Assembly: GCA_017530105.1 (NCBI GenBank)
Contig: JAFXMW010000136.1
Coordinates: forward strand, 1 to 36,127
From: Bacteroidales bacterium
GTDB taxonomy: Bacteria > Bacteroidota > Bacteroidia > Bacteroidales > P3
Reading direction: 5' to 3'
Length of the DNA stretch: 36,127 nucleotides
Positions 1 through 36,127 of the stretch are shown piece after piece (position 1 is the first letter of the stretch; the number at the start of each line of letters is the position of its first letter). Both the position numbers and the translations under genes were made by a program. The notes under the pieces are model-generated. The model did no database searches. It saw only the letters and a program-made list of their open reading frames with translations, and was not told the DNA's origin.

Positions 1-490
1 CCACCTGTTGAAACTCGTCAATGGCAACAATACACGGCTTGTCCGCCTGCTGCAGGTATCCGAAAATCTCTTCCAGCGTATATTCGGGCCGTTCAATATC
101 TCCAAGACCCACGCTGAAAGTAGGCAGCCCAGTGCTTGCATTAAACCCCATCTTTCCCGCAATGCTGCGCAAGCTCTTTACATAGTTCTGAACCATCTTT
201 TTACCACGGGGCACAGTCTGCTCATACACTGTCCGTCCCAACTCATGCACCAACTCTTGCAGACAGGTGGTGTGAAGGATATCCACGAAAAACGTATAGT
301 AATTATCTTGCAGCACAGGCTGGTCAAAACAATACTGAATCAGTCCTGTTTTACCCATGCGCCGGTCAGACTTTAATACCACATTATTCCCGTTGGTCAA
401 CAACTTAATCATCCGTTCCGACTCGGCCTTGCGGTCACAGAAATACTCAGGTCGTATACGCCCAGACACTACAAAAGGATTCTCTTCCAT
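1..490 (-). CDS. AAA ATPase (ATP-binding protein), 5' part only
   Basis: The reading frame starts at the ATG complementary to 488-490 and stays open to the window edge, giving 163 residues of a longer protein. It begins MEENPFVVSGRI and contains a Walker A-like loop, RRMGKTGL, near residue 43, and a Walker B strand, CIVAIDEF, near residue 155. This arrangement matches the Bacteroidota AAA ATPases that open with 'NPFxxxGxIxPxYFCDRxxE' and usually carry a C-terminal DNA-binding or nuclease-like domain. That C-terminal part lies outside the window. The family is common in accessory regions and its cellular role is not settled. The usual serine-proline before RRMGKT is SD here. A Bacteroidota-type promoter and a 47-bp palindrome lie directly upstream. 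Family assignment is firm; function is not known. Confidence 0.8.
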   Translation of the reverse strand, partial: MEENPFVVSGRIRPEYFCDRKAESERMIKLLTNGNNVVLKSDRRMGKTGLIQYCFDQPVLQDNYYTFFVDILHTTCLQELVHELGRTVYEQTVPRGKKMVQNYVKSLRSIAGKMGFNASTGLPTFSVGLGDIERPEYTLEEIFGYLQQADKPCIVAIDEFQQV

Positions 491-521
491 AATCATCGAT
501 GTAATCTTTAGTTTCCGGCTG

Positions 522-554
522 CAAAGATACGAAAAATTTTCGATATTATGCAAA
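522..554 (-). promoter_or_regulatory. Bacteroidota-type promoter of the AAA ATPase gene
   Basis: On the minus strand TATCTTTG (complement of 522-529) is a perfect TAnnTTTG -7 box, and TTTG (complement of 551-554) is a -33 box with a 21-nt spacer. The start codon follows about 30 nt downstream. The -33 box lies inside the palindrome at 545-591. Confidence 0.7.
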
Positions 555-591
555 TTGCATTATGCAAATTGCATAATGCAATTTGCATAAT
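545..591. promoter_or_regulatory. 47-bp perfect palindrome, probable operator
   Basis: Both arms of 23 nt are exact reverse complements around the single central base 568. The palindrome is built from overlapping copies of TGCAAATTGCA-like blocks, so it holds several nested dyads rather than one. It covers the -33 box of the AAA ATPase promoter. No T-run follows on either side, so a terminator is unlikely. A binding site for a dimeric or multimeric repressor is the simplest reading; no regulator gene is visible next to it. Confidence 0.6.
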
Positions 592-623
592 TGAGCAAAG
601 TGCACTGAATTAATCGAGTAGTA

Positions 624-640
624 GCGTATCTTCGATACGC
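624..640. other. Small perfect hairpin in the 491-702 intergenic region
   Basis: GCGTATC and GATACGC pair perfectly over 7 bp around a TTC loop. A short T-rich stretch (650-655) follows on the plus strand after 10 nt, but no plus-strand gene ends here. It may be a weak terminator remnant or part of the regulatory region of the ATPase gene. Confidence 0.3.
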
Positions 641-702
641 GAGAGGGCCTTTTTATAGTCTGATGATTGAGAAAACTTTATTTTACCCAATCAACACTTA
701 AG

Positions 703-894
703 TTATGATTGGCTCCATTTATCATGGTCTGATTTTTCCTGTTCCTTTTGTTTCCCTCTATGCAAAAGGTATGCACCAAGCACAATAAAAGCCAGTCCGG
801 CCCCGTTGATATTCTCTCCATTTGCTGCGGCCAAAATATCACGTAACACGTTGAGACTGCCAAGTACAATCAGAATAATACCCCATGTTTTCAT
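703..894 (-). CDS. Small membrane protein of unknown function (63 aa)
   Basis: The protein has two hydrophobic segments, roughly residues 3-22 and 32-45, followed by a charged tail rich in K, E and D. That predicts a two-helix inner-membrane protein. I do not recognise a family. It is the last gene of a five-gene minus-strand cluster: its ATG overlaps the stop of the preceding gene by 4 nt, the classic arrangement for translational coupling. A 7-bp inverted repeat (687-693 with 706-712) spans its stop codon but lacks a clear U-run. Confidence 0.65.
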   Translation of the reverse strand: MKTWGIILIVLGSLNVLRDILAAANGENINGAGLAFIVLGAYLLHRGKQKEQEKSDHDKWSQS

Positions 895-1094
895 TGGTCA
901 CCTCCTTTTGTGATATCGTCAAATGTAGGAGCATCTTTTTTCTTACTGCAAGCGGCAATAATCCATCCAATCAGACCGAGAAATGCTCCCAGTACGAATG
1001 CCCATCCCCCACCGATTTTGCGTTTACGACCAATAAGATAACCAATTCCTCCACGTATAGGAATCAGTATTAATGCTAATCCTGCGCTTTCCAT
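891..1094 (-). CDS. Small glycine-rich membrane protein of unknown function (67 aa)
   Basis: Residues 4-20 and 30-48 are hydrophobic and glycine-rich, separated by a basic loop (GRKRKIGGG). After the second helix come a cysteine, KKK and a short acidic tail. A two-helix hairpin in the inner membrane is likely. No family is recognised with confidence. It lies 9 nt after the J-like gene upstream and overlaps the downstream gene by 4 nt, so it is probably co-transcribed with both. Confidence 0.65.
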   Translation of the reverse strand: MESAGLALILIPIRGGIGYLIGRKRKIGGGWAFVLGAFLGLIGWIIAACSKKKDAPTFDDITKGGDQ

Positions 1095-1103
1095 TGTATT
1101 GCT

Positions 1104-1508
1104 TTAAAGGTTAATATTTAGTTTCTGTTTTGCTTCTTCTTTTAGCTCTTCAAGACGTTTAATGTCATGTTTGTTTTTGGTTACCATTGCCGACAATTCA
1201 TTGGCAATAGCCATCTTTTCTGTGTCGGGTGCAAATCTGTCGGGGTGACATTTGACAAGCAGTTCCTTATACAGCCTTGAAGCGTTAAACGAACTGTTTA
1301 CCAAATTGGAGAAGTCAATGTCTCCTTCAGCCAATACTTGTTTTTTAATATCCGACCGTTTGTTGTCAGTTGGTTTTCTTGTCAAGAGGAGTACTATGAT
1401 TATCACCAATTCTACTATGGCGACAATCATCCAGATGTTTGTACCTGTTGTGGACTGAGCTGTCTGCCCAAGGCTGTCCACCATCGCCTGTAATGTGTCA
1501 TTCTCCAT
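1104..1508 (-). CDS. Membrane-anchored J-domain-like protein (134 aa)
   Basis: A single N-terminal transmembrane helix (about residues 25-43) is followed by a soluble region with the sequence LYKELLVKCHPDRFAPD near residues 79-95. The HPD tripeptide (88-90) between a preceding helix and a following helix that contains ANEL is the hallmark of J-domains, which stimulate Hsp70 ATPase. The module is shorter and more divergent than DnaJ and lacks the glycine-rich and zinc domains. A predicted charged helix (KHDIKRLEELKEEAKQKL) ends the protein. The start overlaps the stop of the upstream gene by 11 nt. Homology to J-domains is my inference from the motif and spacing. What it would recruit is unknown. 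Confidence 0.7.
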   Translation of the reverse strand: MENDTLQAMVDSLGQTAQSTTGTNIWMIVAIVELVIIIVLLLTRKPTDNKRSDIKKQVLAEGDIDFSNLVNSSFNASRLYKELLVKCHPDRFAPDTEKMAIANELSAMVTKNKHDIKRLEELKEEAKQKLNINL

Positions 1509-1905
1509 TTTGTCCTATCATTATATAATCATGTAATTGCCATTGACATCCGTAGTTGCCTACATCGCAATGAATCTGCAAAGTGTCCCAACCGAGTACC
1601 ACCAGCCTGCGTACCAATATTTCGTTAGAAAGGATGGTTGCACCTATATTAACAATGTCGTTCTTTGTTAGTTGGCGACCAGCATAAGCCTTGATACGGA
1701 ATCCACTTCCTTCAAAGACTTTGGAGAACCTGTGCCGATACTTAGGGTCACCTTTAACAATGCTTGCCTCCATCATGACTGGCACAATACCCTGCACAAA
1801 GGCCTCTTTTGCCGAACTATTAAAACTGCGAACAAGTTTAGTTCTTGATTGCCTGTCTTCAAACCATTCAATGATTCTGTTCCAGAGATTTGCTACTATT
1901 GCCAT
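1498..1905 (-). CDS. Hypothetical protein in the J-like cluster (135 aa)
   Basis: The protein appears soluble, with no signal peptide or clear transmembrane helix. It starts with an amphipathic segment (NLWNRIIEWFEDRQ) and has a mixed alpha/beta composition. I do not recognise a family. The C-terminal third is rich in aromatic and cysteine residues (HCDVGNYGCQWQLHDYIMIG). It is followed by the membrane J-like gene with an 11-nt overlap, which implies coupled translation and related function. A separate promoter may lie just upstream at 1924-1955. Confidence 0.65.
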   Translation of the reverse strand: MAIVANLWNRIIEWFEDRQSRTKLVRSFNSSAKEAFVQGIVPVMMEASIVKGDPKYRHRFSKVFEGSGFRIKAYAGRQLTKNDIVNIGATILSNEILVRRLVVLGWDTLQIHCDVGNYGCQWQLHDYIMIGQNGE

Positions 1906-1923
1906 AGGTCATACTTGTTTTAA

Positions 1924-1955
1924 TAAAGATATTGTAAAGCAGGAATTGATTCAAA
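1924..1955 (-). promoter_or_regulatory. Possible internal promoter in the J-like cluster
   Basis: The minus strand shows TTTG (complement of 1952-1955), a 20-nt spacer and TATCTTTA (complement of 1924-1931), one mismatch from TAnnTTTG. It sits 19 nt before the ATG of the 135-aa gene, so the leader would be very short. It is within the 106-nt gap after the 203-aa gene. Confidence 0.4.
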
Positions 1956-2011
1956 CTGAATGTTATCTTTCTCTTTCATGGTTTCTTATTGAGATTAGTA
2001 GTAAACAATTC

Positions 2012-2623
2012 TTATCCAAAAATCAAGAGAAGTATGACACCTGCAGTAATAATAATAATGATTGCCACCAATTCTTTATCTGCTTCCTTATCAATTTCCA
2101 TCTGTTTTACTATACGGCTGTTTACTTCTTCTGATAGTTTCATATCAATCTCATTTTCTCTTAATAATAAAAACGGTTCTGCTTCTCTCCGTACTTCTTC
2201 CAACTCGTGTATATCATCCTTTGCTGCTTGAATCTTGGCAAATAGTCGTCCAGCTTCTTGCACCCTGTCTTTATCGTAGGGCTGCATCGACGTATATATT
2301 TTGGGGTCACAGTATTCAAGAAGATACTCGTACAATCTTCGTGTCGAAATATGTATACCCAAACCGGCAATAGCTTTCTCCCGAATATCTATCAATGAAT
2401 TGTCATCACGTCTGCTTCGTCTCTGTAATTCTGCGTACAACTCATTGGCCAAATCAAAACGCTTCTGGTTAAATGGCTTCAGATACCTGTCTGGGTGACA
2501 CTTCTCCTCCAATTCATCATACAGCGAGAAATACTCCCTCTCCTCAATCGGAGCTTTGACCTTTCGTTCATTTGTAGAAAACCCAGTCATTGTCTCGAAA
2601 TGGATATTATCGTCCCCTTGCAT
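2012..2623 (-). CDS. Tail-anchored protein with tandem J-like modules (203 aa)
   Basis: I take the ATG at 2623 as start; an in-frame TTG at 2662 would add 13 residues but lies almost on the terminator of the upstream RNA. From the ATG, a J-like module holds LYDELEEKCHPDRYLKPF with HPD at residues 43-45, followed by the ANEL helix. A second module repeats the pattern (LYEYLLEYCDPKIYTSM near 97-113), but HPD has become CDP. The protein ends in a strongly hydrophobic isoleucine/leucine segment (about 186-202) with almost nothing after it, the layout of a C-terminal membrane anchor. Both modules resemble the one in the 134-aa protein of this cluster. One module may bind an Hsp70 productively while the other acts as a decoy or partner surface; that is inference. 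Confidence 0.7.
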   Translation of the reverse strand: MQGDDNIHFETMTGFSTNERKVKAPIEEREYFSLYDELEEKCHPDRYLKPFNQKRFDLANELYAELQRRSRRDDNSLIDIREKAIAGLGIHISTRRLYEYLLEYCDPKIYTSMQPYDKDRVQEAGRLFAKIQAAKDDIHELEEVRREAEPFLLLRENEIDMKLSEEVNSRIVKQMEIDKEADKELVAIIIIITAGVILLLIFG

Positions 2624-2671
2624 TACGATTCTATATTTATGCCTCAAGTCTCCAACAGGCAATTCATAAAA

Positions 2672-2916
2672 TAAAGAAAGGCATGAGACTTATGTGCTCA
2701 TGTCCGTTTACTTGTAGGTATCGCCAAACACCTTGTGGGAACGGGGTCGATGGAACATATCTCACGCCTGTGGATATGCCGAGGCATGAGTGCCTATAGC
2801 ATACACATCAAGCGAAAGCATAATTGCTCCGTCCTCCCACTGAAATTTGGCGAATTTACAAGTAAGGACCTTATCGCAATGCTTTTCTTGCTTACTGCTT
2901 TCTTGACTGTTGAAAG
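2672..2916 (-). ncRNA. ssrS: Candidate 6S RNA (rod-shaped ncRNA)
   Basis: The minus strand folds into one long rod. Pairs, in plus coordinates, are 2702-2705/2866-2869, 2708-2716/2857-2865 (9 perfect bp), 2721-2728/2846-2853 (8 perfect bp), 2735-2744/2829-2840 (10 bp with a 2-nt bulge), a largely unpaired central region (about 2745-2764 and 2815-2828), then an apical arm 2765-2772/2804-2814, 2775-2779/2799-2803 and 2782-2785/2792-2795 closed by a 6-nt loop. A long interrupted hairpin with a central bubble is the form by which 6S RNA mimics an open promoter and binds RNA polymerase. Size (about 240 nt), a -7 box upstream and a terminator hairpin downstream fit an independent RNA gene. A wobble pair near 2768/2811 suits the minus strand only. 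I could not compare it with a covariance model. Ends are approximate. Confidence 0.6.
2682..2702 (-). terminator. Rho-independent terminator of the candidate 6S RNA
   Basis: On the minus strand CATGAG and CTCATG form a 6-bp stem around a 9-nt loop, followed by a U-rich run (complement of 2668-2680). It ends the RNA just before the 203-aa J-like protein gene. Confidence 0.55.
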
Positions 2917-2922
2917 CGACTG

Positions 2923-2930
2923 CAAAAATA
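2923..2930 (-). promoter_or_regulatory. -7 box for the candidate 6S RNA
   Basis: The minus strand reads TATTTTTG, a perfect TAnnTTTG. No good TTTG -33 box is visible at the expected distance. Transcription would begin near 2916, where the rod structure begins. Confidence 0.5.
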
Positions 2931-3025
2931 CGCATTTTTTTTGATATAGGATGTTTTTTTATATTGGTGCTTTTTTTCTTGGGGCGACGGCGATAGTTTT
3001 TATCTGCTATGTCGTTTTTTTTGTT

Positions 3026-3033
3026 TATCTTTG
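3026..3033 (+). promoter_or_regulatory. -7 box upstream of yigZ
   Basis: TATCTTTG matches TAnnTTTG and lies 67 nt before the yigZ ATG. The upstream side is T-rich without a clear -33 TTTG. It probably drives yigZ and perhaps the helicase and dtd genes that follow. Confidence 0.5.
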
Positions 3034-3100
3034 CATTTTATTCTGTGGTCATAGGCGAGAGCCTTAAACCTTAAGAATAAAGAAGTTTTCAAGACGCAAG

Positions 3101-3703
3101 ATGTTTGACGACACGTATCGTACCATAAAGGCTCCCGCCGAGGGGCTTTACAAGGAGAAGGGCAGCAAGTTCCTCGCCTTTGCCTTCCCTGTGCGCAGCA
3201 CCGACGAGGTGAAGCAGCACTTGGAGACTCTGCGCAAGGAGTATTTCGATGCCCGTCACCATTGCTATGCCTATATCCTCGGTCCCAACAAAGACGCTTA
3301 CCGCGCCAACGACGACGGGGAGCCCTCCGGCACCGGCGGCCGTCCCATCCACGGCCAACTTCTCTCGGCCGACCTCACCGACACCCTTATCGTTGTGGTG
3401 CGCTATTTCGGCGGCATCCTCCTTGGTGCCTCGGGGCTTGCCAACGCCTACAAGACCGCTGCCCGCGACGCCATCGCCCATGCCGAGATTATCGAGAAAA
3501 CCATCGACGTGCGCTACCGTCTCCATTTCGAGTATGCCGCAATGAACGACGTCATGCGCATTGTAAAGGACTTTAACCTGGTGCCCACCAATCAGGATTT
3601 CAATCTCGACTGCCGTCTCGACCTCAGTGTGCGCCAATCTCTAAGCAACCGACTCTACGATGCCGTTGCCCAGCTGCGCACAGTGCGTATAGAGGTCTTG
3701 TAA
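3101..3703 (+). CDS. yigZ: YigZ/IMPACT family protein
   Basis: The 200-aa product is full length for the family. The N-terminal domain carries the conserved run EKGSKFLAFAFPV (about 20-32), DARHHCYAY (about 50-58), NDDGEPSGTGGRP (about 69-81) and VVRYFGGILLGASGL (about 98-112), all diagnostic of the UPF0029/IMPACT fold. The rest is the C-terminal DUF1949 ferredoxin-like domain. Eukaryotic IMPACT regulates Gcn2; the bacterial role is not established, though a nucleic-acid- or translation-linked role has been suggested. A promoter-like box lies upstream and the helicase gene follows after 75 nt on the same strand. Confidence 0.93.
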   Translation: MFDDTYRTIKAPAEGLYKEKGSKFLAFAFPVRSTDEVKQHLETLRKEYFDARHHCYAYILGPNKDAYRANDDGEPSGTGGRPIHGQLLSADLTDTLIVVVRYFGGILLGASGLANAYKTAARDAIAHAEIIEKTIDVRYRLHFEYAAMNDVMRIVKDFNLVPTNQDFNLDCRLDLSVRQSLSNRLYDAVAQLRTVRIEVL

Positions 3704-3778
3704 ATTAGCAAACACTGAAATCAAAGAATATTGTCGAAACGCTAATCATTCCAAACATCCACACTATATAGTCTGAAT

Positions 3779-6142
3779 ATGAGCGAACTGTTAGACCAAT
3801 TGAATGAATCGCAGCGCAAAGCAGCGGCCTGTACCGAAGGCCCTGTGATGATTATAGCAGGTGCCGGCAGCGGCAAAACCCGCACCCTCACCTATCGCAT
3901 AGCACATCTTATCAGTCAGGGTGTCGACCCCTTCAGCATCCTGGCCTTGACTTTCACCAACAAAGCCGCCGCCGAGATGAAGGAGCGTATCATCAAACTG
4001 GTCGGTCCCGAAGCCCGCAATATCTGGATGGGCACATTCCACTCGGTCTTTGCCCGCATACTCCGTTCCGAAGCCACCAAGTTGGGCTACATCAACACCT
4101 TCACCATCTATGACACCGACGACAGCAAATCCGCCATCAAACAGATTGTCAAAGCCCTCAACCTCGACCCCAAGGTCTATAGCCCCAATTTCGTCCTCGG
4201 ACGCATCTCCATGGCCAAGAGCAACCTCCTCTCGCCCGACGACTATGCCAACAATCCTGAAATACAGCAGACCGACAAAGACTCCCACAAACCCATGATG
4301 GCCGAAATCTACAAACGTTACAACATCCGCCTGCGCACCTCCATGGCCATGGATTTCGACGACCTGCTCTTCAACATGAACATCCTCCTGCGCGACTTCC
4401 CCGATGTGCTGCTCAAGTATCAGAACCGTTTCAAGTACATTATGGTCGACGAGTATCAGGACACCAACTATTCGCAATACCTCATTGTCAAGAAACTGGC
4501 CGCCCGCAGGCAGAACATCTGCGTGGTAGGCGACGATGCCCAGAGCATCTACGCCTTCCGTGGCGCCAATATCCAGAACATCTTCAACTTCCGTCGCGAC
4601 TACCCCAACCTTAACCTCTTCAAACTCGAGCAGAACTACCGCTCCACCAAGGTTATCGTCAATGCTGCCAACTCCATTATAGCCAAGAATGTCGAGCAGA
4701 TAGAAAAAGAAATCTGGACCGACAACGCACAGGGCAACCGCATCGCATTGCTCCGCGCTGTGGACGAACGCGACGAAGGCCGACTCATCGCCGAGTCTAT
4801 TCAGAAAGCCCATCTCGGCGAAAACCTCGACTACAAATCTTTCGCCATCCTCTACCGCACCAACGTCCAGTCGCGTGCCATCGAGGAAGCCCTCCGCCGC
4901 GAGAACCTGCCTTACCGCATTTACCAAGGCCTCTCTTTCTACGGGCGCAAGGAAATCAAAGACGTACTGGCATACATGCGGCTGGTGGTAAACAACTACG
5001 ACGAAGAGTCGCTGCTCCGCATCATCAACTATCCCGCACGCGGCATCGGCCAAACCACCCTCGACCGTGTGCGTGTGGCTGCGTCCGACAACGACATTGC
5101 CGTTTGGACGGTGCTGGAAAACCTGCCCTCCTTCGGCCTCCCAATCAACAGCAGCTCGATGCAGAAGATTGGCGAGTTCGTCATGATGATCAAACGCTTC
5201 TCGGCCCTGTTGCCCACCCTCAACGCCTACGACCTCGCCAAGCAGATTGTCTACAACTCCGGCATCATCACCATGCTCCGCAACGATGACGACCCCGACA
5301 ATCCCAACCGCATCGAGAATATCGAGGAGCTCCTAAACGGTGTGCAGGAGTTTTGCGAAAAGGAAGACCAATTCACCGAAGAAGAGGAAGAAGCAAGTCA
5401 GATTACTCAGGATACTCAGAATACTCAAATAAAAACCCTCGACCAATTCCTGCAGCAGGTGCTTCTGCTCACCTCCGAGGACAAAGGCGACGACAAGGAT
5501 GCCGACAAGATTTCCATGATGACCATCCATTCCGCCAAGGGCCTCGAATTCCCTTATGTCTATGTGGCAGGGCTGGAGGAGAATCTTTTCCCCTCGTTCC
5601 TCTCCATCTCCTCGCGCCAGGAGCTTGAAGAGGAGCGGCGTCTCTTCTATGTCGCCGTAACCCGTGCCGAGCGGCAACTCACCCTCTCCTATGCCATGAC
5701 TCGCTACCAATACGGCAGCTCCTCCTGCCAGGAGATGAGTCGTTTTGTAGAGGAAATCGACAAAAAGTATATCGAGATGCCCCAAAGCAAAAGCGCTTTC
5801 CCCAAGCCGGGCGAACTGCCCAAGGCTTTCCAGAGTGTGAAAGGTGTGAAATGGTCGCCCGAGGCCGAGCGCGAGTTCAAACGCAAAGAGTCTCCGGCTC
5901 CGTCGGCACCCCGTCGGCTCAAGCCCCAGTCCGCGCTGCCCAAAGGCCCCACAGCACCCAACACCGAGGCTCAGATCAACGCCATACAGGTGGGCATGAG
6001 GGTCAGCCATGCCAAATTCGGTGTAGGAAAAGTGCTCTCTCTCGAAGGCTCCGGCGCAGAACGCAAAGCCACAATCTTTTTCGACAACGTAGGGCAGAAA
6101 ACCATGATGCTTGTCTACGCCAAACTGACAATAATAGAATAA
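3779..6142 (+). CDS. pcrA: UvrD/PcrA-type SF1A DNA helicase
   Basis: This 787-aa protein is an ATP-dependent 3'-5' DNA helicase acting in repair and in clearing transcription-replication conflicts. Seen in order: Q-motif (LNESQRKA, residues 8-15), Walker A AGAGSGKT (27-34), motif Ia LTFTNKAA (near 57-64), Walker B VDEYQDTN (near 222-229), motif III GDDAQSIYAFRGA, motif IV QNYRST, motif V TIHSAKGLEFPYVYVAGLEE (from about 582) and motif VI VAVTRAER (near 624-631). The C-terminal 55 residues form the Tudor-like domain (VSHAKFGVGKVLSLEG) that binds RNA polymerase in PcrA. An acidic, glutamine/threonine-rich insertion near 535-560 is encoded by short imperfect repeats. Some annotators would call it uvrD. 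It is 9 nt from dtd and likely co-transcribed. Confidence 0.95.
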   Translation: MSELLDQLNESQRKAAACTEGPVMIIAGAGSGKTRTLTYRIAHLISQGVDPFSILALTFTNKAAAEMKERIIKLVGPEARNIWMGTFHSVFARILRSEATKLGYINTFTIYDTDDSKSAIKQIVKALNLDPKVYSPNFVLGRISMAKSNLLSPDDYANNPEIQQTDKDSHKPMMAEIYKRYNIRLRTSMAMDFDDLLFNMNILLRDFPDVLLKYQNRFKYIMVDEYQDTNYSQYLIVKKLAARRQNICVVGDDAQSIYAFRGANIQNIFNFRRDYPNLNLFKLEQNYRSTKVIVNAANSIIAKNVEQIEKEIWTDNAQGNRIALLRAVDERDEGRLIAESIQKAHLGENLDYKSFAILYRTNVQSRAIEEALRRENLPYRIYQGLSFYGRKEIKDVLAYMRLVVNNYDEESLLRIINYPARGIGQTTLDRVRVAASDNDIAVWTVLENLPSFGLPINSSSMQKIGEFVMMIKRFSALLPTLNAYDLAKQIVYNSGIITMLRNDDDPDNPNRIENIEELLNGVQEFCEKEDQFTEEEEEASQITQDTQNTQIKTLDQFLQQVLLLTSEDKGDDKDADKISMMTIHSAKGLEFPYVYVAGLEENLFPSFLSISSRQELEEERRLFYVAVTRAERQLTLSYAMTRYQYGSSSCQEMSRFVEEIDKKYIEMPQSKSAFPKPGELPKAFQSVKGVKWSPEAEREFKRKESPAPSAPRRLKPQSALPKGPTAPNTEAQINAIQVGMRVSHAKFGVGKVLSLEGSGAERKATIFFDNVGQKTMMLVYAKLTIIE

Positions 6143-6151
6143 TATACCACC

Positions 6152-6607
6152 ATGCGAATAGTAATACAGCGTTGCCGTCGGGCCTCGGTCACCATCGAAG
6201 GGCAGCTCTGCTCTCAGATAGGGCAGGGCATGATGATTCTTCTCGGCATCGAGGATGCCGACACCGACGAGGATATTGATTGGCTGTGCCGCAAGATAGT
6301 GGCACTGCGCATTTTCGACGATGCCGACGGGGTGATGAATCTCCCCATCACCGAAGTTGCGGACAGCGGAATACTGCTTGTAAGCCAGTTCACCCTTATG
6401 GCAAGCACCAAGAAGGGCAACCGTCCCAGCTACATCCACGCCTCGAAGCCCGAGGTGGCCATCCCCATGTATGAGAAGTTCATCAAGCGGCTGAGCCAGG
6501 AGTTTGGCAAAGAGGTGCAGACAGGCCAGTTCGGAGCCAACATGCAGGTGGAGTTGGTCAACGACGGCCCTGTTACCATATTGATTGACAGTCAGAACAG
6601 GAAGTAA
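6152..6607 (+). CDS. dtd: D-aminoacyl-tRNA deacylase
   Basis: The 151-aa enzyme hydrolyses D-amino acids (and glycine mischarged on tRNA-Ala) from tRNAs, a proofreading step in the cytoplasm. The two signature loops are present: SQFTLMAST (about residues 76-84) and the NDGPVTI motif near the C-terminus (about 137-143), which carries the cross-subunit Gly-Pro pair of the active site. Length and the start MRIVIQRC are typical. It follows the helicase gene after 9 nt and is the last gene of that run. The 105-bp palindromic element sits 60 nt after its stop. Confidence 0.95.
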   Translation: MRIVIQRCRRASVTIEGQLCSQIGQGMMILLGIEDADTDEDIDWLCRKIVALRIFDDADGVMNLPITEVADSGILLVSQFTLMASTKKGNRPSYIHASKPEVAIPMYEKFIKRLSQEFGKEVQTGQFGANMQVELVNDGPVTILIDSQNRK

Positions 6608-6667
6608 GAAACGGCTCAGACCGCGATTCCCACGTTATTGTTTCATCAGGAAGAGCAAAGCATCACC

Positions 6668-6772
6668 TTCGCTCGTTCCCCATTTGTTCACCCTCAGTTC
6701 TCCCATATTTCTCCCATCCTGCATGGGAGAAATATGGGAGAAATATGGGAGAAGTGGTGGGGAACGAGCGAA
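6668..6772. repeat. 105-bp palindromic intergenic element, copy 1
   Basis: The element is bounded by TTCGCTC and GAGCGAA. In this copy the outer stem extends to 16 perfect base pairs (6666-6681 with 6759-6774). The core is a set of 11-bp units ATGGGAGAAAT: two units inverted on the left (6698-6717) and almost three direct on the right (6723-6753), separated by a 5-nt loop. The copies at 23179-23283 and 35822-35926 have exactly the same length, termini, orientation and 2+3 unit layout. It lies between the convergent dtd and prmC genes. Nothing else is seen in 6608-6809. Confidence 0.85.
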
Positions 6773-6809
6773 GGCGGGAGGAGGTGATGTTTATGGAAAG
6801 GGTTTATTG

Positions 6810-7697
6810 TTATGGGCGGGAAAGGGTTGCGCTGATGTGGCGGGGATTGGAACGGAAGTCGTTGTGGATGACGGCATTGAAGCCTTTGTCTTGGAATAGT
6901 TGGGCGGTTTGTGGGGCGAGGGCTTGGTTGATTTCCACCACCAAGAGCCCGTCGGGGTGGAGATGTGTGGCGGCGAATTGGGCTATGGCGCGGTAGAAGA
7001 GGAGCGGGTCGCTGTCGGGTACAAAGAGGGCTTGGGGAGGGTCGTAGTTGAGTACGTTGGGCTGCATGTCGGCGCGTTCGCGTTCCATGACGTAGGGTGG
7101 GTTGCTGATGATGAGGTCGTAGGAGGAGTTGAGGGAGGCGAGTTGGAGGGGGTTGAGGATGTCGAGTTGTCGGAAGTTGATGTCGGTGTTGTTGAGCCGG
7201 GAGTTGTCTTGAGCCACGGCAAGGGCGGAAGGGGAGAGGTCGACGGCTGTTACTGCTGCTTGCGGTAGGTGGTGTTTGAGGGCTATGGCTATGCAGCCGC
7301 TGCCAGTGCAGAGGTCGAGGATGGAGGCAGGGGCGAAGAGGGGGCGTTGAAGGAGTTGGGTGACGATTTCCTCGGTTTCGGGACGGGGGATGAGGACATC
7401 GGGGTTTACGTTTATTCGGAGGCCGCAAAAGTCGGTGTGGCCGATGATGTGCTGTATGGGTCGGTATTGCTTCAGGTCTTCGGCTGCCCAGTGGAAACGG
7501 AGCAGGTCGGATTGGTTGATAGTGTCGTCGCGGTGGAGGAGGAAGTGGGTTCTGTCCCAGCCGAGGAAAGCTTCGAAGAGCATGTAGACGAAGGTGTGCA
7601 ACTCTTCTTCGGGATAGAGGTCGCGGAGTTCGGCGAGGTAGTAGCGTTCGATGTCGCGCACACGGTTGGAGGGGATGCGCATGTGGGTGGTGTTCAC
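6810..7697 (-). CDS. prmC: Peptide chain release factor N5-glutamine methyltransferase
   Basis: The 295-aa enzyme methylates the glutamine of the GGQ motif in release factors RF1 and RF2, using S-adenosylmethionine. The N-terminal helical domain (1-90) is followed by a Rossmann methyltransferase domain with the SAM-binding motif ILDLCTGSGCIAIALKH (about 125-141), an acidic VDLS loop and the family signature SNPPYV (about 197-202), whose NPPY contacts the substrate glutamine. RPETE before the SAM motif is also family-typical. It lies 15 nt downstream of pnuC, likely in an rnhA-pnuC-prmC transcript. The start could be the first ATG or Met6. Confidence 0.94.
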   Translation of the reverse strand: MNTTHMRIPSNRVRDIERYYLAELRDLYPEEELHTFVYMLFEAFLGWDRTHFLLHRDDTINQSDLLRFHWAAEDLKQYRPIQHIIGHTDFCGLRINVNPDVLIPRPETEEIVTQLLQRPLFAPASILDLCTGSGCIAIALKHHLPQAAVTAVDLSPSALAVAQDNSRLNNTDINFRQLDILNPLQLASLNSSYDLIISNPPYVMERERADMQPNVLNYDPPQALFVPDSDPLLFYRAIAQFAATHLHPDGLLVVEINQALAPQTAQLFQDKGFNAVIHNDFRSNPRHISATLSRP

Positions 7698-7712
7698 GGG
7701 CAGTGGGGTGGT

Positions 7713-8279
7713 TTATTGTTTCTGGGCTTTTGTGTTGCGCCAGGCTTTGACAAAGACGATGAAGCCGTAGGTGGCGGTGGCGAGGAAGCAGGCGCTGATG
7801 AAGAGCCATTTGTAGCTGCCGCCCATGATGCCGAGGGGGATGTAGATGGCGTCGCAGATGAGGTAGCATATCCAGGCGTTGATGTCTTTGCGCACCATGA
7901 GATAGGTGGCTACGGCTTGGAGGGAGAAGATGGCGCAGTCGAGTGCGGGGAGGTTGGAGTGAAGCACTTGGGTGTTGAGGAGGTAGGTGGCGGAGGCGGT
8001 GGCGAGGACGGCAAGGAGGGGCCAGAGGGGGTTGCCCCAACGGATGGTGCGGCGGTTGTCTTCCTCACGTTTTTTCCAGATGAAGACTCCTCCGATGGAG
8101 GCCAGGAGGCTGTAGACCTGGAAGGCGAAGCTCATGAAATGATGGTCGGTGAAAAAATTGTAGCACAGAATGAGGCCTGTGACAATGCTGAAAATCCACG
8201 TCCAGCGGTTGCCGCGGGCGGCAAGGTAGACGGTGGCGATTTGGGCAATGGTGATGAGGATGGTAAGTATTGTGTCCAT
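7713..8279 (-). CDS. pnuC: Nicotinamide riboside/mononucleoside transporter PnuC
   Basis: The 188-aa start at 8279 (MDTILTILIT) is chosen because the upstream in-frame extension overlaps rnhA and has biased, non-protein-like composition. The protein has about seven hydrophobic segments and PnuC signatures: an N-terminal helix ending AARGNRWTWIFSIVTGL, WKKREE after the third helix, and a second half with WICYLICDAIYIPLG followed by a final helix. PnuC imports nicotinamide riboside, or another vitamin precursor such as thiamine in related PnuT forms, by facilitated diffusion. The substrate cannot be decided here: no riboswitch or kinase gene lies beside it. Spacing to rnhA is 8 nt. Confidence 0.88.
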   Translation of the reverse strand: MDTILTILITIAQIATVYLAARGNRWTWIFSIVTGLILCYNFFTDHHFMSFAFQVYSLLASIGGVFIWKKREEDNRRTIRWGNPLWPLLAVLATASATYLLNTQVLHSNLPALDCAIFSLQAVATYLMVRKDINAWICYLICDAIYIPLGIMGGSYKWLFISACFLATATYGFIVFVKAWRNTKAQKQ

Positions 8280-8287
8280 GCTTGTTG

Positions 8288-8944
8288 TTATTTGCGGTTG
8301 AAATCGGCGGGTATTTCGCCCCAGTGGTCGGTGTCCCACTTGCGTATTTCGGTGGTGTAGGTGTTGTTGTTCAGCCATGCTTCGGCACGTCGGATGAGGT
8401 TCCAGAGGTCGACGGTTTGCGGGGTGAGGGGCAGTTTGGTGCGACATTCTTTGTGGCGTATCCAGTTGATGGCTATCTTTGAGTCGGAGTAGATGATTTG
8501 GCTCATGTGGTGCTGTTTGAGGTAGGCGAGACCGTGGACTATGGCGAGGAATTCGCCTATGTTGTTGGTGCCCAAAGTTGCTTTGTAGTGGAAGAGTTGC
8601 TGGCGGGTGGCGACATAGACACCTTGGTATTCCATTACCCCGGGGTTGCCGCTGCAGGCGGCGTCGACGGCCAGACTGTCGAGTTCGGGTCCGGGTACGG
8701 TCCCGGGGTGGACTATGGTCATGCCGTTTTCGTCGATGCCTACCATGGTGGCTTTGGCGGGGTGGGTGCCTTTGATTTCGTCGTAGGGGCGTCGGCTGGC
8801 ATATTGGGCGGCTTCGAGGGTGTCGAAAGATTTGTATTGCGCTTTGGCGACACCGACGACTTGCTTCCGGCAGTCGTCCCAGTTGTCATATATGCCTGGT
8901 GTATTGCCCTGCCACACAACGTAGTATTTCTTTTTCTTTGCCAT
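8288..8944 (-). CDS. rnhA: Ribonuclease HI with N-terminal viroplasmin-like domain
   Basis: The 218-aa enzyme degrades RNA in RNA-DNA hybrids. Residues 1-50 form the viroplasmin/RNase H1 hybrid-binding domain (KYYVVWQGNTPGIYDNWDDC ... VVGVAKAQYKSF). The catalytic domain follows with its four acidic residues visible: Asp in LAVDAACSG, Glu in NNIGEFLA, Asp in IYSDSKIA and the last Asp in the TDHWGEIPADF segment. This two-domain form is common in Bacteroidota. A Bacteroidota -7 box lies upstream, and the gene heads the rnhA-pnuC-prmC unit. Confidence 0.92.
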   Translation of the reverse strand: MAKKKKYYVVWQGNTPGIYDNWDDCRKQVVGVAKAQYKSFDTLEAAQYASRRPYDEIKGTHPAKATMVGIDENGMTIVHPGTVPGPELDSLAVDAACSGNPGVMEYQGVYVATRQQLFHYKATLGTNNIGEFLAIVHGLAYLKQHHMSQIIYSDSKIAINWIRHKECRTKLPLTPQTVDLWNLIRRAEAWLNNNTYTTEIRKWDTDHWGEIPADFNRK

Positions 8945-8955
8945 ATTTGGGAGTG

Positions 8956-8963
8956 CAAAGTTA
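8956..8963 (-). promoter_or_regulatory. -7 box upstream of rnhA
   Basis: The minus strand reads TAACTTTG, a perfect TAnnTTTG, 11 nt before the rnhA ATG. A leader this short would be nearly absent. No clear -33 box is seen. Confidence 0.45.
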
Positions 8964-8995
8964 CAAAGAAAATCTAATATATGGTTTTTTATTTG

Positions 8996-9003
8996 TATCT
9001 TTG
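8996..9003 (+). promoter_or_regulatory. -7 box upstream of the DUF2807 lipoprotein gene
   Basis: TATCTTTG matches TAnnTTTG and is 29 nt before the ATG at 9033. It is divergent to the rnhA box at 8956-8963, so both promoters share about 40 bp. Confidence 0.5.
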
Positions 9004-9032
9004 CATTTTAAAAAAATATAAAACGTTTTACA

Positions 9033-9794
9033 ATGAAAAAAATCACTTTTATGCTACTTGTGCTGTGCGGTTTGTGTACGGCATGTGAAAAGAACAAGGA
9101 GGGTATCACGGTTAGTTATCCTGTTACGGACAACTATACTGCTTTGGATGTGCACAGCGCCTTTGATGTGGTGGTGTGCGACACGATTAGCACGGCGATG
9201 GTGATAGTGAGGGGAGGAGAACACAAGAATGTTATTTTCAAGGTGGAAGACGGTACGCTGAAGATTGGCTTCAAGTCGAGTCTGTTCAATTGGTTCCATG
9301 GTTCGGGCAAGGTGCTGCTGCCCCGCAACAGCGCGCTATGCGATGTGGAACTTTCGGGTGCCTCCAGTTTCCGTGGCGATTTGCAGGGTGACGAGGTGGA
9401 AGTGGATCTGTCGGGTGCTTCCAATTTCTATGGCAATGTGACGGGGACGGAAGTGAACATCGACCTTTCCGGTGCCTCGGACTTTAAAGGCAATATCTAT
9501 GCCGATAAGATGGAGTTGGAGATTAGCGGTTCTTCTTCTGTCAAGAGCGCTGGAATCTGCACAGGGCAGTTGGATGCTGAAGTCTCTGGCTCAAGCAATG
9601 TGGATGCCTTCGGGCTTGAGTGCCGCAGAGTGAAAGCTATGGTGAGTGGTTCCAGCGAGGTGAAGATTTCGTGCTGCGAGAGTATCACGGGTTCCCTTTC
9701 GGGTTCCAGCGACCTTTATTATAAAGCACTCCCTGGCTGCAATCCCATGGTGAATTGCAACACCAGCGGTGGCTCGAAGGTGCATGCTGAATAA
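9033..9794 (+). CDS. DUF2807 (GIN-domain) lipoprotein
   Basis: The 253-aa protein has a lipoprotein signal peptide with lipobox cysteine 18 (LCTAC). After a short linker comes a right-handed beta-helix-like region of repeated 'VxLSGASxFxG' and 'SGSSxVxxxG' units (about residues 105-245), typical of DUF2807, the 'putative auto-transporter adhesin, head GIN' family of Bacteroidota. It is probably anchored to an envelope membrane and may be surface-exposed; the function of the family is not known. The unit repeats (LSGAS three times, then SGSS/SGSSE several times) show a switch from LSGAS to SGSS midway. No co-transcribed partner is evident. Confidence 0.85.
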   Translation: MKKITFMLLVLCGLCTACEKNKEGITVSYPVTDNYTALDVHSAFDVVVCDTISTAMVIVRGGEHKNVIFKVEDGTLKIGFKSSLFNWFHGSGKVLLPRNSALCDVELSGASSFRGDLQGDEVEVDLSGASNFYGNVTGTEVNIDLSGASDFKGNIYADKMELEISGSSSVKSAGICTGQLDAEVSGSSNVDAFGLECRRVKAMVSGSSEVKISCCESITGSLSGSSDLYYKALPGCNPMVNCNTSGGSKVHAE

Positions 9795-9849
9795 AGTGTT
9801 GTTGACTTGGAATAATAAAGCGGAAATAATTTCGTTATTATGGAAGAAT

Positions 9850-10149
9850 ATGAGTGAAGCAATGATTGATATAATCCGCGACTATCTCGCTACGCAGCCA
9901 GTTCTAAAAGCATGGCTCTTCGGATCCTACGCCCGTGGCGAGGAGACCCCCGAGAGCGATGTGGATATATTGGTCATGTTTGACCATGAGAATGCAAGTG
10001 TGGGGCTGATGCAGTACTGCCATATAATGAATGAGCTTTCCGACCGCATTGGTAAACAGGTGGACTTGGTGGAGGACGGCACGTTGCTGCCCTTTGCCGC
10101 AAGAACAGCCAATCATGACAAAAAACTAATTTATGAGAGAAGTTATTAG
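9850..10149 (+). CDS. mntA: MntA-type antitoxin nucleotidyltransferase
   Basis: The ATG at 9850 (MSEAMIDIIRD) gives 99 aa; an in-frame ATG further upstream overlaps the previous gene. The minimal nucleotidyltransferase signature is intact: GSYARGEETPESDVD at residues 25-39, with the catalytic pair Asp37 and Asp39 and a later acidic VDLV. In the known HepT/MntA (type VII) systems, MntA transfers AMP to a tyrosine of HepT and so silences the toxin. The next gene overlaps by 17 nt and is a HepT homologue, which supports this assignment. Composition is more AT-rich than neighbouring housekeeping genes, consistent with acquisition. Confidence 0.88.
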   Translation: MSEAMIDIIRDYLATQPVLKAWLFGSYARGEETPESDVDILVMFDHENASVGLMQYCHIMNELSDRIGKQVDLVEDGTLLPFAARTANHDKKLIYERSY

Positions 10150-10477
10150 AGATTCGGGCAGGTTAGAACATATCTTAACGGCTATTGGCAATGTCCAGAG
10201 TTTTCTTGAGGGCAAGACTCTGGATGACCTTTGTCGTGATAAGATACTCTTCTATGCTGTGGTGAAGAACATTGAGATTATCGGAGAGGCTGCCAACAAC
10301 CTTACGAAAGACTTGCAAGCACAGCATCCCGAAGTGCAGTGGAAGGATGTAATTAGTATGCGACATGTGTTGGTGCATGACTATTATTGCATTGATGCCC
10401 GAACCGCATGGCAGACAGCACAGGAGAATCTGCCACCCTTGAAAGAACAAATTGAAAGGATACTCTCATCATTGTAG
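10133..10477 (+). CDS. hepT: HepT-type HEPN toxin (DUF86)
   Basis: The 114-aa all-helical protein carries the HEPN ribonuclease motif R-x4-H-x-Y: Arg77, His82, Tyr84 in RHVLVHDYY, plus the family segment NIEIIGEAANNL (about 46-57). HEPN toxins of this family cleave RNA, including tRNA in studied cases, and are inhibited by AMPylation of the motif tyrosine. The gene overlaps its antitoxin by 17 nt. All catalytic residues are present, so it should be active. It is a known class, not a new system. Confidence 0.9.
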   Translation: MREVIRDSGRLEHILTAIGNVQSFLEGKTLDDLCRDKILFYAVVKNIEIIGEAANNLTKDLQAQHPEVQWKDVISMRHVLVHDYYCIDARTAWQTAQENLPPLKEQIERILSSL

Positions 10478-10582
10478 GATGAGAATAGATGAACGGAATA
10501 GTAACTAAATCGACTGCCAATGAAACATAGCGCATAGACTGATATGCACATCATAGAATAGGAAATAGCGAAGAAACTTATC

Positions 10583-10712
10583 TGGTTATTCTGAAAACTT
10601 CGACAACTTTCAGTTATCTTTCCCCAGAGAATGCAGCGACGCTCCCGCCTTTGGCGTGGGCTTAAATGTTGTAATTGGGGAAAGAAGGTAGTCGAAGACC
10701 TCAGAATAACCA
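10583..10712. repeat. 130-bp imperfect palindrome between hepT and the DUF5683 gene
   Basis: Nested inverted repeats share one centre. The outer arms 10583-10604 and 10691-10712 match at 19 of 22 positions. The middle arms 10617-10626 and 10676-10685 are a perfect 10 bp (TCTTTCCCCA and its complement). The inner arms GCTCCCGCC and GGCGTGGGC flank TTT. The GC-rich centre is unlike the AT-rich surroundings. It could be a MITE-like non-autonomous element, a structured RNA or a strong hairpin that insulates the toxin-antitoxin pair. No second copy is seen in the window. The rest of 10478-10805 shows nothing else. Confidence 0.65.
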
Positions 10713-10805
10713 ATGAAGACTTAAAAGTACCACGCTATTTTTATGTGTACTATCTGCATGTTAAAGGTAAATCACAATTGTTTAATAATCAAAAAATCAA
10801 ATACA

Positions 10806-11630
10806 ATGAAGTGTAAAAATATTCTGACTCTATTGATAGCATGTTTAGCAATAAGTTTCTCACAAGGACAGGATACAATCTTTCTTAAGAAAGGAACTCG
10901 CATATTAGCATTTAATACTTATTGTGGAGAATGGAATATACAATATTATGAAAATGGTTCAGGAAATACAGATAGAATTGTCAAGTCAATAAGTACAGAC
11001 TTAGTTAGTAGCGTTGTATCTTCATCTGGTGATACATTGTTCTATATGGGGAAAGTAATTACGTCAAAATCTCCTAACGTAATGGTAGAGTCAAGGACAA
11101 AAGATGTTGTCACATCACAGGGGGATTCTTTGGCTTCTAAAGGGAATGTATTGTCACAATCCCTTAAGTTAAGCACAAATGATGTTTCATCCTCAGGTAC
11201 AAAAAATAATGATAGAACGAATACTTCCCACTTGGCGATAAGTCCACAGTATAAAAACCCTGCAATTGCATACCTTTTCTCATATTTACCGGGAGGTGGA
11301 CAGTTTTATAATGATGAAATTGGGAAAGGATTTACTTTTATGATATGTACTGGTTTATGTGCTGGAGCAACATATGGGTTCTATGAAGTATCAAAAGTAT
11401 CAAAAGGTAACAATAGAGAAAATTATGCTACTACTGCAGCAGTCTTTGGAGTTGCTACCGTTGCTTTGTATATATGGCAGGCAATTGATGCAGTTGTTAC
11501 TGCCGATAGGAAGAATAAAATGAATGGTTACGTGCTGTCGTTTACCCCCAGTATTTTGGATAATCATCTTGCATGTGCTGTGGGTGGTTCGGGGTATGTA
11601 CCGGCCATGTCATTCAATTTGTCATTCTAA
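10806..11630 (+). CDS. Exported protein with C-terminal DUF5683-like membrane region
   Basis: The start at 10806 (MKCKNILTLLIACL) gives a clear signal peptide cleaved near SFSQGQ; the in-frame upstream extension has no such feature. The product is 274 aa. The N-terminal two thirds are polar and unrecognised. The last 110 residues hold NPAIAYLFSYLPGGGQFYND, then two hydrophobic helices, the pattern of DUF5683 ('P-x-x-AxxxSxxxPGxGQ-xYN'), a Bacteroidota envelope family of unknown function. The gene is much more AT-rich than the flanking housekeeping genes and follows the palindrome and toxin-antitoxin pair, which suggests recent acquisition or relaxed selection. Confidence 0.7.
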   Translation: MKCKNILTLLIACLAISFSQGQDTIFLKKGTRILAFNTYCGEWNIQYYENGSGNTDRIVKSISTDLVSSVVSSSGDTLFYMGKVITSKSPNVMVESRTKDVVTSQGDSLASKGNVLSQSLKLSTNDVSSSGTKNNDRTNTSHLAISPQYKNPAIAYLFSYLPGGGQFYNDEIGKGFTFMICTGLCAGATYGFYEVSKVSKGNNRENYATTAAVFGVATVALYIWQAIDAVVTADRKNKMNGYVLSFTPSILDNHLACAVGGSGYVPAMSFNLSF

Positions 11631-11649
11631 AATGTAATTGACAAAAAGA

Positions 11650-11680
11650 AAAAGCCGTGAGATAATGTCCCACGGCTTTT
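11650..11680. terminator. Bidirectional terminator between the DUF5683 gene and tsf
   Basis: AAAAGCCGTG and CACGGCTTTT pair perfectly over 10 bp around an 11-nt loop. A-runs on one side and T-runs on the other let it work for both convergent genes. Confidence 0.85.
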
Positions 11681-11702
11681 ATGTTTGAATGAGGGTGATT
11701 GA

Positions 11703-12692
11703 TTAGGCACCCAGTTCGAGGCGCTTGAAACCAGTGCAGACAAGCTCCTTGTCGGTGCTCTCGATGAACTGGCGGACGGTCATCTTGCTCTCCATGATGT
11801 ACTCCTGTTCGACCAGGGTGTTCTCTTTGAAGAACTTGTTGAGACGGCCCTGAGCAATCTGCTCGATCTGTTTCTCGTTGAGGGTAGCGGCTTTCTTGGC
11901 GCCTTCTTCCTCTTTGATTTTCTTGGCCATTTCGACCTGCTCCTCGGTAATCCAGCCTTTGGCGCAGTTGGAAGCCATGTGCTCTTCGCTGTCGACGTGG
12001 GCGGGGTTGATGCCGGCTTTCTTCAGGGCGGCGTCAACGGCCTTGCCAATGAGTTCCTCGCGGGTCTTCTCGGCGGCGACGGCAAGTTCTTTGTCCTTGG
12101 TCTCCTGGGGGATGCTGGCGGCATCGAGAGCCAGGGGACGCATGGCTACTACCTGCATGGCGATGTTGTGACCAACCTCGTCGTAACCGGCCTTGGACAT
12201 TCCGATAACGGAAGCCATGCGGTTGCCGGGGTGGATGTAGGCGTAGACGGCGGGAGCCTCGATGGTCTCGAAGTGAGCAAGCTCAATCTTCTCGCCAATC
12301 TTGGCAATCTGGTCGGTGATGCAGTCACTGACTTTGCGGCCTTCAAGCTCCATGTCGAGCACTTGCTCTTTGTTGATGAGGTGCTGAGCCATGGCGTTGT
12401 CGAGGATGCTGGTGGTGAAAGCGATGAAGTCGGCATTGGTGGCGACGAAGTCGGTTTCGCAGCTCAGCATGATGACGGCACCGTAGTTGCCGTTGCTCTT
12501 AGCCAGTACGCAGCCTTCGTTGGCATCGCGGTCGGCACGTTTGGCGGCCATTTTCTGACCTTTCTGGCGGAGGAAGTCGATGGCTTTCTCGAAGTCACCG
12601 TCACATTCGACGAGGGCTTTTTTGCAGTCCATCATGCCGACGCCGGTCAGCTGGCGCAGTTCGTTAACCTGTTTTGCTGTTATGTTTGCCAT
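11703..12692 (-). CDS. tsf: Translation elongation factor Ts
   Basis: The 329-aa product catalyses GDP-GTP exchange on EF-Tu. The N-terminal UBA-like domain holds the family signature LRQLTGVGMMDCKKAL (about 12-27), and the core carries the SCETDFVATN segment (about 76-85) that contacts the EF-Tu nucleotide site. The C-terminal part with EEEGAKKAATLNEKQIEQIAQGRLNKF is typical. It ends the rplM-rpsI-rpsB-tsf operon, 36 nt after rpsB, and is followed by a strong terminator. Confidence 0.97.
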   Translation of the reverse strand: MANITAKQVNELRQLTGVGMMDCKKALVECDGDFEKAIDFLRQKGQKMAAKRADRDANEGCVLAKSNGNYGAVIMLSCETDFVATNADFIAFTTSILDNAMAQHLINKEQVLDMELEGRKVSDCITDQIAKIGEKIELAHFETIEAPAVYAYIHPGNRMASVIGMSKAGYDEVGHNIAMQVVAMRPLALDAASIPQETKDKELAVAAEKTREELIGKAVDAALKKAGINPAHVDSEEHMASNCAKGWITEEQVEMAKKIKEEEGAKKAATLNEKQIEQIAQGRLNKFFKENTLVEQEYIMESKMTVRQFIESTDKELVCTGFKRLELGA

Positions 12693-12728
12693 AATTGGAT
12701 TTCTTTTTGTGTGTGATTAAAAGCGGGA

Positions 12729-13550
12729 TTATTCAGCCTTGGGTTCCTCTTCCTTAGCCTTGGGGGCATCGGTGCGGGGACGGCGGGGACGGGTCTTCTT
12801 CTCAACGGGAGCTTCCTCGGCCTGATTGTCGTCCTTTTCCTCATTTTGGGCGTCTTTGTCGAGCATGCGCTCGTTAAGACCTTCCTGGATAGCCTCGGTC
12901 ATGTGTTTGAGAATGGCGGCTATTGATTTGGAAGCATCATCGTTAGCGGGGATGGGGAAATCGATAAGGTCGGGGTTGCAGTTGGTGTCGACCAGTGCGA
13001 AGGTGGGGATGTTCAGGCGACGGGCCTCGGCAACGGCAATGTGCTCTTTGTTGATGTCAATGACAAAGAGGGCGCTGGGCAGACGGGTGAGGTCGGCAAT
13101 AGAGCCAAGGTTCTTGTCGAGTTTGGCACGTTCGCGCTGCACCTGCAGGCGTTCGCGTTTGCTGATGTTGTTGAAATCCTTGTCGTGCATCAGGCTGTCG
13201 AGGTTGTTCATTTTCTTCACAGCCTTGCGGATGGTAGCGAAGTTGGTGAGCATACCGCCGGGCCAACGCTCGGTGACGAAGGGCATGTCAACGCTCTTGG
13301 CCATTTCGGCCACGATGTCCTTGGCCTGTTTTTTGGTGGCCACGAACAGGACTTTCTTACCGCTTTTGGCAATCTGTTTCAGAGCAGCTGCGGCCTCGTC
13401 GGCTTTGACGATGGTCTTTTGCAGGTCGATAACGTGAATGCCGTTGTGCTCCTTGAAGATGTAAGGAGCCATTTTGGGATTCCATTTTCTCTTGAGGTGT
13501 CCGAAATGACAACCGGCCTCAAGCAGTTCTTCGAATTTTAATTCAGTCAT
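12729..13550 (-). CDS. rpsB: 30S ribosomal protein S2
   Basis: The 273-aa protein starts MTELKFEELLEAGCHFGHLKRKWNP, the S2 signature, followed by YIFKEHNGIHVIDLQKT and later DLTRLPSALFVIDINKEHIAVAEA. It binds the head-body junction of the 30S subunit. After the conserved domain (about 225 residues) there is a 45-residue charged tail rich in E, K, P and R. Tails of this kind vary among Bacteroidota. It lies 170 nt after rpsI with a structured region between, and 36 nt before tsf. Confidence 0.97.
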   Translation of the reverse strand: MTELKFEELLEAGCHFGHLKRKWNPKMAPYIFKEHNGIHVIDLQKTIVKADEAAAALKQIAKSGKKVLFVATKKQAKDIVAEMAKSVDMPFVTERWPGGMLTNFATIRKAVKKMNNLDSLMHDKDFNNISKRERLQVQRERAKLDKNLGSIADLTRLPSALFVIDINKEHIAVAEARRLNIPTFALVDTNCNPDLIDFPIPANDDASKSIAAILKHMTEAIQEGLNERMLDKDAQNEEKDDNQAEEAPVEKKTRPRRPRTDAPKAKEEEPKAE

Positions 13551-13579
13551 TTTTCTTTTTTGTTTACTTTCCTAATATG

Positions 13580-13636
13580 AACCAATCGCGAAGTAGTCCT
13601 TAGGGCTTGGTTTTTCGGCTGTCCTATGCTGCCGAA
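13580..13636 (-). promoter_or_regulatory. Possible structured leader of rpsB-tsf
   Basis: The 170-nt rpsI-rpsB gap is not coding. On the minus strand it holds two perfect 6-bp stems: UUCGGC/GCCGAA (13614-13619 with 13631-13636) and AACCAA/UUGGUU (13580-13585 with 13607-13612), next to each other and followed by an AU-rich run to the rpsB ATG. S2 autoregulates rpsB-tsf through its leader in several bacteria; here this is inference from position and folding only. Confidence 0.4.
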
Positions 13637-13720
13637 CTGGCAACCAGGCGGAGCGTCTTCCCGATTTGGATTCTAAACTTTATTTTCTTTTTCTTTATAG
13701 GCGCTGGGAGAGAGAAACGG

Positions 13721-14107
13721 TTAACGTTTGCTGAACTGGAAGCGCTTACGGGCTTTGGGCTGGCCGGGTTTCTTACGCTCAACCATACGGGGGTCGCGCA
13801 TGAGGAAGCCTTCTTTCTTCAGAGCGGGGCGATCCTCGATGTTGTTCTCGCAGAGGGCGCGGGCGATAGCCATGCGCAGAGCCTGAGCCTGGCCGGTGAT
13901 TCCGCCACCGTCGAGGTTGGCTTTGATGTCCCATTTGCCTTCAGCATTGGCAACCTGCAGAGGCTGGTTGACGATGTACTGCAGCGGGCCAGTGGGGAAA
14001 TATTCTTTGTAGTCTCTCTTGTTGACAACAATCTTGCCGGTGCCGGGGGTCATATAGATGCGTGCAACCGAGCATTTTCTTCTACCAATGGTGTTGATTA
14101 CTTCCAT
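13721..14107 (-). CDS. rpsI: 30S ribosomal protein S9
   Basis: The 128-aa protein shows the S9 pattern: GRRKCSVARIYMTPGTGKIVVNKRDYKEYF near the start, then DGGGITGQAQALRMAIARAL and a basic C-terminus DPRMVERKKPGQPKARKRFQFSKR whose last Lys-Arg reaches the P-site tRNA. It follows rplM after 8 nt, the standard pair. Confidence 0.98.
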   Translation of the reverse strand: MEVINTIGRRKCSVARIYMTPGTGKIVVNKRDYKEYFPTGPLQYIVNQPLQVANAEGKWDIKANLDGGGITGQAQALRMAIARALCENNIEDRPALKKEGFLMRDPRMVERKKPGQPKARKRFQFSKR

Positions 14108-14115
14108 ATTATTAT

Positions 14116-14571
14116 TTATCTAACGTCGTTTATATTGATTACTTTAGGGTTCTGACCCTGGTGGGGATGCTCGGGACCGGCATAAATGTGAAGGTTGCGG
14201 TACAGGGCGTCGCCCAGACGGTTTTTAGGAAGCATGCCGCGGATGGCGTGTTCGAGAACGCGCTCGGGATGGGTGGCGAGCACCTTGGCGGGGTTGGTTT
14301 CGCGCTGGCCGCCGGGGTATCCGGTGTAGCGTTGATAAATCTTGTCGGTCATCTTTTTGCCGGTGAAGACGATTTTCTCGGCATTGATAATGATGACATT
14401 GTCGCCGCAGTCAACATGCGGGGTGAAGCAAGGTTTGGTCTTGCCACGAAGGATGTTTGCCACACGGGTGGCCAGACGTCCCACGGTTTGGTTCTCGGCA
14501 TCAACAAGCACCCATTCCTTCTGGACGGTGTTCTTGTTAGCGGAGACTGTTTTGTAACTTAATGTGTTCAT
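14116..14571 (-). CDS. rplM: 50S ribosomal protein L13
   Basis: The 151-aa protein contains the L13 landmarks EWVLVDAENQTVGRLATRVANIL, DCGDNVIIINAEKI, YPGGQRE and AIRGMLPKNRLGDALYRNLHIYAGPEHPHQGQ. It is an early 23S-binding protein. It is the first gene of the operon; its promoter lies 234 nt upstream, leaving a long leader that could be regulatory. Confidence 0.98.
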   Translation of the reverse strand: MNTLSYKTVSANKNTVQKEWVLVDAENQTVGRLATRVANILRGKTKPCFTPHVDCGDNVIIINAEKIVFTGKKMTDKIYQRYTGYPGGQRETNPAKVLATHPERVLEHAIRGMLPKNRLGDALYRNLHIYAGPEHPHQGQNPKVININDVR

Positions 14572-14804
14572 ACTATTTTTTAACGATGATGTTTTATTTT
14601 CTTTTTTTTTGTTGCCACTTTTTTTGTGACGTGAATAATTTTTTTGTCCTTTTGTCCGGTTTTTAGGGTCTAAAACAGGTGACGGATAACCTATAAAAGA
14701 CTTTTTTGGCCGAATTACGCGACATATTTTTTTTTCTTAACATATTGGATAATAGGTCTGAACGGGTAACAAACAGGGCTTTTTTCCACTATGCTAAGAG
14801 GATG
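14572..14804 (-). promoter_or_regulatory. Long AU-rich leader of the rplM operon
   Basis: Between the promoter and the rplM ATG is about 225 nt of untranslated RNA with several U- and A-runs and short GC-richer blocks, including ACCTAT and ATAGGT arms and CAC...GTG pairs near 14619-14632. Leaders of this size in ribosomal operons often bind one of the encoded proteins. No known motif is recognised. No small reading frame is convincing. Confidence 0.35.
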
Positions 14805-14835
14805 CAAAATTACAACTATTTTTTCAATTGACAAA
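14805..14835 (-). promoter_or_regulatory. Promoter of the rplM-rpsI-rpsB-tsf operon
   Basis: On the minus strand TTTG (complement of 14832-14835), a 19-nt spacer and TAATTTTG (complement of 14805-14812) match the Bacteroidota -33 and -7 boxes exactly. It is the best promoter match in the window together with that at 522-554. Confidence 0.75.
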
Positions 14836-14879
14836 ATTATGTTGTTGATTTCTTGACTTTTTTTGTTGAAAAGTTTTTT

Positions 14880-16076
14880 TCACTGGTGGTCGATTCGTCG
14901 ACAAAGCCATCCCTGACGGTGCAAACCGAGGGTGGTGGCGATGATGAACAGGTCGCCTCCTTCCCGGATGTGTAGTTGCTGTTGCAGGGTGGCGGATGGC
15001 ATGGGGAAGTTGCGTGTTATCACGTGTGCCATGCCTGATGGAAGTGCTTTGTGTACTTCTTTTGCGTTGAGGGTTAAGGGTTGGAGAATCTCAAAGCAGC
15101 GGCCGGGGAAGACGGTCTCGTAGCGGGAGGAGGTGTAAAGGTGTGTGTTCCGGGATAGTTTTGAGACATTGTACCATTGGCAGATGCTGTTGAAGCAGCC
15201 TCCTTTCATCAATGCTGAATTGGGCTCGTAGATGTACTGGCCCATGGCTGTTGCAAAGATGGGCTCCGCAGTCTCCTCCGACGAGTGGGTGAAAGTATGG
15301 TGTGTGGTTTGTTCACGGAGGATATTGGTGCAATGTATGACAGATTCTTTCGGACTTTGGCATGAATGAATTAGAAATAGTATTTCTTTACATTCGTTAT
15401 TGATGGCAACGATGTGGGCCTCTGCCACATTGCCCAGCTGTTGGAGGGCAAGTCGGATGTCTATCATCGGCGAGGCTTTGATTAGGAGATGTTGGCAGTG
15501 CTTTTGCAGTAGTGGGAGGTTTTCGAGCAGATTGGGGGTACAGTCCTCAAAAGCAGACACACGACGGCCATGGGTGTCGCGTCGGGCAGGATCGATGAGT
15601 ATGAGACCGTAGGGGTCGGAGTGTGTGCCGAGGCGGCTGATGCTATCGGCATTGATGCAGGTGATGTTGTCTCGGTCTGTTGTGGAAAAGTTGTAGGCAG
15701 CGATATTGTATAGGTCAGTGTTGATTTCGAAGTATGTGACGGCTTTGAAGAGTGGAGCCATAAAAAAAGTGTCGACACCCATACCTCCCGTCAGGTCGGC
15801 AAGGGTGTCGACATTAAGTTTTTCCACCAAATGACTTTTATACTTGGCGGCGGTTTCCGAAGAGCTTTGTTCGCGGTTGATGCGTGGAGGGTAGAACCAA
15901 CAATCGCATCGAGCCAGAGTAGGCCATTTGGTTTCTGCCTGCTTGTGTCCCTCCAACTGCTGGGCTACGAGCTGAAGATTGATATCAGGGTAGCGTTTCT
16001 TTTGCAGTATCAGCTTGACGGGGTCGTCGTTGCTGTGGAGGCTGGCAAAGTGCAGGATGTCGTCGAAACCGTCCAT
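14880..16076 (-). CDS. THUMP-like domain class I SAM-dependent methyltransferase
   Basis: The 398-aa protein has an N-terminal helical part, then a Rossmann methyltransferase domain with TLADLTGGMGVDTFFMA (about 93-109), where GGMGVD is the SAM-binding loop, followed by FEIN and the catalytic-type motif LILIDPARR (about 158-166). The C-terminal region (from about 300) matches the 'THUMP_like' domain that accompanies this methyltransferase in Bacteroidota. Substrate is unknown; RNA is likely from the THUMP relation. It is the last gene of a six-gene minus-strand run, 9 nt after the nucleotidyltransferase. Confidence 0.78.
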   Translation of the reverse strand: MDGFDDILHFASLHSNDDPVKLILQKKRYPDINLQLVAQQLEGHKQAETKWPTLARCDCWFYPPRINREQSSSETAAKYKSHLVEKLNVDTLADLTGGMGVDTFFMAPLFKAVTYFEINTDLYNIAAYNFSTTDRDNITCINADSISRLGTHSDPYGLILIDPARRDTHGRRVSAFEDCTPNLLENLPLLQKHCQHLLIKASPMIDIRLALQQLGNVAEAHIVAINNECKEILFLIHSCQSPKESVIHCTNILREQTTHHTFTHSSEETAEPIFATAMGQYIYEPNSALMKGGCFNSICQWYNVSKLSRNTHLYTSSRYETVFPGRCFEILQPLTLNAKEVHKALPSGMAHVITRNFPMPSATLQQQLHIREGGDLFIIATTLGLHRQGWLCRRIDHQ

Positions 16077-16085
16077 GGCCTATTG

Positions 16086-16982
16086 TCAATAAACGCCTTC
16101 GTCGTGGAGCTGTTTCAGCCGTTGCACTACAATGGGGCGGTCCTCTTTATAGGTGACCCCAAACCATTGGGCGGTGGTCTTTAGCACCCGCATGGTGGCA
16201 TAGCCGCTGTTGATGAAAGTGTTGACGGCATAGGGGATGTAATATTCCGATTTCATTTCGTTGCCGTGCTCGCGCAGGAATGTGAGGAATAGTTTTTCGC
16301 TCTCAACAAAATAGTCGGGTGTGAAGCCGAAAAGGTTCATCGACACAGTGGAGTCGGCGGCGAGGGGATGAAGGCTGCCATCGGTGTCTTTATATTCAAT
16401 GCCGTTCTCGGTGCGGCCTATGCTGGTGCGTTCGGTCATGCCGATTAGCAGTCCGTTGGCATCTACTTCGCACACTCCTCGCGACACCGTTCCGTTGTCG
16501 CTGAGGGTGTTCTCCAGCCGGTAGCCTACCATGCAGTACTGCCCTTTTGTGCCGTCGAGGGTGCGCAGATGGTCTCCCATCACCTGGAAAGCATCGCGGC
16601 CGTAGAAATCATCGGCATTGATGATGGCAAAAGGTTCGTGGATAACATCCTTTGCCATGAGGATAGCGTGGTTTGTCCCCCAAGGCTTTTCCCGCCCTTC
16701 GGGTACTGTGAAACCTTCGGGGAGGTAGTCCAGTTCCTGGAAAACGTATTCCACAGCAATGCGGTTGCCGAAATGGTCGGCATTAATCTTGGCTTTAAAC
16801 TCTTGTTCAAAACTGTGGCGGATAACAAAAACCACTTTGCCGAATCCAGCACGGATGGCGTCGTTGATGGAATAGTCCATAATGATTTCACCGTTGGGAC
16901 CCACTCCGTCCATCTGTTTCAGTCCGCCATAGCGGCTGCCCATTCCAGCAGCAAGAACTAATAATGTAGGTTGCATATTCAA
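16086..16982 (-). CDS. Sugar-phosphate nucleotidyltransferase family protein
   Basis: The 298-aa protein starts with the NTP-binding signature LLVLAAGMGSRYGGLKQMDGVGPNGE (about 7-32), a variant of LAAGxGxRxxPxxK. An IINADDFYG motif near 119-127 supplies the metal-binding aspartate, and GTNHAIL (about 102-108) is the usual nucleotide-contact segment. Such enzymes join a sugar phosphate to an NTP for cell-envelope polymers. The form with GSRYGGLKQ is common in Bacteroidota, but the substrate is not known. No sugar-pathway genes are adjacent. It follows tadA after 16 nt. Confidence 0.82.
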   Translation of the reverse strand: MNMQPTLLVLAAGMGSRYGGLKQMDGVGPNGEIIMDYSINDAIRAGFGKVVFVIRHSFEQEFKAKINADHFGNRIAVEYVFQELDYLPEGFTVPEGREKPWGTNHAILMAKDVIHEPFAIINADDFYGRDAFQVMGDHLRTLDGTKGQYCMVGYRLENTLSDNGTVSRGVCEVDANGLLIGMTERTSIGRTENGIEYKDTDGSLHPLAADSTVSMNLFGFTPDYFVESEKLFLTFLREHGNEMKSEYYIPYAVNTFINSGYATMRVLKTTAQWFGVTYKEDRPIVVQRLKQLHDEGVY

Positions 16983-16998
16983 ATAGGTATTAATATTA

Positions 16999-17445
16999 TT
17001 ATCGTTTCTTTTGAAAGAATTGTTTCAACAGCGATTCACATTCTTCTTTCATCAAACCGCCCTGAACCACTGTTTTGGGGTGTAGCATCGCACGGCCTAC
17101 CCGTTCAAAGCCTCGTTTGGGGTCTGAGGCGCCATACACTATGCGGTCTATCTGTGTCCATCCTGCGGCACCGGCGCACATCACGCAAGGCTCGAGGGTG
17201 ACATACAGGGTGCATCCCGTCAGGTATTTGGCTCCAAGCATGTTGGTGGCTGCCGTGAATGCCAGCATCTCGGCATGTGCGGTTACATCGTGCAACCGCT
17301 CTGTGTTGTTGTGGGCGCGGGCTATGATGCGCTCGTTGCTCACAATAACAGCCCCCACTGGGATTTCGTCCTCGTCGAATGCGGCATGTGCTTCACGCAG
17401 TGCCTGCTGCATATAGAACTCATCGGGATTGTCGAAAATGCTCAT
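16999..17445 (-). CDS. tadA: tRNA-specific adenosine deaminase
   Basis: The 148-aa enzyme converts A34 of tRNA-Arg(ACG) to inosine. The zinc-binding cytidine-deaminase-fold residues are intact: HAE at 57-59 (His57 ligand, Glu59 proton shuttle) and PCVMCAG with Cys87 and Cys90. DEIPVGAV (25-32) is also typical of TadA. A guanine deaminase of the same fold is an alternative, but length and the N-terminal MxxALxEAxxA pattern favour TadA. Its ATG overlaps the stop of the upstream gene by 4 nt. Confidence 0.9.
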   Translation of the reverse strand: MSIFDNPDEFYMQQALREAHAAFDEDEIPVGAVIVSNERIIARAHNNTERLHDVTAHAEMLAFTAATNMLGAKYLTGCTLYVTLEPCVMCAGAAGWTQIDRIVYGASDPKRGFERVGRAMLHPKTVVQGGLMKEECESLLKQFFQKKR

Positions 17446-18227
17446 TTGAAGAATACATTCTGTGAAAAGGCATCCTCTTTGTATGCCTCAAGGCTGTAAT
17501 TGTGATAGATAATAATTATCTCGTCGTCCACTTGGTATGACTCTATAGAGGGAAGCAGGCAGCCACGGAACGGAATGAACTCATGCCATGCCCGCCAGTC
17601 GGTCAAAATAGCGTTTTCTGCAGGTTCGATATCCCCGAAAATATGATTCTCCTCCTTCACGATGAAGAGTAGTCCAGTCTCTTTCTCGAAGAAATAATTG
17701 CGGTCAAAGATGTCGGGTGAAGTGACAAATACGCGGTACACGGGATGGTTGTTGTATGTATATTCCCCTTTGTAGTAGGCTTCTGCTCCTTTACTGCGCC
17801 ATTTATGCAAAGCACCTCGTATGTCAAGTGACATGACATGGTCGTAATAGGAATGTCTGCTCAAGTCAAGCCATTCCCTTCGGGACGACGAGAATTTGCG
17901 AAACACCTTCCCGTCCGAATAGAAGGCATCTTTCATTTTACCCTTCTGCCACATCTCTATTCGGGTCTTGTCGTTGGGACCATACCATCGGTGGATGGTC
18001 ATGGTGTCGTCAGTGTGATTGCGCTCCAATACCCACGACACAACATGCAGCATACTGTCTTTCAGCAAAGGCTCGAAATCAAGAAAACTGAGGTAGTTGT
18101 CTATTATTTGGGCAGCCATGGCAGTATCACCCTCGATGATATTGTTGGCTGAAGTGTCAACGGTGTTTTGTGCCTGCGTGGTGCTGAAAAAGGCAACAAA
18201 CAATATGGCTGATACAATCCTTTTCAT
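17442..18227 (-). CDS. Exported protein of unknown function, LolA-like size and features
   Basis: The 261-aa protein has a Sec signal peptide (MKRIVSAILFVAFFSTTQAQ, cleaved after about residue 19). The mature part is rich in beta-strand-forming aromatic residues: repeated tryptophans and tyrosines in pieces such as HRWYGPNDKTRIEMWQKG, YSDGKVFRKF and FEKETGLLFIVKEEN. 'EMWQKGKMKDAFYSDGK' followed by 'ETGLLFIV' is reminiscent of outer-membrane lipoprotein sorting (LolA/DUF4292) folds that bind lipids, but I cannot assign a family. It sits 10 nt after the short DUF4292 lipoprotein and overlaps tadA by 4 nt. Confidence 0.6.
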   Translation of the reverse strand: MKRIVSAILFVAFFSTTQAQNTVDTSANNIIEGDTAMAAQIIDNYLSFLDFEPLLKDSMLHVVSWVLERNHTDDTMTIHRWYGPNDKTRIEMWQKGKMKDAFYSDGKVFRKFSSSRREWLDLSRHSYYDHVMSLDIRGALHKWRSKGAEAYYKGEYTYNNHPVYRVFVTSPDIFDRNYFFEKETGLLFIVKEENHIFGDIEPAENAILTDWRAWHEFIPFRGCLLPSIESYQVDDEIIIIYHNYSLEAYKEDAFSQNVFFK

Positions 18228-18237
18228 AGTGCAAAAA

Positions 18238-18765
18238 TTATAAGGGATTTACATTGTCAGGCACGGCAAATGGGAAAGTCAACTGGTCCACCCGCTTCCA
18301 TGGCTCAAGGGTAAAGGTGGCGGCAATGCCGAATTGCCTGGCAAGGGAGGACAGGAGCTCGGGGGCATCGTCGGAAGTCACCGTTTCCGAAATATCCTTG
18401 AAACTGGTGCGGTAATGGAATCGACGGTACAAATCGTCGTAAGTGCCGCGGAAACAACGCCCCATCACCTTGGCGTAAATGATAGCCGAATCGGGTGTGA
18501 AGCGGACACGGCCAAGCTCTATTACCTTCGAGGCACTGAGCCAGATGATGCTGTCCGCCGCCATGCGTATCTGCCCGGTGGCGGTCATCCCTTGTGCCGA
18601 ACAGGTGAAATTGGTCGTGTAGTAACGGGGCGAGACCGTCATCCCTGTCCCGCTGTCGACAGGTGTGGCAGGCTGGGTGCGGGCGGCATCCCGTTGGCTG
18701 CGGCATCCCGCAGTCAACAGCAACGCAACAGCGGCCAATGGAATGAAAAAACGCTTTATCGACAT
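18238..18765 (-). CDS. Short DUF4292 lipoprotein
   Basis: The 175-aa protein has a lipobox ending in Cys21 (LLLTAGC). The region MTVSPRYYTTNFTCSAQG ... GQIRMAADSIIWLSASKVIELGRVRFTPDSAIIYAKVMGRCFRGTYDDL has the DUF4292 order: an amyloid-like strand pair, 'RMxxDSxIWxS', 'xELxRxxxTPDS'. DUF4292 proteins in Bacteroidota usually run to about 250 residues; this one stops after the first half, at NPL. It starts inside the last 10 nt of the TPR gene, so the two are coupled. Role is probably outer-membrane or lipoprotein assembly. Confidence 0.72.
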   Translation of the reverse strand: MSIKRFFIPLAAVALLLTAGCRSQRDAARTQPATPVDSGTGMTVSPRYYTTNFTCSAQGMTATGQIRMAADSIIWLSASKVIELGRVRFTPDSAIIYAKVMGRCFRGTYDDLYRRFHYRTSFKDISETVTSDDAPELLSSLARQFGIAATFTLEPWKRVDQLTFPFAVPDNVNPL

Positions 18766-20072
18766 TGCTGGCTGATTTTTTGGTTCAATTGTTTTACCGA
18801 CACTTCGTTAGGTGCTATCATCATGCATCGGTCCAGATAAAACCGAGCTTTCTCGCAATCCTCACGTTTCAAATATTCATCCACAAGAATAAGGTAAGGG
18901 CGAAGATGCAGCGGGAAAAGTTCCGACGCCTGGCGTGCGTGTTCAATGAGGGTGTCGCTTTCCTGCAACTGCCCCTCGCATATCAGCAACGCCTCCCACA
19001 CCCCGTACTGGCTTTTGTCGATGGCAAGGTGTGCCTTGAACTGTTCCGCAGCCTCGGCAAACCGCTCCTGGGCGGCCAGCATTTGGCCGTATAGCACCGC
19101 GTGCCCGTCGTCGGCAGGGCACTGGCGCGCTATGGTGTCGGCAAGCAGGAAACATTGGCGGCCATAGCGGTTGAAAAAAGCCTCGTTGTGCAGAAACTCT
19201 GTCAGATACACCAGCCGCGTCTTGCAGTCTATGGCGGTGTTCATCATTCCCTGCCGCAGATGGAAGAAAGTCATGGGCATATCGCCCATGGCCTGATGGC
19301 ACGAAGCCAATGCAATGTGGATATTCTCATCGTCAGGGTTGGTCTCAAGTATGGTGTTGTAATACTGCAATGCCTTGGAATAATTCTTCTCCTTCATAAA
19401 ACTCTCTGCCAGAATGGCACTGTAACGGGGCTCGGAAGGTACCGCTGCTGCCAGTTTCTCCAACTCCTTCCGCGCCTTCTCAGGCTTTTCAAGGACACTC
19501 CATAACTTCTGTTTCTGAAGCGACACGGCCTCTTTTATCCCGAACCTCTTCTCCACACGGTCCAGCACCTCGATGCTTGCCGTCACATTGTTGGCAAAGA
19601 GATAGGCATTCGACAAACTGTAATAATAGTCCGTCTGGTCAGGATGCTGCTTCACCAATTCTTCCCATGTGGCAATGAGATTTTTGCTGTCCCTCAAATG
19701 CTCGTAGACATTTGCCAGTTGTATTTTGTACCAAGGGTTCTGATTGTCCAGGCGGCAAGCCTCGCGGCTATGGTACAAGGCACTGTCCAGCCATCCCATT
19801 GAAAAATACAACCTCCCTAAGCCGTAATGTGCCGGTGAATAGTCAGGGCTCTTGTGCAGCAAAGCACCGTATAACGCAATTGCCTCATCCCTCTTTCCCA
19901 GCAATTGCTGCATAGTGGCGTCGATAAGCGACGAATCGTTGCTCAACTCCACGGCACTGACCTCCACCATAGGCGGACGGCGATAGCGGCTGTCGGTTAC
20001 CGCCTCCTTCCTGCTGCCGGCACACGATGCCAACAGCAACCCCATAATTATGTATATTATTCTTTTATTCAT
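18756..20072 (-). CDS. TPR-repeat lipoprotein
   Basis: The ATG at 20072 gives MNKRIIYIIMGLLLASCAGS, a lipoprotein signal with lipobox Cys17; the longer in-frame extension upstream is basic and not protein-like. The 438-aa product is an array of tetratricopeptide repeats (for example SPAHYGLGRLYFSMGWLDSALYHSREAC and SKALQYYNTILETNPDDENIHIALASCHQAMGD). In Bacteroidota a TPR lipoprotein commonly precedes a DUF4292 gene, and often an M23 (EnvC-like) gene follows; here the third position holds an unrelated exported protein. It probably acts as an envelope scaffold. It begins the six-gene minus-strand operon. Confidence 0.8.
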   Translation of the reverse strand: MNKRIIYIIMGLLLASCAGSRKEAVTDSRYRRPPMVEVSAVELSNDSSLIDATMQQLLGKRDEAIALYGALLHKSPDYSPAHYGLGRLYFSMGWLDSALYHSREACRLDNQNPWYKIQLANVYEHLRDSKNLIATWEELVKQHPDQTDYYYSLSNAYLFANNVTASIEVLDRVEKRFGIKEAVSLQKQKLWSVLEKPEKARKELEKLAAAVPSEPRYSAILAESFMKEKNYSKALQYYNTILETNPDDENIHIALASCHQAMGDMPMTFFHLRQGMMNTAIDCKTRLVYLTEFLHNEAFFNRYGRQCFLLADTIARQCPADDGHAVLYGQMLAAQERFAEAAEQFKAHLAIDKSQYGVWEALLICEGQLQESDTLIEHARQASELFPLHLRPYLILVDEYLKREDCEKARFYLDRCMMIAPNEVSVKQLNQKISQQCR

Positions 20073-20262
20073 TCTTTCAATTTGCCGATAATTCTTACAA
20101 CACTCCCAACAACTCATTTTTCTCCTTTTTATTGTGTATCGCCTGCAATTATTCTTGTTTCGGCCTCTCTCCGATTGTTGCAAAGTACCCTTCCGCACCC
20201 CTTTCAAAGGGTGAAAAATATTTAAAAAGTAAAAAAAAACTCACCATGTCAAAAAATTGATA

Positions 20263-20270
20263 TATATTTG
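20263..20270 (+). promoter_or_regulatory. -7 box upstream of the large T9SS protein gene
   Basis: TATATTTG matches TAnnTTTG and leaves a leader of about 110 nt before the ATG. No canonical -33 TTTG is seen. The leader (20278-20385) is AT-rich with no evident structure. Confidence 0.5.
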
Positions 20271-20385
20271 CATTTGATTTTAAGTATAGGATAACCCCTC
20301 TAAACAATGACGCAAGGATTTGTATATGAGGATTTAATATTGTAAACAAACGATAATTAATTATTCATTAAAATCACAAACAACA

Positions 20386-22983
20386 ATGAAAAAAACATTA
20401 ATGGTTCTCACTTTCGCCCTGTGCGCATCCTTTGCTTTCGCACAGACCGCGACCCTTCACCAGAAGGGTGAGGTTAAGGCTCAGGCCAAGACCACCGCTA
20501 TTCAGAACGGTTACACTGGCGTCAGCTCCATCTTCACCAAAGATGAAGTTGCCCTGACAACCGTAGACTTCCATGCCGAGAACGAAGGTTACACCACCGG
20601 TACCATTGTCGGAGGTGTTGAAGGCCACTCCCAAACCGCTGACTTCGCTTTCTGGCGTCGTATTCCCAATGTTGACTCCCTTACCCTTGTCAACGAAGCT
20701 CAGATTTATGCCTACATGGCTACGTGGATGAATGGTATCCCCAATTTCGTTAGCAACATGCAGTATTTTGCCGACTCCTCTGTCGCTTCCACTGCCAACG
20801 GCTACATGTTCTGCAGCATGATTGACCAGCGTAGCGATGCTTCCGGTAACTTCAACTGCTTCATCCAGATTGACAACATCGACGCTTCCACAGCCACTGT
20901 TGTCGATGTCCGTTTCTATCAGTTCTATCGCAAATTCTACGATTTCTGCTATCTTGACTACAAAGTCAACACCGGCGCTACCGCCACTTGGCAGGAAATC
21001 GAGATCAATGTCACCGGTGTCGATGTCGAAGTCAACAGCAACATGAAAGGTTTCCACAGAGTAACCCTTCCCCTCGAGGTTGCCGGTCAAAGCGACATCT
21101 CCGTCCGTATCCGTTATAAGAGCCTTGACGACCACCGCTCCAATGCCTATGGTTACTACTGGGCTATCGACGATGTCAGCATCCTCTCCTGCGACCCCGA
21201 CCGTCTCAGAAAAGCTGCCGCCGAGGAATATGTTGAAGGTAACTATGGTCTGATCCCCATGGGCTTGCAGGTTACCCCCGCTTGGTATAGCCTTGTCCAG
21301 AACATTGGTTCCAACCCCCAGAACAATGTTATCGCTACCCTCCATCACCTCGATGCCACCCAGGTCAACGACAGTGAAATCGGCATCTTCAACAACCAAA
21401 CTATCGCCCCTATCCAAACCAAAGAGGTTATTGTTGACAAGTCTGGTTTGCTCCTTCCCGACTCATTAGTTTATCGTGGCTGGTATGGCTATGCCGACCA
21501 CTCCACCCCCCACGGCACTGGCGATCCTCTGCCCACCAATGTTCCTGGCGACAACTACCAGTATGTCACCACTGGCAACAGCACTACCTCCCTCACCTAC
21601 GACACCATGCTCTACAACGTCACCACCGCCCTCCCCAACAACACCTATCGCTGGGGTCACGACAATGGCGTTCTTGTTTATTATCCCACCAACCAGTGGC
21701 TCTATGGTTTCGTCAACCACGGCGGCACTTGGTATATAACTGAAGATAATGAGGACGTTCATTTCGAGAATGCCGGTTACATGGTTACTTCCCGTTTCAC
21801 CACCGATGCTAACGTCCCCGAAGGTTGGGTCATCCGTGGTGTTGAACTGGTCGCTTCCCCCGTCAACGACTTCCACAACACTGGTACCAAGATTTCCGGT
21901 GTCCTTCTTCAGGATGTATATGATGGTGGCAATGTTGGATTCAATACCGTCAACACCGGTGCCAACGTTAAGGAAATCACCAGCAACGATGTCAATGACG
22001 AAAATATTATCGGCCGTAACTCTGCCGGTTACCTCGAACTTGGCAACTATCGTACCGTTGTTATCGACTTCCCCGAGCAGCCCGCTCTCGAACCTTACAC
22101 TTCTTATCGTGTAGGTTATGCTATTGAAGAAGAAGGTTACTTCTGCGTTGCCCGCGAAGCTCTGGGTTCCTATCGTTTGGCTTCTCCCAGCCGTCCCGAT
22201 GATTTGGACACCATCATCTACTTCCGCAACAACGAAGCTACCGCCAAGTATGCCAAGGTTTACAAACCCAACCAGTATCAGTCTTATTTCCGCGATCCTA
22301 TCCGCAGTAATGACAACAGCGGCTTCGCTTACTATTCCGAGAACAATCCTATGATCCGTCTCCTCATCGGTCCTGCTCAGGAAGTTTCCCGCGTCGACAT
22401 CAATGTTGAGTGCGAAAACACCGAGTTCGGCTATGTTACCTACGCTGGCAACGAGGTTTGCGAAACCACCATTACCCCTGTTGAAGGTTCCTCTGTCAGC
22501 CTGACCGGTGCTGCCGGCGAAGGCTGCATGGTTTTGAAGTGCATTGTCGACGGTGTTGAGGTCGAGCCTTGGAACGAGGACACTGAAGAAGGCGATCCTC
22601 ACTTCATCCTCATCCCCGAACAGGAAACTGAAACCAGCCCCGTCACCGCTATCCATGGCCGCTACACTTTCGAGCATGTCCAGGGCAACCACACTATCAA
22701 GTTTGTCTTCGGTGAACTCGTCAGCATTGATCCCGTTGCTGCCAATGTCCGCATGAACCTCCAGCCCAACCCCGCCACCTCTCAAGTTAAACTCAACATC
22801 GAGGGTGTCACCGGTATGGTCAACTGCGCTCTCATCGACATGAGCGGCCGTGTGGTCTACAGCCAGAACATCAACGCTGAAACCGCTCAGGTTATCAACC
22901 TCGACGGTCTTGCCAAGGGTGCTTACTTCGTCCGTATCACCAACGACAAGTTCAGCAAGATTGAGAAACTGATTGTCCGCTAA
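20386..22983 (+). CDS. Large T9SS-secreted surface protein
   Basis: The 865-aa protein starts with a Sec signal (MKKTLMVLTFALCASFAFAQ, cut after about 20). Residues 45-275 form a jelly-roll region ending WAIDDVSIL, the pattern of MAM-like and gingipain cleaved-adhesin domains. The centre has no domain I can name. The last 75 residues, from NLQPNPATSQVKLNIEG through DMSGRVVYSQ to GAYFVRITNDKFSKIEKLIVR, are a type A T9SS C-terminal sorting domain, so the protein should cross the outer membrane and be attached to the surface. Codon use is strikingly uniform and pyrimidine-ending, and a strong terminator follows, both suggesting high expression. The gene stands alone. Confidence 0.85.
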   Translation: MKKTLMVLTFALCASFAFAQTATLHQKGEVKAQAKTTAIQNGYTGVSSIFTKDEVALTTVDFHAENEGYTTGTIVGGVEGHSQTADFAFWRRIPNVDSLTLVNEAQIYAYMATWMNGIPNFVSNMQYFADSSVASTANGYMFCSMIDQRSDASGNFNCFIQIDNIDASTATVVDVRFYQFYRKFYDFCYLDYKVNTGATATWQEIEINVTGVDVEVNSNMKGFHRVTLPLEVAGQSDISVRIRYKSLDDHRSNAYGYYWAIDDVSILSCDPDRLRKAAAEEYVEGNYGLIPMGLQVTPAWYSLVQNIGSNPQNNVIATLHHLDATQVNDSEIGIFNNQTIAPIQTKEVIVDKSGLLLPDSLVYRGWYGYADHSTPHGTGDPLPTNVPGDNYQYVTTGNSTTSLTYDTMLYNVTTALPNNTYRWGHDNGVLVYYPTNQWLYGFVNHGGTWYITEDNEDVHFENAGYMVTSRFTTDANVPEGWVIRGVELVASPVNDFHNTGTKISGVLLQDVYDGGNVGFNTVNTGANVKEITSNDVNDENIIGRNSAGYLELGNYRTVVIDFPEQPALEPYTSYRVGYAIEEEGYFCVAREALGSYRLASPSRPDDLDTIIYFRNNEATAKYAKVYKPNQYQSYFRDPIRSNDNSGFAYYSENNPMIRLLIGPAQEVSRVDINVECENTEFGYVTYAGNEVCETTITPVEGSSVSLTGAAGEGCMVLKCIVDGVEVEPWNEDTEEGDPHFILIPEQETETSPVTAIHGRYTFEHVQGNHTIKFVFGELVSIDPVAANVRMNLQPNPATSQVKLNIEGVTGMVNCALIDMSGRVVYSQNINAETAQVINLDGLAKGAYFVRITNDKFSKIEKLIVR

Positions 22984-23006
22984 TAACGATTAGCATCATC
23001 TTTTAG

Positions 23007-23042
23007 AGAGTGGAACGCTGCATGGCGTTCCACTCTTTTTTT
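23007..23042 (+). terminator. Strong Rho-independent terminator of the T9SS protein gene
   Basis: A perfect 12-bp stem (AGAGTGGAACGC with GCGTTCCACTCT), a 6-nt loop and a run of more than six T follow the stop codon by 24 nt. Confidence 0.92.
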
Positions 23043-23178
23043 TGTCCTTTCATGCATGACGGTGACGGCTCCGTAGCTGGGGGCACGGGCTTGTGTTTTA
23101 ACCCAAATAGGTCATTAGGGTTTATGGCTGTTGGGCCTATCCCAGGTTGCCCTGCCCTCGGCTCTTGCTCCGACCAGC

Positions 23179-23283
23179 TTCGCTCCTTATCCCAGTCTTC
23201 ACCCTCTGTTCTCCCATATTTCTCCCATCCTGCATGGGAGAAATATGGGAGAAATATGGGAGAACTGGTGGAGGACGAGCGAA
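23179..23283. repeat. 105-bp palindromic intergenic element, copy 2
   Basis: Bounded by TTCGCTC and GAGCGAA and exactly as long as the other two copies. The core is again two inverted (from 23209) and three direct (from 23234) 11-bp ATGGGAGAAAT units around CCTGC. The outer stem is less perfect than in copy 1. It lies between the convergent T9SS gene and yicC. The remainder of 23043-23558 shows only the two terminators. Confidence 0.85.
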
Positions 23284-23440
23284 CTTGTTGAAAGTATTGT
23301 TTTGGTCTTCGTTTTTTCTGTTGCTATTCCGTTTGATTGGTTATGTCGTTTGGCGTCAGCCTGTTGCATGGGGATGTTGCTGTCTGTAGTGGTCAGAAGT
23401 GCATTTTCCTACAGCAGGGTGTTTGACGTGTAAAATATAA

Positions 23441-23464
23441 ACGCCCTCGTGTGTTCGGGGGCGT
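23441..23464 (-). terminator. Terminator of yicC
   Basis: On the minus strand ACGCCCCCG and CGAGGGCGT pair over 9 bp with one non-canonical pair; TTTATATTTT follows. It is about 95 nt after the yicC stop. Confidence 0.6.
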
Positions 23465-23558
23465 AGGGGAGTGGGCGGTTGTGTGGGGCAGGGCTGGATT
23501 GCGAGGTATGCCCTTGTCGTGATTGGGAGGAGGAGGGGAGGGTATGGCTTGGGGCGCG

Positions 23559-24422
23559 TTACAGGATGTTGCCCAGCTGCTCTTTGATTTTCTCCAGCTC
23601 GTCTTTCATCTCCACCACCAGTTTTTGTATTTCGACATGGTTGGCTTTCGAGCCGATGGTGTTGATTTCGCGTCCCATTTCCTGGGCTACAAAAGCAAGT
23701 TTTTTGCCACTTGAGGGCTCGTTGTACATGGTGTGGCGGAAGTAGTCGATGTGTTTGGCCAGCCGGATTTTTTCTTCGGTGATGTCGAGTTTTTCGAGGT
23801 AGTAGATGAGTTCTTGCTCGAAACGGTTGCTGTCGATTTCTTTGATGGCTGTTTCGGCGAAATATCGGCGTATGCGTTCTTTGGCTGTTTCGATGCGCTC
23901 TTGTTCGTATTGCGGTATGTCGTCGAGTTTGAGGGCTATGAGGTCGACGTGTTTGATGAAGTCGTTTTGCAGGATGTCGCCTTCATGCTGGCGGAAGAGG
24001 TTTACTTGGTCGACGGCCTGACGGATGGTGTCGGCGAGGGTGTTCCATTGGTTGTCGTCGAGGTCGGGGATGTCGGCATTGGCCCATACATCGGACATGG
24101 AGAGGATGGTGGCAAGCAGGTTGCTGTGGTCGGCTCCGAGCGAGTCGGCGAGTTGTTGCAGTTCGTGGTAGCGGTTGGCTACAAGTTGGTGGTTGGCTGT
24201 GGTGGCTGATGATGTGGTGGCTTCTTCGGTGACGGTGAAGTCTACTTTGCCGCGTTCGAGAGGGTTGAGCAGGCTGCGGATGTCCAGTTCGCGGGAGTGC
24301 AGGATGGCTGGGATTTTGACATTGAGGTCAAGGGTTTTGCTGTTGAGGGTTTTGATTTCGAGGGTGAATTTGCGCTCTCCTATGGTGCATTGGCATTTGG
24401 CATAGCCGGTCATTGATTTCAT
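23559..24422 (-). CDS. yicC: YicC/YloC family endoribonuclease
   Basis: The ATG at 24422 gives the canonical start MKSMTGYAK; the in-frame extension upstream is arginine/proline/histidine-rich and overlaps apbE. The 287-aa product has the YicC N-terminal domain with LEIKTLNSKTLDLNVKIP and the C-terminal DUF1732 region with KRLDITEE-like (EKLDITEEKIRLAKHIDYF) and SSGKKLAFVAQEMGREINTIGSKAN (about 225-250), the strongly conserved segment of the family. YicC proteins are metal-dependent endoribonucleases involved in RNA turnover. Confidence 0.93.
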   Translation of the reverse strand: MKSMTGYAKCQCTIGERKFTLEIKTLNSKTLDLNVKIPAILHSRELDIRSLLNPLERGKVDFTVTEEATTSSATTANHQLVANRYHELQQLADSLGADHSNLLATILSMSDVWANADIPDLDDNQWNTLADTIRQAVDQVNLFRQHEGDILQNDFIKHVDLIALKLDDIPQYEQERIETAKERIRRYFAETAIKEIDSNRFEQELIYYLEKLDITEEKIRLAKHIDYFRHTMYNEPSSGKKLAFVAQEMGREINTIGSKANHVEIQKLVVEMKDELEKIKEQLGNIL

Positions 24423-24451
24423 GTTGCGGATGGGATTAAAGGATTGTGTTT

Positions 24452-25477
24452 TTATTGAATTATTAATGATTGGAAGGCCTGTGTGGCGTGGGTTCGGTAT
24501 TGGCCGTGGTCGTTGTAGATGAAGAATACGGCTTGGATGTCGGGGTTGTCGGGGTGTTGTTGGATGAATTGCAGCGATTGGTCGAGGCCCATGACCATGA
24601 AGGCTGTGGCCATGGCGTCGGCGTACCACGAGTGGCGGCTGATGACCGAGACGCTGAGCAGTGAGTGGTTTACTGGCTGTCCGGTGGAGGGGTTGAGGGT
24701 GTGGGAGTAGCGGACACCGTCGTGCTCGTAGTATTTGCGGTAGTTGCCCGAGGTGACAACCGATTGGTTGCAGAGGGCGATGGCTGTTTCGATTTCACGG
24801 TTGCTGTATTTGTTTTCGGAGGGGCGTTCGATGCCTACTGTCCAGGGCGAGCCGTCGGGTTTGGTGCCGCGGGCTATCACTTCGCCGCCGACATCGATAA
24901 GGTAGCTTTGGATGCCGAGGGTGTCGTAGAGTTGTGCCAGCAGGTCGACGGTGTAGCCTTGTGCGATGGCGTTGAAGTCGAATTCGATGGGAGTGGTGCG
25001 GCGCAGGGTGTAGGCGGAGGGTGGAGTGTGTGTGGAGCTGTCGGTGATGAGGTAGGCGTCGGGGGTGAGGTGGGAGAGGATGGTGTCGATTTGCGCCGGG
25101 TTGATTTGGTCTCGTTTTTTGAATCCAAAGCCGTAGAGGTTGACGAGTGCGCCGATGCGGCAGTCGAAGGCTCCGTCGGTGTAGAGGCGGATGGTGCGTG
25201 CTTTGAGCAGGAGGTCGTGGAAGAGTGGGGTGACGATGGAGTCGCGCCCGCTGTTGATGAGGCGTATGGTGGAGTTGTCGTTCCACAATGAGACGGTGCA
25301 GTCCATGAGTTGGAGGATGGAGTCGGTTTGCGGCTGTAGGTCGCGATTGAGGCTGTCGTAGTAGATGATGCTGTAGTAGGTGCCTTGGGTTTCGCCTTGC
25401 ATGGTGCGGGGGGACTGCGGGGTGCGGCAGGAGGCTGCAAGCAGGGCGAACAGCAGGATGACGGGGAGTTGTTTCAT
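24452..25477 (-). CDS. apbE: FAD:protein FMN transferase (lipoprotein)
   Basis: The 341-aa protein has a lipoprotein signal (lipobox Cys17 in LLAASC). ApbE attaches FMN covalently to threonine residues of proteins such as the RNF and NQR complexes, at the periplasmic side. The family motifs are present: GTYYSIIYY near the N-terminus, DFNAIAQGYTVDLLA (about 165-179), SYLIDVGGEVIARG (about 189-202), SHTLNPSTGQPVN (about 256-268) and the metal-binding WYADAMATAFMVMG (about 281-294). No target complex is visible nearby. It precedes yicC by 29 nt and may share its transcript. Confidence 0.93.
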   Translation of the reverse strand: MKQLPVILLFALLAASCRTPQSPRTMQGETQGTYYSIIYYDSLNRDLQPQTDSILQLMDCTVSLWNDNSTIRLINSGRDSIVTPLFHDLLLKARTIRLYTDGAFDCRIGALVNLYGFGFKKRDQINPAQIDTILSHLTPDAYLITDSSTHTPPSAYTLRRTTPIEFDFNAIAQGYTVDLLAQLYDTLGIQSYLIDVGGEVIARGTKPDGSPWTVGIERPSENKYSNREIETAIALCNQSVVTSGNYRKYYEHDGVRYSHTLNPSTGQPVNHSLLSVSVISRHSWYADAMATAFMVMGLDQSLQFIQQHPDNPDIQAVFFIYNDHGQYRTHATQAFQSLIIQ

Positions 25478-25492
25478 TGTGGCGCGATTATG

Positions 25493-25528
25493 AAAAAAGC
25501 GTCCGGCAATGAGGTGCTGGACGCTTTT
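25493..25528 (-). terminator. Terminator of the repeat-rich T9SS protein gene
   Basis: On the minus strand AAAAGCGTCC and GGACGCTTTT pair perfectly over 10 bp around a 14-nt loop and are followed by TTTTTT in total. It separates this gene from apbE. Confidence 0.85.
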
Positions 25529-25546
25529 GTTTGTGTTTTGTTTACA

Positions 25547-27208
25547 TTATTTGGTGATAATGAATTTGCGGATTATAGTCTCGCCGTTTTGGAGGGTGAG
25601 GCGCATGGTGTAGTTGCCTTTAGCAAGGGTGGAGAGGTTCATGACGGTTTTGTTACCAAGGTTGAATTGGTTGAGCACTTGCTGACCAAGGGCGTTGAAG
25701 ATGGTCACTTGGCTGATGTTTTCAGCACTCTCGATGTTGAGTTGTCCGACGGTGGGGTTGGGGTAGAGGGTTACGTTGGCAGCTTCTTTGTCGTTGATGC
25801 CGACGAAGGTGACAATGGTAATCCAGCTGGTGTCGTGGCAGGCGAGATTTTGTGCGGGGTAGTTGAGTGTGGCTTCGAGCGAGACGTCAATATTGCCTTG
25901 AACGTTGGGGATGCGGAGGGTGTCGCCAGTGGCGGTCTTGTTGCCGTAGGTCCATTTATAGGTGGCTTTGTCGGCGCAGGTGGGATAGAGGACTGCTGTG
26001 TCGCCGGCGTTGAGGTTCCATTCGCCATTGATGGCGGTGATGACGGGCGCTTTTTTGATGATGAGGGACAGAACCATTATACTGTCGCATCCGAAGGTGT
26101 CGACGGAGAAGGCTTGGCGGGGAGTGGTCTCGGGAGTGGTGTGGTAGGTGGTTTTGTTAAGTTTCCAGTAGAAACTGTCGCAAGCGTTGACGAAGTTGGT
26201 GTCGTAGCCGGATTTATGAATGGTGACGTTGAGGTGGATGGTGCTGTCGAAGCAGTAGTCCCAACGGTGGTCGGAGATGGTGGTGTCGAAGACGCAGTTG
26301 TCAGAGAAACGTTTGGTGGTGGATCCCATGCGTGTGCTTACGCTGAACAGAATGCTGTTGCATCCGGTCATAGCAGTATCCTTTTGGGGGGTACGGGGAG
26401 CTTTGATTTCCAAGTCGAGGACGTGGTTGGTGACGCAGTGGGTGGTGGCGTTGGTGTCCATCACGCTGTAGATACCGGTTTCGGTGTAGTTGGTGCCGCG
26501 CCATGTTCTCGAGGCACAGGCGGCATCGGTAGTGGTGTCGGTGTTGACGACAATGGTGAGGGAGAGGCGGTGGAGGGTGTCGCAGTTGGTGACGGTGTCG
26601 ATGTGTTCATAGGTGTAGAGACCCGACTCGGTGTAGGTACTGTCGTGCCAGGTGTAGTCGCCACATTGCTCAACGATTTCGATTTCGGCATTGATGGTGG
26701 AGACAATGTTGAGGTTAAGTACCCTGTATTCGGTGCAGTTGTGGTCTGTCCACTCGATGGTGTCTCTGTAGATGCCGCTCTCTCTCAGGGTGTCGCCATT
26801 CCAGATGTAGCTGCCGCAGGTGTGCACTTCCTGAGTGTTGGTTTCGGTGGGGGAGACGGTAAGTAACAGGTTGAAGATACTGTCGCACAGGCCAGAGCCT
26901 TCAGGGGCGACAACGGTGTCGTGGTATAAATCGGAGACGTAGAAGGTATCCCCGCGCCAAGTGTAAGAGCAGCGGGTTGCAATAATGTTTTCGTTGGACA
27001 CGTAGGGGGTGTTAATGGTGAGATCCAGCACATAGATGGTGTCGCCATCGATGTAGGTTACCAAGGTGTCGGTGGTGTAGGTCTGGTTGTTGACAGACCA
27101 TGTGAAGGTCTCACAGGCACTTTGACTAACTGGAACAATGGCACGTTGGGCATAGACAAAAGGTGTGAAAGCAACGGCCAATAACAGACTTAATAATGCT
27201 TTTTTCAT
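25547..27208 (-). CDS. T9SS-secreted protein with tandem SGxYxDT repeats
   Basis: The 553-aa protein has a signal peptide (MKKALLSLLLAVAFTPFVYAQ). Residues 25-390 consist of about six imperfect repeats of 55-65 residues with the pattern C-x-x-Y/R-x-W-x-G/D-x-x-Y-x-x-(S/T)-G-x-Y-x-D-T, closing with CD/T-L/S-x-x-L-x-L-x-I. Two cysteines recur in each. An Ig-like stretch follows (about 395-470), then a T9SS type A sorting domain from VTLYPNPTVGQLNIES to IIRKFIITK. It is probably a surface or secreted protein; repeats of this kind are common in Bacteroidales surface proteins of unknown ligand. A hairpin lies at the start of its leader. Confidence 0.82.
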   Translation of the reverse strand: MKKALLSLLLAVAFTPFVYAQRAIVPVSQSACETFTWSVNNQTYTTDTLVTYIDGDTIYVLDLTINTPYVSNENIIATRCSYTWRGDTFYVSDLYHDTVVAPEGSGLCDSIFNLLLTVSPTETNTQEVHTCGSYIWNGDTLRESGIYRDTIEWTDHNCTEYRVLNLNIVSTINAEIEIVEQCGDYTWHDSTYTESGLYTYEHIDTVTNCDTLHRLSLTIVVNTDTTTDAACASRTWRGTNYTETGIYSVMDTNATTHCVTNHVLDLEIKAPRTPQKDTAMTGCNSILFSVSTRMGSTTKRFSDNCVFDTTISDHRWDYCFDSTIHLNVTIHKSGYDTNFVNACDSFYWKLNKTTYHTTPETTPRQAFSVDTFGCDSIMVLSLIIKKAPVITAINGEWNLNAGDTAVLYPTCADKATYKWTYGNKTATGDTLRIPNVQGNIDVSLEATLNYPAQNLACHDTSWITIVTFVGINDKEAANVTLYPNPTVGQLNIESAENISQVTIFNALGQQVLNQFNLGNKTVMNLSTLAKGNYTMRLTLQNGETIIRKFIITK

Positions 27209-27267
27209 CGTGTGAAATTTATTAGTTTATTATTTTTTTATTTATTATCAATATGTTATTGTTTATT

Positions 27268-27286
27268 TTGCACCTGTGCGGTGCAA
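27268..27286 (-). promoter_or_regulatory. 5'-leader hairpin of the repeat-rich T9SS gene
   Basis: TTGCACC and GGTGCAA form a perfect 7-bp stem with a 5-nt loop, directly after the expected transcription start near 27292. It may protect the 5' end or regulate translation. The rest of 27209-27390 is AT-rich with nothing else visible. Confidence 0.4.
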
Positions 27287-27298
27287 CAATACAACATG

Positions 27299-27306
27299 CA
27301 AAGATA
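27299..27306 (-). promoter_or_regulatory. -7 box of the repeat-rich T9SS gene
   Basis: The minus strand reads TATCTTTG, a perfect TAnnTTTG, about 90 nt before the ATG. The -33 side is A-rich without TTTG. Confidence 0.55.
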
Positions 27307-27390
27307 ATATTTTTTTTTGAAATGGAGATATTTTTTTAATAAATTAATGTTGCCGGGGTTGTTTTTCGGGGGATAGGAAAGCTGTTTGCA

Positions 27391-28806
27391 TTAGATTGCC
27401 AAGATGAGTTCGGCAACGTTTTCCACGTGTTGTGTGTGGGGGAACATGTCGACGGGCTGGATTCGTCCCACGCGGTATTTGGCTGCCAGCAGGCTGATGT
27501 CGCGTGCTTGGGTGGCGGGGTTGCAACTGACGTAGACGATGCGTCGGGGTTGCATGGCGAGGAGTTGTTCCACGACTTTCTCGTGCATGCCTGCCCGTGG
27601 GGGGTCGGTGACCACCACGTCGGGGGTGCCTTGTTCGGCGACGAATTGGGGGGTGAGCACTTTGGCCATGTCGCCGGCAAAGAAGCGGGTGTTGCCGATG
27701 TGGTTGGCGTCGGCGTTTTGACGGGCTGCGGCCACTGAGTCCTCGACGTATTCAATGCCAATTACTTGTCGGCAGAGATGTGAGAGGAATAGGGCTATGG
27801 TGCCGGTGCCGGTGTAGAGGTCGTAGACGGTGTCGGTGGGGGAGAGTTGGGCATACTGAGCCACAAAGGAGTAGAGGCGTTGGGCTTGGGGCGAGTTGGT
27901 TTGGTAGAAGGTTTGGGGACGGATGGTGAAATGGAGCGGTTCGGCTCCGTTGTATCCGGGCATGGTTTCCATTATGTGGTCTTGTCCGGCGAAGGTGACG
28001 GAGGGGAGGTCGGAATAGGAGTCGTTGAATTTGTTGTTGACAATGTATTGTAGCGAAGTGATTTGCGGGAAGTTGTCGCGCAGATGTTCCATCAAGCCTT
28101 TCCATTCGGGATGTTCTTCGGCAATGACAAGGGTTACCATCCATTGGTCGGTGGCAGTGTTGCGGATGATGAGGTTGCGGAGGCACCCTGTGTGGTTGCG
28201 GATGTCGTAGAAGGGTATTTGGCGTGCAAGGGCGTAGTCGCGCGCGGCAAGCCTTATCTGGTCGCTCAGTGAGGGCTGGAGGGCACAGTGGTCGATGTTG
28301 AGCACTTTGTCGAAAAGGGTGGGGATGTGGAAGCCGAGGGCACCCTGTTCGGGAGCGTCGCCGCAGGGAGGGAGGTCGTGCCAGGCGCGTGAGGAAAAGG
28401 TGAATTCCAGTTTGTTCCGGTATTCATATATGTTTTCCGAGCCGCAAATGGGTTGTATCCCCGAGCAGTCGATGTGTCCCAGACGCTCAAAGTTGTCCTT
28501 CACCTGTTGCTGTTTGGCGGCCAACTGGTCGGCATAGTTGAGGATTTGCCAGCGGCATCCCCCGCAGGTGCCGAAATGGGGGCATTGCGCTTCCACGCGT
28601 TTGTCGGAGTAGTGGTGTATGGCCACGGCTTTCCCTTCGGCATAGTTCTTCTTTTTCTTGAGTATTTTGATGTCGGCAATGTCGCCGGGAACGACGAAGG
28701 GGACAAATATCACCATTTCCTCGACACGGGCAATGGCTTTGCCTTCGGCTCCGATGTCGGTGATGGGGACGTTTTCGAGTATGGGTTGCTCCTTTTTCTT
28801 TCTCAT
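27391..28806 (-). CDS. rlmD: 23S rRNA (uracil-C5) methyltransferase, RlmD/RumA type
   Basis: The 471-aa protein has an N-terminal TRAM domain (about 10-65), then the iron-sulfur ligands CPHFGTCGGC (about 75-84) with the fourth cysteine in DHCALQ, a SAM-binding VYDLYTGTGTIALFL (about 318-332), TDPPRAGMHEKV (about 395-406) and the catalytic nucleophile in VYVSCNPATQARD (about 418-430). It makes 5-methyluridine in 23S rRNA. RlmD and RlmC paralogues cannot be separated by eye, so the exact position is uncertain. No clear promoter is seen just upstream. Confidence 0.9.
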   Translation of the reverse strand: MRKKKEQPILENVPITDIGAEGKAIARVEEMVIFVPFVVPGDIADIKILKKKKNYAEGKAVAIHHYSDKRVEAQCPHFGTCGGCRWQILNYADQLAAKQQQVKDNFERLGHIDCSGIQPICGSENIYEYRNKLEFTFSSRAWHDLPPCGDAPEQGALGFHIPTLFDKVLNIDHCALQPSLSDQIRLAARDYALARQIPFYDIRNHTGCLRNLIIRNTATDQWMVTLVIAEEHPEWKGLMEHLRDNFPQITSLQYIVNNKFNDSYSDLPSVTFAGQDHIMETMPGYNGAEPLHFTIRPQTFYQTNSPQAQRLYSFVAQYAQLSPTDTVYDLYTGTGTIALFLSHLCRQVIGIEYVEDSVAAARQNADANHIGNTRFFAGDMAKVLTPQFVAEQGTPDVVVTDPPRAGMHEKVVEQLLAMQPRRIVYVSCNPATQARDISLLAAKYRVGRIQPVDMFPHTQHVENVAELILAI

Positions 28807-28859
28807 AATGTATAGTGGTTTTTATATTGCAGGTAGCCATAGGCCAGGCCACGATGCAA

Positions 28860-28892
28860 AAAAAAGAAGTACTGCACCACAATACTTCTTTT
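28860..28892 (-). terminator. Terminator of rpmH
   Basis: AAAAGAAGTA and TACTTCTTTT pair over 10-11 bp around an 11-nt loop; on the minus strand eight T follow. It lies between rpmH and rlmD. Confidence 0.82.
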
Positions 28893-28933
28893 TCCCTTTA
28901 GCAAAGAGTCTATGCTTGGATTTTGTATCCTTT

Positions 28934-29080
28934 TTAGCGCTCGTCGGAGACGGAGAGTTTTTTTCTGCCTTTTCTGCGTCGTGCAGCCAAAACTTTTCTT
29001 CCGTTAGCGGTGGACATTCTTTGACGAAATCCGTGCTTATTAGCTCTTTTTCTGCGTGATGGTTGGAATGTTCTCTTCAT
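28934..29080 (-). CDS. rpmH: 50S ribosomal protein L34
   Basis: The short frame encodes 48 residues starting [18 protein letters not shown] and continuing [20 protein letters not shown], the unmistakable L34 signature. It is rich in Arg and Lys, as expected for this rRNA-buried protein. A Bacteroidota promoter box lies 23 nt upstream and a terminator 42 nt downstream, so it is its own transcription unit. The usual partner rnpA does not follow it here. Confidence 0.97.
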
Positions 29081-29102
29081 TTTCTTTCAATTTTTGGAGT
29101 TG

Positions 29103-29110
29103 CAAAAGTA
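29103..29110 (-). promoter_or_regulatory. -7 box of rpmH
   Basis: The minus strand reads TACTTTTG, a perfect TAnnTTTG. A CTTG 19 nt further upstream may serve as -33 box. Confidence 0.6.
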
Positions 29111-29236
29111 CGAACTTTTTTTCAATTGGCAAGAAAAAAGTGTTTCTTTTTTGTCTACTTTTATCGTAACTCATTGTTTTGTATGTATATAAATATGAAA
29201 AAATATTGTTTTTTTTATTTGTTCAAAAAAAATACG

Positions 29237-29244
29237 TACTTTTG
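29237..29244 (+). promoter_or_regulatory. -7 box upstream of the 217-aa protein gene and secG
   Basis: TACTTTTG is a perfect TAnnTTTG, 37 nt before the ATG at 29281. It is divergent from the identical box of rpmH. The 29111-29236 spacer is very AT-rich and holds nothing else visible. Confidence 0.55.
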
Positions 29245-29280
29245 CAGTTGCTTTTCGTGAGGTAAAAAGTTGTTAATGTA

Positions 29281-29934
29281 ATGGATAAAAACGTTTTTGG
29301 CAAAATAATGGACTCGCCGCGAGCCATCTCCCCCGCCGAGTGGGAGGAGTTGCATCGCGAGAGGGATAGCTATCCTTTCTGTGCCCCTCTGCAGGTCATG
29401 TCGCTGCTGGCCGACAAAAACTGTGGAGCCCCCCTTTGGGAGAGGCAGACGCTCCCCACGGTGTCGCTTTATGTGGATGCCAACCGGCTACAGAAGCAGC
29501 TCGAAGAGCTTTCGCACCCTCCTGCCGAGCCTCAACCCAGTCCGGCTCCACCTTCTCAAACTTTTTCTGCCCCTTCGATGACCCCTCCCGCGAAACCGGA
29601 AAAATTCGACATCTTGCAGGAAATCAACGCCTATCAGGATGTTTCCTTCAAAACGGCTCCCAAAAGTGTCATTTTGTCCAATTTCTTGGAAAAAGACGGT
29701 GGAATGGTGTCGGATTTCGAGACCTGCAACGATGTTTCCGTACCCGAACTTGCGAAAAAAAGCATTCAACCACAGGAATCGTTAGAGTCTGAAACTCTTG
29801 CTGTTGTATTGGAAAGACAAGGAAAATTCCAGCAAGCTTTGGCCATGTATGAAAAATTAATGGTCAATAATCCCGAAAAAAGTAGTATTTTTGCAGTTCG
29901 AATTGCCGAGTTGAAATCGAGCATGACAGAATAA
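29281..29934 (+). CDS. Hypothetical protein with a C-terminal TPR-like motif, upstream of secG
   Basis: The 217-aa protein has no signal peptide. The N-terminal third is unrecognised, the middle (about 80-110) is a proline-rich low-complexity linker, and the C-terminal 45 residues contain TLAVVLERQGKFQQALAMYEKLMVNNPEK, a single tetratricopeptide-like helix pair. It lies 36 nt before secG with no terminator between. A link to protein export is suggested by position only. Confidence 0.75.
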   Translation: MDKNVFGKIMDSPRAISPAEWEELHRERDSYPFCAPLQVMSLLADKNCGAPLWERQTLPTVSLYVDANRLQKQLEELSHPPAEPQPSPAPPSQTFSAPSMTPPAKPEKFDILQEINAYQDVSFKTAPKSVILSNFLEKDGGMVSDFETCNDVSVPELAKKSIQPQESLESETLAVVLERQGKFQQALAMYEKLMVNNPEKSSIFAVRIAELKSSMTE

Positions 29935-29970
29935 AAATAGTATAATCATATTATTAACAAAACACAAACG

Positions 29971-30309
29971 ATGTACACCTTTATTGTTATCCTGATTCTG
30001 ATTGTATGTGTAGCATTGGCTCTTGCCGTGTTAGTGCAGAACTCTAAGGGCGGTGGTCTGGCCGCCAACTTCTCAGCCCCCAACCAAGTGCTGGGTGTTC
30101 GCAAGACCACTGAAACTATCGAGAAAATCACCTGGGGCTTGGCCATTGCTTTGGTTGTCCTGTCATTGGCAGCCACCACAGCCATTCCGCGCCATAGCGC
30201 CGAAGCCTCTATCAACACCGAGGTCGATGTCACCGCAGCTAAAAGCGTAACTCCTGCCGCCACAGCCGCACCTGTAGCCACCGAGGCCGCTGCCGAGACT
30301 GCCGAGTGA
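29971..30309 (+). CDS. secG: Preprotein translocase subunit SecG
   Basis: The 112-aa protein has two transmembrane helices (about 3-22 and 53-71) separated by the cytoplasmic loop NSKGGGLAANFSAPNQVLGVRKTTETIEK, which matches the SecG 'QxxKGGGL...G' signature. SecG assists SecYE-SecA preprotein transport across the inner membrane. An alanine/threonine/glutamate-rich tail of about 35 residues is a common Bacteroidota extension. A terminator follows. Confidence 0.94.
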   Translation: MYTFIVILILIVCVALALAVLVQNSKGGGLAANFSAPNQVLGVRKTTETIEKITWGLAIALVVLSLAATTAIPRHSAEASINTEVDVTAAKSVTPAATAAPVATEAAAETAE

Positions 30310-30327
30310 TAAACGGTGTCAAGCCAT

Positions 30328-30367
30328 AAAGGGAGATTCGTCTTTGCTGACGAACCTCCCTTTTATC
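30328..30367 (+). terminator. Terminator after secG
   Basis: A 15-bp stem (30328-30342 with 30349-30363) with one mismatch, a 6-nt loop and a short T-run (TTTTAT). It lies only 13-50 nt before the next gene start. Confidence 0.85.
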
Positions 30368-30379
30368 ATACCATAGCCC

Positions 30380-31825
30380 ATGGAAAAGGTCTCTGCTTTC
30401 ATCCTCTCCCACCTGCCCCATCAGCCTACCGCCATGCAGCGACAGGCGTGTGAAGCCATGGTCCGCTTCCTCTACGACCCCGACCCTGCTGCCACTTTCC
30501 TCCTCAAAGGCTATGCCGGCACCGGCAAGACCTCTCTGGTCAGTGCCCTGGTGCGTTCGGCTCCCCTCCTACGCATCAAAACCGTACTTCTTGCCCCCAC
30601 AGGCCGTGCCGCCAAAGTGCTGGCAGCCTATTCGGGACAGCCCGCCTTCACCATCCACCGCAAAATCTACCAAACCGTCACCGACAGCACCGGCACCATG
30701 CGCATGGCGCGGGCGTTGAACAAACATTCCTACACCCTTTTCATTGTCGACGAAGCCTCCATGATAGGTCAGAACGACGAGGGCGGCATCGAACACCGCA
30801 GCCTGCTCGACGACCTGGTGGACTATGTGGGCGAAGGCAACCACTGCCGGCTCATGCTCATCGGCGACACTGCCCAGCTGCCTCCCGTGGGCTCCAGCCA
30901 AAGCCCTGCCCTCGATGCCGACTATCTTGCCTCCTTCCTCCATCTCACCGTCCACCAAAGCCACCTCACCGAGGTGGTGCGTCAAACCAGCATGTCGGGC
31001 ATTCTCTTCAACGCCACCCTCCTCAGGCAGCAGATAGCCTCTCTCCCCGATGGCACCCAGCCCTCCATGCCGCTCTTCAACCTCAACGGCTGCACCGACA
31101 TAGTCCGACTTCCAGGCAACGAACTGGAGGAAACCCTCAACCTCGAATACAGCCTCGGCGGCCCCGAACAGATGGTCATCGTCACCCGCAGCAACAAACG
31201 GGCCAACCTTTTCAACCAGCAAATCCGCAACCGAATACTTTTCCGCGAAGAGGAAATCAACGCCGGCGACTACCTCATGGTGGTAAAAAACAACTACTAC
31301 TGGTTGGAGCCAGACAGCGGCATCAGCTTTATTGCCAATGGCGACATTATGGAAGTGCAAAGCCTGCGCAACCACCAGGAACTCTATGGCTTCCACTTTG
31401 CCGACGCCACACTCCGCTTTATCGACTATCCCGACATGCCCGCCTACGACTGCAAACTCCTCCTCGAAACCCTCCACAGCCAGTCCCCCTCGCTCACCCC
31501 TCAAGAGTCGCGCCTCCTTTTCGACTCTGTTATGGAGGACTATGCCGACCTCCCCACCAAAGCCGACCGTCTCAAAGCCGTCAAACAGAATCCCTACTTC
31601 AACGCCCTGCAAGTCAAGTTCGCCTATGCCCTCACCTGCCACAAAACCCAAGGCGGTCAATGGCATTCCGTCATCGTCGACCAAGGCTTCCTCGCCGACG
31701 AGATGATTGACAAAGATTTTCTCCGTTGGCTCTATACCGCCGTCACCCGTGCCACGGGCAAAGTTTATCTCCTCAATTTCCAAGATAATTTTTTTGCCCC
31801 TCAGGATAATATTTCCACCGAATAA
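30380..31825 (+). CDS. RecD/Pif1-like SF1B DNA helicase
   Basis: The 481-aa protein shows Walker A KGYAGTGKTSLV (about 43-54), LLAPTGRAAKVL (motif Ia, about 73-84), Walker B FIVDEASMI (about 119-127), GDTAQLPPVG (motif III, about 157-166), EVVRQT (motif IV) and a C-terminal UvrD_C_2 part with YALTCHKTQGGQWHSVIV (about 412-429) and LYTAVTRA (about 451-458). It is shorter than RecD2 and lacks its N-terminal HhH region. A role in replication or repair is likely. It probably shares a transcript with the rpoN fusion gene, 75 nt downstream. Confidence 0.9.
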   Translation: MEKVSAFILSHLPHQPTAMQRQACEAMVRFLYDPDPAATFLLKGYAGTGKTSLVSALVRSAPLLRIKTVLLAPTGRAAKVLAAYSGQPAFTIHRKIYQTVTDSTGTMRMARALNKHSYTLFIVDEASMIGQNDEGGIEHRSLLDDLVDYVGEGNHCRLMLIGDTAQLPPVGSSQSPALDADYLASFLHLTVHQSHLTEVVRQTSMSGILFNATLLRQQIASLPDGTQPSMPLFNLNGCTDIVRLPGNELEETLNLEYSLGGPEQMVIVTRSNKRANLFNQQIRNRILFREEEINAGDYLMVVKNNYYWLEPDSGISFIANGDIMEVQSLRNHQELYGFHFADATLRFIDYPDMPAYDCKLLLETLHSQSPSLTPQESRLLFDSVMEDYADLPTKADRLKAVKQNPYFNALQVKFAYALTCHKTQGGQWHSVIVDQGFLADEMIDKDFLRWLYTAVTRATGKVYLLNFQDNFFAPQDNISTE

Positions 31826-31900
31826 GAGTTATTAATCTTGTTCCGCGCCGCCACCGCCCACAACGGTGCGCCGCATCGTTTAACCGAAAGACTACACGCC

Positions 31901-34357
31901 ATGAAAAGCGGACAACGACAGACCATGAAGATGCAGCAAAAGCTCTCCCCTCAGCAATTGCTCCTGCTGCAGCTGATACAAATGCCCGTTACCGAACTGG
32001 AACAGCGGCTCAAAGACGAAGTGGAGAAAAACCCCGTGCTTGAGGTCTCCTCTGCCGACAGCGAGATGATTGAACCCCTGCCCGAAGCGGGAACCGACAA
32101 CTACGACCTCATCAGCGCCGACACCGACGATGACGACTACAGCTACCGCGAACGACAAGAGCGCGACCGAAACCAAGACGTCCACGAAAAAGTCTTCGTC
32201 TCCGAAGACTCCTACTTCGACCACCTCATGGGCCAACTCTCCATGCGCCCCCTCACTCCCAAGCAGTATGCCATAGCCCAGGAAATTGTGGGCAGTCTCG
32301 ACGATGCTGGCTATGTGGGTCGCAGTCTCGACCTCATCGCCAACGACCTCGCCTTCACCCAAGGCATCGAAGCCTCCCCCGACGAAGTGGAGGAAGCCCT
32401 GCGCCTGGTCCAGCAAATGGACCCTCCAGGCATTGCCGCGCGCAACCTGCAGGAGTGTCTCTCCCTCCAACTCCATCGTGCCGAAGACCAAAGCGACGAC
32501 ACCCGCTGGGCCACCGCTGTTGTCGACCGTTGCTTCGACTCCTTCGCCAGCCACAACTACTCCCGTGTCCTCGAAGAACTCTCCCTCACCGAGCAGCAAC
32601 TCAACGACGCCATCTCCCGCATCCGCAGGCTCAACCCCAAACCCGGCCTTGGCGACTCCGACACCTCCCATGCCCGCTACATCGTCCCCGACTTCATCAT
32701 CACCCGCCACGAGGACCAGCTCACCCTCACCCTCAACGACCGCTACCTCCCTCAACTGCAAAAAAACCAAGACTACCGCGACATGCTCCAGCAGCTCGAG
32801 AGCCTCTCCAAACCCTCGCCCGGCGAGAAACAGGCCCGCGACTTCCTCCGCTCCAACTTCGACAGTGCCGACCTCCTCGTCGACACCCTCCAGCAACGCC
32901 ACTCCAGCCTTCTCAAAGTCATGCGCGTCATCCTCCGCAAACAATACCGCTTCTTCCTCACTGGCGACACCGCCGACCTTAAACCCCTTCTCCAAAAAGA
33001 TGTTGCCGCACTCACCGGCTACGACATCTCCACCGTCTCGCGCGTAGTCAACAGCAAGTTTGTTCAAACCGAGTTCGGCACTTTCAGGCTCAAAGACTGC
33101 TTCTCGCAGGCCATCGTCAACCACCAGGGCGAAGAGGTTGCCACCGAAGCCATCCGGCGCGAGCTCCAGGCTGCCGTCGACGCCGAAGACAAACGCAACC
33201 CACTCTCCGACGATGCCCTTGCCCTCATCCTCTCGCAGAAAGGCTTCCCCGTGGCACGGCGCACCGTGGCCAAATACCGCCAAATGCTCGGCATCCCCGT
33301 TGGGCGGCTCCGTCGTCAGCTTGTCATGCTCCTCCTATTCCTCCTGGCTGCAGGCTCCCTTGCCGCACAGCAGCCACAGAAAGAAAGCTACTTCGACTCC
33401 CTCATCAAAGCCCGCATCCGCGAAGGGCAAACAAAAACCCGGGTGGAAAAAAACGCCAAGGCCAAAACCCCTGTCAAACCCGGCCGGCCGGCACTCGAAA
33501 TCCACGAACCCGAACCCGACCCCAACGCCATCGACACCACCCTCGCCACCGGCGACGAACTTATCGATGTCATGTACAACTCCACCCTCCCGCCACCCTC
33601 CTCTCTCTGGTACGGGCGCAACCTCTCCGGCTCCCATGTCCGGCTGGTCAACCTCTCCATGGACTCCCTGCCCGACGAAATCACCATCCGCCTCCTCAAA
33701 GACAACGAAAAATTCTTCTTCCCGGTCAAAAACATCATCACCTCCCCCTACGGCTGGCGTTGGAACCGACCCCACCGCGGCGTTGACATCCGTCTGCGCA
33801 TGGGCGAACCGGTTTACTGCGCCTTCAACGGCGTGGTGCGCATTGCACGACCCATGGGCGCCTACGGCAATCTTGTTGTCGTTCGCCACTACAACGGGCT
33901 CGAAACCGTCTACGGGCACCTCTCCAAAATCAATGTCAAACCCATGCAGGTTGTCGCCGCCGGGCAGGTCCTCGGCCTTGGCGGCAGCACGGGTCGCTCC
34001 ACCGGCCCTCACCTCCATTTCGAAGTCCGCTTCCAATACGAACCCTTCGACCCCGAATGGATTTTGGACTTCTCCAACTACACCCTCCGCACCCGCAAAC
34101 TCTATCTCGACAAAACCTACTTCGGCATCCGCAAGCCCTCCAAAGGTGACGAACTGGTCTACAAAGCCGACAAAAGCATCATCCCCGAAGAAACAGTATC
34201 CCCCCGTCGCACCAACAAACCACTCTATGCCACCATGCGTAAAGGCGAAACCCTCGACGACCTCGCCAAACGCAACCACACCACTGCCGACAAACTCAAG
34301 CAGCTCAACCCCGAAGTAACGAAATTCAAATCCGGACTGCGTGTCCGTGTCCGTTAA
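31901..34357 (+). CDS. rpoN: RpoN (sigma-54) fused to an M23/LysM cell-wall peptidase
   Basis: One open frame of 818 codons holds two normally separate proteins. I chose the ATG at 31901, since QKLSPQQLLLLQLIQMP just after it is the glutamine-rich activator-interacting region I of sigma-54. Residues 1-475 are a full-length RpoN: MDPPGIAARNLQECL, the core-binding domain, the HTH region (LTGYDISTVSRVVNSKF) and the RpoN box ARRTVAKYR (452-460). The RpoN part ends GRLRRQLV, the usual sigma-54 C-terminus. Codon 476 is an ATG that begins a signal-peptide-like segment MLLLFLLAAGSLAAQQ. Then come an M23 metallopeptidase domain with HRGVD (near 624) and HLHFEV (near 704), and a C-terminal LysM domain (about 770-818). 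No stop separates the parts. It may be a true fusion, or two proteins made from one frame through internal initiation at 33326 or signal-peptidase cleavage. Confidence 0.88.
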   Translation: MKSGQRQTMKMQQKLSPQQLLLLQLIQMPVTELEQRLKDEVEKNPVLEVSSADSEMIEPLPEAGTDNYDLISADTDDDDYSYRERQERDRNQDVHEKVFVSEDSYFDHLMGQLSMRPLTPKQYAIAQEIVGSLDDAGYVGRSLDLIANDLAFTQGIEASPDEVEEALRLVQQMDPPGIAARNLQECLSLQLHRAEDQSDDTRWATAVVDRCFDSFASHNYSRVLEELSLTEQQLNDAISRIRRLNPKPGLGDSDTSHARYIVPDFIITRHEDQLTLTLNDRYLPQLQKNQDYRDMLQQLESLSKPSPGEKQARDFLRSNFDSADLLVDTLQQRHSSLLKVMRVILRKQYRFFLTGDTADLKPLLQKDVAALTGYDISTVSRVVNSKFVQTEFGTFRLKDCFSQAIVNHQGEEVATEAIRRELQAAVDAEDKRNPLSDDALALILSQKGFPVARRTVAKYRQMLGIPVGRLRRQLVMLLLFLLAAGSLAAQQPQKESYFDSLIKARIREGQTKTRVEKNAKAKTPVKPGRPALEIHEPEPDPNAIDTTLATGDELIDVMYNSTLPPPSSLWYGRNLSGSHVRLVNLSMDSLPDEITIRLLKDNEKFFFPVKNIITSPYGWRWNRPHRGVDIRLRMGEPVYCAFNGVVRIARPMGAYGNLVVVRHYNGLETVYGHLSKINVKPMQVVAAGQVLGLGGSTGRSTGPHLHFEVRFQYEPFDPEWILDFSNYTLRTRKLYLDKTYFGIRKPSKGDELVYKADKSIIPEETVSPRRTNKPLYATMRKGETLDDLAKRNHTTADKLKQLNPEVTKFKSGLRVRVR

Positions 34358-34391
34358 AAAACTTTTCATCCCCACTCTCATTCAACACACA

Positions 34392-35333
34392 ATGAAAATA
34401 GTCTTTATGGGAACCCCCGACTTCGCTGTCGCCTCCCTCCAAGCCATCCTCAATGCAGGCCACCAGGTGGTGGGTGTTGTCACCGTCCCCGACCGTCCCA
34501 CCGGACGCGGACTCAAAATCACCGCCTCCCCCGTCAAGCAATTCGCCCTCGATCACAGCCTCCCGCTCCTCCAACCCGAAAAACTCCGCGACCCGCTCTT
34601 CCTCCAACAACTCAGCCAATGGCAGGCCGACATCTTTGTCGTCGTGGCTTTCCGTATGCTTCCCCAAAGCGTCTGGGCCATGCCTCCCATGGGCACCTTC
34701 AACCTCCATGCCTCGCTGCTTCCTCGCTATCGCGGGGCGGCCCCCATCAACTGGGCCATCATCAACGGCGACACCCTCACCGGCGTCACCACCTTCATGC
34801 TCAACGAGCGTATCGACGAAGGCTCCATCCTCCTGCAGCAGTCCACCCCCATCACCCCCGACGACACCGCCGAAAGCCTCCACGACCGCCTTGCCCTCTT
34901 GGGCAGCAATCTTGTTGTCGACACCCTCGCCGGTCTCCAGGCGGGCACCCTCGTCCCCAAACCCCAGCCGCAAAACGTCCCCATGCCGCCGGCACCCAAA
35001 ATCTTCAAAGCCGACTGTGCCGTCGACTGGTCCCTCCCCGGCCAGCGCATTGTCGATTTTGTCCGCGGCCTCTCCCCCTATCCCGCCGCCACCATGACCC
35101 TCGCCGACCCGCAGGGCACACATCACTCCTTCAAACTCTTCCAAGTAGGCTTCCAACCCGACTCTTCCGCTACCCCCGTGCAACTCTTTTCCGATGGTAA
35201 AACATTCCTAAAAATTGCCGTACAGGACGGATTTATCGACATTTTGAACCTCCAATTGAGCGGAAAAAAGCGTATGACCGTGGCGGAATTTCTTCGTGGG
35301 TGCAATGTAACCAACTGGAAATTAGCAATGTAA
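34392..35333 (+). CDS. fmt: Methionyl-tRNA formyltransferase
   Basis: The ATG at 34392 (MKIVFMGTPDFA) is the canonical start; the in-frame upstream extension overlaps the gap after the M23 domain. The 313-aa enzyme formylates initiator Met-tRNA with 10-formyl-THF. Visible motifs: VVTVPDRPTGRG (about 35-46), the catalytic HASLLPRYRGAAPINWAIINGD (about 108-129, with Asn and His of the NHD triad) and GVTTFMLNERIDEGSIL (about 132-148, with the Asp). The C-terminal anticodon-binding-like domain is present. It follows the rpoN fusion after 34 nt. Confidence 0.95.
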   Translation: MKIVFMGTPDFAVASLQAILNAGHQVVGVVTVPDRPTGRGLKITASPVKQFALDHSLPLLQPEKLRDPLFLQQLSQWQADIFVVVAFRMLPQSVWAMPPMGTFNLHASLLPRYRGAAPINWAIINGDTLTGVTTFMLNERIDEGSILLQQSTPITPDDTAESLHDRLALLGSNLVVDTLAGLQAGTLVPKPQPQNVPMPPAPKIFKADCAVDWSLPGQRIVDFVRGLSPYPAATMTLADPQGTHHSFKLFQVGFQPDSSATPVQLFSDGKTFLKIAVQDGFIDILNLQLSGKKRMTVAEFLRGCNVTNWKLAM

Positions 35334-35398
35334 TTCTAAGGTTTATTTTTTAACACAATTTTTTTTTAAAAGAGAGCCAACTTATAAAAAAAAAGGTT

Positions 35399-35406
35399 TA
35401 TATTTG
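35399..35406 (+). promoter_or_regulatory. -7 box upstream of the HU gene
   Basis: TATATTTG matches TAnnTTTG, 42 nt before the ATG. A long A-run precedes it and no clear -33 box is seen. Confidence 0.55.
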
Positions 35407-35448
35407 CACGCGAAAAAAACATATTAACCCAGTTAAAAAATTATCACT

Positions 35449-35709
35449 ATGAACAAAACCGAATTAATTGCCGCAATGGCCGAAAAAGCAGGTTTAACCA
35501 AAGTCGATGCCGGTAAAGCTCTCAATGCTTATGTCGATGTCGTAAAAGAGCAACTCGCTAAGGGAGAAAAGATTACCTTGGTGGGTTTCGGCACCTTTGA
35601 TGTCACCGAGCGTCCCGCCCGCATGGGTCGTAACCCCCGCACCGGTGCCAAGATTAAAATCGCTGCCAAGAAATCGCCCAAGTTCAAAGCCGGCAAAGGC
35701 CTTATCTAA
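35449..35709 (+). CDS. HU family DNA-binding protein
   Basis: The 86-aa protein starts MNKTELIAAMAEKAGLTKVDAGKALNA and contains the HU signature GFGTFDVTERPARMGRNPRTGAKIKI, where the beta-arm with the intercalating proline (RNPRTG) bends DNA. It ends KSPKFKAGKGLI. Length is typical of an HU homodimer protein. A strong terminator follows, so it is a single-gene unit. Confidence 0.96.
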   Translation: MNKTELIAAMAEKAGLTKVDAGKALNAYVDVVKEQLAKGEKITLVGFGTFDVTERPARMGRNPRTGAKIKIAAKKSPKFKAGKGLI

Positions 35710-35741
35710 GCCGCTCAACTTATTGTTGCTCAGTTAGTGAT

Positions 35742-35780
35742 ACCGAGCCACGGGTTTCCCGCCTGAGGCTCGGTTTCTGT
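35742..35780 (+). terminator. Terminator of the HU gene
   Basis: ACCGAGCC and GGCTCGGT form an 8-bp outer stem that encloses CGGG/CCCG; a TTTCTGTTT run follows. It is 33 nt after the stop codon. Confidence 0.8.
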
Positions 35781-35821
35781 TTCCCCCGTCCCGGGGTTCG
35801 TTAGTGTCTGTCTTCTGCACC

Positions 35822-35926
35822 TTCGCTCCTTCACCGTTTCTTATCCGTCAGTTCTCCCATATTTCTCCCATCCAGGATGGGAGAAATATGGGAGAAATAT
35901 GGGAGAACTGGGGGTGAACGAGCGAA
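35822..35926. repeat. 105-bp palindromic intergenic element, copy 3
   Basis: Same length, termini (TTCGCTC and GAGCGAA), orientation and 2+3 arrangement of 11-bp units as the other copies. The loop reads CCAGG instead of CCTGC. Flanking stem bases covary with copy 1: CACC pairs GGTG here, where copy 1 has CCCC pairing GGGG. It lies between the convergent HU gene and the truncated T9SS gene. The rest of 35781-35956 shows nothing else. Confidence 0.85.
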
Positions 35927-35956
35927 CCGTGGGTTGCCTGCACGGTTGTTATCGGG

Positions 35957-36127
35957 TTATCGTTTTATGGTCAGTTTCTGCGAGGTGGCGCCTGCGGGGG
36001 TGCGGACTATGGCTATGTAGGTGCCTTCGGGCCAGCTGGAGGCGTCGATTGTGGCGGAGTGGCCTTGGCAGTCCTGCGCCAGCATCCTGCGGCCGTTGAG
36101 GTCGTAGACCTCCAGACGGAGGAGAGC
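35957..36127 (-). CDS. C-terminal end of a T9SS-secreted protein (partial)
   Basis: Only the last 56 residues lie in the window, read in frame from the right edge to a TAA stop. The sequence LEVYDLNGRRMLAQDC, then IDASSWPEGTYIAIVRT and a final SQKLTIKR is the C-terminal half of a T9SS type A sorting domain, with the usual 'V-x-D-x-x-G-R', 'W-x-x-G-x-Y' and basic ending. Such proteins are exported through the outer membrane. The functional part of the protein is outside the window. Confidence 0.85.
   Translation of the reverse strand, partial: ALLRLEVYDLNGRRMLAQDCQGHSATIDASSWPEGTYIAIVRTPAGATSQKLTIKR

Follow-up and report, generated by a model that had tools for sequence, protein, structure and literature searches.

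Sigma-54 and a predicted exported M23 peptidase share one reading frame in a genus of uncultured gut Bacteroidales

Sigma-54 (RpoN) is usually regarded as a soluble factor that is controlled by activators. In the window studied here, by which we mean the whole analyzed stretch of 36,127 nucleotides from a Bacteroidales genome, the rpoN gene runs without a stop codon into a signal-peptide-like segment and an M23 peptidase, so that the coding sequence of a predicted exported enzyme begins with the sigma factor. The same holds for 43 of 59 genomes of the genus and, through a second event, for one genome of another genus. The locus therefore raises a question of topology: can a sigma factor work with its DNA-reading box approximately 25 to 30 residues from a membrane segment, and, if not, what frees it?

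On translation, positions 31901 to 34357 of the forward strand form one frame of 818 codons plus a stop, with zero internal stops, and the open frame extends upstream as far as a TTG at 31838. The features of the locus are as follows.

29971..30309, + strand: SecG, the second gene upstream
30380..31825, + strand: RecD2-like AAA/UvrD_C_2 helicase, the upstream neighbor
31901..34357, + strand: fused coding sequence of 818 aa, sigma-54 (RpoN), signal-peptide-like segment, M23 peptidase, and weak LysM
31913..32047, + strand: Sigma54_AID, activator-interacting domain, aa 5-49 (Pfam PF00309, 2e-11)
32189..32776, + strand: Sigma54_CBD, core-binding domain, aa 97-292 (Pfam PF04963, 1e-53)
32843..33319, + strand: Sigma54_DBD, DNA-binding domain, aa 315-473 (Pfam PF04552, 3.6e-46)
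33254..33280, + strand: RpoN box ARRTVAKYR, aa 452-460, seen in the translation and the alignment
33305..33316, + strand: RLRR, aa 469-472, the RpoN end and proposed n-region of the signal peptide
33320..33367, + strand: hydrophobic h/c region VMLLLFLLAAGSLAA plus the L before it, aa 474-489, up to the predicted signal peptidase I cut A489|Q490
33326..33328, + strand: ATG of the original prediction; 10 of 52 fused sequences have one at the same offset
33770..34054, + strand: Peptidase_M23 domain, aa 624-718 (Pfam PF01551, 107 bits)
34238..34315, + strand: LysM-like stretch, aa 780-805, slightly below the Pfam cut-off
34392..35333, + strand: fmt, methionyl-tRNA formyltransferase, the downstream neighbor

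Sigma54_AID, Sigma54_CBD, Sigma54_DBD, and Peptidase_M23 all exceeded their Pfam cut-offs, and together with the 818-aa frame they bear out the original prediction of a complete sigma-54 in frame with an M23 peptidase. That prediction had also named a LysM domain. A matching stretch was found, but at 19.9 bits it falls under the Pfam cut-off of 20.9, and since only 8 of 30 fused homologues matched LysM at an E value of 0.001 or less, we treat this part of the protein as weak. In the same 30 homologues, the CBD, DBD, and M23 domains were always matched by Pfam and the AID in 29. The M23 zinc ligands H, D, H (HxxxD and HxH) are present as H625, D629, H704, and H706, and these residues, together with H673, are invariant across the alignment of the 30. 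The nearest solved relatives of the peptidase half are M23 entries such as 9gy1. Residues 1 to 475 of the sigma half align end to end with 477-aa solved sigma-54 chains, indicating that the fusion point is the ordinary RpoN C-terminus.

Such a frame could come from a stop codon or frameshift missed at the junction through sequencing or binning error, and the source of the window is indeed a MAG of 146 contigs. Against this, the identical in-frame junction recurs in 43 of the 59 genomes of the genus and in MAGs of many projects, which refutes an assembly error; we reject that explanation, its remaining probability being negligible, and regard the fusion as real. Among the matches listed, the 59 genomes comprised 43 with the fusion, 13 with separate genes, and 3 (G003, G031, and G036) in which no RpoN match was found. 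The match was a single unbroken frame in 38 of the 59 among the matches listed, and the two-piece matches of G014, G500, G521, G526, and G827 each read as one fused frame. The M23 gene adjoins or overlaps rpoN in 12 of the 13 genomes with separate genes, and none was found near it in G013. Where RpoN was present, each genome had one match, and in 61 genomes of relatives the fused frame predominated within the window's genus, both among the matches listed. A scan of genome contigs yielded 68 loci, of which the fused ones belonged to rumen, omasum, and fecal Bacteroidales MAGs from several projects (UBA, RUG, RGIG, horse feces, and deer), Candidatus Colimorpha merdihippi being one of them. No other long RpoN fusion was seen in 296 genomes of the phylum and 393 of the order, among the matches listed. 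The original prediction had left it to related genomes to tell whether the fusion recurs, and they do not always carry the two genes apart.

A tree of 113 RpoN domains, 52 fused and 61 separate, requires four changes of state, three of which are forced by starred branches. Monophyly of all 52 fused sequences was rejected (p-AU 0.00025), because the fused locus of G436, a member of another genus of the same family, arose independently; monophyly of the remaining 51, the main clade, was not rejected (p-AU 0.368). We therefore reject a single origin for all fusions, which arose at least twice. The G436 fusion (L139:2077-4584) has every domain, with LysM above the cut-off. Two separate RpoN sequences, L037 and L146, fall within the main fused clade; their branches are long, and they may represent either reversals or errors of placement. 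Being separate there, they suggest that the fusion may be dispensable.

Three arrangements form a series within the family. The M23 gene is at another place in the genome, or it follows several hundred bases behind rpoN with a frame resembling a membrane protein between the two; it overlaps or abuts rpoN, at times with an in-frame ATG straight after the rpoN stop; or the two are fused. In L130, L337, and L339, rpoN and M23 are in frame with a single stop codon before the M23 ATG, which is likely the state before fusion. The intervening frame of approximately 190 to 210 aa in the deeper members L096, L097, L148, and L158 resembles a multispanning membrane protein. A start was obtained for 31 of 48 separate loci surveyed; another 12 yielded none, and the remaining 5 lacked a nearby M23. 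Of the 31 M23 starts, 13 were in the frame of rpoN, about as expected by chance. Both halves of the fusion are under purifying selection: across nine pairs, dN/dS was 0.04 to 0.24 for RpoN and, in eight of them, 0.04 to 0.18 for M23.

The junction itself has a uniform build. Across the 52 distinct fused sequences, the end of RpoN (RLRR, RLRK, or similar) always leads without a gap into a hydrophobic stretch and then to a small residue followed by Q, although our search demanded [AGSC]Q, hence the 52 of 52 for that pattern. This set leaves out two fused loci, L166, which was missed by the box pattern, and L336, which was added later. The first candidate cut was A|Q in 47 of the 52, and Q490 did not vary among the 30 fused homologues of an alignment free of the [AGSC]Q requirement. 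No frame break was found at the junction in any of the 52, and the segment from RR to the cut held no acidic residue in 50. The acidic residue after RLRK in separate RpoN (RLRKEL), missing in the fused ones, was present in 44 of 61 separate proteins; with the other 17 also lacking it, we rejected its loss as a mark of fusion. The basic RLRR and hydrophobic stretch that the original prediction had placed after the sigma end are thus accompanied, in all 52 sequences, by a signal-peptidase-like site.

For signal peptidase I substrates of Bacteroidetes, a glutamine after the signal peptide is described as the rule, the "Q-rule," in two reports (PMC5837995 and PMC10653852). The junction has the corresponding features, namely a basic n-region, a hydrophobic core, a small residue at -1, and Q at +1. 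The signal stretch of the exported half thus appears to end at a Q-rule site, at which cleavage and pyroglutamate formation are predicted. Delivery of sigma-54 to the membrane would follow naturally from the RLRR, the hydrophobic stretch, and the cut site.

With no stop codon between the halves, every ribosome that reads rpoN continues into the peptidase, and sigma-54 and M23 are likely made as one chain, with additional internal initiation being possible. A rival explanation turns this around: most M23 protein would be started at an in-frame ATG, GTG, or TTG close to where rpoN ends, with the fused chain arising as a by-product of stop loss. A potential in-frame start does exist in 51 of the 52 fused sequences, including possible GTG or TTG codons inside rpoN, and in the sister clade, separate M23 genes frequently overlap rpoN or lie directly against it, in some cases with an ATG right after its stop. 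An ATG was missing at or after the RR in 30 of the 52. The tail was without any ATG in 14 of 52, versus 9 of 43 separate M23 genes, and ATG, GTG, and TTG were all absent in 1 of 52 versus 1 of 43. Because separate M23 genes lack an ATG about as often, its absence does not discriminate, and we dropped "no ATG, hence one chain" as a decisive argument; the 9 separate genes are, if anything, a point for internal initiation. Some separate M23 genes (L088, L089, L099, L100, and others) have no ATG before the signal peptide, and in L088 the stretch searched ahead of it contains none of ATG, GTG, and TTG.

Internal initiation is weakened by three observations. The fusion would still be produced by ribosomes reading rpoN, no stop intervening. 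The fused sequences have no start position in common, and the most frequent ATG offset, which lies just past the RpoN box, occurs in 21 of the 52. Moreover, the A+T context is far poorer than ahead of separate M23 genes: the excess of the best A+T content upstream of candidate starts over that of the gene itself was 0.05 for fused sequences versus 0.21 for separate M23 genes (n = 42) and 0.18 for the 25 adjacent to rpoN, i.e., with a start region within 60 nt of the rpoN stop (p of 6e-10 for all and 4e-6 for adjacent genes, with kinship ignored). The same evidence bears on the alternative that had been offered with the original prediction, a lost stop codon with translation from 33326. The ATG is located right after the sigma end as described, but it is not conserved and has no initiation-like context. 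We consider it unlikely that M23 is made mostly by internal initiation. Programmed frameshifting near the junction, which would release sigma-54 from some ribosomes and so solve the tethering problem, is far less probable still. A -1 slippery heptamer was found near the junction in 5 of the 52 sequences, but the five differ in sequence and place, and with no heptamer shared among the 52 in a search that covered -1 heptamers, we rejected this explanation.

Several features suggest that the sigma-54 half is functional: its domains are intact, a PspF-like activator is present, and there are -24/-12 sites. The activator in the window's genome, G000 (L122:5690-6955, between dnaG-like and aroA-like genes), is the only strong one among the matches listed. 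It is a 421-aa protein (Sigma54_activat, 5e-66) with the AAA domain from residue 12, GAFTGA, and a Fis-type HTH; this layout leaves no space for an N-terminal sensor and is like that of PspF. A transposase-like frame lies nearby (L122:8560-9486). The exact motif TGGCACN5TTGCW occurred 75 times in nine fused genomes, versus 25 times for a reversed control; it was not in excess in G017, G002, or the separate-gene G005. There were 81 exact matches, and 40 regions were read, of which 9 had no ORF of at least 60 aa starting within 400 bases and several more had doubtful ORFs. The genes behind some of the motif sites were dnaK, htpG, two clpB-like genes, rsfS, secA, and prfA.

We then scored the regions upstream of selected genes with a promoter matrix built from the sigma-54 consensus, using the best 30 loci per gene from 49 htpG, 54 secA, and 59 dnaK-like genomes among the matches listed. 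At a score of at least 9, a cut-off picked after the data were seen, a -24/-12 site preceded dnaK in 26 of 30 (fused, 21/24; separate, 5/6), htpG in 25 of 30 (fused, 22/24; separate, 3/6), and secA in 13 of 30. Reverse-strand controls at this cut-off gave 1/30, 1/30, and 0/30, respectively, and coding controls gave 0/46 and 2/46 on the forward strand and 6/46 and 0/46 on the reverse strand. At a score of at least 12, sites remained in 15 of 30 for htpG and 12 of 30 for secA. Loci with -24/-12-like sites before dnaK, htpG, and often secA were L207, L220, L231, L270-L299, L300-L329, and L332. In the window's genome, the htpG site is 59 bp ahead of the ATG, no -24/-12 site was found upstream of secA, and the dnaK start was not found among the matches listed. 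Upstream of rpoN, -24/-12 sites were found in 0 of 46 at a score of at least 12 and in 1 of 46 at a score of at least 9, and we accordingly rejected autoregulation of sigma-54. A 176-aa protein is encoded directly behind a -24/-12 site in two genomes (L221 and L230), the L221 copy having no family match. The sites before dnaK, htpG, and secA are the sole regulatory hint and point to protein folding and export. The idea, raised in the original prediction, that the fusion senses the state of the cell wall found no support. As the sites also occur in separate-gene members, the regulon predates the fusion and is independent of it.

Direct observations are the fused frame and its conservation, the intactness of its domains, the selection acting on each half, and the recurring A|Q; from them we infer single-chain synthesis without separate initiation, followed by export, cleavage, and tethering. 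We think it probable that one preprotein is made, from which the hydrolase is exported and cut off, while sigma-54 remains at the membrane with a hydrophobic tail. The N-terminal 473 to 475 residues would not leave the cytoplasm and would act there as a functional sigma-54, with the RLRR at the natural C-terminus of RpoN doubling as the n-region of the signal peptide and the hydrophobic core coming next. The M23 peptidase would pass through Sec, and signal peptidase I would cut at A|Q; the product would be a peptidoglycan hydrolase of the periplasm whose first residue is glutamine. Sigma-54 would retain a hydrophobic tail of approximately 15 to 25 residues, located about 25 to 30 residues beyond the start of the RpoN box, and would be delivered to the inner membrane, for some time at least. 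As only about 13 residues separate the end of the box from the h-region, a membrane-held tail would force the DNA-reading helix up against the lipid bilayer. Sigma-54 so tethered would probably be hindered, and it would then be trimmed or else be dispensable. A possible release step is trimming of the tail, e.g., by a site-2 protease. The site-2 protease family PF02163 was present in 7 of 7 genomes and equally in 14 of 14 control genomes; because the controls have it too, it is uninformative on release, and we rejected it as support.

Whether such tethering has a regulatory role is a separate matter. The fusion may be harmless: the chain would be made and processed, sigma-54 would work with its tail or after trimming, and the arrangement would persist without regulatory meaning, reversal being hard. 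That rpoN and M23 were neighbors beforehand and that the -24/-12 sites occur before dnaK and htpG in separate-gene members too are both in line with this reading, to which we give slightly less than an even chance. On the other hand, the fusion has two or more origins and has been retained through deep divergence, suggesting, without proof, some benefit. A speculative reading, which we consider rather unlikely, is that the fusion serves as a sensor of export. Working Sec and signal peptidase would pin sigma-54 at the membrane by the C-terminal tail right behind the RpoN box and keep it inactive or short-lived; saturated export or misfolding would leave it soluble, or an intramembrane protease would free the tail, and the PspF-like activator with sigma-54 would then turn on htpG, dnaK, and secA. 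The logic would be akin to that of SecM, except that the sensor would be the sigma factor itself.

Under the preprotein model that we favor, the fusion would couple the output of a cell-wall hydrolase one to one with a sigma factor that likely targets chaperones and SecA. If sigma-54 is carried to the membrane during synthesis, as it probably is, this would add a new means of controlling or positioning such a switch, in a large group of gut bacteria not yet cultured.

Compared with known systems, the fused protein shares its three sigma Pfam domains with ordinary RpoN (TIGR02395; 9mse_M and 8f1i_M, in which residues 1 to 477 align with its 1 to 475) and differs in running without a stop into a signal segment and an exported peptidase. 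Its H-x3-D and H-x-H are those of other M23 peptidases (9gy1, ShyA, DipM, and lysostaphin). However, these are ordinarily separate preproteins with their own signal peptides, whereas the n-region here is the RpoN end. A literature search, which mostly did not reach subscription papers, found none on sigma-54 fused to a peptidase. For sigma-54 control of heat-shock genes in Bacteroidota, the likeness lies in chaperone targets already in print: in PMC12316311, GrpE and GroES of B. thetaiotaomicron are reported as sigma-54 dependent and HSP70/HSP90 groups as enriched, and its main text has no match for "fused," "SecA," "HtpG," or "ClpB." A sigma factor and a transmembrane region do occur in one chain in ECF52-type sigma factors such as SCO4117, as described in PMC5826349. 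These belong to the sigma-70 family, which has another fold. We know of no ECF52-type protein that has a cleavable signal peptide with an exported hydrolase. In Bacillus subtilis, a short segment holds pro-sigma-K at the membrane until the site-2 protease SpoIVFB releases it, according to PMC11486902. That segment is an N-terminal pro-sequence on a sigma-70-family factor of sporulation, whereas the segment of the fused sigma-54 is C-terminal and part of a predicted exported enzyme, with a release that is only putative. Sigma factors with membrane segments are thus already known from the sigma-70 family, and what is new here is the partner and the family of the sigma factor.
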